A stretch of 49,516 bases of DNA from Prolixibacteraceae bacterium. Its GTDB lineage: Bacteria; Bacteroidota; Bacteroidia; Bacteroidales; Prolixibacteraceae. The stretch's first letter is position 1; every line of letters begins with the position of its first letter. Both the position numbers and the translations under genes were made by a program. The stretch spans positions 1 through 49,516 of the forward strand of contig JANXYV010000128.1 of NCBI GenBank assembly GCA_025355875.1, read 5' to 3'. Below are positions 1 to 49,516 of this stretch, in pieces. Below the pieces are notes generated by a model that did no database searches, was not told the DNA's origin, and worked only from the letters and a program-made list of their open reading frames with translations.

Positions 1-1
1 T

Positions 2-97
2 AATCCAGAAACGGTGAGACTATCACAAAAAAGATGGAAAGAGGATCGAATTGCCTATTTGGAAAAGCAGATCATAAAACTTAAAAACGCTTGCTAA
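2..97 (+). CDS. C-terminal fragment of an unidentified protein
   Basis: An open frame enters from the left edge and ends at a TAA at 95-97, giving 31 residues. The tail is basic and helical (RLSQKRWKEDRIAYLEKQ), with heptad-like spacing that could form a short coiled coil. Its stop lies 21 nt from the stop of the convergent DUF2235 gene, which is normal tail-to-tail packing and supports a real gene end. The family cannot be recognised from so short a piece. Confidence 0.45.
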   Translation, partial: NPETVRLSQKRWKEDRIAYLEKQIIKLKNAC

Positions 98-118
98 AAA
101 CTACTGAAATACTGAATG

Positions 119-1099
119 TTACGTTTTTGTTATATAGTAGGGATGCATGGTCTCGTTTGTTTTTCCTTTCATCGGATTTGCAATGTTAATAGGACGATAA
201 AACTTTGGTTTCAATTTATAAAACCCGGTATACGATTGATGCATGGCAGCCAGGTGATTTGGAGCTAAAGAAATATCACTAAAATTCAAATGATAACTTT
301 CGGCCTTTTCGTGCATCCATTTTAAAGCAATATCCGATAAGCCTGATTGATTTTCAGAAAAACCGCCACCCACATCAGAATGAATTCCGGCAAACCAGAC
401 CTGTTCCAAAACCTGACCTTTTGAATCTTCTTTTTGATGCCACAAGGTGGCTTCAAAGTTCTGCCGGTTCTCATCAATGGCAAGTGCATGAAATGCATGA
501 CCGATTTTTGAAGATAACTCCGTATCGTGAAACTGGTTCCGTTGAGTAAAAAATCCATTTAACACCAGTGGATTTCCCAAAGCACCTACAGTATCCCATA
601 CCCCGATGAATTTTATCCTGGTAATTTCTTCAACGGCGAAGGTCTTTCTGAAAAGTGTTGCTTCAATCGCCCTGGGCTGAAGATCCAGCTTTCGCGACCG
701 GTAAATATTATATGCCCTTTGCATCTGATCAAGGTGTTGAATCTTTAAAATTCCTGAATTCCTGATCAATCCGGATAAACTGCGTACGGTAAATGCTCCC
801 CGGCTGAATCCGAACAGGAAAAGCTCGTCACCAGGCTCGTAATTTTGAATGATAAAACGATAAGCCTGAAGTATCTTTTCTGAAATGCCATTGCCGGTTG
901 CGCCATCAAAAATCCGTAAAAACATATTGCCTTCGCTGCCTATACCAGCGTCATAGTAAAGCAATTGTGGCTTTCCATCATGTGAAACCGGCAAAAGTGC
1001 ATTGGCCATTTTTACCACATTGGTCTGGCAAAGTTTGCCATCTTCCATTTTATCCGGAGTATTCCAGGTTCCATCGCAAAAAATCGCTATTCGTTTCAT
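119..1099 (-). CDS. DUF2235 (Tle1-like) alpha/beta hydrolase
   Basis: This 326-residue protein belongs to the DUF2235 family, whose characterised relatives include Tle1-type phospholipases of type VI secretion. The N-terminus IAIFCDGTWN is the family signature. The nucleophile elbow is G97-F-S99-R-G101, and the acidic and His-containing motifs GVWDTVG (around 167-172) and GIHSDVGGGF (around 238-247) follow as in the family. No signal peptide or membrane segment is visible, so a cytoplasmic location is likely. It is the last gene of a minus-strand operon, 90 nt downstream of the GMC oxidoreductase. A secreted toxin role is unlikely, because no secretion genes are nearby and the neighbours are lipid-metabolic; a housekeeping esterase or phospholipase acting on the same substrate as the operon is more plausible. 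The substrate is unknown. Confidence 0.85.
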   Translation of the reverse strand: MKRIAIFCDGTWNTPDKMEDGKLCQTNVVKMANALLPVSHDGKPQLLYYDAGIGSEGNMFLRIFDGATGNGISEKILQAYRFIIQNYEPGDELFLFGFSRGAFTVRSLSGLIRNSGILKIQHLDQMQRAYNIYRSRKLDLQPRAIEATLFRKTFAVEEITRIKFIGVWDTVGALGNPLVLNGFFTQRNQFHDTELSSKIGHAFHALAIDENRQNFEATLWHQKEDSKGQVLEQVWFAGIHSDVGGGFSENQSGLSDIALKWMHEKAESYHLNFSDISLAPNHLAAMHQSYTGFYKLKPKFYRPINIANPMKGKTNETMHPYYITKT

Positions 1100-1189
1100 A
1101 GGTTTTCAAGTTTAGCATTATCAAAGAGAGATTTGATACTAAGTTAAAAACAACCCGGGAACTTTCAAATGACAGTCGATATACCGTTT

Positions 1190-3529
1190 TTATGAATACG
1201 TATCCCAAACTTCGCCGGCAAACAGTTTCCCGAATTTGGAAACAGAGCTTATCGACTCTTCGGTGTTATCCGTGTGAATAGCCTTCATAGTGAGCAATTG
1301 TTTCAGAAAATCGCCCATTGCAATTTTCAGAATTCCTTTGCCTTTCACAGGACTTTGATCGTTATCTCCATCGAATACAGTGATATAAAGCGTGGTGGTA
1401 TCGCTCCACAGGTCAAAACCTTTGTCATCTTTGATTTCTTTAAAGCCATTGAAGTATAACGAATTACCTTCATAAGTATTTAACTTCATTCCGTATTTCA
1501 TCAGTTTGATTTTTCCGGACGTGTCAGCATTTACAAAGAGATTGAATACCCCGTCAGTTGCGGTAATCGGAGCCTTCGAGAGTGCCGGGCAATTCACAGT
1601 TCCGATCAGTTCCGCTTTGTGATTGCTGTCGGCATCAAAGGTTTCAACATTCTGCGACTGAATAGTCAACGTAAAATCAAAGGGCGAATTATTTTTTTCT
1701 CCTTCGTCATATCCTTTTTTGAAGTCCGATTTTTCGTCGAGTGAAATAAATCCGCGCATCGTTTCGGTAAAAGAGACTCCTGCTTCGTTCTCGGTCAACG
1801 GTGATTTTGCTACCGGACTAAAATCGTAGTTCAGCGTTTTCAGGTTGCCTTCGACAATGAGTTTGCAATTGCGTTCGGCCAAAGCAGAAATAGTGAGCAG
1901 CGGGTTGGTTCCCAGCGGACGTGGTATAATTGCACCGTCCATTACATATAATCCTTCGTGCAAATCGGTTCCTGAATTGTTTCTGTAGACCTGCCCGACA
2001 TGATTGGTCACACTTGTGGCCGCATCATCGCCCATAACGCAACCACCTAATGGATGCACCGTTACCATTTCGTAATTCATTAACTTATTCCATTCCGGAT
2101 TAGGCAAATAGATTCCTTCCAGAGCTTTGGTGGCATCCAAAAGTTTACCGTTAACTTTTTTGAAAATACTCTCTTTGCCTACATCAGGCCAGCTCAGTTC
2201 CAGCCGGTCATTTTCAAGTGACATCGTGCCGTTACCATCATCGTGGGTCATCACCAGATAAACCTGCGTATTGTTTATTGCTCCATGATAGGGTCCTTTC
2301 AGCAAGCTCACGCCTTCACGTTTTTTCCCGGCAACCCAATCCTGCCAGCCTCCTCCATCGGTATCCTTGCCCATTAACCTGGAAAGTGAGATGAATGCTG
2401 TGGTAAGTAATGGCGCAATTGGAGCCGGAATGCTGCCTTCCTCAAGGGTCATCCCATCGTTGAGAATTTTGCGATTACGCATGTCGATGATTGAAGTAAT
2501 ACATGGACCAACAGGTTCCTTATCCGGATCGGCAAAGTGTTTGCCCAAACCAATACCATTTATTTTTACCTCATTGTTGTAGCCAAAGCCAAGTACATCG
2601 CCATTTCCTGTAAAATGTCGGCCCAATGCAGGTGAACCAGTCAAGCCTTTGGCCTGGGATCGCAATAGAATTTCCGTACTTCCCAAAGCACCGGCAGAAA
2701 CGATCACATTATCGGCAGAAATGCAAAGTAAAGGCGCATCAAACTTTTCACGGCCAAGATTGTACAGCTCAAAGTAAACCAACCATTTATTGTCTTTCCG
2801 TTCAAGATATTGAACGCCAGCTTCGCAGAAAATTTCAGCACCATGATTGACCGCGTCGGGCAGATAATTCATAATCAGCGTATTCTTTGCGTGGTGGTTG
2901 CATCCGGTCACACAATCGCCGCAGTTGTTGCACTTGTGTTGCTCTACTCCGACGTGATTCAGTTGATTGTCGTATTCAAAATTCACATTGATGTCCAGGT
3001 ATCTGAATTCTTCCTTCATTGCTGCCGCTGAGGTCTTCATTCCGCTTGTTTTTGCCAGTTCAGGATATCCGGTTTTGCCCTCAGGATAAGGTGACGGCTT
3101 CAGCATTTTCCGGGCTAATTCATATCCGTCTTTGAGCGATTGCATTTCATTCCGGATAGCTGCCGGCCAACGCACATCCTCAAAAACACGGGGTTCGGGC
3201 TCAATGGAAACATTGGCATTCACATTGGAAGTTCCTCCCAGTCCGCAGCCTTTAAATACGGTCATTTCTTTACCCTTGTAAAACTCGTACAAACCGGTTT
3301 TATTTCCAATTTGATTTTTATTCCTATTCACCTGCATTTCTTTGGCCGCATCGTCCAAATCCCAGGGATATTCGCCCGGGCGAAATTCTTTTCCCTTTTC
3401 AAGCAGGCATACCTTCAATCCGGCACGTGAAAGGCGTGATGCAGCTATGCTTCCGCCATAACCTGACCCAATGATGACAAACGGATAATGCGACTGAATC
3501 GCAGTAATTGGTTTTGATAATCGTTTCAT
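1190..3529 (-). CDS. GMC-family oxidoreductase, cholesterol-oxidase-like
   Basis: A 779-residue FAD-dependent oxidoreductase. The dinucleotide-binding motif is G21-S-G-Y-G-G26, and the SIEPEPRVFEDVRWP segment is typical of the cholesterol oxidase branch of GMC enzymes. The candidate catalytic His is H492 in VHPLGGCVMG, with an Asn at N542 (GTNPLLTISA). A four-cysteine motif (C200-x2-C-x2-C-x3-C210, CNNCGDCVTGC) sits mid-domain and may hold an Fe-S cluster or structural metal. From about residue 585 onward a separate beta-rich C-terminal domain begins (FTETMRGFISL), as seen in long bacterial GMC proteins. There is no clear signal peptide. The start is the ATG one nucleotide after the upstream metallophosphoesterase stop. 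It probably oxidises a sterol-like or other hydrophobic alcohol, but the substrate is inferred from family only. Confidence 0.9.
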   Translation of the reverse strand: MKRLSKPITAIQSHYPFVIIGSGYGGSIAASRLSRAGLKVCLLEKGKEFRPGEYPWDLDDAAKEMQVNRNKNQIGNKTGLYEFYKGKEMTVFKGCGLGGTSNVNANVSIEPEPRVFEDVRWPAAIRNEMQSLKDGYELARKMLKPSPYPEGKTGYPELAKTSGMKTSAAAMKEEFRYLDINVNFEYDNQLNHVGVEQHKCNNCGDCVTGCNHHAKNTLIMNYLPDAVNHGAEIFCEAGVQYLERKDNKWLVYFELYNLGREKFDAPLLCISADNVIVSAGALGSTEILLRSQAKGLTGSPALGRHFTGNGDVLGFGYNNEVKINGIGLGKHFADPDKEPVGPCITSIIDMRNRKILNDGMTLEEGSIPAPIAPLLTTAFISLSRLMGKDTDGGGWQDWVAGKKREGVSLLKGPYHGAINNTQVYLVMTHDDGNGTMSLENDRLELSWPDVGKESIFKKVNGKLLDATKALEGIYLPNPEWNKLMNYEMVTVHPLGGCVMGDDAATSVTNHVGQVYRNNSGTDLHEGLYVMDGAIIPRPLGTNPLLTISALAERNCKLIVEGNLKTLNYDFSPVAKSPLTENEAGVSFTETMRGFISLDEKSDFKKGYDEGEKNNSPFDFTLTIQSQNVETFDADSNHKAELIGTVNCPALSKAPITATDGVFNLFVNADTSGKIKLMKYGMKLNTYEGNSLYFNGFKEIKDDKGFDLWSDTTTLYITVFDGDNDQSPVKGKGILKIAMGDFLKQLLTMKAIHTDNTEESISSVSKFGKLFAGEVWDTYS

Positions 3530-3530
3530 T

Positions 3531-5339
3531 TTATGTGTTTTTAATGATTATTGGCGGTTCAATTAAATGGCATTCAGGGAATTTCCCTTCAAATTTCAGG
3601 TTTTCTCCTTCTCCGGATTGTTTCCAGTAGGTGGTTACCCGATCGACTCCAACCGGATAAATTGTCAATTGATCTTTGGTAATATGAATCCGCAGGAAAT
3701 TCTTGTAATGCTGATATCCCAGCGCCGAGAATGCCTCGTCAAGATGAACTTTCAAAATGTACACACTTAGCCAGAGGTAAAATCCAAGAATAAATGAACC
3801 TGCTATTCCGCTGCAAACTGCTGCTGAAATGGTAGTTAGAATTACCATCGGCATTTCCTGAATTTCAGGAAATAAAGGATGAAATATTTTGGCAAAAAGA
3901 GCTATCCAAAACATCAGATTGAACCACTGAACGAGTCCATGAGGCAATCCCATGATCCAGTTTAATCGTTTGATACGCCTGGTGTCGGTAAAAACCATGC
4001 ACCCGAAAATCAGAATAGCACTGATTAGAATGAATAGCGGATTATGAAAAAGTGTATCAAAAATTAAGGATATGGTTTGGTTCACATTTTCTTGTGTGGC
4101 CAACTGCCCGACAAAAGTTCCAATGGAATTGTTAAACGTTGTTCCCTGCAAAATCCACGTCAAAATCAATTCCAGTGATGCCAGAAAAAACACGAATTGC
4201 CTGTTCAATAAAGGAAATGCGAGTATTTTCCATGAAAGCTTTCGTGAATCTTTCCTGGAAGGAAATGCGGCCTTTAATTCAGGTTCATTTTTCATTTTGG
4301 TTTTCTGAAATGAAAAACTCACATCATCCAGTTTCGTTAATTGATCAGGCAATAAATGGGTTGGATGCAGAAATGCTCCTCCCCCGCCGGCCGTAATCAG
4401 ATGATTGATATAACCTTCTTTCTCCTCTTCGTAATGCGAGTAATGATGCAAATCGCCGGTAAGCGTTGCCACCAGTTTGAATTTTTTCCCTGTGAGATCA
4501 TAGGAATCATCGGTAATATAAAGTTGCTCGAAATATTTCAGACGCCTGAATGATTCATCGTCGTTGTACATTTGATAATAAACCCATGCCGGCTCGGCTG
4601 TAACGAGAATTACTTTATCCCCGTCTTTCATCCGTTCGACAGCAATACGTTGAAAATATTCCTTCTGAGGCTGATCAATATCCGAATCCAGTTGCACATC
4701 GGTTGCGAAAATCCAGTAATTATAGGGAAGTTCAATGGCAAAGTAGCTTCGTTCCTGCATCGTTTGCCAATTGCCAATCCTCCGCTTCTGGCAAAAAAGA
4801 CTGATGAAATTACCCAGTCCATCGTACCAGTCGTGATTGCCCGGAATGGCGAACATCTTTGGCCGGTCGTCGGGTGCCGAATTTTCATTGTAGGGATTGG
4901 CTGTTCCAAATGGGATTTTAAAACGATTCTCATATTTATCCATTTCGGGAGTTGGATAAACCTGATCACCACCAAAAATGATGATTTTCCCAGGCTGAGT
5001 TACAACAGCTTCCTTATACATGTTCATTTCGGGCGTCGTACCTTGGTAATCACTCTTTAACGCAAGTTTCAGGTCATGCTCTGATACCAGTTTCGCAATC
5101 GAAAAGGTCGAATTAAAGCCATCACCGGTATCCGCAACAAAATCAAACCACAGATCGGTCTGATCAGCGAAACTGGCGGCACCGGCATCTGGTCTTACTG
5201 CGGCCTGCAGTTCGCGTTTATCGGCAAAATGCCCAAATTCTCCTGAAATCAGAGATCTCAATCCGGTAGCGATCAATTGTCCGGCATCGTACCAATTGAC
5301 CATTTTGGGCTTGATATATTTCTTGTCTAAGCTCATCAT
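3531..5339 (-). CDS. Metallophosphoesterase with C-terminal membrane helices
   Basis: This 602-residue protein has a calcineurin-like phosphoesterase core. Visible metal-binding motifs are GGDQVYP (D125), GNHDWYD (N168, H169, D170) and GDLHHYSHY (D296, H298, H299), followed by a glycine-rich GGGGAFLHPTH segment. After about residue 370 come several hydrophobic segments (roughly 378-398, 428-446, 468-485 and 495-530), then a soluble tail. It is therefore likely anchored in the inner membrane with a cytoplasmic catalytic domain. It lies 18 nt after the patatin gene and immediately before the GMC oxidoreductase, clearly within one operon. A phosphate ester or phospholipid head group is a reasonable substrate guess given the neighbours, but nothing in the sequence fixes it. 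A second ATG directly follows the first. Confidence 0.85.
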   Translation of the reverse strand: MMSLDKKYIKPKMVNWYDAGQLIATGLRSLISGEFGHFADKRELQAAVRPDAGAASFADQTDLWFDFVADTGDGFNSTFSIAKLVSEHDLKLALKSDYQGTTPEMNMYKEAVVTQPGKIIIFGGDQVYPTPEMDKYENRFKIPFGTANPYNENSAPDDRPKMFAIPGNHDWYDGLGNFISLFCQKRRIGNWQTMQERSYFAIELPYNYWIFATDVQLDSDIDQPQKEYFQRIAVERMKDGDKVILVTAEPAWVYYQMYNDDESFRRLKYFEQLYITDDSYDLTGKKFKLVATLTGDLHHYSHYEEEKEGYINHLITAGGGGAFLHPTHLLPDQLTKLDDVSFSFQKTKMKNEPELKAAFPSRKDSRKLSWKILAFPLLNRQFVFFLASLELILTWILQGTTFNNSIGTFVGQLATQENVNQTISLIFDTLFHNPLFILISAILIFGCMVFTDTRRIKRLNWIMGLPHGLVQWFNLMFWIALFAKIFHPLFPEIQEMPMVILTTISAAVCSGIAGSFILGFYLWLSVYILKVHLDEAFSALGYQHYKNFLRIHITKDQLTIYPVGVDRVTTYWKQSGEGENLKFEGKFPECHLIEPPIIIKNT

Positions 5340-5357
5340 CGGCTATTATGACATACT

Positions 5358-6752
5358 TTAATTATAAACTTCTTTGAGAATCCTGAATTTTTCTTTCCAT
5401 TTTTCGAACCATCCACTGCTGCTTCCGACATGAATAAACGGGACATTTTTTACCCGAAACCATGCCTTTTGTTTCAGAATACCGGCAATTGGTTTCGCTA
5501 ACTGATTGCCAGTGATGGTGCATTTCGCTTTTTTAAATTCCATGCCCAGCAACAAATCGACCGGGCTGATCAAATCGAGTTCGCATTTCAAATGAAAAAT
5601 CTGATCTTCATACACAAAATCACTTTCGAAGGTTAATACGTGTTCAATCTGATCCAGAATTACCCGATTGTTATAGGTTGAAATCCTGTATTCGTCTGAA
5701 TCAATGGAGATGGAAGCATAGGCACGTAAAACCAACTCATTATCAGTCAGCCTGAAATTAAAATTGATATTGAGGCAGAAATTTGCCGGATTGAACTTCC
5801 ATTCCAGGCTTCCGGCAAATTGCGACCTGAAATTCAGAGAAGCTCCCGGCTCTTTCATTAGTGTTGCCTTATAATCAAGCGGTACACCCTTTTCCGATCT
5901 TTGCTGAAGGTAACTTTTTGCATCGGCATAGCCCCGGTTAATCAGTTCGTCGACATTGATTTTGTTGAACATTAAATCCGGATCCAGAGGCAATGGAAAC
6001 TCCGGCTTAATCACATGCAGTACTGTCTGTTCCCTTTCCGGCTTTGCATTGTTCAGCTTTTTCAGTTGCTCCAATTCAAGCAGCAATCCGCCATCTGCGC
6101 TGATTTCAATCATGTGTACATACTGAAGAAAAGTGCCGTCTAAAAATTCGTGCGAGTTGCCGATGGCCCATACCAGCCATATTTCCTTTGGGTTTCGTTT
6201 CAGTGCTTCTGTGATATTTGCATCTTTTATCCAAACCGCGTCGGTGTACCAATCGCCGTTAATTTTTACTGCGGGCATAAATATGGGCAGCGACATACCC
6301 GCCACCAGATGCTGCAAAGTCACATTCCGGTTAGAAAAAACTTCAATAGTTTTCTTTGAAAAGTTGCACACATTGAAAGTGGCATCAATGTTGGTGTTGG
6401 CATTCATCCTGGGAACATCGATTCCCAATGTCGGATAGACCTTGTTGATAATTCCATCAGCATTGCCAAAGGCTACAAATTTACTTTTCGAGAAATAACT
6501 CCGAAAAGGAAGAAGTGACGTAAAATTCATTACGTTGACCTTTCTCCACCGGGTGGCCATGTCACGCGGTTCAATTTCAGAACTGAGCATGGCCGTATTA
6601 AAAATTCCTCCGGATGTTCCGTCGAAATGGTTGAAGCTCAAACTCTCCTCTTCCAAAGCGATGATAACACCTGCCTGATAGGAAAGCCGGGCTCCTCCGC
6701 CGGCAAGGATCAGCGAACGATGAATTTCGGTTCTATTTGAAATTATTTTCAC
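5358..6752 (-). CDS. Patatin-like phospholipase
   Basis: A 464-residue patatin-family lipid acyl hydrolase. The oxyanion motif G18-G-G-A-R22 is followed by the nucleophile elbow G45-T-S47-G-G, and the partner aspartate is in DWYTDAVW near residue 170, so the Ser-Asp dyad looks intact. The C-terminal 150 residues form a beta-rich region not typical of minimal patatins, possibly a substrate- or membrane-associating domain. No signal peptide is seen. The start ATG overlaps the stop of the upstream small membrane protein in an ATGA arrangement, indicating translational coupling. Its place between membrane-associated genes and a GMC oxidoreductase suggests it releases a fatty acyl chain from a lipid that the operon processes further. 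Confidence 0.88.
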   Translation of the reverse strand: MKIISNRTEIHRSLILAGGGARLSYQAGVIIALEEESLSFNHFDGTSGGIFNTAMLSSEIEPRDMATRWRKVNVMNFTSLLPFRSYFSKSKFVAFGNADGIINKVYPTLGIDVPRMNANTNIDATFNVCNFSKKTIEVFSNRNVTLQHLVAGMSLPIFMPAVKINGDWYTDAVWIKDANITEALKRNPKEIWLVWAIGNSHEFLDGTFLQYVHMIEISADGGLLLELEQLKKLNNAKPEREQTVLHVIKPEFPLPLDPDLMFNKINVDELINRGYADAKSYLQQRSEKGVPLDYKATLMKEPGASLNFRSQFAGSLEWKFNPANFCLNINFNFRLTDNELVLRAYASISIDSDEYRISTYNNRVILDQIEHVLTFESDFVYEDQIFHLKCELDLISPVDLLLGMEFKKAKCTITGNQLAKPIAGILKQKAWFRVKNVPFIHVGSSSGWFEKWKEKFRILKEVYN

Positions 6753-7153
6753 GCTATCCGTGTTTTAGGAATTTTCATTTCTGACTTCAGACTACTCAAA
6801 TAAACAAAAAACAGAATTCCGGAAACAAAGTCAAAAGCAGCTACCATTCCGGCAACCGGAAGGAAAACTCCTTTCATGATTCCTACTGCCACAATGATTG
6901 ATGCCCCTAACTTTTGCAGTGCAGACCAGAATATCACAACCCGGTTATCGTCTTCATGATATAAGGCATGAATCATCATTCCCCCAAACAGAAACATAAA
7001 CATGCCGATGGTAGCAAATAGTTGGCGGGTATTTGTATCAATGGCTGCACCGACGAATTTCAGAACAAATGCCGGTGCTAATAATTGCATCGCTCCTGAA
7101 AACAATGTGGTTACTGAAATCAAAAGCAGAATAAGCCGGATGTATTTTTTCAT
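6749..7153 (-). CDS. Small four-helix membrane protein (DUF4345-like)
   Basis: This 134-residue protein has about four hydrophobic segments (around 5-25, 42-60, 72-95 and 100-122) and almost no soluble part. The pattern resembles small DUF4345-type membrane proteins, but the assignment is weak. The chosen start is the ATG at 7153. An in-frame TTG 27 nt upstream lies inside a repeated leader element and is unlikely to be used, because the same false extension appears in front of the alpha/beta hydrolase gene. It is the first gene of operon B, and its stop overlaps the patatin start by ATGA. A role in partitioning or presenting a hydrophobic substrate is conceivable but unproven. Confidence 0.7.
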   Translation of the reverse strand: MKKYIRLILLLISVTTLFSGAMQLLAPAFVLKFVGAAIDTNTRQLFATIGMFMFLFGGMMIHALYHEDDNRVVIFWSALQKLGASIIVAVGIMKGVFLPVAGMVAAFDFVSGILFFVYLSSLKSEMKIPKTRIA

Positions 7154-7260
7154 GTGTTTATAATTTTTAGCCCCCTCCAAACCTCCCCCGCAGGGTGAGG
7201 CTTAAAAAAAGCAATGACTTCATTTTTGGTTTAATAATCAGCCAACTGTATGTCAAGATT
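7151..7260 (-). promoter_or_regulatory. Repeated promoter/leader element, copy 1
   Basis: This stretch aligns column for column, without gaps, with 9731-9840. In the core 7171-7240 only 4 of 70 positions differ. Read on the minus strand it has a TTGACA box, 14 nt, then a TATTAA box, an A-rich stretch, and a GC-rich hairpin (CCTCACCC, TGC, GGGGGAGG) that ends about 20 nt before the ATG. The TTGACA/TATWAA pair is shorter-spaced than a standard promoter, so the exact transcription start is uncertain. The GC-rich part resembles intergenic repeats common in Bacteroidota. It fronts the small membrane protein, patatin, phosphoesterase, GMC and DUF2235 genes. Confidence 0.65.
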
Positions 7261-7274
7261 TTGTTATAGACATT

Positions 7275-7763
7275 TCATGTTGATTTCTGACTAATCTTCA
7301 TGGTATAAAATGTAAACATAGAGGCCCAGGTGAGCACGCTAAAAAATACGCGCCAGTTATTCAGAACCATCCACCTCATCAGCAGTGTCTTTAGTTCCTC
7401 GTTGGTTTTAACTCCCGCGTAGATAATGTCGTTGATCGGAAATATAAAATATTTCGCCATTGCAGTGGAACCCATAATCCCAATCAAAACCAGGATTCCA
7501 GGCCATTTCAACGAAGTTTTCCATTCGGAGATGATGGCTATGGTTGCAGTGATCATCATGATTGGAATCAATATCACAAACAGTTTGGTTGCCAGTGTTG
7601 CAGGTATGCCGAAATTGTTTTGAATCGTATCAATTGTTAATCCTTCCCAGCTTGCATACCAGAATAGAACCAAAGAGGTCATTAAACCCATGTGCATGGA
7701 TGATACAAAAAAAGTATAACCATTATTGATGGTCAGCAGTGTATTTTTTAATTGCTTGTTCAT
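7275..7763 (-). CDS. DUF1772-like (anthrone-oxygenase-family) membrane protein
   Basis: A 162-residue protein with four predicted membrane segments (around 20-38, 55-75, 82-100 and 135-155). The motif LNNWRVFFSVLTW near the C-terminus matches the Asn-Trp-Arg region typical of DUF1772 proteins, a family that includes cofactor-free anthrone oxygenases. Family membership here rests on this motif and topology only. It is the third gene of operon A, 12 nt after the acetoacetate-decarboxylase-like gene, and is followed by a promoter copy for operon B. Whether it is an enzyme or a structural membrane partner cannot be decided from sequence. Confidence 0.6.
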   Translation of the reverse strand: MNKQLKNTLLTINNGYTFFVSSMHMGLMTSLVLFWYASWEGLTIDTIQNNFGIPATLATKLFVILIPIMMITATIAIISEWKTSLKWPGILVLIGIMGSTAMAKYFIFPINDIIYAGVKTNEELKTLLMRWMVLNNWRVFFSVLTWASMFTFYTMKISQKST

Positions 7764-7775
7764 AGTCTTAGTTTT

Positions 7776-8663
7776 TTAGATTTTATATTTTTCGTAATCG
7801 GTAATGGATGGAGCAGGTAACCAATCTTCGTTTAATCCCAGATTTATCACGCTTTCGAAGCCTTCAGGAGTAACTTTAGTTGGCTTATCCTTATATGTCA
7901 TGAACCAGCATTCGAAATGATCATCCAAAATACCATTGGTTTCTGGCATGTACATCGTGAAGAATGGTTTGCCCTGAATCTGAAGATCCTTTAGAAATTT
8001 GGTGCGCGGATGGTCTCCAATAAACAACCGGCCGGTTGCACTTTTCCCGAATTTAATTCCCGCTTTAGCCTTGAAATTAATGTACGATGCCATCAGCATG
8101 TTCCGGAAATGGCTGTAATTGATCGAACCGATGTTAATCGGAAAAATAACCTTTTTAGGTCGGTCGATTTCGATCCGGAAGGCAAATTGCCCATCCAATT
8201 CGTACTGAGCGCTCACCAGGTTATCTGACACGATAAAATCAAGGTTTGCCTTGTGCTTGGGCATTCCCCAAATCCCTTTACCGCCTTTAACCGATATTTC
8301 AGTACTTACCGGCAGGTCTAAAATAAACTGACCCGTTTTATAGGTTTTCATCAGCATAACCGGAAGAAGTGCCGGTGCCGGTTTACTGCCCCTGGTTACT
8401 GCCAGCGCAATACTGTATTCAATGTACTTTCCGATGGTCGTGTGCAGGTAATTAATTACAGTGACCATAAAAACAGCTTTACCAAATACTTTGACCGGAT
8501 GCAACTCATTTCCGGGCAACATTGCTTTCGCCTTTTCAAAGTCACAAAAAAACCCGGCCATCAGGGCAGGTGATTGGGTGGCGCTTACAGGCAGATGAAA
8601 TGTTATCCCATCGACCATGGCATAACGGCCTTCATAATCTCTGATTCGTTTTGGTATTGACAT
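7776..8663 (-). CDS. Acetoacetate decarboxylase-family protein
   Basis: A 295-residue protein of the acetoacetate decarboxylase superfamily, whose members use a lysine Schiff base for decarboxylation, aldol or dehydration chemistry. The recognisable core is the beta-strand stretch SIALAVTRG (around 84-92) and the segment GGKGIWGMPKHKANLDF (around 127-143), where K136 or K138 would be the reactive lysine. An upstream acidic residue in YIEYSIAL fits the family's active-site carboxylate. It is longer than the roughly 245 residues of true decarboxylases, so a different substrate is likely. No signal peptide or membrane helix is seen. It lies 44 nt after the alpha/beta hydrolase stop and 12 nt before a membrane protein gene. 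Confidence 0.75.
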   Translation of the reverse strand: MSIPKRIRDYEGRYAMVDGITFHLPVSATQSPALMAGFFCDFEKAKAMLPGNELHPVKVFGKAVFMVTVINYLHTTIGKYIEYSIALAVTRGSKPAPALLPVMLMKTYKTGQFILDLPVSTEISVKGGKGIWGMPKHKANLDFIVSDNLVSAQYELDGQFAFRIEIDRPKKVIFPINIGSINYSHFRNMLMASYINFKAKAGIKFGKSATGRLFIGDHPRTKFLKDLQIQGKPFFTMYMPETNGILDDHFECWFMTYKDKPTKVTPEGFESVINLGLNEDWLPAPSITDYEKYKI

Positions 8664-8707
8664 AGTAATGGAAATTATTAATTAACAGTTATTTAAAAAT
8701 CGTTTAC

Positions 8708-9733
8708 TCAGACATTCAATTCATCAATCATCACCGGGAACACATCCTGATGTGCATTCTTACCCAGGAAAATATCCAGGTGACTATAGGTATCGTACAG
8801 GTACAACTTATGAAAATCGGGTTTTAGCCGGTTGAAATATTCGAAAGAATTCTCCTGACTTTCACTCCGGAAACATTTATTAAGCTTACCTGCAAAAAAA
8901 ACAAACCGCGCATCGGTTGCCGGAATCTGATCTGCATAATGTGTCGTTCCGTCAACGGACACTAATGAGCCATAATGAACGCCTTTCCGGATGTGTCTGA
9001 AAAAATGGATAGGTACCGGACCAAATTCATTCCGGATCCATTCTTTCGTTTCGTCGGTGAGATTCGCCAGTTCCCACAATGCCGGAAATCCTGCACCATA
9101 GGTAAAGCTTACGAATTTGCCCACCGTCGTATCATTTTCGAAATGTGTACTGACAACCAATGCTTTAAAGAATTTCGACCGCAAATCAGGAGACACATCA
9201 CCCCATCGCGGGTTAATGTAGTCGGTAATCAACCCAGCCATTTCAAGAATCACATCCAGTTTTACGTGCGACCAGGAAGGAACAACCGGATGAAGCGAAA
9301 CGGCATTGGTCACAATCGTTGTCACCTGCGGGACCAACCCTTCAACGGCCGAAATCATAAAACTTGTAGAGCCCTGGCAATGAATAATCGCCTTGCATTG
9401 ATCAGAACCACTCACCTCACAAACCTTCTGAATGGCTGCCGGATGGTCGTTTTTGGCTACCACATCCAAATCCCATTTATTTTCAGGGAACTCAGTGCTT
9501 GCACGCCAGTTTTCGAGGAAAACGTCATATCCGGCATCGGCAAGCATATCCAGCAAATTGACTTCATTGGGAGGATTGAAAATATTTGCCCGAACTCCTG
9601 CACCATGCACCAGCATGACCGGTCCACGATGTTTTGAACGATCGTGTTTTAACCGCCAAAGGTTGCATTCAAAACCATCATAGGCTTTAAAAGGAATGAT
9701 ATCAAAAGTATGGTTCGGCATAAGAAATTTCAT
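8708..9733 (-). CDS. Alpha/beta hydrolase with Cys nucleophile elbow
   Basis: A 341-residue alpha/beta hydrolase. The oxyanion motif is LVHGAGV (H43-G44). The nucleophile elbow reads I-H-C119-Q-G-S, so cysteine occupies the position usually held by serine. A late YSHLDIFLGKNAH segment supplies the catalytic histidine and resembles lipase and PHA-synthase-type C-termini. Cys nucleophiles occur in PHA synthases and dienelactone hydrolases, and HCxGS-type elbows are, to my knowledge, found in hydrolases associated with or fused to GMC oxidoreductases. The start is the ATG at 9733; a TTG-initiated extension of nine residues reads into the repeated leader and is rejected. It is the first gene of operon A. 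It probably acts on an ester or thioester of a bulky lipid. Confidence 0.82.
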   Translation of the reverse strand: MKFLMPNHTFDIIPFKAYDGFECNLWRLKHDRSKHRGPVMLVHGAGVRANIFNPPNEVNLLDMLADAGYDVFLENWRASTEFPENKWDLDVVAKNDHPAAIQKVCEVSGSDQCKAIIHCQGSTSFMISAVEGLVPQVTTIVTNAVSLHPVVPSWSHVKLDVILEMAGLITDYINPRWGDVSPDLRSKFFKALVVSTHFENDTTVGKFVSFTYGAGFPALWELANLTDETKEWIRNEFGPVPIHFFRHIRKGVHYGSLVSVDGTTHYADQIPATDARFVFFAGKLNKCFRSESQENSFEYFNRLKPDFHKLYLYDTYSHLDIFLGKNAHQDVFPVMIDELNV

Positions 9734-9840
9734 GTTTATATAATTTGAAGCCCCCTCCAAACCTCCCCCGAAGGTTGAGGCTTAAAAAAAGCAATGGCTT
9801 CATTTTTGGTTTTATAATCATCCGCATGTGTGTCAAAAAT
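9731..9840 (-). promoter_or_regulatory. Repeated promoter/leader element, copy 2
   Basis: This is the partner of the element at 7151-7260 with an exact offset of 2580 nt. On the minus strand it reads TTGACA, 14 nt, TATAAA, then AACCAAAAATGAAG and a run of seven T, followed by a degenerate GC-rich hairpin (CCTCAACC, TTC, GGGGGAGG) and an AT-rich spacer to the ATG. It directly precedes the alpha/beta hydrolase gene. The conserved part extends upstream of the hairpin repeat into the promoter boxes, so more than the mobile-looking GC-rich core was duplicated. Confidence 0.65.
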
Positions 9841-9860
9841 TTGTCATGGGCGGTTAAACT

Positions 9861-10724
9861 CTATGTATATATCCAGGATTCACTGTATAATTCATTCTTT
9901 CTGATTTTCCACTTGTACCTCACAGCAATGAAGCCCAATGAAACCAGAAAAGTAAGGCAAGCCATAAATTGCCCGGTTGAAAGATTGCCTACCCATCCAC
10001 GGTTTTCATCTCCCCTGAAAAATTCAATCATAAACCTTAAAACTGAATAACTCATCCAAAAGAGAAAGAACAGAACTCCTGGCTTAAACAGGTCCTTTTT
10101 CCATAAAGCTGAAAAGAGAATAAAAAGGATTAATCCTTTCAAAACACAATAAAGCTGAACAGGGTGAATAGGCAATGAAAGAATGTCAGCCGAACTGATT
10201 AATCCTTTGTTCAGATGATCGAAATAAGCATAACTGCCAAGAGGATATTGCACCGCCCAGGGCAGATTGCTCAATGTTCCGTAATCACAGCCATTCAGGA
10301 AGCAGGCAAAACGACCAACCATTGGACCAATTCCCAGAACTGATCCAATGACATCAAGATATTTCCAAAGAGAAATCCGGTATAATATTCCATACAAAAC
10401 AATTCCGGCAATTCCTCCAAGGTAAACTCCAAACGAAACGGTCGCTCCATTGAGTTCCGTCAAAATTTCAGGATGAGAATACGTGTAACTGATATTTTGA
10501 ACCAAGTAAAATATCCGGGCTCCGAAAGCTGCCGCAATCGATCCCCACAGAGCAATTCCTGCTGCATGATGGGTGTCCAGACCCGACGATTTACACCGTT
10601 TCAGCAACACAACGATTCCCAATCCGAGCATGATGGCATACACCACAGACGGATCGGGAATCAGATAACTGAATATACCCGTGTGAAACAGATGATTAAA
10701 ATACTCAATGAGCCTCGGACGCAT
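9861..10724 (-). CDS. Divergent prolipoprotein diacylglyceryl transferase (Lgt) family protein
   Basis: A 287-residue polytopic membrane protein with seven or so hydrophobic segments. Lgt signatures are recognisable: G137-R-FACFLN144-G-C-D-Y-G149 in place of the usual GRxGNFxNxE, HPVQLY at 187-192, and R230-FMIE234-FFRGDENRG followed by STGQ. The segment that in E. coli Lgt reads HGG reads VYLGG here (Y101), so the usual His is missing. The NGC-x-YG and RGDE-RG forms resemble Lgt paralogues of Deltaproteobacteria-type genomes. It starts 15 nt after the M36 peptidase stop and is probably co-transcribed. It may be a dedicated lipid-transferase or sorting partner of that peptidase rather than the housekeeping Lgt, though it could also be the only Lgt of the genome. 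Confidence 0.8.
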   Translation of the reverse strand: MRPRLIEYFNHLFHTGIFSYLIPDPSVVYAIMLGLGIVVLLKRCKSSGLDTHHAAGIALWGSIAAAFGARIFYLVQNISYTYSHPEILTELNGATVSFGVYLGGIAGIVLYGILYRISLWKYLDVIGSVLGIGPMVGRFACFLNGCDYGTLSNLPWAVQYPLGSYAYFDHLNKGLISSADILSLPIHPVQLYCVLKGLILFILFSALWKKDLFKPGVLFFLFWMSYSVLRFMIEFFRGDENRGWVGNLSTGQFMACLTFLVSLGFIAVRYKWKIRKNELYSESWIYT

Positions 10725-10739
10725 AGTTCACTTCCTGTG

Positions 10740-13163
10740 TTATGATTTTTTAGTTTTTCTTCTTCGGTAAACAATTAATCCGACCAGCGGAAGAAGAGGA
10801 ATCAAAGCCATTTTGGATGAGGATGTTGATGCGGAAGCAGTACATGAACAATCTTTTGTGCCTGTACCGTTAATGGCAGCCCTTCCTACCGGAACATCGA
10901 CACCGAGAAAATTATTCCCGGGTTTCCATGAATACCTCTGATTCGCTCCTGAAGCATCCTGAGTGGTCACTCTGAAAAAAAGGTCGCTTCCTGTTTTCAA
11001 GGTATTCCAGTCGGCTACCGGCATTGTGTAAGTTGCTGTGCCTCCTGCGGCTGATACTACTCCTCCTATCCAGGCACTTGTTAAATGATTGACTGTGAAT
11101 GCTTCGTCATTGGCCACTTCAAATTGAAACTGTGTATTAAATGGAAGTGTCCCTCCGGTTATCACGGTACTCCCCGAAAACGTATAATCATTTCCGGTCC
11201 AAACGGTGAATACCGGGCCAGTTGCATTATTCCGGTTTAAATACGAATGGTCGATATCGACAATGGCATCCTTGGGCGATAAAAAGATTCCGGCCCGGGC
11301 ATATCCGGCAAGTAATTTATGAACCAGGCGCGAAGATTTATAAAGCGGAGCCAGTTGCTTCAATAAATCGAGGTAAGAATCGTGTATTGATTTGTCGGTT
11401 CCGTCCAAAAGCACGCCAACTCCGGCAGTAGTCATTGCCTTTATGGTATTCAAATTAATACTCAGAGTTCCAAGGTCGAAGGCATCATTCATTCCCTGGC
11501 GCGAGCTCCATTGGGCCCACGAAACGATTTGCCCGGCTGAGTGAACTTCGTTGGAAGCATCGGTTAAATTTTTATGCTCCGGAAATACATCCAAAGGTTC
11601 GGAAGCTCTTGGGCACCAACCACTTTGAGTTGCTGATGCACAATTGTGTCCCCACCATCCGGCAAAAACATTGGTGTCAAAATTGGTACAGGCCCAAAAA
11701 TCAGCCAGCCCCTCATTGATGGCACCGGTCATGGAACCGCCGCCAACACTGTATTGCAGGCCATTTAACCGGTGTCCGAATTCGTGGGCGATAACCGTTC
11801 CGTCACATCCGGCATTAAAAACTGCGACACCTGCACCTGCAGGGTTACAAAGCGTGGAAGCGGAAGTAGTGGCATCACCGATATGAAAAGCGGGTGGACA
11901 ACAAAATGAATTTCCTCCAACCTTGTTAAATGTCACATCCACCTGACCAAAGTCCTGACTTCCCAGAAGCATATAGGTCTTTCTTTCATTAAAAATGTGA
12001 GCATAAATATTCACCTGCTGGAAGAGTCCGTTATAACCGGTCTGACTGGTTCTTTCAACGGTGGTTCCGTTTATCGGCGAAACATTAAAATTTGCGGTAC
12101 CTGAACCATCATCTGGAACGGTTACAATTCCTGAAGTGCCGTCGGTTCCCACATTGGTCAGGGTAACAACTCCGCTATTTTTCAGGGTATATACACCTCC
12201 GGAAGAAGCATCGACATCAAAAGTCATTTCACGGGTTGGCGAATTCGGATCGGGATAAAAGGCCAATCCTTTTGCATTATCAAAAAAGAACAAGGGAAAC
12301 AATTGAAGCACTTTTCCTGAATCAGCGTCGATCCAAACCTGGTAGTCTCCTTCAGCGGTTACTTCAGTCTTCCATGCATATTTAAAACCTTCGGCATACG
12401 GAAGCAAGACGATTTCACCGGTATTTTTTGCTTTTACTACCTCGACTTTATTTTCCGATCTGATCTGGGCAATGGCTTTTGCAGTAGCATCTTTCAGTGA
12501 CAGCGTTTTACCGTTTGTTGGTTTCACGTTATTATAAAACTTGCCGTGAAGGGAAACTATTTCATTCTCGTTCCGGTTGGTAATGCTGATTGCGGTGTTG
12601 TCGATAAGAACATTATCGAAATATTGGTCGAAACGGTAAATGGAAACCGTGACATTCGACTGCCGTTTCAGTTCATTTCCCAATTCATTCAGCATGTTGT
12701 CGGAAGATGTGCTGACATCCAGCATTTCCCGTTTTATTTTCTCTTTGGTGGTTTGCTTACCCACCCGGATCTGTTCATCAATGTAGGTGCCATTCGATTT
12801 TGCCGTAGTTGCCTCAATGTTTAAGCGCATTTCTCTATCCAGTCGTAACGGGCTTTTCAGCGATTCGAGGAAGGTCGAAATAACTTTCTTCGCATCATCC
12901 GGAGATTTCACATATTGCCCGTTGATATTAATCTGGAAATTTTCTCCTTCGTAGGTCGGAAGTTGCCCACCGGCATTTTTGAAAGGTACTTGTTCCAACC
13001 GGTATTCCACCGGAGGTCTGCGTTCTTCCGGAACAAAAACCTGTTTGATTTTGTAATTCGACTCAAGACCAGGCGTATTGGGCTGTGAATATGCCGATGA
13101 ACCTGTAATTGCCATCATCAAAATCGTGTTGGCAATTAGTTTCAAAATAGGATTGTGTTTCAT
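10740..13163 (-). CDS. Secreted M36 (fungalysin-type) metallopeptidase with Cys-containing C-terminal anchor
   Basis: An 807-residue protein with an N-terminal signal peptide (cleavage near AYSQ), then a fungalysin/thermolysin propeptide domain (about 80-290), then the M36 catalytic domain. The zinc site is H460-E-F-G-H464 with E484 in INEGLADFW as third ligand, so the enzyme should be active. A beta-rich region follows (about 655-765). The C-terminus has three parts: a D771-C-S-C774 motif, a hydrophobic segment of about 14 residues, and a basic RRRKTKK tail. This is not a T9SS domain or LPXTG; it most resembles Cys-containing CTERM signals such as MYXO-CTERM. It lies 84 nt downstream of a 96-residue ORF and just upstream of an Lgt-family gene. 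It probably degrades extracellular protein while anchored at the surface. Confidence 0.88.
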   Translation of the reverse strand: MKHNPILKLIANTILMMAITGSSAYSQPNTPGLESNYKIKQVFVPEERRPPVEYRLEQVPFKNAGGQLPTYEGENFQININGQYVKSPDDAKKVISTFLESLKSPLRLDREMRLNIEATTAKSNGTYIDEQIRVGKQTTKEKIKREMLDVSTSSDNMLNELGNELKRQSNVTVSIYRFDQYFDNVLIDNTAISITNRNENEIVSLHGKFYNNVKPTNGKTLSLKDATAKAIAQIRSENKVEVVKAKNTGEIVLLPYAEGFKYAWKTEVTAEGDYQVWIDADSGKVLQLFPLFFFDNAKGLAFYPDPNSPTREMTFDVDASSGGVYTLKNSGVVTLTNVGTDGTSGIVTVPDDGSGTANFNVSPINGTTVERTSQTGYNGLFQQVNIYAHIFNERKTYMLLGSQDFGQVDVTFNKVGGNSFCCPPAFHIGDATTSASTLCNPAGAGVAVFNAGCDGTVIAHEFGHRLNGLQYSVGGGSMTGAINEGLADFWACTNFDTNVFAGWWGHNCASATQSGWCPRASEPLDVFPEHKNLTDASNEVHSAGQIVSWAQWSSRQGMNDAFDLGTLSINLNTIKAMTTAGVGVLLDGTDKSIHDSYLDLLKQLAPLYKSSRLVHKLLAGYARAGIFLSPKDAIVDIDHSYLNRNNATGPVFTVWTGNDYTFSGSTVITGGTLPFNTQFQFEVANDEAFTVNHLTSAWIGGVVSAAGGTATYTMPVADWNTLKTGSDLFFRVTTQDASGANQRYSWKPGNNFLGVDVPVGRAAINGTGTKDCSCTASASTSSSKMALIPLLPLVGLIVYRRRKTKKS

Positions 13164-13247
13164 AGTTGTTATAGACTTGAATGTTTTCGTGTTTTTTAGA
13201 TACCAATAAAGCTAATTGTCCTGGTCTTCAGGAAGTCACTCGCAATA

Positions 13248-13538
13248 TCAAAGTCCTGTAGCGCCTGTCCTTTCTGTAGAAATCATCAAATCCCGTTCGG
13301 CCATCATGGCAAAAGCATCACTATAGTCAACTTTCAACTTTTCGCCTCTGAATCTGAACTGATACGATTTTCCTGTAACTGCTCCGGTAAAGGTTTGAGA
13401 ATATTTACCTGTATATTCAAAGACCCGGTCAGGTTTATCCTCAATTAAAGTATCATGCACAATTTCAGTCATATCCTGATGGTTAGAAGATTTCACTTCA
13501 TTCATCCATTCTTTTCTTTTGTTTCCGCAGCAGTTCAT
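13248..13538 (-). CDS. Uncharacterised 96-residue protein
   Basis: A small soluble protein with an N-terminal Cys pair and basic patch (MNCCGNKRKEW), an acidic middle section and a beta-rich core (YSQTFTGAVTGKSYQFRF) ending in VDYSDAFAMMAERDL. I recognise no family. It begins 8 nt after the stop of the DUF1360 gene, so it belongs to the same transcript. The VTGKxYxF pattern followed by a VDYxDA segment is reminiscent of small structural proteins, but that is only an impression. The C-terminus is hydrophilic and no signal peptide or membrane segment is present. It may be an accessory or component of the upstream two-large-protein system. Confidence 0.65.
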   Translation of the reverse strand: MNCCGNKRKEWMNEVKSSNHQDMTEIVHDTLIEDKPDRVFEYTGKYSQTFTGAVTGKSYQFRFRGEKLKVDYSDAFAMMAERDLMISTERTGATGL

Positions 13539-13546
13539 TCTATAAT

Positions 13547-13831
13547 TTATTTGTCGATTAATTTAAATAGCAGGCACGCAGTGCCTGAAAGTGCAAGCCA
13601 TACGATGATTCCCTGAATCCATTCGTGGCATAGAAAAATGGCGAATGGTATGGCTATCCATAAGCTGAGGCAAAAAAAGCAATCGAGCAGGTTTCCGAAG
13701 AAACCTTGCCCGAATAACTTTCTGAATTTAATCACTGCATCAAATGGACCATCTTCTTGTGACAACAAATGCGTAATTCTCCAAATCGCAAGTGCACAGA
13801 TACTAAATGATGCAATGTCGATAGTAATCAT
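13547..13831 (-). CDS. DUF1360 membrane protein
   Basis: A 94-residue protein with the DUF1360 pattern: [19 protein letters not shown] near the N-terminus, then a G-rich turn and [15 protein letters not shown], which contains a CxxC pair. Two or three hydrophobic segments place it in the inner membrane. Its start overlaps the stop of the 763-residue gene by ATGA, a sign of translational coupling and of a stoichiometric partner. The family's function is not established. In this operon it is the only evident membrane component between large proteins without signal peptides, so it could anchor or export them; that is inference. Confidence 0.8.
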
Positions 13832-16119
13832 GGGTTTAGTCGTTCCATCATTATCTGTCCGTATGCCTGATAAGTGCCGGAAATACCTGAGTTATAACCG
13901 TTGGTTACCCGCTGGTTTGCAGTTAATGAGAATGAATAGACCGTAAAGTATTCTCCGGTTTTAATCCATCCATCGCCGATTGCCACAGGTTGTATCTGAA
14001 CACCAACCATTCCGGCGGTACTGTAATCATCAATTGTCCCTTTGTATCCGGGGCACAAAAAGTGGGTATTGACAGAATTACTTCCTCCGGGAAAAGTATG
14101 TCCGCCGGTAAGTGTAAAGTTTCCTTCAATGTTTGCGTTCAGGTCAAGGGCAGTTCCCGGACATCTTCCCATTGACAACACATAATTGTCGACGAATCCT
14201 TCGGGGTCATTGGCTTCGAACGAAAACACGACTGGAGTTTTCATCTGTAAATCGGTAAGGCGATATAAACCGCAGCCTGCATCTACAATGGATGGGTCGT
14301 TCAGGGTGGGTGCAGTCATCTGGAAATTGAGCCCGTTGTTATGAATGAATAGTGCAATTAAATCGGTAACACCCGGAACATGCTGTCCCAAAGAATCGTA
14401 TCCGTCCACCCTGACAAAGAATCTTCCGGGAGTCCGCACACCAGCAACTATATCATAAAGCGCTGTGTTTAGTTGCATATAACGATCGAAATTGGAAAAT
14501 TCCCAATCAATTCCATCGGCAAATATTTCGCGCTGAATGTTGGTATATGCCGGAACTGTACCATTCAATACCCCGCCCACATTCGGATAAAAAGGACCAA
14601 CATCGTCGCCGATGTAATTGGGCAGGTTTCGTTTTGAGAATTTCGGATGTTTGTAATTCTGGCTCACATAACCCAATCCGGAAGTTCCTTCGCGCCAAAT
14701 CTGTATGGTATACCATTTGACCTTGTTATCGGCCGCACTCTTTATTGCATTATACATACAACCCCTCATGTCAATAGTTCCACCCCAGGCAGAACATTCC
14801 ACATTGAATCCGGCCAGCGGACTATTAACTGAAATGATCCCAGTCGATTCGAGGTAATTTGAATTGCCGTGACGGGTCAAATTGGCAGGTAAAGTCGATG
14901 CGGAGGTGTTTTGATTTCCACCGATGAAGATGTTCCCCATGCTCCCGATCAAATTTCCATTGAAGCAGGCCGATGAAACATGGATGGCCGAATCAGGCAG
15001 GCACATATCAATCCGTTTCAGGTTCGGGATGTTGTAATAGGGCGCACTTTCGTACCTGATCTGGAAGGGTGAGTACTCAACAATTTTTACAATAACATCC
15101 GGATACATGACGACATTGACATCTTCGCCCGGAGCAATGTCCGTCGAATCTTCCAATCCCGGGAAAGTCATGTCAAAACTGAAGCGGAAAATATAATTCC
15201 CGTTCATATCGGTAATTGTATCGCCCAGCAAACGCCGGTTTCCCGTTCCGGAGTATGCGCCGCCAGCTAATTCAGCCGCAGACCGGTCATATTCCTCGAA
15301 TGTTAAAGTCAGATTTGAACCGGAATTGGTACGACAGCGTGAATACAAGTCGCCAATATTTTTTGCCAGTTGTATTCTGTCGGAAGACAAAGCCATTGTC
15401 TGTGCCGTCAGATTTGATTGAGAACGAACAAGATTGAAATTCGAAGCTGCAAAATCGGAGTTCATTTCGTTGGCAACTTTCGATGTTTGCTTTTTATCCT
15501 CCACAATAGCCTTGCGGGTATACTGCAGAGATGATTTAGACTGTGTGGCTTCCTGGCTCAAATCAAAAACCATCGGTTTAAAATAGGGTGCAGGGTCGGG
15601 TGGATTTGGATTTACTTTAATTGGTGGAATTCGTTCAGGATAATACTTTTCGATGTAATCGAGTATGAACGGGTTTTTCAATGCTTTTATAAGGCCTGCA
15701 TATGTATCGATCACATAAGGGAACCTGCGGCATGGATTAAAGATACAAGCTCCGCTGTAAAGTGTTACATTTCCGTAAATGATAAAATCGTTGATATTGG
15801 CATACGTTGAGCAAGTCAGGATCAGGTCATTGAAATCGGTATCGCTACCGCCACCATCATCCGACAAAATGTCAAATTCATAAAAGCTTCCGGTTTGATG
15901 CGGAAATTTGAGCTGGGTTTGCGAAGTTCGCCACCCTGTACCGGGATCGTTCTGGATCGCAATTGACCATTGACTGCCGGTTACATAAACAAATGTACCC
16001 GGGACTCCGGAATGTATTCCGTTACCTGTTGAGGCGCCCTGTACAATAAAACGTTGAGCAAAAGCGGCACTTTTTGATTTTACGGTAACTGCCCAATTAC
16101 CTTGCATGGAAATTATCAT
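13828..16119 (-). CDS. Large uncharacterised protein with DUF4114-like calcium motif
   Basis: A 763-residue protein without an obvious signal peptide. The first 115 residues are beta-rich and contain [13 protein letters not shown], resembling the Asp-rich DxDFND motif of DUF4114 domains. Residues 150-240 hold a proline-rich linker and a polar helical stretch. Around 265-330 is a carboxypeptidase-regulatory-like segment ([15 protein letters not shown]). The remainder is beta-rich, with paired cysteines ([13 protein letters not shown]) and a late domain with [15 protein letters not shown], which looks Ig- or cadherin-like. The overall impression is a multidomain adhesive or structural protein. 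It carries the same 20-nt leader as the upstream 374-residue gene and is coupled to DUF1360 by ATGA. A downstream ATG at 16107 is an alternative start. I cannot name a function. Confidence 0.75.
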
Positions 16120-16139
16120 GGATATATTGTTTTATCGCC

Positions 16140-16159
16140 TACTCTTTTATCGGATTTTC
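16140..16159 (-). promoter_or_regulatory. Shared 20-nt leader motif, copy 1
   Basis: On the minus strand this reads GAAAATCCGATAAAAGAGTA, and the same 20 bases occur at 17341-17360. It ends 20 nt upstream of the ATG of the 763-residue gene. Its position within the ribosome-loading region suggests a translational or RNA-binding role, or a segmental duplication in which only this part stayed conserved. Confidence 0.5.
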
Positions 16160-16194
16160 GGCTGTTTCCGATTTATTCATTAACAAATCATTTT

Positions 16195-17319
16195 TCAAAC
16201 ATTAGTCACATTGGGTGCTACCGGGCAGCATCTGTATTCCTGAGATTTCTCAAGCAGTTCAATCTGTTTTTCAAGCAAATCGTTCTGCAACTTGTGATAT
16301 CTTTCCCTTTCCGGTTCGCAGGTGTTGCAATCATCGAGGCAGCCTTTTACCTGAATGCCCGCAGTTGGTAACGAGAACTCCATTTCAAAATCGAATTTCT
16401 TTTTTAACGCTTTCGATACCTCGCCATTCTCATCAAGAATGCCTGTTGCTATCAGTTCTATGCGCAATTCTTTCAGAATTTCCTGATACATGGCTGGTGA
16501 GATCACCGGTTGGGATACTGTTAAATTATTTGGATTAGATGGGAAAGAGATAATTTCATCAATGCTCACCAATTCAAATTTTAATTCCTGTCTTTTATTC
16601 AGACGATAAAAAATATAAGTCAATGCATGGCAATTGTTCTCATTGCTAAACTCACGCGATGAAGATTCGTAATGATCTTCTGTTTGTCCTTCAGCATGGG
16701 TTCGGGTAGCCACATTACCAATTGATATGGAATGTGCCTGATGAGTGGCATTGACTGCCTGCGTTGCCGAAGCGTGCATATTTGAACTTTGCCTGTTCAG
16801 GTAATCCAGCGTGGAGGTGCTGTTATGATTATTTGATGAGCTGGTACTGCCGTGCACTCCCGGATCAAAGGGATTCAGGCTAATGCCGCCGCCTGCCGAT
16901 CCGTTAAAATCCCAGTGTTGCTTATCTGTTTCAACAGAATGTCCTGACTGGGAATTTTCGAGGTCGCTGTAATAGGATTGAGTTGCTTTCATGAAATACT
17001 GTTCTTCCGACATCTGCTCGCTGCGGTAACTAAGCTGTGTTGAGCTGTCATAAGAAAAGGTGGTCCTTCTGTCAGTAGTGAACAATTTTACTTTTTCGCC
17101 CGGAAGCAAGGTGATGGTATAGGCAGGATCGCCCAATGCAAGACCCTTTGTGCAGCGGGAAAGCCTGAAGCCCAATACAAGCTGTACAACCAACCTTAAG
17201 TCTCTCTTAAAAACAAAAGGATAATTTAAAGTGCGGGTAAAAAAGAAAACATCGCAATTGCCGTCCTTTATTAATTCCGGACAACATGGAATTGTTGATA
17301 ATTGAGTTTTGTCTGACAT
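16195..17319 (-). CDS. Uncharacterised 374-residue protein with low-complexity core and Cys pairs
   Basis: This protein has a folded N-terminal part with an LSRCTKGLALGD segment followed by LLPGEKVKLFTTDRRTTFSY, then a long Ser/Asn/His/Ala/Gln-rich low-complexity region (about 115-225). A conserved-looking stretch (FSNENNCHALTYIFYRLNKRQ) follows, and the C-terminal part contains CLDDCNTCEPE and a coiled coil ending in CCP. Cysteine pairs at both ends suggest metal binding or cross-linking. There is no signal peptide. I recall similar proteins with an LLPGE-x-V/K-LFT motif in unrelated bacteria, but none with a known role. It sits 114 nt after the papain-like peptidase and 75 nt before the 763-residue gene, with which it shares a leader motif. 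It may be a substrate of the peptidase. Confidence 0.72.
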   Translation of the reverse strand: MSDKTQLSTIPCCPELIKDGNCDVFFFTRTLNYPFVFKRDLRLVVQLVLGFRLSRCTKGLALGDPAYTITLLPGEKVKLFTTDRRTTFSYDSSTQLSYRSEQMSEEQYFMKATQSYYSDLENSQSGHSVETDKQHWDFNGSAGGGISLNPFDPGVHGSTSSSNNHNSTSTLDYLNRQSSNMHASATQAVNATHQAHSISIGNVATRTHAEGQTEDHYESSSREFSNENNCHALTYIFYRLNKRQELKFELVSIDEIISFPSNPNNLTVSQPVISPAMYQEILKELRIELIATGILDENGEVSKALKKKFDFEMEFSLPTAGIQVKGCLDDCNTCEPERERYHKLQNDLLEKQIELLEKSQEYRCCPVAPNVTNV

Positions 17320-17340
17320 GGTGAAAAAATTTTATTTGCT

Positions 17341-17360
17341 TACTCTTTTATCGGATTTTC
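17341..17360 (-). promoter_or_regulatory. Shared 20-nt leader motif, copy 2
   Basis: Identical in all 20 bases to 16140-16159 and placed 21 nt before the ATG of the 374-residue gene, almost the same distance as the other copy. The flanking sequence is not conserved, which argues that the motif itself is under selection. Confidence 0.5.
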
Positions 17361-17433
17361 AGTAACTCCGTTTTTAAAAATTTGCAGTATAAGCGACCAT
17401 TTCTGTCGGTCGTATGCAGTCAATCTTTAGTTT

Positions 17434-18354
17434 TCATGGTTTGAAATTACCGGTATCGACCCATTCGTTTTTCAGCAGCGACCACCAATCGGTGGCAAGT
17501 CTTTTCAATACGTAATCATAAGGAAGCCAGCCATAACCATTTTCGCCCCACGAAGTTCCCCATGAATTCCGGATCAGCAGTGCGCCTGTGGTTTCTATTC
17601 CGCCAACTGTGGTATTTTTGATTTTTAGGGTATCGTCAAATCCGGCTACCACAATGGCATGTCCGCCCTCAATTTTATCTCCTGAAGTTGGAAATGGTAT
17701 TTTACCACCGTTTGTATTCGACTGGCTGACAGAACTGTAAACTGTAAATCCAAACATAGAAGGCAATCCGGAAGCCAGATTGGTTTTGATTCGCAAAAGC
17801 AAATCAGCCGGTGTGGTTCCCGGAGGATCAAGCCGGTAATAGGTTAACGATTGGAAATTCTGTGCGAAAGCATAACAGAAAGCCGATGGTTCCATGTCGA
17901 AATTGGCAATGTTGTAAGGCCAGTAATCTTCAGGCGGAACACCAAAAAGTACCAGTGCGCCCATCGTTGTCCGCAGGAAAGCCCCGGTGTCGCCCGTTTG
18001 CTTCATGAGATCCCGGGTGGCTTTGTACAGAAATAATCGCGAGGCATCAATGTGTTTGCCAAATGCCCGGCGCTCAAAATATTCAACCAAACCCACTCCG
18101 GCATTAGCCGTGCACGATCCGAGCTGACCCTGATCTTCAATCGGAGAAAACCAGCTGGTGAGCGAAACCGACTTTGGGATTGCTGCTTTAGCTGTTTTTT
18201 GTACTCCAGCCTTCGAAAGCATCTTTTTCACTGAATCTTGTCCCATTCCTTTCATGCGGTCAGATACGTCGTCGTGATCAACGGTTAGATCCCTGAAATC
18301 AGGATAATCGGGTAACCAGCCCATACTTAGTCTTCTGCGAATAATTGATTCCAT
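17434..18354 (-). CDS. Papain-like (C1A family) cysteine peptidase
   Basis: A 306-residue cysteine peptidase. Active-site residues are Q75 and C81 in DQGQLGSCTANA, H232 in GGHAIVVAGF, and N263 in RNSWGTSWGENGYGWLPYDYV, so the catalytic apparatus is intact. The first Cys of the papain DQGxCGSC motif, normally in a disulfide, is Leu here, which suits a reducing cytoplasm. The roughly 60-residue N-terminal extension (MGWLPDYPDFRDLT) is a short propeptide-like segment seen in bacterial C1A enzymes. No signal peptide is present. It is the first gene of the minus-strand block and is divergent from a LuxR-type regulator across 316 nt. Its likely role is to process the large proteins encoded downstream. 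Confidence 0.88.
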   Translation of the reverse strand: MESIIRRRLSMGWLPDYPDFRDLTVDHDDVSDRMKGMGQDSVKKMLSKAGVQKTAKAAIPKSVSLTSWFSPIEDQGQLGSCTANAGVGLVEYFERRAFGKHIDASRLFLYKATRDLMKQTGDTGAFLRTTMGALVLFGVPPEDYWPYNIANFDMEPSAFCYAFAQNFQSLTYYRLDPPGTTPADLLLRIKTNLASGLPSMFGFTVYSSVSQSNTNGGKIPFPTSGDKIEGGHAIVVAGFDDTLKIKNTTVGGIETTGALLIRNSWGTSWGENGYGWLPYDYVLKRLATDWWSLLKNEWVDTGNFKP

Positions 18355-18481
18355 AATTGCCTCATTTAAAAATTTGTGTTCACTTTTTTTGTATTAACAC
18401 TCCTCTACAAACCGATAGGCATTAAATTCATACAGCCAGTCTGTTGTTGTCCAATAAAGTTAAGCTCATAAGTAATCATGG

Positions 18482-18502
18482 GTCAATAGCACGAAAGTGT
18501 CA
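18482..18502. promoter_or_regulatory. Conserved motif upstream of LuxR-type gene, copy 1
   Basis: The motif GTCAATAGCACRAAAGTGTC plus one A occurs here and at 20764-20784 with a single difference (G versus A). Its centre, CAC-N4-GTG, is dyad symmetric as expected for a dimeric regulator. This copy lies in the intergenic region between the papain-like peptidase and the regulator gene, 168 nt before the regulator's preferred ATG. Confidence 0.6.
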
Positions 18503-18670
18503 ATTTTTTGTAAACTGCTTTTTGATGAGGATCATTGAGACCATTTTGTCCCGAAAGGCAAATTTTCTGTATTTAGTGGGTAACTTTTAATGAGTTTTCA
18601 GAATCAATAGAGGTTAGATGTGTTCAACGTATTATTCAAGATTTTCACAAACGCCATTAAGCGCCAGGTC

Positions 18671-19447
18671 ATGAAAAGTGAAAACAATATTCTGGAATAT
18701 CCCCGCAAGAGCCACTTTGTAATTAGAAGAAATTCTGATAGTAGGAAACCTAATTCCGTCAGATCGATTTTTGCTTCTGAAATTGTTAGAAATAATCCTT
18801 TACGCTTTTTTGATTGTTGTTTGATCGATCATTCCGGCAAACAGTTTGCATGTATTCATGAACACTGCCTCAGATGTTTCAACAAAGATCGCAAAGATGA
18901 AATATATCATTTTCAGGCAGTTAGATTTCATCCTGAAGACCAGAAGCTTTGGAACGAACGGATTTTTCCTGATATTCTCGGTTTTATTACGCCTATTCCT
19001 GAAAATGAACTTCCTCATTATCGTCTCTCATTCAACCATCGGTTTATTCAAAGAGATAAGACCGTTTCTGAATTTTTGCTCGAAGGAACTTTTGTACTTT
19101 CTGAAATTACCAAATTGCCTTTACTGAACTTGACCGTATTCACTGAAATCGGCGATATAAAAACCGATGTAACCATAAACCTGACTATCTATCGGTATTC
19201 TGCACTATCTGGCTATCAGAAAGTTTTATCAAAAGTATATGCAAAAAAAGTTGACTCATATTTATCGCCACGTGAACTCGAAATTATCAGGCTATGCTAT
19301 GAAGGATACAGCAGCAAAATGATTGCGGACAAACTTAACCTGAGTATCCATACGATTAAAAACCACAAACGGAACTGTATGGAGAAAACAATGACTCACA
19401 ATATTACCGAGCTCATCCATTATTGCCTAATTTATCGCTGGCTGTAG
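18671..19447 (+). CDS. LuxR-type HTH transcriptional regulator (paralogue 1)
   Basis: A 258-residue regulator with a C-terminal LuxR-type helix-turn-helix (about residues 195-250: LSPRELEIIRLCYEG, SKMIADKLNLSIHTIKNHK) and an N-terminal PAS-like sensory domain. The sensory part holds a Cys/His cluster (CCLIDHSGKQFACIHEHC, i.e. CC-x10-C-x4-C). An upstream GTG at 18620 is in frame, but the ATG at 18671 gives a length matching the 262-residue paralogue at 20938 and is preferred. It is divergent from the papain-like peptidase operon, which it may control. It lacks a receiver domain and an autoinducer-binding domain, so the signal is unknown. Confidence 0.82.
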   Translation: MKSENNILEYPRKSHFVIRRNSDSRKPNSVRSIFASEIVRNNPLRFFDCCLIDHSGKQFACIHEHCLRCFNKDRKDEIYHFQAVRFHPEDQKLWNERIFPDILGFITPIPENELPHYRLSFNHRFIQRDKTVSEFLLEGTFVLSEITKLPLLNLTVFTEIGDIKTDVTINLTIYRYSALSGYQKVLSKVYAKKVDSYLSPRELEIIRLCYEGYSSKMIADKLNLSIHTIKNHKRNCMEKTMTHNITELIHYCLIYRWL

Positions 19448-19657
19448 GGACTTTGAAAACGTTGCCTAATCACAGATACCTCCATCTGCCATGATAACCT
19501 TCCGCATTTTTACCTTGAATATTTACTACGGATGTATTCCCTTCTATCGGGAAACAGGCCTTGTATCTTTACTGGCCCTTTGATTTCTTTAGGTCACTTT
19601 AAATTATTCGTTTCTATAAAAACAAAGAAGCGAACTTCAGGGAAAGCATTTCAGTTC
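19448..19657. other. Intergenic region without a visible gene
   Basis: About 210 nt between the regulator stop and the peroxiredoxin terminator. I see no credible coding frame, RNA gene or strong hairpin with a T-run for the plus-strand regulator. Confidence 0.5.
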
Positions 19658-19691
19658 AAAAAAATAACCCTGCCATTTGCTGACAGGGTTA
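19658..19691 (-). terminator. Rho-independent terminator of the peroxiredoxin gene
   Basis: On the minus strand TAACCCTG, an 11-nt loop and CAGGGTTA form an 8-bp stem followed by a run of T. It lies 71 nt after the peroxiredoxin stop. The plus-strand side has no T-run, so it serves the minus-strand gene. Confidence 0.8.
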
Positions 19692-19762
19692 CCTGAAAAT
19701 ATGTAGATATTAGCTATAAGAGGTAGATGATCAGGCATAAAAGCTAAATTTACACCCAATAT

Positions 19763-20488
19763 CTATTTCTTTTCTTTTTTGAACCATATGTATCCTCCAA
19801 CATTATAAAAATCATCTTTTAGTTCAGGGTTTGCAGCAAGCTCGCTATTGGTGTAAGGATAATGAGGGATGATAACATCGTCGCCTTTTTCCCAATTGGC
19901 CGGAGTGCAAACCATTTCTTTGTCTGCAGTTTGAAGGGCAACCAAAATCCGTTCGATCTCCTGCATATTGCGCCCAACCTGCATTGGATAGAAATTAATC
20001 GATCTTACTACGTTATTTGGGTCGATAATGAAAACCCCACGAATGTCTTTGTTTGTACTTGTCGGTTCATGCAACATTCCATATTCTTTTGAAGCAAAAT
20101 GGGTATGATCGTCAATGATTGCAAAGTCTATCTTCTGGGCTCCATGACCTTTGTAATCCAGACCTTCAAGCCAAGTTTTCCAAAGCTTGTGCTTAGCAAC
20201 GTCGTCGGTCGATATAATGGCAATCTGAGCTCCTAACTTCACAAAATCCTGTTGCATGTATGCCAATTCCGAGAGTTCGGACGAGCAAACAGGGGTGAAA
20301 TCCTGAGGGTGGCTAAACAAAACTTTCCATTTCTTTCCATAGTCATCAGGAAATGTAAGTGTCCCGTTCGTTGTTTCGGCCGTAAACGACGGAGCTTTCG
20401 ACCCGATTAAAGGAATGTTGCTTTTTTGTGAGAATGTTGTACCAAACAAAAAAGCACCCAAGGCAATTGTTAAAATAATTTTCTTCAT
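19763..20488 (-). CDS. Exported peroxiredoxin (AhpC/TSA, Prx6-like)
   Basis: A 241-residue thiol peroxidase that reduces hydrogen peroxide or organic hydroperoxides. An N-terminal signal peptide (about 20 residues, ending TTFSQ) predicts periplasmic location, unusual because most Prx6-type enzymes are cytoplasmic. The peroxidatic cysteine is C68 in DFTPVCSSEL. A second cysteine, C194 in EMVCTPANW, lies in the Prx6-type C-terminal region, where PANW is characteristic; it could act as resolving Cys. The rest of the fold is complete and ends in a lysine-rich tail. It stands alone, with its own terminator, between two paralogous LuxR-type regulators. Confidence 0.92.
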   Translation of the reverse strand: MKKIILTIALGAFLFGTTFSQKSNIPLIGSKAPSFTAETTNGTLTFPDDYGKKWKVLFSHPQDFTPVCSSELSELAYMQQDFVKLGAQIAIISTDDVAKHKLWKTWLEGLDYKGHGAQKIDFAIIDDHTHFASKEYGMLHEPTSTNKDIRGVFIIDPNNVVRSINFYPMQVGRNMQEIERILVALQTADKEMVCTPANWEKGDDVIIPHYPYTNSELAANPELKDDFYNVGGYIWFKKEKK

Positions 20489-20937
20489 AATTTTAATTTT
20501 TTAAAAAGTGATAAAATTGAATTTAATACGGTTGTGATTTGAGCAACAAATGTTTTTTTTAGAAGTAGCTTGAAAAAAGCCCAATTTTTAATCAGAAACG
20601 TAATAATCTGCTGTCAGACAGATCTCTCAGAGCATGAAAGGAAGTATTCAAAAGACCAGATATCAGATTTAATAAATATTTAACGATCTTATTGTCTTTT
20701 ATGAAATTTTAACATTACTTTCGTTCTAATTATTTTCAAATATAATTCAAAAAAGAACCGCAAGTCAATAGCACAAAAGTGTCATTTTTAAGCTCTTCCC
20801 TTTTTTTACAAATTCACATTATTCATTGAGCTTAACAATTTTCGACTAAAAAGAACATCTGAGTAATTAATCCGTATTGATCTCGTACAAACTCTAAATA
20901 TTTAAATTCTATCATTATCCAATTTTCAAATTGCCTT
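20489..20937. other. 449-nt divergent intergenic region
   Basis: An AT-rich region between the peroxiredoxin start and the second regulator. It must hold promoters for both. The only recognisable element is the 21-nt dyad motif at 20764-20784. No small ORF or RNA gene is convincing. Confidence 0.5.
20764..20784. promoter_or_regulatory. Conserved motif upstream of LuxR-type gene, copy 2
   Basis: Same 21-nt motif as at 18482-18502 with one substitution at the R position. It lies 153 nt before the ATG of the second LuxR-type regulator and 275 nt from the peroxiredoxin start. Flanking sequence differs, so the conservation is local. Confidence 0.6.
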
Positions 20938-21726
20938 ATGATGAACGAAAATCAATCCAAATCCATTTCCAGGTTTATTTATGATGAAAGCCAGAAAATT
21001 GCCGCTAATATCAAGGCATTTCATTATGAAAAGGCAATCGACGAAAAAATAACAGGACAGAATCCAATGTCACTTTTTGAATGTTGCCTGATTGATCATT
21101 CCGGAAGACAATTTGCCTGCATCCATGAAGATTGCCTTGATTTTCAGGAATGCACTAAAAATGAACATTTAAATAATAATCTTGCCTTTCATAAACTCCA
21201 ATTTCACTCTGATGATCTTAGGATATGGACTACTGAGGCATATCCTGATATTGTAATGATCATAAATTCTGCACAACCCGAAGAAAGGGTGGAATTCAGA
21301 TTTATTTTCAATCAAAGGTATATTCATCAGGAGGATGGTCTTGTTTCACAGTTCATACACGAGGGTTCAGTATGTTTTTCCGGAGATATGAACCTTCCAC
21401 GCTTGAAACTCAATGTTTTCTCTGAAATAGGTGATTTTAAAACGGATGACACCGTGATTCTGACCATTTTTAGATATAACGCTAACATTGGTTATCGAAA
21501 AGTTTTCAGAAAGGTTTATGGCGGAAAATTCACTTGTCAATTGTCGCAACGCGAAATGGAAATTATCCGACTTTGCTATGAGGGACAAAGCAGCAAAATG
21601 ATTGCTGATACTCTGAACCTGAGCATACACACCGTTAAGAACCACAAGCGCAATTGTATGGAGAAAACTCTTACCCACAATATCACGGAACTTATCCATT
21701 TATGCATACAGAATGGTTGGATGTAA
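20938..21726 (+). CDS. LuxR-type HTH transcriptional regulator (paralogue 2)
   Basis: A 262-residue paralogue of the regulator at 18671. Both proteins share the Cys/His cluster (here CCLIDHSGRQFACIHEDC), a central PAS-like region with FIFNQRYIHQ, and a nearly identical C-terminal DNA-binding domain (LSQREMEIIRLCYEG, SKMIADTLNLSIHTVKNHK, ending in HNITELIHLC). Similarity is strongest in the DNA-binding half, suggesting the two proteins recognise the same or very similar sites. It is divergent from the peroxiredoxin gene and 45 nt upstream of a tyrosine phosphatase gene. It starts at tandem ATGs. Confidence 0.83.
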   Translation: MMNENQSKSISRFIYDESQKIAANIKAFHYEKAIDEKITGQNPMSLFECCLIDHSGRQFACIHEDCLDFQECTKNEHLNNNLAFHKLQFHSDDLRIWTTEAYPDIVMIINSAQPEERVEFRFIFNQRYIHQEDGLVSQFIHEGSVCFSGDMNLPRLKLNVFSEIGDFKTDDTVILTIFRYNANIGYRKVFRKVYGGKFTCQLSQREMEIIRLCYEGQSSKMIADTLNLSIHTVKNHKRNCMEKTLTHNITELIHLCIQNGWM

Positions 21727-21749
21727 ATTGGAATTATCTTCTATTTTTG
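21716..21749 (+). promoter_or_regulatory. Bacteroidota-type promoter before the tyrosine phosphatase gene
   Basis: A GTTG box at 21716-21719 and TATTTTTG at 21742-21749 match the -33/-7 layout (TTTG, about 19-22 nt, TAnnTTTG) of Bacteroidota housekeeping promoters. It overlaps the end of the regulator gene and lies 22 nt before the phosphatase ATG, giving a short leader. Confidence 0.45.
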
Positions 21750-21771
21750 CATCTCAATCAGATTAAAATCG

Positions 21772-22242
21772 ATGAAACATATACTTTTTGTATGCCTCGG
21801 GAATATTTGCCGAAGCCCGAGTGCCGAAGCAGTTTTGAATACTTTAATCGAAAGAAATAGATTTGAAAATGACTTTCAGTGCGATTCGGCTGGTACAGCT
21901 GCATATCATGCCGGGGAACCAGCCGACTTTCGGATGAAACAGTTTGCAAAGAAAAGAGGATACAATCTGACAAGTATTTCAAGGCCATTTGATTCGAAAC
22001 TGGATTTCGACCGTTTTGATTATATCATCGGCATGGACCGGCAAAATGTTCAGGATTTAAAAGCGATGGCACGGCATGAAAACGACCGCAAGAAAATATT
22101 CAAGATGACCGATTTCTGTTTCAATCAAAAATACGATTCGGTACCTGACCCTTATTACGGTGGAGATGCAGCTTTTGAACTGGTTTTGGATATTCTGGAA
22201 GATGCTTGCGAAGGACTGATCAGAAAACTTCGGAGTGAGTGA
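21772..22242 (+). CDS. Low-molecular-weight protein tyrosine phosphatase
   Basis: A 156-residue cytoplasmic phosphatase. The P-loop is C8-LGNIC-R14-S and the general acid is D126 in VPDPYYGG; both positions are intact. Length is typical for the family. In Bacteroidota such phosphatases often dephosphorylate tyrosine kinases involved in polysaccharide export, but no such genes lie nearby. It follows a LuxR-type regulator by 45 nt and has its own promoter-like sequence, so it may be only partly co-transcribed. Confidence 0.93.
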   Translation: MKHILFVCLGNICRSPSAEAVLNTLIERNRFENDFQCDSAGTAAYHAGEPADFRMKQFAKKRGYNLTSISRPFDSKLDFDRFDYIIGMDRQNVQDLKAMARHENDRKKIFKMTDFCFNQKYDSVPDPYYGGDAAFELVLDILEDACEGLIRKLRSE

Positions 22243-22252
22243 ATAGGGTCAA

Positions 22253-22365
22253 TGATTGTCATTAATGGTCATTAATGGTCATTAAATGAATGAATTGACA
22301 AACAATGACGTGAAACAAATGACCATGAATGACTATTAATGACTATAAATGACTATAAATCGTAG
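22253..22365. repeat. Tandem/inverted ATGAC-type repeat forming a long AT-rich hairpin
   Basis: The left half holds three near-identical units of ATTAATGGTC spacing; the right half holds units of the form AATGACTATWA repeated every 11 nt. The halves are complementary: UAAUGGUCAUU pairs with AAUGACUAUUA using one G-U pair, and pairing continues over about 25-30 bases. The element fills the space between two convergent genes, so it may act as a bidirectional transcription end or be a small palindromic mobile repeat. Confidence 0.65.
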
Positions 22366-22390
22366 CATGAACCAGAACAATTGTGCATCG

Positions 22391-23524
22391 TCAGAGCTGA
22401 TCACAAATCTGCAACATGGTATGCAATAAAAACGGCGGATTGTAATTGATGTCGGCTTTTCCAAAACGTACAATGATTACCTTTTTCTCCGGATAAACAT
22501 AAATGAACTGGCCGTATAGCCCAACTGCAAAAAAACTTCCGTACTTTTTAGGTCCAATTCCCCAATTGTAATGGTAGGTAAGCCTTTGCCCTGATTCTTT
22601 TGAAGACCGAATAGTTTTTTTAACCCACGATTCCGGGATGATCTGTTTACCGTTCCAGTTTCCATGGTTTAAGTATAACCTGCCAAATTTAGCAAAGTCG
22701 ATGGTTCGCGCATTCAGACAACAAAAGGCCTTTTCGATTCCATCGCTTCCAGGATTGCTTAAACTCCATGATGCAGGATACTCCATTCCGAGCGGTTTCC
22801 ATATTTTTTCCTGCAGATATTCCGAAACCGTCATGCCGGTCGCTCGCTGAAGGATCATTGCCAGCAGTTGCGCATTGATATTGCTGTATTCAAACCTTTC
22901 TCCGGGCTTGAACACCGGATGAATGTTGAAAACATCCTGATACAGGTTTTTCCCCCAGTAAAATTCCATGTTTCCGCCTACGTGGTTTTTACTTTCCTTG
23001 AAATGGATGCCTGAGGTGTGGTCGAGCAGATGATCGATGGTCACCGGTTCGAAGCCCTGATTTTCCAATTCGGGGAAATAGGAGGTAATACTGACGCCCG
23101 TTCCAGAAATTTTGCCATCAGCAATGGCAATGCCGACTAATGCCGAAAGAAATGCTTTGGAAACAGAAAAAGAAGAGATAAGGCTGGTATCGTTTTTGGA
23201 TTCATCGAAGTATTGGTAAAGCAATGTGTCGTTCCGTATGATCAGAAACGACAGGGTACGGTAATCTTTTAAAAATGAGGAGAGTTTCTCGTCATAAGCA
23301 TCCATTTTGCGGCTGTCCACCTCAACGATTTCACCTAAATTTGGGTCATGGCTTGGCTCAAAGAAGTGAAAAGCTTCAGTTCCATTATCAATTTTCCTGC
23401 TGGCAAATAATTTATAGTCGTCTGCTTCGGGCAGTCCCAACTTACTGATTTTCGAGAGATTACCACACGAAATGGCAAGCAAGAGCAGGATTGCCAGACA
23501 GGCATGTTTGCAAAATTTAGTCAT
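22391..23524 (-). CDS. Class C beta-lactamase-fold serine hydrolase lipoprotein
   Basis: A 377-residue protein of the beta-lactamase/penicillin-binding-protein superfamily. The catalytic S120-V-S-K123 (SxxK) and the YSN motif (FEYSNINAQ, near 208) are visible, with the family's WSLSNPGSDGIEKAFCCLNAR and AKFGRLYLNHGNWNG segments following. A lipobox (LLLLAISC, C20) makes it a lipoprotein. The ATG at 23524 is chosen over one 36 nt upstream because it begins the signal peptide directly. It follows the racemase-like gene and probably shares its transcript. It may be an esterase or peptidase of the cell envelope; true beta-lactamase activity is not implied. Confidence 0.88.
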   Translation of the reverse strand: MTKFCKHACLAILLLLAISCGNLSKISKLGLPEADDYKLFASRKIDNGTEAFHFFEPSHDPNLGEIVEVDSRKMDAYDEKLSSFLKDYRTLSFLIIRNDTLLYQYFDESKNDTSLISSFSVSKAFLSALVGIAIADGKISGTGVSITSYFPELENQGFEPVTIDHLLDHTSGIHFKESKNHVGGNMEFYWGKNLYQDVFNIHPVFKPGERFEYSNINAQLLAMILQRATGMTVSEYLQEKIWKPLGMEYPASWSLSNPGSDGIEKAFCCLNARTIDFAKFGRLYLNHGNWNGKQIIPESWVKKTIRSSKESGQRLTYHYNWGIGPKKYGSFFAVGLYGQFIYVYPEKKVIIVRFGKADINYNPPFLLHTMLQICDQL

Positions 23525-23560
23525 GATTGGTTTTGAATAAAATTCATCCCAAACATTCAT

Positions 23561-24268
23561 TCAGGACAAAGCAGCATCCAAAATTCGTTCAACATGGATT
23601 TTAGTGGTATTTAGCAATTCGATATCCTCCATATCGCTGATTTTCAGAATTAAAGGAAGCTCAGTCCCGCCCAAAATCAGACTGTCAATCTGGCCTTCAT
23701 TGTACATTCGGTTGGCGATTGATAGTAGTCGGCTCTTAGTTTCAGGTAAAAAACGGCCCCTGATCAATTCTTCCATGTATACTTTATGAATAAACTTTCG
23801 TTCATCGGGCATTGGGGTAATAATTTCCATTCCTGAAGCTTCAAAGCCATCCTGAAAAAAATCACCTTCCATCGTTGACAAGGTTCCAAATAAACCAAGC
23901 CTGCTGTGGCCTTTGGATTGCGCGTAAGCAATGGTAGAATCAACTATACTGACCATTTTTGTTTTAACTCGCTTTACAAGCTGCTCATAAACCATATGTG
24001 GAGTATTTGAAGCCATGAAAATTACTTTGGCGCCCGCTTTCTCCAAAACAAAAATTTCTTCCGACAGAAAATCAATCAACTCGTCCAACTGATCTTCAGT
24101 GATCAGGTTCATCATGTGGGTCATGTTGATACTGTTGATGATAATGGAAGGATATTCGCGCTGACAGGTTCGCTCCTGAAAACGGGAAATGATCCGATTG
24201 TAGTAGTCAATGGTTGATGCGGGTGCAATTCCCCCGATCATTCCAATAGTTTTGTAATGTTTAAGCAT
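23561..24268 (-). CDS. Aspartate/glutamate racemase-family protein lacking both catalytic cysteines
   Basis: A 235-residue protein clearly of the Asp/Glu racemase fold: IGMIGGIAPASTIDYYNRI at the N-terminus, then MASNTPHM and LILGGTELPLIL. In active racemases the two halves supply a Cys each, in the CNT and GCTE motifs. Here they are S87 (ASNTPH) and G201 (GGTEL); the only Cys is C35. Two-base racemisation by the usual mechanism is therefore not expected. The surrounding substrate-binding residues (NTPH, TE) are kept, so ligand binding or different chemistry is possible. It lies 36 nt upstream of the serine hydrolase lipoprotein and 96 nt after the SUI1 gene. Confidence 0.85.
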   Translation of the reverse strand: MLKHYKTIGMIGGIAPASTIDYYNRIISRFQERTCQREYPSIIINSINMTHMMNLITEDQLDELIDFLSEEIFVLEKAGAKVIFMASNTPHMVYEQLVKRVKTKMVSIVDSTIAYAQSKGHSRLGLFGTLSTMEGDFFQDGFEASGMEIITPMPDERKFIHKVYMEELIRGRFLPETKSRLLSIANRMYNEGQIDSLILGGTELPLILKISDMEDIELLNTTKIHVERILDAALS

Positions 24269-24364
24269 AGGTGAATAGGTATAATTAGCTTCTCAAATTT
24301 TCGCTCAATGTTTCCTTAAAACCTGCTTTGGCTCACTTGTCAACCGTTGCATCTGCCCCTGATT

Positions 24365-24709
24365 TCATCCCCCGGAACGTTTGACTTTATAGTTTTCGCC
24401 TTTCAATATTTCTATGATCTTATTGCAAAAATCACCCTGAACCAGAATTTCCCCATCTTTGGCCGAACCTCCAACACCACATTTTACTTTCAGGATTTTT
24501 GCCAGTGCTTTCAGATCCTCATCACTTCCAACAAATCCCGTGATCAGTGTTGCTTTTTTACCATTACGCTGTTTCCGGTCGAGCTGGACCCGCAGGTCCT
24601 GTTCACCGGGCGCAAGCGTCACTTTTTCATCTTCTGCGCTGCTTTCGTATTTAAAATTGGGATTTGTGGAGTACACCGTTCCTAATCTTTCTTTCCAATC
24701 GCTCGCCAT
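24365..24709 (-). CDS. SUI1/eIF1-family translation factor (YciH type)
   Basis: A 114-residue protein with a SUI1 domain in its C-terminal 85 residues: LRVQLDRKQRNGKKATLITGF, then LKVKCGVGGSAKDGEILVQGDF, ending in KVKRSGG. This matches bacterial YciH-type eIF1 homologues, which affect start-codon fidelity. The ATG at 24709 has an AGGAAAG upstream and is chosen; a longer frame would read back into the phosphatase-like gene. It begins 53 nt after that gene's stop and may be co-transcribed with it, although functions are unrelated. Confidence 0.88.
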   Translation of the reverse strand: MASDWKERLGTVYSTNPNFKYESSAEDEKVTLAPGEQDLRVQLDRKQRNGKKATLITGFVGSDEDLKALAKILKVKCGVGGSAKDGEILVQGDFCNKIIEILKGENYKVKRSGG

Positions 24710-24762
24710 ACTTTCCTGAAATTTACCCTCAAAGATAACAGATTTTGAAGTTGAATCTTTTT

Positions 24763-26412
24763 TTACGGCAAAACTTCTTCCAAAATACTTCCGGCACAAT
24801 GGCCTGGAACAGGCATCCGCATGATTTCCATGATGGTAGGTGCCAGATCAACCCCGCTAATCCTTTTTCGTATCTGAATGTTCTTTACAGAGCTGCCATA
24901 AAATATCAATGGAATATTTGAATTATCATTATAAATGGCCTTCTCATATTTATAAACGGGTTGCCAGCCATCTTCCAACTGGTAAAGCACATCACCCGAA
25001 CGCTTAAAATTATATGAATTTGCAATTACGGCCAACTGCCCTTTGGTGTAATCGCCTTGAGCAAAAGAAGAAGAAGGAAGTGCAATTTTTATCCCTTCAA
25101 ACTGATTGATGAAATTGGCCGTTTTTACTTCGATATCTTCCGGCGAAATATTTTTCTTTTCAAGCAGATCGCGGTTGAAATAGAGCTGCTGATCGCCGAT
25201 GACCTCAATCCAGTCGCCTTGACCGTAGGTAATGTTCAGGAAAGATTTCAGCAAAGCCACAGCACTTTCAGGCGAAAAATTGCCAACCGGCATTTTGAAT
25301 TCCTCTTTCAAATAATCAGTCGGATATACGGAAGAACAGCTGGAAGTAAGCACAACCAGCACATTGGCTTTTCCGATTGCTTTGTCGACATAGTCTAAAA
25401 TCAGGGCCAGATCCTGATCAAGTCTCAGGTAAGTATCTTCCATTTCAACCGATGCAGGTCCGAATGAGCTGTTCTCATAATCCATGGAGGAAAAAGTTAA
25501 GGCCAGGAAATCAGGAAATTCGTCCTTCCCCAGTTTTTCTGCGATCATCAGGTTAATCGCAAAGTCTCTCACGATATTGTTACCAAAAGGGGTGGTTTTC
25601 AAAAATTTATAATCTCCTGAGCTTTCCATAAATTTTTTCATGCTGTACGGAAAAGTGTTCCATTTGCCCGAAAAACCTTTTTCGAGAACATAGTTGTCAG
25701 CCACACTTTCCCCGTAACTTGTAATTGGAAGCAAGGTGGTCCAGTCGCGTTGAGTAAAGTTTTTGGCAAATCCCTTTTCGTTGAACTGGCGCACCCATTC
25801 AGGAAATACGTCGACGTAATATGTGCTTGAAATCATGTTACCGTTTTGTGTATCGAACCAATAGGCACCATTGGCAGAATGTCCGGCCGATAGCACAGCA
25901 CTGACATCGTTCATGGCCACGCTAAATACTTTTGACTGGTTGCGGGTATTCATTTTGATTAGGTCGCCAATGGTTGGTGAAAGAAGTTTGGTCGCCGACC
26001 GCTCTCCTTGCTTCGAATCACTGCCAACTGTAATAAAATAATCATCGGCAATGCAGTTGATTTCCTTTTTTTTCAGGCGGTCGTACCAGCTATCGTTCAC
26101 GATGCCGTGGAAAGCCGGATAAACTCCGGTAAAAAGGGTCGCAGTCCCGGTCGAAATTTTCTGGACATGCAAATCGAGCTGGGCATTGTTGCAAACGGCA
26201 CCTTCATTGACCAGCCTTTTGAAGCCTCCGGCCTGAAACTTGTTCCAGTAACGGCTCAGATAATCAGTTCGCATCTGATCGACCGAAAGTACCAAGACGA
26301 GGCGGGGCACATTGGCTTCCGAAGATTTATTTTGTGCAATAATGGATTTAGGACCGAGAATTGTCAGTATAATCAAAACAATCAGAATATTTCGATTTGT
26401 CATAGCCAGCAT
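24763..26412 (-). CDS. PafA-like alkaline phosphatase-superfamily protein, probably inactive
   Basis: A 549-residue exported protein (signal segment ILIVLIILTIL, cleavage near IIAQ) of the PafA branch of the alkaline phosphatase superfamily. Fold markers are present: SVDQMRTDYLSRYW, FTGVYPAFHGIVNDSWYD, SAGHSANGAYWFD, EMEDTYLRLDQDLA and VDLAPTIMEIM. By alignment from memory to PafA, the nucleophile Thr79 is Ile, Lys162 and Arg164 are Asn and Val (AMNDVSAV), His309 is Ser (MDYENSSFG), Asp352-His353 are Ser-Cys (LTSSCSS), and His486 is Asn. Only the first Asp ligand and Asp305 remain. Phosphatase activity is unlikely; a binding or structural role is inferred. Start codon is uncertain (ATG also at 26403). 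Confidence 0.85.
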   Translation of the reverse strand: MLAMTNRNILIVLIILTILGPKSIIAQNKSSEANVPRLVLVLSVDQMRTDYLSRYWNKFQAGGFKRLVNEGAVCNNAQLDLHVQKISTGTATLFTGVYPAFHGIVNDSWYDRLKKKEINCIADDYFITVGSDSKQGERSATKLLSPTIGDLIKMNTRNQSKVFSVAMNDVSAVLSAGHSANGAYWFDTQNGNMISSTYYVDVFPEWVRQFNEKGFAKNFTQRDWTTLLPITSYGESVADNYVLEKGFSGKWNTFPYSMKKFMESSGDYKFLKTTPFGNNIVRDFAINLMIAEKLGKDEFPDFLALTFSSMDYENSSFGPASVEMEDTYLRLDQDLALILDYVDKAIGKANVLVVLTSSCSSVYPTDYLKEEFKMPVGNFSPESAVALLKSFLNITYGQGDWIEVIGDQQLYFNRDLLEKKNISPEDIEVKTANFINQFEGIKIALPSSSFAQGDYTKGQLAVIANSYNFKRSGDVLYQLEDGWQPVYKYEKAIYNDNSNIPLIFYGSSVKNIQIRKRISGVDLAPTIMEIMRMPVPGHCAGSILEEVLP

Positions 26413-26474
26413 AATTTGAGAGGCAAAAGTATAAAAACAATTATGCATCCCCAATCACAAACCATTTACCGAAA

Positions 26475-27002
26475 ATGAAAAAATATTCACGCCTGCCTTT
26501 AGTTCTGTTCTTTTTTTGCGGAATTACTGTTCAAGCCCAAAAACCTGAAAATTCAAAATCGGAAATCCTTGAGAAAATTCATTGGATGATTGAGCATTCT
26601 GATATGAATCAGGTCCGGTCCGGATTTCAGAAATCGATGAATTATAACCATTTTACCTCACTGGTTAGCGGATTGAAAGATGGAACCTTTCAAGGCAATA
26701 CTCCGGCAGATGATTACGGATATAGACACAAGGTCGTTTTTGAAGTGAAAAATGGCCGAATGATTTCAATTGATTACGATGAAGTTCTCCTGGACGGACA
26801 TGCCAAACAGCACGATGAAGAATACTGCAGCCGAATGATAAAAAGCGGTACGACGCCAGCTATTGCTTATCCCATTTATGAAGAAGAAATGCTGAGAAAA
26901 CAAGATTTCAATGAAGTGGATGCTGTGAGTGGCGCCAGCTATTCACTATACCGTTTCAAATTGGCCATTTTATATGCCATCCTGAATTCGGATCAGTTGT
27001 GA
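26475..27002 (+). CDS. Exported FMN-binding domain protein
   Basis: A 175-residue protein with an N-terminal signal peptide (about 21 residues, ending VQAQ) and a single FMN-binding domain. DGTFQG and YRHKVVFEVKNGRMISIDYDE form the characteristic beta sheet, and D149-A-V-S-G-A-S155-Y is the flavinylation motif, with Ser155 in the place of the usual Thr that ApbE modifies. It should carry a covalent flavin in the periplasm and take part in extracytoplasmic electron transfer. It is divergent from the PafA-like gene with about 62 nt between starts. No ApbE or Rnf/Nqr genes are in the window. Confidence 0.82.
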   Translation: MKKYSRLPLVLFFFCGITVQAQKPENSKSEILEKIHWMIEHSDMNQVRSGFQKSMNYNHFTSLVSGLKDGTFQGNTPADDYGYRHKVVFEVKNGRMISIDYDEVLLDGHAKQHDEEYCSRMIKSGTTPAIAYPIYEEEMLRKQDFNEVDAVSGASYSLYRFKLAILYAILNSDQL

Positions 27003-27399
27003 ACTGAGAATTCAGCCTGACGTTTCCTTTAAATTGGTTTTGGGAAGATGGTGGAAAGTTAATTTGCAGGTAACGAAATAACACCGAAACGATCACTTTA
27101 TTTGAGAAATACAATTCTGAATGGTTTTTGACAAAGATTTTAACTGTAAAAGGTCATATTTTTCGTCAGACTATCAATTTAAGTGCTGATTTTCAGCAAA
27201 AAAGACTACTTTTCAAATTCCAACAAATAAACGATGTCCAAAATGCTGACGAAAGTCAATCAATGTTGTTAAACATTCACTTCAACAATGATATCTCGCT
27301 GTAATCCTGAATTATAACTCCGGATTGGTTTTTTGTGAATCCGAATATCCTGCAACCGAATGTCCTAACTTTGGACATTAATTTAAAATTCAAACTGAG
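27003..27399. other. 397-nt intergenic region upstream of glutamate dehydrogenase
   Basis: No gene is visible. At 27303-27335 an imperfect AATCC/GGATT hairpin is followed by TTTTTT and could be a weak terminator or leader structure. TAACTTTG at 27366-27373 matches the TAnnTTTG promoter element 26 nt before the ATG, but no well-spaced -33 box was found. Confidence 0.4.
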
Positions 27400-28734
27400 A
27401 TGAAAGCAGACATGAATGAATTTCTGGAAGCGCTGAAGTCACGCACACCAGGCGAACGCGAATTCCATCAGGCAGTTCAGGAAGTAATAGAATCAATCTG
27501 GGAAGTGTACCAGAAAAACCCGAGATATCAGAAAGCAAAAATTCTGGAACGAATTGTTGAACCCGAGCGCACCATCATTTTTCGTGTTCCGTGGATCGAC
27601 GATCATGGCGAAGTGCAGGTCAACCGGGGATACCGTGTTGAGTTTAATTCCGCGATTGGCCCGTATAAGGGTGGTTTGAGGTTTCACCCTACCGTAACTT
27701 TAAGTGTGCTAAAGTTTTTGGGATTTGAACAAACATTCAAAAACAGTCTGACAACTCTGCCAATGGGCGGAGGAAAAGGAGGTTCTGATTTTAGTACGAA
27801 AGGCAAATCCGATAACGAAATCATGCGTTTCTGCCAATCCTTCATGACTGAACTGGCCCGGCACATTGGACCAAATACCGATGTTCCGGCAGGTGATATT
27901 GGTGTGGGTGGCCGCGAAATTGGTTTCTTGTTCGGTCAATACAAACGAATCCGGAATGAGTTTACCGGAGTCTTAACCGGCAAAGGAATTGGTTGGGGCG
28001 GGAGTCTGATCCGGCCTGAAGCTACCGGTTTCGGGGCTGTTTACTTTGTACAGCACATGCTTAGCAAGCTTGGAAAAGAAATTGAGGGAAAAACCTTCAG
28101 TGTTTCAGGTTTTGGTAATGTGGCCTGGGGAGCAATTATCAAGATCAACGAATTAGGTGGCAAAGTAGTGACCATTTCTGGTCCTGATGGTTATATTTAT
28201 GATGCCAATGGGATAAAAGGCGATAAAGTGGATTACCTTCTCGAACTCCGAGCTTCGAACAACGACGTGGTTGAACCTTACGCTGCCGAATTCGGAGCCA
28301 AGTTCTTCGCAGGCAAAAAACCCTGGGAATGCCCGGTTGAAATTGCAATGCCCTGTGCCTGTGAAAACGAATTGAACCTGGAAGATGCCAAAACATTGGT
28401 TCAGAACCGATGCTATCTCGTAGCTGAAACCTCAAATATGGGTTGTACCGCAGAGGCAGTGGAATACCTGACCGAAGCGATTACTTATGCACCGGGAAAG
28501 GCTGTGAATGCTGGCGGAGTGGCTGTTTCAGGCCTCGAGATGTCACAGAATTCCATTCGGATGAACTGGCCAAAAGAAGAAGTGGATAAATATTTGCACC
28601 GAATCATGAAGGACATTCATGAAACTTGCGTGAAATATGGTCAGAAAGGAAACAATGTAAATTATGTGGTAGGAGCCAATGTTGGTGGTTTTGTAAAAGT
28701 TGCTGACGCTATGTTGGCCCAGGGAATTGTATAA
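27400..28734 (+). CDS. gdhA: Glutamate dehydrogenase, NADP-type hexameric
   Basis: A 444-residue protein of the small hexameric glutamate dehydrogenase class. The reaction interconverts 2-oxoglutarate plus ammonium and glutamate. Signature segments are VNRGYRVEFNSAIGPYKGGLRFHP (substrate-binding region), MGGGKGGSDF with the catalytic lysine nearby, DVPAGDIGVGGREIGF, and the nucleotide-binding SGFGNVAWG. The length and the PYKGGLRFHPTV pattern fit the anabolic NADP-dependent type, though cofactor specificity cannot be proven here. It stands alone, with a 397-nt upstream region that may be regulated. Together with glutamine synthetase III at 38775 it gives both ammonium-assimilation routes. Confidence 0.96.
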   Translation: MKADMNEFLEALKSRTPGEREFHQAVQEVIESIWEVYQKNPRYQKAKILERIVEPERTIIFRVPWIDDHGEVQVNRGYRVEFNSAIGPYKGGLRFHPTVTLSVLKFLGFEQTFKNSLTTLPMGGGKGGSDFSTKGKSDNEIMRFCQSFMTELARHIGPNTDVPAGDIGVGGREIGFLFGQYKRIRNEFTGVLTGKGIGWGGSLIRPEATGFGAVYFVQHMLSKLGKEIEGKTFSVSGFGNVAWGAIIKINELGGKVVTISGPDGYIYDANGIKGDKVDYLLELRASNNDVVEPYAAEFGAKFFAGKKPWECPVEIAMPCACENELNLEDAKTLVQNRCYLVAETSNMGCTAEAVEYLTEAITYAPGKAVNAGGVAVSGLEMSQNSIRMNWPKEEVDKYLHRIMKDIHETCVKYGQKGNNVNYVVGANVGGFVKVADAMLAQGIV

Positions 28735-29117
28735 ATCCTCCCCCAACCACCTCCATAAGAGGGGGTTTTTAATTCTGATTACTTCGTTTCCAAGGCCAAT
28801 TTCGAGCTTAAATACCCGTGGCCGAGGATGCTTGGGGCAAATTTGCATCAGCAACTTAGAAACGATATGTTTGATGACATGCATAAGCAGAAAAGGTGAT
28901 TTATTAAAAGAAGTTGACTTCAAGGTGGCTTCCTAAAAACTTATCCGACCCTGGACTGAACGTTCTTTGAAAATATGAACAAAACTTTTCCCCTGCGGGG
29001 GAACAGAAAGGGGGCTTCGCTTTCATGGTATTTTTTCCTTTCATTTTCCAATAAAATAATATTCGCTTCATATTCAGGAGTTATATTTTCCCTTATTTTG
29101 CTCAAATTTTGCGGAAA
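28735..29117. other. 383-nt intergenic region with GC-rich hairpin repeats
   Basis: A C-rich/G-rich imperfect hairpin followed by TTTTT at 28737-28770 probably ends the glutamate dehydrogenase transcript. A second hairpin, TTCCCC-TGC-GGGGGAA, is at 28988-29003, directly followed by GAAAG...CTTTC. Both resemble the GC-rich core of the leader repeats at 7171-7200 and 9751-9780. No gene is seen. Confidence 0.5.
28737..28770 (+). terminator. Probable terminator after glutamate dehydrogenase
   Basis: CCCCC and CCTC pair with GAGGGGG around a small bulge, followed by TTTTT, just after the stop codon. The stem is imperfect and may be a remnant of a GC-rich intergenic repeat doing double duty. Confidence 0.5.
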
Positions 29118-29882
29118 ATGTTGATTGATACTCATTCTCATATTTATTCAACCGACTTCATTCATGATCTTGATGAAGTCATTCAACGGGCATATTCCAA
29201 CGATGTCAGGAAGATTATCCTTCCTAACATCGATAGTTCTTCCGTAAAAAATCTGCTCAATCTGGTCGATACCTATCCTCATATTTGTATTCCGCTGATG
29301 GGTTTACATCCAACTTCGGTAAACCAGGATTACATGGAAGAATTGCAGGTAGTCGATTACTGGTTAAAAAAGCGTAAGTTTTATGGAATCGGTGAAATTG
29401 GCATCGACCTTTATTGGGATAAATCATTCCTTGATGAACAGACATTTGCCTTTCGCCATCAGCTCGAACTGGCAAAACAATACCAACTTCCGGTTGTGGT
29501 CCATGTCCGCGATTCGTTTGACGAGGTATACAATATCTTATTGGAAGTAAAAGACGAAAACCTCCACGGCGTTTTTCACAGTTTTTCAGGAACTATTGAA
29601 CAGGCAACCCTGGTAACTGATTTAGGATTTAAAATCGGGGTCGGCGGAGTTGTTACCTTCAAGAAGAGTGGTCTGAACGAAGTAATCAAACAAATTGACC
29701 CGTCGCACCTGATCCTTGAAACAGATTCGCCTTACCTCACTCCTATTCCTTTCCGTGGAAAAAGAAATGAAAGTTCCTACCTTATCTATATTGCTCAAAA
29801 AATTGCCGACCTTCACCAAATGACAGTTGGTGAAATTGCAAAGATCACCACCGAGAATGCCCGGAAACTATTTGGAATTTAA
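29118..29882 (+). CDS. TatD-family metal-dependent hydrolase
   Basis: A 254-residue TIM-barrel hydrolase; TatD proteins act as 3'-5' DNA/RNA exonucleases. Metal ligands are seen in IDTHSHIY near the N-terminus, GIGEIGIDLYWD (Glu), VVVHVRDSFDE and GVFHSFSGT (His), and LETDSPYLTP (Asp). The ATG at 29118 is preferred to a TTG at 29109. It ends 29 nt before the asparaginase gene, so the two are probably one transcript, a pairing I believe recurs in Bacteroidota. Confidence 0.94.
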   Translation: MLIDTHSHIYSTDFIHDLDEVIQRAYSNDVRKIILPNIDSSSVKNLLNLVDTYPHICIPLMGLHPTSVNQDYMEELQVVDYWLKKRKFYGIGEIGIDLYWDKSFLDEQTFAFRHQLELAKQYQLPVVVHVRDSFDEVYNILLEVKDENLHGVFHSFSGTIEQATLVTDLGFKIGVGGVVTFKKSGLNEVIKQIDPSHLILETDSPYLTPIPFRGKRNESSYLIYIAQKIADLHQMTVGEIAKITTENARKLFGI

Positions 29883-29911
29883 CCGACACTTGTCAGCTAA
29901 TTATTGTCAAA

Positions 29912-30943
29912 GTGGAAAGCAAACCATCGATACTTATCATTTATACAGGAGGCACCATCGGAATGGTCCAGAAAACTGCCAACGGCATTTTGGTCCCTGT
30001 AAAGTTTGACCAAATTCAGGAAGAAGTTCCAGACCTCAACCGACTTGGATACAATCTTCAGGTAGTAACCTTCAATCCTCCTATCGACTCTTCAAATATG
30101 ACACCCACCATCTGGGTGAAAATTGCCAATACCATTGAGCGAAATTACCATAAATACGATGGTTTTGTGATCTTGCACGGCACCGACACCATGGCCTACA
30201 CCGCCTCAGCACTGAGTTACATGTTTGAAAACCTGGACAAGCCAATCGTTTTGACAGGCTCGCAACTTCCAATTGGAATACTCCGGACCGACGGGAAAGA
30301 AAACCTGATTACCTCCATCCAGATTGCCGCTGCGCAGAAAAACGGGATGGCGATAGTTCCGGAGGTCTGTGTTTATTTCAATTCAAAACTTTTTCGGGGC
30401 AACCGAATCTCTAAAAGGCATGCCGACGATTTCAGCGCTTTTTCATCGGTCAACTATCCTCCACTGGCCAATGCCGGAGTTGAAATTAAATATTCACAAG
30501 AAAACATTCACCGTTCAGCCAACAAGGGAATATTGAAGATCCGTACTCATTTTGATGAAAACGTAGTTATTTTAAAAATTTTTCCGGGAATTGGACGGAT
30601 GGTTTTTGAAAATATATTGAACATCCCAAACCTGAAAGGCGTCGTCCTCGAATCTTTTGGAACTGGAAATATTCCTACGTCACGCTGGATGATCAGTCAG
30701 ATAAAAAATGCAATCAAACGGAAGATCATCTTCCTGAATGTCACTCAATGCCAGGGAGGTGCAGTGAAAATGGGACAATATGAAACCAGCGCAGAACTGC
30801 TTGATGCGGGTGTTGTAAGTGGAAAAGACATGACCACCGAAGCGGCAATAACCAAACTGATGTTTCTTTTGGGCCAGGATTTAGATCAGGAAGAAATTAA
30901 ATTGCACCTGAATAAAAGTTTAATTGGAGAAATCAGCGAATAG
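29912..30943 (+). CDS. ansA: Type I (cytoplasmic) L-asparaginase
   Basis: A 343-residue asparaginase that hydrolyses asparagine to aspartate and ammonium. The N-terminal threonine motif IIYTGGTIGM and the second catalytic triad segment HGTDTMAYTASALSYM are intact, followed by KPIVLTGSQLPIG and RTDGKENL. No signal peptide is present, matching the cytoplasmic type. The gene starts at GTG 29912; no closer ATG conserves the first catalytic threonine. It is probably co-transcribed with the TatD gene 29 nt upstream. Confidence 0.94.
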   Translation: MESKPSILIIYTGGTIGMVQKTANGILVPVKFDQIQEEVPDLNRLGYNLQVVTFNPPIDSSNMTPTIWVKIANTIERNYHKYDGFVILHGTDTMAYTASALSYMFENLDKPIVLTGSQLPIGILRTDGKENLITSIQIAAAQKNGMAIVPEVCVYFNSKLFRGNRISKRHADDFSAFSSVNYPPLANAGVEIKYSQENIHRSANKGILKIRTHFDENVVILKIFPGIGRMVFENILNIPNLKGVVLESFGTGNIPTSRWMISQIKNAIKRKIIFLNVTQCQGGAVKMGQYETSAELLDAGVVSGKDMTTEAAITKLMFLLGQDLDQEEIKLHLNKSLIGEISE

Positions 30944-31000
30944 ATTTATTGAAGGTTTTTTTGTTACTTTGCCGCCCTGAAAAATAAGTCCATTATTTCA

Positions 31001-31090
<90 letters not shown>

Positions 31091-31257
31091 CTACTCTAAC
31101 TCAGACTTTTGGGAAACTGTTCTAATTGTATCACTTATCAAAAAAGATTTTGATATTAACAGAAATAAATTAGCACGATTTTTGCAACTGTTATACATTC
31201 TGTTTAGATTTAGCGCGCTCAAAATATATCCAAAAACGAGATCAGGGAGGATAATTA

Positions 31258-32208
31258 ATGAATCAATTAAAACCAAAAACCGGCTTCCAAATCATTTGGT
31301 TGATTGTTTTTTTGTATTCATGCCACATGACCCCAAATAAGTTTACTGACGAAACTCCTACCCGGGGAAAAGTTAAAGTTGCAGTTGATGAATCGTATCA
31401 ATTGCTGGCTGAAGCCGAACTTTACACTTTTTCATCAATTTATAAGGACGCACAAGTTAAACTCATCTATTTACCGGGAGACAGTATTCTGAAATTATTT
31501 TTGGATGATTCGGTTAAAGTAATCGTGACAAGCCGCGTGTTGACTGATAACGAAACGGAATATCTCAGAGGAAAATCAATAATCGCAAGGACAACCAAAA
31601 TTGCCCACGATGCGGTTGCCTTCATCGTCAACAAATCAAATCCAGATACACTTATCAGGTACAATGCACTCAAAGATATTTTCCTGGGCAAATCTTCAAC
31701 CTGGAAACAAGTAAATCCAAAATCAAAACTCGGGAATATAAAAGTTGTGTTTGACAATCCCGCTTCGAACAATGTACAGACAATCACGAGCAAATTTGGA
31801 TTAGCCGGTTCGCTTCCCAACAATTGTTTTTCAGTAACCAAAAATTCTGAAGTTGTAAGTTATGTTGAGAGTCATCCGGAAACAGTAGGTATTATCGGTG
31901 TAAACTGGATCAGTGATCCGCGTGATTCAATCAGCCATTCGTTTTTAAATAAGATTAAAGTTGTTTCGATCACTCCCGAATATTATTCCGAAGGAAATGA
32001 CTTCTACTCGCCGCATCCGGCGTATATTGCCAACCAGCAATATCCTTTTATCCGGGAGGTTTATACCATAAACCGCGAAACTTTTACAGGACTCGGAAGC
32101 GGATTTACCTCATTTGTTGCCGGGGATGCTGGTCAGCGGATAATATTAAAAATGGGTATGGTGCCTGCAACTATGCCGATCAGACTTGTTGAGGTTAAGA
32201 AAAATTAA
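31258..32208 (+). CDS. PstS-like substrate-binding lipoprotein
   Basis: A 316-residue protein of the phosphate-binding (PstS/SBP) fold, with a signal peptide and lipobox-like VFLYSC (Cys at about 22), so it is probably a lipoprotein. Family features include TSRVLTDNETEYL, IAHDAVAFIVNKSNP, LKDIFLGKSSTWKQVNP and the late TGLGSGFTSFVAGDAGQRIILKMGM. No phosphate permease genes follow; instead a TPR protein and the Exb/TonB genes do. In Bacteroidota such PstS-like proteins accompany Exb/TonB modules, so it may serve energy-coupled outer-membrane transport rather than phosphate uptake. It starts 30 nt before the TPR gene. Confidence 0.82.
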   Translation: MNQLKPKTGFQIIWLIVFLYSCHMTPNKFTDETPTRGKVKVAVDESYQLLAEAELYTFSSIYKDAQVKLIYLPGDSILKLFLDDSVKVIVTSRVLTDNETEYLRGKSIIARTTKIAHDAVAFIVNKSNPDTLIRYNALKDIFLGKSSTWKQVNPKSKLGNIKVVFDNPASNNVQTITSKFGLAGSLPNNCFSVTKNSEVVSYVESHPETVGIIGVNWISDPRDSISHSFLNKIKVVSITPEYYSEGNDFYSPHPAYIANQQYPFIREVYTINRETFTGLGSGFTSFVAGDAGQRIILKMGMVPATMPIRLVEVKKN

Positions 32209-32238
32209 ACTATAATTGTAATCAAATATTTATATAAA

Positions 32239-34077
32239 ATGAAACGGATATTAGCAATGCTCTTTATGCTACTTGCTCTTACTGCATTTAGCCAGAAAAA
32301 AAAGTCATCGTCAAAAGTTGATCCTGTCGTTTCACCATTCGACCAAAAGTTGAACGCTGCCTTGAATCTGGTTGCGAGTGAACAATATGAAGGAGCTGGA
32401 CTGGCATTTGAAGATTTGCTCAAAAGTGATCCAGGCAATGCCGAGGTAAATTATTATTACGGAGAAACGGTGATTAAAGAATATTTTTCTGACACCTTGT
32501 CGAACTCGATGAAAGAAATGATCACCAAATCAGAAAATTTATTCCGGAAAGGTATTCAGAAGGATTCATTGAATAAATTAAATGAAGTAGGTTTGGGAGC
32601 AGTCTGCATAATTCTTCAGGGAGATACCATCGCTGCTGATAAGTTTTTTAATAAAGCTGAAGCTTCGTTGCCAGTCAAGCAAAAGAATTTAACAATTAAA
32701 GATGCTCTTTTACTTACAAAACTTGGGTATTCGCAACTCCTGAACGATAAAATTACGCGTTATAAAAAAGCGCAGAATTACCTGAACCGGGCTAAAGAAA
32801 TTGACCCGGAAAATCCGAAAATTTATCTTGCCCTGGGAGATATGTACCTGCAGAAGAACGATGGAAAAAATGCTCTTGCTAATTACAATAAAGCACTCAG
32901 TTTGAATCCAAAGTCTCCGCTGCCAAAAATTAAAATTGGGAATATCTATATTCGTGCTTCAAATTTAACTGCAGCCCGTCCGTACCTTGATGAAGCACGT
33001 GGAATCGATTCAACATTCGCTCCTGTTTATCGTGAACTAGGTGAATTGTATACCATGGCTGGTCAGTTCAATCTTGCCAAAACGAACTTTCGTAAGTTCC
33101 TCGATTTGTCGGGTAATAATACTCCAGCCAAAATTCAGTATGCAAAAGCGCTTTTTAGATCGAAAGACTATTCAACTGCGTTAACAACTATCGAAGAAAT
33201 TCTTGCTGTCGACAAATCACGTAATTACCTGAACCGTTTAGCAGGATATTGCTGTTACGACAAAAAACCACCAGAACTTGTAAAGGGGAAAATGTATTTG
33301 GAAACATTCTTTAAAAATGCAGATCCGGCAAGTATTATACCGAGAGACTTCCTTTACTATAGCAGAACCTTATACAAAGTTGCCAATAAAGATTCTGTAA
33401 TTTTGGGTAGAGCCTTTACTGCGTTTGAGAAAGCCTACGAAATGGACCCTAAAAATGTGAGTCTTGCTTCTGAAATTGCTTCCGATTACTATTATTCGAG
33501 AATGTATGAGAAAGCTATTCTCTGGATTAATCTGAAAAATCAAAAAGGAAGAAAAGATAAAGATGATTTGATGTTAATCGGAAAATCATATTATCAATTA
33601 AAACAATATCATAACGCTGACAGCATATTTAATAAAATCATCGTTGAACAGCCCGACAATATGCAGGCATATTTATATATAGCCAGAACGGCCTCCAGTA
33701 TGGACCCCACCAGCGAACTTGGTTTAGCTCAACCAAAATTCGAAGCATTGGTAGAAAAAGCAGGAACTAAAACGACTGAATATGCCAAGGAATTACAGGA
33801 ATCCTATACTTATCTTGGATTCTATTACCTCCAGAAGCAAGATTACTCGGCATCTAAATCCTGGTATAAAAAACTATACGAACTAGATCCTGCAAATAAG
33901 CAATGGCAGATCCAATCTTTAAAATCACAAGCTCTAATTGCCTATAAAGAAAAGAATTATGTTGAAGCCCGTGATTTGTATACAGAAATTAAAAAACTTG
34001 ATCCTGCTGATCTGGATGCGGCAAAAGCAATTCAGGATTTGACCAAGGCGATAAATGCAGCTCAAAAAAAGAAATAG
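32239..34077 (+). CDS. Exported TPR-repeat protein
   Basis: A 612-residue protein with a signal peptide (ends TAFSQ) and many tetratricopeptide-like repeats. Clear TPR units are LKSDPGNAEVNYYYGE, IDPENPKIYLALGDMYLQK, YNKALSLNPKSPLPKIKIGN, APVYRELGELYTMAGQF and DMQAYLYIA-like segments, extending to the C-terminus (LYTEIKKLDPADLDAAKA). It is a periplasmic scaffold in the Exb/TonB operon, 30 nt after the PstS-like gene. A gap of about 125 nt, AT-rich, separates it from exbB. Confidence 0.87.
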   Translation: MKRILAMLFMLLALTAFSQKKKSSSKVDPVVSPFDQKLNAALNLVASEQYEGAGLAFEDLLKSDPGNAEVNYYYGETVIKEYFSDTLSNSMKEMITKSENLFRKGIQKDSLNKLNEVGLGAVCIILQGDTIAADKFFNKAEASLPVKQKNLTIKDALLLTKLGYSQLLNDKITRYKKAQNYLNRAKEIDPENPKIYLALGDMYLQKNDGKNALANYNKALSLNPKSPLPKIKIGNIYIRASNLTAARPYLDEARGIDSTFAPVYRELGELYTMAGQFNLAKTNFRKFLDLSGNNTPAKIQYAKALFRSKDYSTALTTIEEILAVDKSRNYLNRLAGYCCYDKKPPELVKGKMYLETFFKNADPASIIPRDFLYYSRTLYKVANKDSVILGRAFTAFEKAYEMDPKNVSLASEIASDYYYSRMYEKAILWINLKNQKGRKDKDDLMLIGKSYYQLKQYHNADSIFNKIIVEQPDNMQAYLYIARTASSMDPTSELGLAQPKFEALVEKAGTKTTEYAKELQESYTYLGFYYLQKQDYSASKSWYKKLYELDPANKQWQIQSLKSQALIAYKEKNYVEARDLYTEIKKLDPADLDAAKAIQDLTKAINAAQKKK

Positions 34078-34202
34078 GTCTTCGGAAATATTTTTTTCAC
34101 AAATACTGTTAAAATTCTGCATTAAAAATTGAATTATTTTATTTTCTTTGAGGTCAGAAATTAAACTATTGTTTTATAATTTACTTTAAATAAAAATTGA
34201 AA

Positions 34203-35009
34203 ATGAAAGGACAAAACTTAAAAGACGCATTAAAATCGACTTTCGTACTGGCGGTTATTTTGGCATGTGCATTGGCTGGTTACCTGATTTATTCACAAAT
34301 CATGGGTAATCCTGTAAACTTTGAAGGTGGTAATCCAAAAGGTCATCCACTACCAGGTAACTACCTCGGAATTATCTACCGGGGAGGATTCATTGTTCCT
34401 GTTCTTATCGCGGTCAACCTGATCCTTCTTACTTTTGTTGTTGAACGTATCATCATGCTTGGTGTTGCCGGTGGTAAAGGAAATTTGAATGTTTTTGTAC
34501 GCAATCTTCAAACACTTTTAAACGACAACAAGATTGAGGATGCATCGAATTTGTGTGACAAACAAAGAGGATCTATTGCCAACGTTATGAAAGCAGGTCT
34601 TCATCGTTACAGAGCTTTGCAAGCAGACAAAACTCTCCAGAATGACCAAAAAGTGCTTGCCCTCCAAAAAGATTTGGAAGAGGCCTCTGCTCTTGAATTA
34701 CCTGTACTTTCACAAAATCTTATTATTCTTTCAACCATTGCTTCTGTATCAGTATTGATCGGTCTTATCGGAACTGTGCTTGGTATGATTCGTGCATTCG
34801 GTGCTTTGGCAACTTCAGGTGCTCCAGACTCCCTTGCTTTGGCAAACGGTATTTCTGAAGCTCTTGTTAATACAGCATTCGGTATCACAGGATCAACTTT
34901 GTCTATCATAGCTTATAACTATTTTTCAGCCAAGATCGATACAGTAACATATAAAATGGATGAGGCTAGTTTTAGCGTAACTCAAACATTTGCTTCAACT
35001 TTGAAGTAG
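34203..35009 (+). CDS. exbB: ExbB/TolQ/MotA-family proton channel protein
   Basis: A 268-residue inner-membrane protein that with ExbD converts proton motive force into movement of TonB. Membrane segments are at about 15-32, 60-82, 172-195 and 212-235; one N-terminal helix is extra relative to minimal TolQ. The core motifs NLIILSTIASVSVLIGLIGTVLGMI and ALVNTAFGITGSTLSIIAYN are typical of the family. The ATG at 34203 is used; a TTG two codons upstream is in frame. Two ExbD genes and TonB follow on the same strand. Confidence 0.93.
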   Translation: MKGQNLKDALKSTFVLAVILACALAGYLIYSQIMGNPVNFEGGNPKGHPLPGNYLGIIYRGGFIVPVLIAVNLILLTFVVERIIMLGVAGGKGNLNVFVRNLQTLLNDNKIEDASNLCDKQRGSIANVMKAGLHRYRALQADKTLQNDQKVLALQKDLEEASALELPVLSQNLIILSTIASVSVLIGLIGTVLGMIRAFGALATSGAPDSLALANGISEALVNTAFGITGSTLSIIAYNYFSAKIDTVTYKMDEASFSVTQTFASTLK

Positions 35010-35055
35010 TTTTTTAATTTTTCTTTATCGATAAAGAAAAAACAAACTGAAAATA

Positions 35056-35691
35056 ATGGGAAAAATTAAATTAGCTGTAAAAACACCACGAATCGACATG
35101 ACGCCGATGGTGGACTTGTTTTTCCTTCTACTCGTCTTTTTTATTTTGACGGCAACATTTCGTCCTGAGGAAGCTGCACCGATTAAAACGCCACAATCAA
35201 CCTCACCGACTCCAATTCCTGACAGCCATCTTGTTACAATTATGATTTCAAAGGATGACAAAGTTTTTTTTAATGTTGATAATGGTTCTGACACAATTGA
35301 ACACATTCGCGGGAAAATTTTACAGGCGATAGGTAGTCAATATCAGATTAAATTTACTCCAAAAGAAATCAAGAAATTTGAAGGATTGGCATCATTTGGA
35401 TTACCTGCGGTAAAGCTTCAGGCTTTTTTAAATGCACCAGATCCAAAAGCACGCGAAGCGATGCAGGTAGGAATTCCGATTGACTCTTTAGATAATCAGT
35501 TGATGTATTGGATCAGATTTGCCCGAACTTACAACAATAATCTGGAGTTCGCTCTTAAAGGTGATGGTGATGCAAATTACCCTGCGGTTAAAAAAGTGAT
35601 CGCTATTTTGCAGGACAATAATGTCAATAAGTTCAACTTGACCACTGACCTCAAAGGCGTAGAGTTACCAGCAGAGTTTATTATTAAGTAA
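35056..35691 (+). CDS. exbD: ExbD/TolR-family protein (first copy)
   Basis: A 211-residue protein with a short cytoplasmic N-terminus, a single membrane helix with the conserved aspartate in MTPMVDLFFLLLVFFIL (proton pathway), and a long periplasmic domain. It is longer than the roughly 140 residues of E. coli ExbD owing to an insertion between about residues 85 and 160 (PKEIKKFEGLASFG). It lies 46 nt after exbB. The second copy follows 19 nt downstream; the two probably form heteromeric partners in the ExbB channel. Confidence 0.92.
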   Translation: MGKIKLAVKTPRIDMTPMVDLFFLLLVFFILTATFRPEEAAPIKTPQSTSPTPIPDSHLVTIMISKDDKVFFNVDNGSDTIEHIRGKILQAIGSQYQIKFTPKEIKKFEGLASFGLPAVKLQAFLNAPDPKAREAMQVGIPIDSLDNQLMYWIRFARTYNNNLEFALKGDGDANYPAVKKVIAILQDNNVNKFNLTTDLKGVELPAEFIIK

Positions 35692-35710
35692 ATTTTTAAG
35701 ACATTCCAAA

Positions 35711-36346
35711 ATGGCTGAAATAGTTCAAGAAGAGGGTCACAAAGGTAAAGGCAAAAGAAAAGCGAAGAAACACGGAACGCATATTGATATGACTCCGATG
35801 GTTGACCTCGCCTGTTTGCTCCTTACTTTTTTCATGCTTACAACGGCATTCAATAAACCAAAGGTCATGGAGATTATTCTCCCTGAAAAACCGAAGGAGA
35901 ACGAAAAGCCACCTGAGCTTGATAAAGACAGGGCTCTAAATGTTATACTTGTCGAAAATGACAAAGTACTATGGTATGTAGGTTTGGCTGACCCAAATAA
36001 GACACTTCCGGTTTTGGCCGAGACTGATTTTTCGAAAGACGGAATCCGCAAGGTTCTTTTACAGCGAAATAAAGAATTGTTTACTCGGGTAGGCAATATG
36101 AAAAGAGATGTCATGGAAGGTAAGTTAAAAATACCTAGAGACTCCATTGACGGTCGAATCAAGCGCTTTTATAAGGAAGATAAATCCGGACCAATTGTTC
36201 TAATCAAGGCAGGTGATGGTGTTAAATATCGAAACATTGTTGACATCATGGATGAAATGGCAATTACTAATATTGCCCGATATACACTTGTCGATATTAA
36301 CCCAGTTGAAAAAACGATGGTTCAAAATCATAAAAAATCGAATTAG
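35711..36346 (+). CDS. exbD: ExbD/TolR-family protein (second copy)
   Basis: A second 211-residue ExbD-family protein with a lysine-rich cytoplasmic N-terminus (GHKGKGKRKAKKHGTH), the membrane segment MTPMVDLACLLLTFFMLTTAF with the key Asp, and a periplasmic domain with KPKENEKPPELDKDRALNVIL. It differs substantially from the first copy outside the membrane helix, so it is not a recent duplicate. It lies 43 nt before the tonB gene. Confidence 0.92.
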   Translation: MAEIVQEEGHKGKGKRKAKKHGTHIDMTPMVDLACLLLTFFMLTTAFNKPKVMEIILPEKPKENEKPPELDKDRALNVILVENDKVLWYVGLADPNKTLPVLAETDFSKDGIRKVLLQRNKELFTRVGNMKRDVMEGKLKIPRDSIDGRIKRFYKEDKSGPIVLIKAGDGVKYRNIVDIMDEMAITNIARYTLVDINPVEKTMVQNHKKSN

Positions 36347-36389
36347 TCAGTTGTCGCCATTAATAAACCATAATAAATGGATTTGAATC

Positions 36390-37172
36390 ATGGATAATGA
36401 ATTGCTTAAAAACGAAGCCGTAACCCTTGAAGAAATAGTTTTCGAAAAGAGGAATAAAGAATACGGTGCTTACGTATTGCGCAAGAAGTTTAGAAAATTC
36501 TTACTTATAGCCTTTTTGATCTCTTTATTCAGTATAGGTGGCGCAGTATTAGTCCCTTTCATTCAGGCTTTAAACAACAAGGGCAAGAATGTTGCTTTAG
36601 TTAAAAATACGGTGGTCAGTATGGAAAATTTAAAGGCTGATGATGATGTTCCGCCACCGCCACCACCGCCACCACCACCACCGGCAGCCGCTGAGGCTCA
36701 GGTAAAATATGTAGCTCCCGTTGTTGTAGATAGTGTGTCGGTTGAAGTAGAACTAGCCACAGTTAGCGAAGTCAATGAAACTGTTACCAACGAACCAGTT
36801 CCTGAGAAAATTGAGGTCGTCAAGGAAGAAGAACCAGCAATTGTTCAGGAAGAAGAAGTTTTCTTAATTGTTGAAGAACAAGCTACTTTTCAAGGCGGAG
36901 ATGTTCAGTCATTTCGCGAATGGGTTATGAAAAACATCAAATACCCAACTGTTGCCCAGGAAAACGGTATTAAAGGTAAAGTTTATGTGCAATATGCAGT
37001 AAACTCAAAAGGTGAAGTTTGTGACGTTAAAGTTGTTCGCGGTGTCGATCCTTCACTCGATAAGGAAGCTGTCAGGGTGATTATGTCCTCACCAAAATGG
37101 GAACCTGCAAAACAGAGAGGAACCAGAGTGAAACAACAATTCACTATACCGATCTCATTTGTACTTCAGTAA
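36390..37172 (+). CDS. tonB: TonB energy transducer
   Basis: A 260-residue TonB protein. The cytoplasmic N-terminus (NEAVTLEEIVFEKRNKEYGAY) is the Bacteroidota-type extension, followed by one membrane helix (about 36-58), a run of eleven prolines (about 89-99), an acidic Glu/Val-rich linker, and a C-terminal TonB domain (FQGGDVQSFREWVMKNIKYP, then KGKVYVQYAVNSKGEVCDVKV). It closes the operon and is followed by a strong terminator, so outer-membrane transport is the operon's end point. Confidence 0.95.
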   Translation: MDNELLKNEAVTLEEIVFEKRNKEYGAYVLRKKFRKFLLIAFLISLFSIGGAVLVPFIQALNNKGKNVALVKNTVVSMENLKADDDVPPPPPPPPPPPAAAEAQVKYVAPVVVDSVSVEVELATVSEVNETVTNEPVPEKIEVVKEEEPAIVQEEEVFLIVEEQATFQGGDVQSFREWVMKNIKYPTVAQENGIKGKVYVQYAVNSKGEVCDVKVVRGVDPSLDKEAVRVIMSSPKWEPAKQRGTRVKQQFTIPISFVLQ

Positions 37173-37195
37173 AAATGTTTTTATACACAATAGTA

Positions 37196-37226
37196 AAAAA
37201 GGGTTGTCGATTGATGACCCTTTTTT
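37196..37226 (+). terminator. Terminator after tonB
   Basis: An A-run and GGGTTGTC pair with GATGACCC and a T-run around a GATT loop, giving a 13-14 bp stem with two G-U pairs, ending in six T. It lies 24 nt after the tonB stop. Confidence 0.88.
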
Positions 37227-37250
37227 GGCATTATTAACCAAATTCCCAAT

Positions 37251-38480
37251 ATGAAGTTTGATGACTACCGCATCTCAGCTGAAATAAAAAGAAACCTGGC
37301 CGAACTGGGATTTCGTCGGCCAACTGATATTCAGTACAAAGCAATTACCCCAATTTTAAAGGGGGACGATGTTTTAGCCATTGCTCAGACCGGTACCGGT
37401 AAAACTGCAGCATTTGCTATTCCGGTCATCGATCTGATCAATCAGCAAAAAAGCAGTAGCCGGAGTGATTTCATCAGTTGTCTGGTGATGGTTCCAACCC
37501 GCGAATTAGCCCTTCAAATCACGGAAGTATTTCAATCGATTGGTCAGCACACCTTGGTAAAAACAGCCTGCGTCTTTGGTGGGGTCGATCAGGATCCGCA
37601 GATTTCAAAATTGAAAAAAGGGGTTGATATATTGATTGCAACACCGGGTCGAATGTTTGATTTAGTTCATCAGGACCATATTGTTCTTGACAAAATCCAA
37701 TACCTGATTCTGGACGAAGCCGACCACATGCTGGCACTCGGATTTATAAAAGACATCCGCCAACTGATCCATCGTTTGCCCAAATACCGTCAAACTTTAT
37801 TCTTTTCAGCCACGATCAATCCTGAAATTAAAGAACTTGCCTATTCTCTGGTTACCAATCCAATCCGGATCGAAATGTCGCCAAAAGATCCGGTGGCAAA
37901 AAACGTGACCCATGCAGTTGCTATGATTGAAATGGATGACAAACGGTTTTTTCTGGAAAGGATGATTAAAGAAAATCCTGAATCGAAAATTCTCGTTTTC
38001 GTACGAACCAAAGTCAGGGCTGAACGGGTTTTTAAGGCGATGTGCCGGGCAGAAATCAAGAGCCTGACCATTCATGGCGATAAAGAGCAAAAAGACCGGC
38101 TGGATGTCCTGAGCCAATTCAGATCAGGAGAAGCGAAGGTGTTGATCGCAACCGATGTCAGTGCCCGTGGAATTGATATTCCGGACGTTGATTACGTTAT
38201 TAATTACGATTTACCTGATGTGGCCGAGAATTATGTACACCGCGTAGGTCGTACAGGACGTGGCATAAAGAAAGGACTGGCAATTTCATTTTGCAGCCCG
38301 GAAGAGAAACCGGTTCTGGCCGAAATCGAAGAATTTCTTGATAAAAAGGTAAGTGTACTGATCATCGATAAGGAAGAATATACAACAACAGTCGATCTGG
38401 CTGCCGACAATCCAAACGATTGGAAAGCCTTACTTCGCGACGAAGAACAAAATGCGAAACCAAAAAAGAAAAGAAGATAG
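37251..38480 (+). CDS. DEAD-box ATP-dependent RNA helicase
   Basis: A 409-residue DEAD-box helicase with all core motifs: Q-motif region PTDIQYKAITP, Walker A AQTGTGKTAAF, PTRELALQ, TPGRM, DEAD as LDEADHML, SAT, and motifs V-VI ATDVSARGIDIP and HRVGRTGRG. The C-terminal tail is short and lysine-rich (KPKKKRR), typical of small Bacteroidota RhlE-like helicases involved in ribosome or mRNA metabolism; the exact subfamily is not certain. It begins 24 nt after the tonB terminator and is monocistronic. Confidence 0.95.
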   Translation: MKFDDYRISAEIKRNLAELGFRRPTDIQYKAITPILKGDDVLAIAQTGTGKTAAFAIPVIDLINQQKSSSRSDFISCLVMVPTRELALQITEVFQSIGQHTLVKTACVFGGVDQDPQISKLKKGVDILIATPGRMFDLVHQDHIVLDKIQYLILDEADHMLALGFIKDIRQLIHRLPKYRQTLFFSATINPEIKELAYSLVTNPIRIEMSPKDPVAKNVTHAVAMIEMDDKRFFLERMIKENPESKILVFVRTKVRAERVFKAMCRAEIKSLTIHGDKEQKDRLDVLSQFRSGEAKVLIATDVSARGIDIPDVDYVINYDLPDVAENYVHRVGRTGRGIKKGLAISFCSPEEKPVLAEIEEFLDKKVSVLIIDKEEYTTTVDLAADNPNDWKALLRDEEQNAKPKKKRR

Positions 38481-38710
38481 CTACCTTCAATATCTCCATT
38501 TTTACAAAGTATCCAGGTGCATCCTTCTTTGATTCAAAATCGGGGAAGGATGTTTCATTTCCGTGACCTTCCATTTTTTTATTTTCACACAATTCCCTAA
38601 ATATTTAAATATTTTTAACAAAACCCTATCATTTTTGAAGGTTATCCTGAATTAATTGTAAATTTTTTGTCAATTGCCTGAATTTTTATACCTGAATTTC
38701 ATTTTTTATA

Positions 38711-38718
38711 TATTTTTG
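38711..38718 (+). promoter_or_regulatory. Possible -7 element of the glutamine synthetase promoter
   Basis: TATTTTTG matches the Bacteroidota TAnnTTTG element 56 nt before the ATG, within an AT-rich region. A correctly spaced -33 TTG box was not found, so this is tentative. Confidence 0.35.
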
Positions 38719-38774
38719 TTAAGGAAATATTTAAGGACAAAAGACAAAATATAAACTTTTAAAATTTAAAAATT

Positions 38775-40964
38775 ATGGCACAATTTAGATTTAAAGCGCT
38801 TGAGGAAGTTTTGACAAGAAAACCAGTCGAAGTAAAACGCGAAGAAAATCTGGTTTCCGATTTCTATGGAATGAATGTTTTCGATCGTCCGAAAATGAAA
38901 AAATACCTTTCGAAGGAAGCATTCAAAGCAGTTATTGACGCCATTGACCATGGTACTCCAATCGATCGCAAGATGGCCGATCAGGTTGCTCAGGGAATGA
39001 AATCATGGGCTTTGGAAAATGGGGCAACTCACATTACCCACTGGTTCCACCCTTTAACTGATGGCACTGCTGAAAAACATGATGCCTTTATAGTTCACGG
39101 CGAAAATGGCGGTGTAGTGGAAGCATTGTCAGGCTCTATGCTGGCACAACAGGAACCTGATGCTTCTTCTTTCCCAAGCGGGGGTATCCGTCAGACATTT
39201 GAAGCCCGTGGATATACCGCCTGGGATCCATCCTCACCAGCATTCATAGTTGACAACACCCTGACTATTCCGACCATCTTCATCTCTTATACCGGCGAAG
39301 CACTCGACTTTAAAACACCTTTATTAAGAGCAATTGCTGCTGTAGATAAAGCTGCAACCGAAGTTTGCCAGATGTTCGATAAAAATGTAACCAAAGTAAA
39401 TGCAAATTTAGGTTGGGAACAGGAATACTTCCTGATTGACGAAGCTTTATACATGGCACGCCCTGACTTAATGTTAACCGGAAGGACTTTGATGGGACAC
39501 TCTGCTTCGAAAGATCAGCAGTTGGACGACCACTATTTCAGTTCAATTCCAACCCGCGTTTTCCGTTTCATGGAAGATCTGGAAAATGAAGCTTTCAAAT
39601 TAGGCATTCCGGTAAAAACCCGCCATAACGAGGTTGCACCAAACCAATTCGAGCTTGCTCCTATTTACGAAGAATTGAACCTGGCGAACGACCACAACCA
39701 GATGGTTATGGACCTGATGAAAAAAATTGCCCGTCGTCATAATTTCGCTGTTCTTTTGCACGAAAAACCATTCGCCGGAATCAACGGATCAGGAAAACAC
39801 AACAACTGGTCACTTTCAACCGATACCGGTGTAAACTTGTTTTCACCGGGGAAAAACCCAAAATCAAACCTGCAATTCCTCACTTTTGTAATCAATACCC
39901 TGAAAGCATTGCATGTGAACCAGGATTTGTTGCTTGCCAGCATCATGAATGCTCCGAATGCACACCGTTTGGGAGCCAACGAAGCTCCACCGGCAATCAT
40001 TTCTGCGTTCCTCGGAACAGAAGTAACAAAGATGTTGGATTTAATGGAAGAATCTGTGGTTGACCGCAAAATGACTCCGGAAGAAAAAACTGCTTTGAAG
40101 TTAAATATTGGCCGTATCCCTGAAATTATTCTGGACACCACCGACCGTAACCGTACTTCTCCGTTTGCATTCACCGGAAACCGTTTCGAATTCCGCGCCG
40201 TAGGTTCTTCTGCAAACTGCGCTGGTGCTATGATTGCTTTAAATACTGCGATTGCTGATCAGCTTGCCAAATTCAAAGTTGATGTTGATGTTTTGATCGA
40301 AGCAGGCGTTAAGAAAGACGAAGCTATTTTCCAGGTATTAAAGAAACTGATCATCGAGTCAAAAGATATCCGTTTCAATGGGAATGGGTACAGCGAAGAA
40401 TGGAAAGTAGAAGCTGCACGTCGCGGTTTAACAAATATCTCAAGTGTTCCAACTGCTTTGGAAGCATATCACGACAAACGTGTTGTTGAAATGTTCAGAA
40501 AAGCCGGAGTATTGAGCGAACGCGAAATCGAAGGTCGTGTTGAAGTTGAATATGAAAAGTATACTAAGAAAATCCAGATTGAAGCCCGAGTTCTGGGTGA
40601 TTTAGCTATCAACCACATCGTTCCGACGGCAATTGAATATCAGACCATGTTGCTTGACAACGTAAAAAATCTGAAACTTGTATTCGACGAAGCAGAATAT
40701 AAAACACTTTCTGAAGGTCGTATCGAACTGATCAGAGAAATTGGTGGTCATGTTTCTTCAATCAAACTGAAAGTGAAAGATATGATTGAAGCACGTAAAG
40801 TGGCTAACAACATCGAATCAGAAAAAGAAAAAGCATATGCTTACGAAGGCAGTATAAAACCTTACCTGGAGGATATCCGTTACCACATCGATAAACTGGA
40901 ATTGATTGTTGACAACGAATTATGGCCACTACCAAAATACAGGGAATTGCTTTTCGTGAAATAG
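38775..40964 (+). CDS. glnN: Glutamine synthetase type III
   Basis: A 729-residue glutamine synthetase of the GSIII class, which makes glutamine from glutamate, ammonium and ATP and is the usual form in Bacteroidota. Recognisable regions are DGTAEKHDAFI, the SFPSGGIRQTFEARGYTAWD segment specific to GSIII, NANLGWEQEYFLID (metal-binding Glu), HNEVAPNQFELAPIYEELNLA, GINGSGKHNNWSL and NRTSPFAFTGNRFEFRAVG. The length fits the class (about 730). The AT-rich upstream region of about 290 nt suggests independent regulation. A strong terminator follows. Confidence 0.97.
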   Translation: MAQFRFKALEEVLTRKPVEVKREENLVSDFYGMNVFDRPKMKKYLSKEAFKAVIDAIDHGTPIDRKMADQVAQGMKSWALENGATHITHWFHPLTDGTAEKHDAFIVHGENGGVVEALSGSMLAQQEPDASSFPSGGIRQTFEARGYTAWDPSSPAFIVDNTLTIPTIFISYTGEALDFKTPLLRAIAAVDKAATEVCQMFDKNVTKVNANLGWEQEYFLIDEALYMARPDLMLTGRTLMGHSASKDQQLDDHYFSSIPTRVFRFMEDLENEAFKLGIPVKTRHNEVAPNQFELAPIYEELNLANDHNQMVMDLMKKIARRHNFAVLLHEKPFAGINGSGKHNNWSLSTDTGVNLFSPGKNPKSNLQFLTFVINTLKALHVNQDLLLASIMNAPNAHRLGANEAPPAIISAFLGTEVTKMLDLMEESVVDRKMTPEEKTALKLNIGRIPEIILDTTDRNRTSPFAFTGNRFEFRAVGSSANCAGAMIALNTAIADQLAKFKVDVDVLIEAGVKKDEAIFQVLKKLIIESKDIRFNGNGYSEEWKVEAARRGLTNISSVPTALEAYHDKRVVEMFRKAGVLSEREIEGRVEVEYEKYTKKIQIEARVLGDLAINHIVPTAIEYQTMLLDNVKNLKLVFDEAEYKTLSEGRIELIREIGGHVSSIKLKVKDMIEARKVANNIESEKEKAYAYEGSIKPYLEDIRYHIDKLELIVDNELWPLPKYRELLFVK

Positions 40965-40989
40965 TTTTTGAAAACATACCTACAGAACT

Positions 40990-41022
40990 AAAGGCTTCCG
41001 GCAAAAACCGGAAGCCTTTTTT
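40990..41022 (+). terminator. Terminator after glutamine synthetase III
   Basis: AAAGGCTTCCGG, a five-A loop and CCGGAAGCC form a perfect stem followed by TTTTTT, 26 nt after the stop codon. Confidence 0.93.
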
Positions 41023-41138
41023 ATGCCCAGAACCTATTCTTCGATTTCTTTCAGTCTGGCATACTTTAAATAAACCTTTTCCGTTTTTTTAGAATGGATT
41101 TAAAATGGTTACTTTTACCGCCAAACGTTTAATATCAA

Positions 41139-43115
41139 ATGAAGAATCCCGTTATTCCCATAATATTTCTCCTCCTTTTGATCATCATTCTTGGCTCTTG
41201 TTCTGCCCGGAAATATTTGGAAACTGGAAGTAAATCATACGAAATCGGTGAATATTTTCAGGCTATAGAAAAATACCGAAAAGCATACCGAAGCCCAAAA
41301 CTAAGCACCGAAAAATCTGATCTGGCTTTCAAAATTGGCGAATGCTATTTCAGGTTAAGCGATTTTGCAAAAGCTTCGGTCTGGTATAAAAATGCCATAA
41401 AACGCAATTGTTCAGAGCCTTTTTGCATGCTTCATTTTGCTCATTGTTTGCGTGCCACACAAAATTACAACGATGCAATTACTTGGTACCAAACTTATCT
41501 CGGGGTAAAACCTGATGATGCGGAAGCCAAAAATGGGTTGGAATCAAGCAAGATCGTGAAAGAATGGCTGGATAAACCCAACCGGTATATTGTGAATATC
41601 GTGAAGGAGCTGAACTCAAAAGACAACGATTACTGCCCGGTATTTGTAGGCGGAAAGGACAATGAAATTATTTTCACCTCAACCCGGGAAGTGGTGACCG
41701 GGAAACGCAAAAGCAACATTACCGGAACCCGTTTTGCAGATTTGTTCACTTCAAAGTTTTTGGTTCAGAAACAAAAATGGGAAACCCCCAAATTGCTCGA
41801 CGAAAGCGAAATGATCAACACCGCAAGCGATGAAGGCGCAGCAACGCTATCAGATCGTGGCGATCAGATGATTTTTACCCGCTGCCTCTACGACAAAACA
41901 AAAGACAAGGGCGCTGAATTATTTTCGACCAACCAATCCAGGGGATCCTGGTCCGAGCCCTCGCCGATTGAACTGGTTGGCGACAGCATCATTGCAGCCC
42001 ACCCTTCGTTGAGCGCCGACGGAACCCAGCTTTATTTTGTGTCGGATAAAATGGGCGGCTACGGGGGAAAAGATATCTGGGTGGCTACCGGCAAAGGTGG
42101 CAAATTTGAGAAACCTGAAAATTTAGGCCCAGAAATTAATACTCCTGGTGATGAAGAGTTCCCTTTCATCCGCGAAAATGGCGATTTGTATTTCTCGTCC
42201 AACTATCGCCCCGGAATCGGAGGATTGGATATTTTTAAAGCAGTGAAAAATGATAAGGGAAAATGGAAGGTGGAAAACATGAAAGCACCGATCAATTCGC
42301 CCGGCGATGATTTTGGCATTGCTTTTATCAAAGGTGAAGATGAAAAAGGAATGTTTTCGTCGAACCGGAAAGGATCGAAAAGCGACGATATTTATTCATT
42401 CTACCTTCCTCCCAAGGTGTTCAATGCGTCAGGCGATGTTTTTAACAAGGAAACCAGCCAGAAAATTGACGGAGCCATGATCCGAATTATCGGAACGGAT
42501 GGGACCAACCTGAAAATGCGTGCCGATGGCGGTCATTTTCAGATGAAATTAAAGCCGGAAACCGAATATGTTTTTGCTGCTTTCAGGGATGGATTCCTGA
42601 ACGACAAAGTCAGGACTTCAACCGTCGGACTTACCGACAGCAAAGAATTCAGGTTTGAGTTTAAACTGGCGCCAACCGATGAACCGATCAAGGTCAATAA
42701 CATCAATTATGCTTTTGGCAGCTACGAAATTACCGAAGAATCAAAAGCAGCCCTCGATACCGTTGTCCACATACTTACTGCCAATCCAACCATCACCATC
42801 GAGTTTATGGCGCATACCGATTATGTAGGCAGCGACAAATTCAACTCCGAACTTTCTCAAAAACGTGCTCAATCGGTAGTCGATTACCTGATTTCAAAAG
42901 GAATCAATCCGGCACGAATGGTTGCCAAAGGCTATGGCAAAACCTGGCCAAAGAAGGTTACCAAAGCAATTGCCAAACAATACGATTTCCTGAAACGTGG
43001 TGACGAGTTGAACGAAGAATTCATCCTGAAACTCACCCCCGAGCAACAGGAAATAGCAAAAATGCTTGACCGGCGAACGGAATTCAGGATCTTGAGCAAC
43101 GATTTCCACGAGTAA
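41139..43115 (+). CDS. PorE-like OmpA-family lipoprotein (TPR, PD40 propeller, OmpA)
   Basis: A 658-residue lipoprotein (lipobox IILGSC, Cys about 21). Domains in order: TPR-like repeats (about 25-150, YEIGEYFQAIEKYRKAYRSP), a WD40/PD40-type beta-propeller with repeated D/E-FSSN strands (about 155-425: NEIIFTSTRE, QLYFVSDKMGGYGGKDIW, DLYFSSNYRPGIGGLDIF), a carboxypeptidase-regulatory-like domain (about 430-520), and a C-terminal OmpA peptidoglycan-binding domain (FMAHTDYVGSDKFNSELSQKRAQSVVDYL). This order matches PorE of the type IX secretion system, and the next gene is a T9SS cargo. Other OmpA-propeller paralogues exist in Bacteroidota, so PorE itself is probable but not certain. Confidence 0.82.
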   Translation: MKNPVIPIIFLLLLIIILGSCSARKYLETGSKSYEIGEYFQAIEKYRKAYRSPKLSTEKSDLAFKIGECYFRLSDFAKASVWYKNAIKRNCSEPFCMLHFAHCLRATQNYNDAITWYQTYLGVKPDDAEAKNGLESSKIVKEWLDKPNRYIVNIVKELNSKDNDYCPVFVGGKDNEIIFTSTREVVTGKRKSNITGTRFADLFTSKFLVQKQKWETPKLLDESEMINTASDEGAATLSDRGDQMIFTRCLYDKTKDKGAELFSTNQSRGSWSEPSPIELVGDSIIAAHPSLSADGTQLYFVSDKMGGYGGKDIWVATGKGGKFEKPENLGPEINTPGDEEFPFIRENGDLYFSSNYRPGIGGLDIFKAVKNDKGKWKVENMKAPINSPGDDFGIAFIKGEDEKGMFSSNRKGSKSDDIYSFYLPPKVFNASGDVFNKETSQKIDGAMIRIIGTDGTNLKMRADGGHFQMKLKPETEYVFAAFRDGFLNDKVRTSTVGLTDSKEFRFEFKLAPTDEPIKVNNINYAFGSYEITEESKAALDTVVHILTANPTITIEFMAHTDYVGSDKFNSELSQKRAQSVVDYLISKGINPARMVAKGYGKTWPKKVTKAIAKQYDFLKRGDELNEEFILKLTPEQQEIAKMLDRRTEFRILSNDFHE

Positions 43116-43239
43116 ACTTTAACTGCTTTTTAATTACAAATTCTAAAATATATTTTAGAATCCAGTTTGAATTTCCTATATTTATTCCGTTCGGAATTTC
43201 TATGGAATAGCATTCAAACTGTTTTAAAAAAACCTACCT

Positions 43240-46200
43240 ATGAAAACGCCTAAAACGTCAAAAGAGCATCCTCTTTTATTGACTTTCATTTGCTTCTTGT
43301 CCTTTCTTTCTGTTAACCTTTCGGCTCAAACCATTACCTCAACCACATCGGGAGGTTCGTGGAATGCCGGCTCAACCTGGGTTGGAGGAATAGTCCCTTC
43401 TGCATCCTATGATGTAACCATTAACGGTCCGGTCAACATGAATGGTGACTTTACCTGTAACAACATTACTATCAATGCGTCCGGATCCATTAAAAATCAA
43501 TATGGATGGAGTCCGACTTTTACGGTTAACGGTAAAATCACCAACAATGGTTCGGTCATCAAAAACCCGGACGGATATTCGTTTTACCTGAAGCTGTTAG
43601 GTAATTTGGAGAACAACGGTACCTGGGCGCCCGATCAGACCTATTTCGCCGGAAATTCGGATCAAATCATAAAAGCGGCTTCAGGCACCAGCTTTCAGGG
43701 TTATTTTCAAACAACCGACAATGTCGGCCAGATTGGTCTTGGAAGTGATGTCACTTTCCTCAACAACAAATGGGATTGGTCCAAGTCGCAACTCAACACC
43801 AACGGATACAAACTGAACACCCTGAATTACCAGTTAAACAACGGAATCATCAGTTCGAATGACAATCTGATTTTGAAAAACACCGGAATTGCTTCGATGA
43901 CCTTCAGCGGAAATTATAAAATCAACGGAAAGTTACGCGTTCAGGGTGACAATATTTTAAATGGCACCGCAACCATTCAGGACACTTTGCTCAACGACTA
44001 CGGGTATAGCCCAGCGTTGACAATCAATGGCAAAATCATTAATAATGGGGTTCTATATAGAAATCCGGCCGGCTATGATTTAACAGTGAATGTAATGACT
44101 GACCTTGAAAACAACGGAATCTGGGCGCCAGGAAGAACCAATTTCCTCGGGAATAATGACCAGCGAATGAAAGAATCTGCCGGGAAAAGTATTCAGGGAT
44201 ATGTGTTTACTTCCGACTCGATTGGAGGCATCATTCTCGACAGCAATGTTTTGCTGGCCGGAAATACCTGGGACATGAGCAATTGCAAAGTCACCACTAA
44301 CGGGCATAACCTGATCACTCAGGATTACATTTTAAACAGCGGAAAAATCATTTCAAATGAAACGCTTGTTTTGAACAACACTGCAATCGCGTCGATGGTT
44401 TTCAGTGGAAACTATTCGGTCGACGGCAAAATTCGTGCTCGCGGCGATAATATTTTCAATGGTACAGTTACTGTTTTAGATACCTTGCTCAATGATTACG
44501 GCTATAGCCCAAACATAAATTTCAATGCCAAAGTAATTAACAAAGGCGCTATTATCGCTAATCCAAGAGGCTATTCCTTCTATCTCAGTATATTCAATAA
44601 TATCGAGAACAACGGCGTTTGGGCGCCAAACCAGACCATTTTGAGCAGCAAATCAGACCAGACCATTAGCCAGTCCCCCGGGAAAAGCTTTCAGGGATAT
44701 TTTTTAACCACCGATTCTCTGGGACAGATCCTTCTCGGAAGCGATGTAACTTTCGACAGCAATACCTGGGATTGGAACAAGTCGAAACTCAAAACCAACG
44801 GACATAATCTTACGACCCGGAACTACCAGCTTAACAACGGAACCATCATTTCGAACGATTACCTGTACCTGAAGAACACCGGAATTGCGACCATGATTTT
44901 CAATGGCAATTACAAAATTGACGGGAAAGTGCGTGTTCGTGGAGATAATGTCATGAATGGAATTGTGACGGTTATGGATACCTTGAACAACGATTATGGA
45001 TACAGTCCGGAATTAAAAGTTAATGCTAAGATAATCAATAATGGAACCATCATCAGCAATCCGAAAGGTTATACATTCTACCTGAATATTCTGAACGATA
45101 TCGAGAATAACGGGAAATGGGCGCCGCAACAAACCACGCTTTCCGGAAAAACCGACCAGATTCTCAAACAGGCAGACGCGAAAAGCTTTGAGGGTGTATT
45201 CGTGACAGCCGACACCCTGGGACAAATCGTGTTGGGAAGCGATGTGAGTTTCATCAATAACCGATGGGACTGGAACAAGTCGAAGCTAAAAACCAACGGC
45301 TTCAAATTCAACACCCTGAACTATCAGCTGAATAACGGAACCATTATTTCGAACGACAATCTGAACCTGAAGAATACAGGCATTGCTTCGATGATATTCA
45401 ATGGAAATTACAAAATCGGAGGAAAAGTTCGTGTTCAGGGAGACAATATCATGAATGGAATGGTCACGGTTCTGGATACCCTGAACAACGATTATGGATA
45501 CAGTCCGGTATTGACTGTCAATGCAAAGATTATCAACAACGGGACAATCTACGCCAATCCTGCAGGATATTCGTTTTACGTCAATGTGTTGAACGACGTT
45601 GAAAACAATGGCAAGTGGGCTCCAAATCAAACCACTTTTGCCGGAAACCTCAATCAGCATATCAAAGAAAAGGCGGGTAAAAGTTTCCAAGGGTATATGC
45701 TGACTACCGACAGCATTGGCGACATCATCCTTGACAGCAATTTCCTTCTCGACGGAAACACCTGGGATATGAATAAAAGTCAGATCCAGACCAACAAATT
45801 CAAGCTGATGACACGGAATTCCTTTCTGAGCAAAGGAAAAATACTTTCAAACGACACGCTGGTTTTGAAGAACAGCAGAATAGCGGAAATGACCTTTAAT
45901 GGTGATTACAAATTAGCCGGCTTGATCGGAATTCAGGATGCAAATAGATTTTTTGGCACAGCAACCGTAGTTGATACTTTATACAATCAATATGGATACA
46001 GTCCGGCTCCGGTCTTTTATGGGAATCTGATTAACGACGGCGCAATTTCGAGTAATCCTGCAGGCTATAGTCTAACGTTGAGCACCTACGGAAATATCAC
46101 AAATAACCGAAAAATCAGTGTTGCCAATGTTTACCTGATGGGGACCAACGACCGGACCATTTCCGGAAGAAATGCCATTGGAACAATAGGGAATTTTTAT

Positions 46201-49035
46201 ATCGACAACGCAATAAACCTGATCGGAGACAATGTTTTCCCAAATCTCAATTTTACCGGAAACGCTCCGGCTGCCTGCACCGTGAAAAATGGAGCAACAC
46301 TTTTGCTTTCTTTCCTGCCCAATGCATCCAAGTTAAAAAACTTTGGACGGATATCTGTTTCACAGGAAGTAGATAATACAGCCAACAATACCTATAATTT
46401 TTACGGGGCATCTCTTTCCACGAAAGCGAAAACGGTAATTAACAAAATTATCGTTGACAACTATGGCCATCAGCAGCATCCAACTGCAACGGGAACAATC
46501 AACACCTGGTGGCGCATAAGAAATACTCCGGAAGTATTCAACGATTCGCTGAACTGGTTAAAATTAAGTTATACTGATGATGCCTTAAATGGCAATCTGG
46601 AAGACTCCATCAAGGTTTTCCATTCTCCAAATGCTGGTATGAGCTGGAAAAGAATAAAAAAAGGTTATACCATCGACAAAGCCAACAAATGGGTTACCAT
46701 CACCAATGCTCCGTCGTACGGGCATTATCTGCTGTCTTCCTCGGCGCTTGGAATTACCAGTTTCCAGCCTTTAGTCGAAACAGCCGAACCAAAGTTTGGC
46801 GGCAACACCGGCCAGTTAACCATGTATCTGTTTGGCGCCGGATTTAAGTCAAACTCTACCGTCAAACTTTTACTGAAAGGACAAGCTGATATTCTGGCAG
46901 ATACAACTTATGTGACAGATGGTCTGGGAGAAGCAATGCTGGCAAAATTTGATCTGAAGAACAAACCTCTGGGAATTTACGATGTGATTATCGAGACTCC
47001 CGGACAAAAAACATTGACGTTGCCGGCTCATTTCACGGTCATGACAGGCGAAAGAAGCAATCCATGGTCGAATCTTTCCGGACGCGACCGGTTCCTGATC
47101 AATCGCTGGCAAACCTTTAATATCAGTTACGGAAACTCGGCCAACACCGATGCACTTGGAACCATCCTTGTATATGTTGTCAACGATCTTCCGGGACTGG
47201 AAGTTGAATTTCCGGATATCAAAGTAGTCCTTCCAAAGCCAGTCGCTGATATGGGTCCGAATTTCACCCGTTTCAGAGATATTGGTTTGTATTACACCAC
47301 CGAAACTCTTACCGGATACGAAGGTCAAAAGATGAGGGTATATCCATTCTACATACCATATATCCCCGCTGGTTCAGCAAATTCGATCCGGGTAAAAGTG
47401 AAACTGAACGGGACAGGTTCATTAAAAATGGATTCCTGGATTGTGGATCCGCTCTTCGAAAAAATAGATTATAACCTCAAATCGGCTCAACCGATGCCAA
47501 CGGAAGTCAGGGCATGTATCACCGCAGCGGCGATGCACGCATGGTCCAACGGTGCCCTTGGCTTGGCTGAAGGGATCATTCCGGGAGTTGCCTGTTGGGG
47601 AGTAATTGATAAAACTGTTGATCCAATTGGTTACATCACTCCTGAAGATCTTAAACCGGAAGGTGAAACCTATGCTAACGGAAAGCAAACCTGGGGAAGC
47701 TGGTTGTGGAACGGAGCGTCAATCATGGCGTCGGCGGTACAATGTGGGGCCAGTTTTGTTCCTGGAGTCGGACAGGCTGTTGGACTTGGAATAGGCTTGG
47801 TAAATATGGCTGTTGATATGAAAGATGGATATGATGCCAAGGCAGGTTGCTGGCGAAAATTCAACAAGAAATCACAGGCGAAACTGAACAGCCGCGGGGT
47901 AACTTCGTTCGATCCCAATGAGAAAGTCGGGCCTCGTGGTTTCACCCCTGACAGGTACATTTCGAAGGACGGAAACCTAAACTATACCATATTCTTCGAA
48001 AATAAAAAAACAGCAGGCGCTTCGGCATTGGAGGTTTTCGTAAAAGACACGCTTGATTCCAAAAAGTTTGACTTCAAAACCTTCAGTTTTTCATCGATAT
48101 CTTTTGGTGAAACAACGGCTAAAATTCAGGAATATGCCAAAGCGTTTAAAATTTTGGTTGACCTTTATCCGAAAAAGAACATCATTGTCCAGGTACATGG
48201 GGTGCTCGACACCATCAAAGGGATTGTTTCATGGGATTTCCATTCGCTCGACCGGATTTCTTTGGAACTCACCGAGGATCCTGATCTGGGATTTCTTCCA
48301 CCCAATGTGAATGGGCCGGAAGGAGAAGGCAGCGTGAGTTACAGTTGTAAATTAAAGAATACGGTGGTTCATAACGATGTGATCAGCAATCGTGCTTCCA
48401 TTGTATTCGATTTTAATGCACCAATCCTGACCAACACCTATACCAACCGGATTGACGACCGGCTTCCTGCCAGTTCGATCGATCCAATCTATCCGATTCA
48501 ATACGACAGTATTTTCTATGTTGCCTGGTCGGGAAACGATTTGGGGAGCCAGATTTCCAAATACAATATTTTCGTTTCAACCAACGATAAGGAGTATGTT
48601 CTCTGGAAAACGGCACCGGCCCCGGGAGTGGCTGAATTCAAAGGAAAGGATGGAGATACCTACAAGTTTTACTCCATCGCTGCGGATAGTATCGGATTGA
48701 CTGAAACACGTAAATTAAGTCCTGAAGCTACTACCACCATGGATGTAAAAGCCGGAATAGGAAAGATCAATGCTGACGGAAACATCATGCAGGTTTTCCC
48801 GAATCCAGCTGAGCGACAGTGCAACGTGATGTTCAATTTCCCGGTTTCATCCGAAGTCAGTATTTCGCTGGAGGATATTTCGGGCAAACGAATCATGACG
48901 ATTGAAAAACAGAAATACCAGTCCGGACGGCAGACCGCCAGCATAAACCTGAGCGGGATTCCAAACGGCCTGTATTTTGTAAAACTCAACAATGGCAGTA
49001 AAGCATACTATCAAAAACTGATCATCAAGAATTGA
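43240..49035 (+). CDS. Giant repeat-containing T9SS cargo protein
   Basis: A 1931-residue exported protein. A signal peptide (ends NLSAQ) is followed by a solenoid of 166-residue repeats whose YGYSP anchors lie at residues 88, 254, 420, 586, 752 and 918, spaced without variation. Each unit has KIINNGTI, ENNGxWAP, DQxI, GKSFQGY, WDxNKS and LKNTGIASM strands, suggesting a beta-helix. After about 1085 come a linker, an IPT-like domain (about 1180-1275), an alanine/glycine-rich hydrophobic stretch (GVGQAVGLGIGLVNMAVD), a module starting FDPNEK at 1557-1562, and a fibronectin-like segment. The last 80 residues (VFPNPAERQCNVMFNF to YYQKLIIKN) are a type A T9SS sorting domain. Probable surface adhesin or matrix protein. 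Confidence 0.9.
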   Translation: MKTPKTSKEHPLLLTFICFLSFLSVNLSAQTITSTTSGGSWNAGSTWVGGIVPSASYDVTINGPVNMNGDFTCNNITINASGSIKNQYGWSPTFTVNGKITNNGSVIKNPDGYSFYLKLLGNLENNGTWAPDQTYFAGNSDQIIKAASGTSFQGYFQTTDNVGQIGLGSDVTFLNNKWDWSKSQLNTNGYKLNTLNYQLNNGIISSNDNLILKNTGIASMTFSGNYKINGKLRVQGDNILNGTATIQDTLLNDYGYSPALTINGKIINNGVLYRNPAGYDLTVNVMTDLENNGIWAPGRTNFLGNNDQRMKESAGKSIQGYVFTSDSIGGIILDSNVLLAGNTWDMSNCKVTTNGHNLITQDYILNSGKIISNETLVLNNTAIASMVFSGNYSVDGKIRARGDNIFNGTVTVLDTLLNDYGYSPNINFNAKVINKGAIIANPRGYSFYLSIFNNIENNGVWAPNQTILSSKSDQTISQSPGKSFQGYFLTTDSLGQILLGSDVTFDSNTWDWNKSKLKTNGHNLTTRNYQLNNGTIISNDYLYLKNTGIATMIFNGNYKIDGKVRVRGDNVMNGIVTVMDTLNNDYGYSPELKVNAKIINNGTIISNPKGYTFYLNILNDIENNGKWAPQQTTLSGKTDQILKQADAKSFEGVFVTADTLGQIVLGSDVSFINNRWDWNKSKLKTNGFKFNTLNYQLNNGTIISNDNLNLKNTGIASMIFNGNYKIGGKVRVQGDNIMNGMVTVLDTLNNDYGYSPVLTVNAKIINNGTIYANPAGYSFYVNVLNDVENNGKWAPNQTTFAGNLNQHIKEKAGKSFQGYMLTTDSIGDIILDSNFLLDGNTWDMNKSQIQTNKFKLMTRNSFLSKGKILSNDTLVLKNSRIAEMTFNGDYKLAGLIGIQDANRFFGTATVVDTLYNQYGYSPAPVFYGNLINDGAISSNPAGYSLTLSTYGNITNNRKISVANVYLMGTNDRTISGRNAIGTIGNFYIDNAINLIGDNVFPNLNFTGNAPAACTVKNGATLLLSFLPNASKLKNFGRISVSQEVDNTANNTYNFYGASLSTKAKTVINKIIVDNYGHQQHPTATGTINTWWRIRNTPEVFNDSLNWLKLSYTDDALNGNLEDSIKVFHSPNAGMSWKRIKKGYTIDKANKWVTITNAPSYGHYLLSSSALGITSFQPLVETAEPKFGGNTGQLTMYLFGAGFKSNSTVKLLLKGQADILADTTYVTDGLGEAMLAKFDLKNKPLGIYDVIIETPGQKTLTLPAHFTVMTGERSNPWSNLSGRDRFLINRWQTFNISYGNSANTDALGTILVYVVNDLPGLEVEFPDIKVVLPKPVADMGPNFTRFRDIGLYYTTETLTGYEGQKMRVYPFYIPYIPAGSANSIRVKVKLNGTGSLKMDSWIVDPLFEKIDYNLKSAQPMPTEVRACITAAAMHAWSNGALGLAEGIIPGVACWGVIDKTVDPIGYITPEDLKPEGETYANGKQTWGSWLWNGASIMASAVQCGASFVPGVGQAVGLGIGLVNMAVDMKDGYDAKAGCWRKFNKKSQAKLNSRGVTSFDPNEKVGPRGFTPDRYISKDGNLNYTIFFENKKTAGASALEVFVKDTLDSKKFDFKTFSFSSISFGETTAKIQEYAKAFKILVDLYPKKNIIVQVHGVLDTIKGIVSWDFHSLDRISLELTEDPDLGFLPPNVNGPEGEGSVSYSCKLKNTVVHNDVISNRASIVFDFNAPILTNTYTNRIDDRLPASSIDPIYPIQYDSIFYVAWSGNDLGSQISKYNIFVSTNDKEYVLWKTAPAPGVAEFKGKDGDTYKFYSIAADSIGLTETRKLSPEATTTMDVKAGIGKINADGNIMQVFPNPAERQCNVMFNFPVSSEVSISLEDISGKRIMTIEKQKYQSGRQTASINLSGIPNGLYFVKLNNGSKAYYQKLIIKN
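43501..46488 (+). repeat. Tandem repeats of exactly 498 nt (166 codons)
   Basis: The anchor codons for YGxSP start at 43501, 43999, 44497, 44995, 45493 and 45991, every interval being exactly 498 nt. Five full units and a degenerate sixth are present. The units fall into two subtypes by their central segments: type A (GQIxLGSDV, WDWxKS) for units 1, 3 and 4, and type B (GxIILDSN, WDM) for units 2 and 5. Confidence 0.9.
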
Positions 49036-49073
49036 CAGCATTCTTAACGAAATAAAATTGATTAAAGAATTAG

Positions 49074-49103
49074 AAGCGCAGGATGTGAGTTCTGCGCTTT
49101 TTT
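49074..49103 (+). terminator. Terminator after the T9SS cargo gene
   Basis: AAGCGCAG and CTGCGCTT form an 8-bp stem around a 10-nt loop, followed by TTTT, 38 nt after the stop codon. Confidence 0.9.
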
Positions 49104-49233
49104 GTTTTGGTTCAAAACTGTCAGCTTAATAAACAATCCAATAAATTCCATAAACAACTGTTCGACTCAGAGAATAAGAAATGAATATGGACGTTTTTAA
49201 GTAAACGAGTCAATCCCCCGCAAAGAATCAGCC

Positions 49234-49473
49234 ATGAAAAACAAGCAAATCCAGAGTAGAAACAGCCAATTTCGAATCCTTATCCTCCTGATTACATTCG
49301 TATTCATGGGAACAAGCTGCTCCATTTTCCACCGGTATCCTCATGGAAATGGGCAACTGATCAGCACTCCTCCTCATGGTCGGCTGACCCCGGGAGAGGT
49401 GGATGATATGTCGGGCAGCAGGAACGAAAATCAGAATGCACCAGTGAAGGAAAAAAAACACAGTGGAGAATAG
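49234..49473 (+). CDS. Small lipoprotein, 79 residues
   Basis: A short exported protein with a signal peptide (FRILILLITFVF) and lipobox MGTSC (Cys about 29). The mature part of about 50 residues is polar, with PHGNGQLISTPPHGRLTPGEVDD and a lysine-rich tail. It is followed by its own terminator. I recognise no family; small Pro/His-containing lipoproteins of this kind are common and uncharacterised in Bacteroidota. Confidence 0.7.
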   Translation: MKNKQIQSRNSQFRILILLITFVFMGTSCSIFHRYPHGNGQLISTPPHGRLTPGEVDDMSGSRNENQNAPVKEKKHSGE

Positions 49474-49476
49474 ATT

Positions 49477-49511
49477 AAAAGTCCGGAGAAATCAACTCCG
49501 GACTTTTTGTT
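49477..49511 (+). terminator. Terminator after the small lipoprotein gene
   Basis: AAAAGTCCGGAG, an AAATCAA loop and CTCCGGACTTTTT form a strong stem with T-run just after the lipoprotein stop, near the right edge of the window. Confidence 0.93.
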
Positions 49512-49516
49512 TTAAA

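Follow-up and report, generated by a model that had tools for sequence, protein, structure and literature searches.

A Cys-tailed metalloprotease and an adjacent Lgt paralogue: a conserved gene pair and candidate C-terminal lipidation system in Bacteroidota

The window, which is the whole 49,516-nucleotide stretch of DNA analysed, carries two adjacent genes on its minus strand. The first (10740-13163, 807 residues) encodes a secreted zinc-metalloprotease of gluzincin type, with a PepSY/FTP-like propeptide and a Cys-containing tripartite carboxyl terminus, conserved in ten loci. Its stop lies 15 nt from the start of the second (9861-10724, 287 residues), which encodes an Lgt-family membrane enzyme, a divergent paralogue predicted to be a dedicated diacylglyceryl transferase. 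The initial annotation had described this arrangement, strand, spacing and positions alike, and it stands.

The protease begins with a Sec signal peptide (residues 1-27; 13083..13163, minus strand), predicted by reading the sequence, that contains no cysteine and thus is not an N-terminal lipoprotein signal. The HEFGH zinc-binding motif (residues 460-464; 11772..11786, minus strand) is followed by the third ligand, Glu484 (11712-11714, minus strand), 20 residues past the second His, and both recur with the same spacing in all ten homologues, which is the gluzincin pattern. We take this position of the Glu to be the thermolysin-like spacing. A Pfam scan of the ten homologues identified PepSY in every one, FTP in three, and Peptidase_M4, weakly, in two; M36, the family to which the initial annotation had assigned the protease, gave no match at E <= 1 in any of them, and the label is not confirmed. 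The PDB offered no usable relative, and the predicted structure model (pLDDT 40.9) is too poor for use. Between the two lineages in which the pair occurs (see below), the protease is 42% identical and its signal-peptide region 13%.

The carboxyl terminus reads ...AINGTGTKDCSCTASASTSSSKMALIPLLPLVGLIVYRRRKTKKS, in which KDCSC precedes a short hydrophobic stretch that leads into RRRKTKK, as had been noticed from the start. It comprises three subelements: the CxC motif Cys772-Ser-Cys774 (10842..10850, minus strand), the predicted lipidation site, with both Cys invariant in ten of ten; the hydrophobic segment MALIPLLPLVGLIVY (residues 785-799; 10767..10811, minus strand); and the basic tail RRRKTKKS (residues 800-807; 10743..10766, minus strand), predicted to be cytoplasmic, in which RR is invariant in ten of ten. 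All ten tails share this tripartite plan, so the CxC tail, whose loss in orthologues would have spoken against a sorting signal, is kept throughout. Of 35 non-overlapping ORFs from the window, each 100 residues or longer, only the protease passed a filter for this plan. With a tail profile (A3), the protease tail is the sole confident match in the whole home genome (8e-37; next E 0.36), and strong matches among 395 phylum genomes come only from the three known pair genomes. The other 15 matches there are weak (E 2e-4 to 0.02); in the 12 of these that were inspected, no similar tail ends a protein of at least 100 residues. A tail arising by chance is thereby ruled out. Neither the A3 profile nor TIGR03901 (E <= 10) identified further targets in the home genome.

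Within the tail, the pattern GxAxINxxGxxxCxCxASA is invariant between the lineages; in the distant members the motif carries a third Cys (QCECAC or QCECSC). Codon changes in the tail are mostly synonymous (for example, 17 synonymous versus 4 in L016), and the 47-residue tail as a whole shows no extra conservation between lineages (46% versus 45% for an average protease stretch). The home genome does encode cargo for the type IX secretion system (T9SS), namely a protein on contig C90 with a Por_Secre_tail (PF18962, 43.5 bits), although Pfam finds no such domain at the protease carboxyl terminus. Both halves of this earlier observation hold, and T9SS sorting of the protease is ruled out.

The product of the second gene matches PF01790 with 130.6 bits (cut-off 24.9), and matches the structure 5azb by sequence and by fold (Foldseek E 5.5e-6, TM 0.61, rmsd 8.1, from a model with pLDDT of only 66.8). 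It scores below the equivalog cut-offs, with 94.7 bits against 118.9 for TIGR00544 and 114.6 against 334 for NF000778. The home genome encodes four PF01790 proteins, the paralogue included; the canonical one is C171 (243 bits), which keeps the RLGN and SHGG motifs. The possibility that the paralogue is the only Lgt of its genome, raised at the outset as a ground for rejection, is therefore disposed of by three further Lgt-family proteins. In a 47-row tree, which omits C171 because that protein failed the A4 model at E 1e-3, the pair Lgts form a clade of their own (support 100/100).

All ten clade members retain R143, R239, E243, R246, G104, G154, D129, R73, and N149, the catalytic arginines among them. 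In the same ten, H103 is replaced by F or W, N146 by C, G99 by A, and G145 by A or S; Y235 is replaced by F in the three distant members. (The alignment near Y26 and G27 is unsure, and those positions were left out.) Residues among H103, N146, G99, G145, and Y235 are reported as essential in E. coli Lgt, according to the excerpts of PMC4728403 and PMC13251419. PMC13251419 also reports that the Lgt of B. thetaiotaomicron does not work in E. coli. N146C is present in all 46 rows besides E. coli in the alignment table. G99A, G145A/S, and E202C/G are specific to the clade, occurring in 10/10 members and 0/37 other rows; three such active-site changes are what a specialised enzyme would be expected to show.

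Ten distinct members of the Lgt clade were found, in two distant Bacteroidota lineages: the home genome and 5 of 22 congeners; L021, from a contig scan that returned six loci, five of them already counted; two in 395 phylum genomes; and one more in 245 genomes. A protease with the CxC tail lies immediately upstream in 10/10, a count that perhaps represents no more than two or a few separate evolutionary histories, since the pair occurs in only two lineages. Linkage in relatives, proposed initially as a test, is thus borne out by adjacency in every clade member. The intergenic spacing is 13-15 nt in six loci and 320 nt in L020, and in the three distant loci the protease overlaps the Lgt start. 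No other neighbour recurs in more than four of the ten loci, and at the pair loci no other gene family common to both lineages was detected (blastp 1e-8). Within the home genus, 6 of the 23 genomes have both genes and the remaining 17 (three of them under 90% complete) have neither, with no discordant genome (E <= 1e-20). Linkage, co-occurrence, the conserved CxC tail, and paralogy together lend strong support to the idea, first put forward in the initial annotation, of a dedicated pair of Cys-tailed protease and Lgt paralogue.

One protease relative without a pair Lgt was found in the phylum sample, in G451. It has no tail, and its amino terminus bears, by eye, a lipobox-like FWGC; an N-terminal signal in place of the tail is what one would expect if the requirement is for a lipid anchor. 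The genome searches centred on Bacteroidota, the phylum protease search scored at most two candidates per genome, and the contig scan, by single-protein query, finds close relatives only. Second-tier Lgt matches (80-99 bits) belong to other Lgt-type families with other neighbours, outside the pair clade, as judged from all seven loci from the 395-genome search and 27 of 36 matches from the 245-genome search (the other nine had no locus). Candidate tails in their neighbours passed a loose filter only, and resemble ordinary proteins or translations in a wrong frame. A Burkholderia plasmid carries a distant protease match (28.8% identity over 32%) in an ORF of 599 residues without such a tail, and with no Lgt-clade match within 8.8 kb; the same plasmid collection holds 309 records with Lgt-type genes at under 60% identity. 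Viral contigs scanned with the Lgt alignment contained no relatives.

How does this pair compare with known C-terminal sorting systems? To our knowledge, the signature motifs of GlyGly-CTERM and PEP-CTERM contain no Cys, and their enzymes, rhombosortase and exosortase, are unrelated to the one considered here. What is shared is a tripartite C-terminal sorting tag (PMC11980579, excerpts). The MYXO-CTERM/myxosortase (MrtX) system of Myxococcota, as excerpted from the same source, likewise equips secreted hydrolases with a Cys motif, a short hydrophobic segment, and an Arg-rich tail, and in the published model the Cys is lipidated by an Lgt-like enzyme. The transferase is described in these excerpts as unidentified, with an Lgt-like enzyme predicted and Lgt the leading candidate. 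They also report that E. coli given MrtX cleaves MYXO-CTERM, so that housekeeping enzymes suffice; a dedicated transferase may therefore not be needed in general. MYXO-CTERM systems have dozens of targets, whereas one was found per home-genus genome here, in a different phylum, and here the linked enzyme is Lgt-like rather than a CPBP protease. The JDVT-CTERM/MrtJ systems of beta- and gammaproteobacteria do form conserved two-gene neighbourhoods, in which a single sorting enzyme stands beside a single Cys-tailed target (PMC11980579, excerpts), but MrtJ is a CPBP intramembrane protease and the partner here is an Lgt-family transferase.

The MYXO-CTERM model TIGR03901 recognises the protease tail as its best match in seven of nine pair genomes; most of these scores lie between 14 and 18 bits, short of the 20-bit cut-off, which is exceeded in one of the nine (G010, 20.1 bits with its neighbours); in two, both among the three distant genomes, the tail gives no match at E <= 10. 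The window tail scores 15.2 bits, or 14.1 in the whole-genome search. Elsewhere in the phylum, 0/365 genomes exceed the cut-off and four weak matches fall below it. A CPBP-type myxosortase, which the initial annotation suggested looking for, is missing from the home genome: its four CPBP proteins all score below the MrtX, MrtC, MrtP, MrtJ, and MrtS cut-offs, the nearest being MrtJ (51.8 bits against 75), with far lower scores for MrtX, MrtC, and MrtP. Nor do the pair loci encode a linked protease able to remove the tail. The proposed surface exposure of the protease finds no backing, in that the type II secretin GspD matches nothing in the home genome or in four congeners, and gives only a weak partial match, under cut-off, in the three distant genomes.

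These observations suggest a model in which the two genes probably constitute a dedicated one-enzyme, one-target pair for C-terminal cysteine lipidation, the partner being a predicted lipid transferase. The protease would be exported by Sec until the short hydrophobic segment and basic tail halt it in the inner membrane, leaving CxC in the periplasm. The Lgt paralogue would then move a diacylglyceryl group from phosphatidylglycerol onto C772 or C774, and a lipid close to the carboxyl terminus would tether the protease to the membrane. The transmembrane tail might then be kept, or a housekeeping intramembrane protease, possibly one of the CPBP proteins, might cut it off. Canonical Lgt acts on an N-terminal lipobox, whereas the predicted substrate here presents its Cys at the carboxyl terminus and has type I topology. 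Several features count against the model: the clade-wide changes at H103, N146, G99, and G145, with Y235 in the distant members; the lack of a classical lipobox and a topology inverted relative to lipoproteins; the low CPBP scores and lack of a linked tail-removing protease; the mostly sub-threshold TIGR03901 scores; and the average level of conservation of the tail between lineages.

Some of these features invite other explanations. Since all of H103, N146, G99, G145, and E202 are changed, the paralogue could have lost diacylglyceryl transfer and taken on a non-catalytic or other role, for example as a membrane chaperone or as an acyltransferase with another donor; in E. coli Lgt, G145A and G99P inactivate and E202A/L are partly active (PMC4728403, excerpts). 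Against this, R143, R239, E243, and R246 are invariant in the clade, and N146C is shared by every non-E. coli row. Moreover, the excerpts of PMC13251419 report N146C with E151C/D, and H103F/W/Y, in distant natural Lgts, and an L. interrogans Lgt with N146C that restores morphology, though viability only poorly. Loss of transfer is accordingly a slim prospect.

Lipidation might instead proceed without the neighbour, if the MYXO-CTERM-like tail were modified by the main Lgt and cut by a CPBP protein, and the paralogue modified another protein or lipid, say. The home genome has the means, in C171 and its four CPBP proteins, and the MrtX experiment in E. coli shows that housekeeping enzymes can suffice. 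This explanation is nonetheless unlikely: it leaves unaccounted for an Lgt clade found only beside the protease, with matching presence across 23 genomes, and the CPBP proteins stay well short even of the MrtJ cut-off. A simpler alternative makes the tail a plain C-terminal membrane anchor, with Cys serving a disulfide or metal, and the Lgt gene an unconnected operon neighbour. A hydrophobic segment with RRR behind it is enough to stop transfer and anchor a protein, and the three Cys of the distant tails could suit disulfides or metal. However, linkage persists in two lineages while all other neighbours differ, the tail is the top MYXO-CTERM match in most pair genomes, and the tail-less G451 homologue, a single case judged by eye, resembles an N-terminal lipoprotein; plain anchoring thus appears quite improbable.

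The lipidation pair remains the favoured reading. Its fullest form is evenly balanced: a dedicated Lgt may lipidate the C-terminal Cys of a protein with type I membrane topology without a dedicated intramembrane protease, which would make this a minimal two-gene Bacteroidota system and the first natural enzyme-substrate pair of an Lgt-family protein and a Cys-type CTERM. Among the matches listed by a full-text search, judged from titles and abstract openings, no paper connects a C-terminal Cys tag to an Lgt paralogue.

Together, these results identify a naturally occurring pair of one enzyme and one target, an Lgt-family protein and the Cys-CTERM-like protein with which it is inherited, and thereby make the MYXO-CTERM transferase question directly testable with two genes. 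The pair suggests that additional copies of Lgt can become specialised for substrates other than lipobox lipoproteins, and points to a private system that would fasten a protein to the membrane at its carboxyl terminus.

Two minus-strand genes make up the pair: one for a secreted protease of 807 residues (10740-13163) and, 15 nt downstream, one for an Lgt-family protein of 287 residues (9861-10724). They lie on contig C140, the window, of a 5.18 Mb genome; close matches are MAGs labelled Prolixibacteraceae (three), Bacteroidota, Odoribacter, and Bacteroidales. The protease carries a cysteine-free signal peptide (judged by eye), matches the PepSY propeptide, contains HEFGH and a Glu 20 residues further along, and has the C-terminus KDCSC-TASASTSSSK-MALIPLLPLVGLIVY-RRRKTKKS. 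Its initial annotation as an M36 peptidase is unconfirmed: Pfam scans of ten homologues gave PepSY in all ten, FTP in three, weak Peptidase_M4 matches in two, and M36 in none, so "gluzincin metalloprotease" is the safe label.

The Lgt gene is indeed a paralogue and not the sole Lgt, being one of four PF01790 proteins in the genome. The canonical Lgt (contig C171) scores 243 bits against PF01790 and the window protein 130; the other two are proteins of approximately 600 residues with the Lgt domain fused to a further region. Against the NCBIfam lgt equivalog model the window protein reaches 94.7 bits, short of the 118.9-bit cut-off. A profile of its clade matches E. coli Lgt (5azb; E 4e-18), which is also the top Foldseek match (E 5.5e-6, TM 0.61) of an AlphaFold2 model of the window protein (pLDDT 66.8). 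In a 47-row tree of the Lgt family, the clade forms a single group with support 100/100.

The two fusions (L003:1474-3282, contig C32; L004:493-2274, contig C192) carry an N-terminal Lgt domain in which NGCCFG or GGCCYG replaces the usual NGE motif; their partner region of about 300 residues has no Pfam match and looks, by eye, strand-rich and barrel-like. Loci L039-L065, from the class of one distant pair genome (G448), hold a widespread Lgt-like family, separate from the pair clade, with the motif type R[IL]GCH.[SA]GDGDYG. In several of these loci the gene directly 3' is, by its look, presumably RNA methyltransferase-like.

Ten distinct members of the pair clade were found. The home genome and 5 of its 22 congeners came from a search of 199 genomes; a contig search returned six loci, five already counted and one new (L021); 395 phylum genomes yielded two (L027 and L028); and 245 genomes of a second class yielded one more (L038). 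The last three form a distant lineage, the other seven a Bacteroidales-type one; both belong to the phylum on which sampling was centred. At all ten loci the same protease, with a Cys-x-Cys tripartite tail, lies immediately upstream on the same strand, so the linkage seen in the window holds in relatives. Protease and Lgt genes are separated by 13-15 nt at six loci and by 320 nt at L020; in the distant lineage, at all three loci, the Lgt gene begins within the end of the protease gene. (The L020 spacer, 5678-5997, contains nested inverted repeats, with 51-nt arms at 73% and 18-nt arms at 94%, and resembles a small mobile element that came between the two genes there.) With blastp at 1e-8 and ORFs of at least 90 aa, no gene family besides the pair is common to both lineages at these loci, and any other neighbour reaches at most 4 of 10. 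In that count the Lgt itself stands at 9 of 10, an overlap filter having removed the L038 copy (L074). Of 23 home-genus genomes, six encode the protease, and exactly these six also carry the Lgt; at E <= 1e-20 the other 17, three of them less than 90% complete, have neither gene.

Upstream of the pair, the window encodes two unknown proteins, of 763 aa (13828-16119; no Pfam match) and 374 aa (16195-17319; insignificant matches only), with homologues at one of nine other pair loci (L016) within the stretches covered. A papain-family gene (PF00112; 17434-18354), with homologues in L017, L019, and L021, lies a few kb upstream in four of seven Bacteroidales-type loci; the pair is thus often close to other secreted-protease-type genes.

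The tail, too, proved conserved in orthologues. Over the last 52-54 residues the seven Bacteroidales-type members are 75-92% identical to the window, with mainly synonymous codon changes (17 synonymous and 4 non-synonymous between the window and L016). Between lineages the proteases are 42% identical, and GxAxINxxGxxxCxCxASA and the RR of the tail are invariant. This conservation should not be over-read, because between-lineage identity across the 47-residue tail is merely average (46%, versus 45% protein-wide); the 21-residue motif part reaches 61%, as do 19% of equal windows.

Lgt residues (E. coli numbering) were compared between the ten clade members and 37 other rows: E. coli Lgt, the two fusions, and 34 more weakly matching proteins of other Lgt-type families. 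All ten keep R73, G104, D129, R143, N149, G154, R239, E243, and R246. N146C is common to the clade and the 36 other rows apart from E. coli; H103 is F or W in the clade (His in 5 of 37 other rows), and E151 is C or D. Three changes set the clade apart from all 37: G99A, G145A/S, and E202 replaced by C or G (elsewhere 36 E, 1 D). Only the three distant members have F in place of Y235. Outside this comparison, the canonical Lgt of the home genome keeps RLGN and SHGG. Distant natural Lgts are reported with N146C, E151C/D, and Y, W, or F for H103, and L. interrogans Lgt with N146C restored morphology, and viability poorly so (PMC13251419); in E. coli Lgt, G145A/I/V and G99P are inactive and E202A/L partly active (PMC4728403). 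Given the retained catalytic residues, the changes, and these published variants, catalysis is plausible but altered, and a different acceptor would be in keeping with the changes specific to the clade.

How near is this to MYXO-CTERM sorting? Against the tail model TIGR03901 (cut-off 20 bits), the window tail scores 15.2. At E <= 10 in nine pair genomes (L021's left out), the protease tail is the best match in seven, and the sole match in six home-genus genomes; it goes unmatched in G448 and G253, both of the distant lineage. Bit scores lie between 14.1 and 19.7, with one above the cut-off (G010, 20.1 with in-frame neighbours); no genome of a 365-genome phylum sample exceeds it. Seven of 14 control genomes also give matches at E <= 10, none above the cut-off, so the rank of a match outweighs its E-value.

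In the MYXO-CTERM model as presented in PMC11980579, the cysteine is first lipidated by a still unidentified Lgt-like enzyme, and the CPBP protease MrtX then cuts; the paper also describes MrtJ and a single JDVT-CTERM target as a two-gene unit. The window locus mirrors that two-gene layout, but its linked enzyme belongs to the first, lipidation step. A CPBP-type myxosortase, for which a check had been proposed, did not emerge: the four CPBP proteins of the home genome score at best 51.8 bits against MrtJ (cut-off 75), 44.1 against MrtS (130), and 21 or less against MrtP, MrtX, and MrtC. The best-supported reading of the pair is that the paralogue would lipidate one of the neighbouring protease's tail cysteines and so hold that protease at the membrane, its tail possibly being removed later. 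All support for this function is comparative; that a lipid is attached, at which residue, and what becomes of the tail are inferences.

The surface location first envisaged for the protease fares less well. No GspD was matched in five genomes, the home genome and four of its congeners, making type II secretion-based exposure unlikely in this lineage; a periplasmic or outer-membrane inner-leaflet site is therefore the simplest expectation.

Among 345 phylum genomes, only G451 holds a further protease relative at E <= 1e-10 (158 bits; L108:1237-3996). G451, by its number probably part of the 395-genome search, is absent from the Lgt matches obtained there. Its distant homologue has no C-terminal tail and begins with a lipobox-like ...LSVAFWGC (read by eye), suggesting, as a single case, an N-terminal lipoprotein. 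The same protease type may thus be lipid-anchored from either end.
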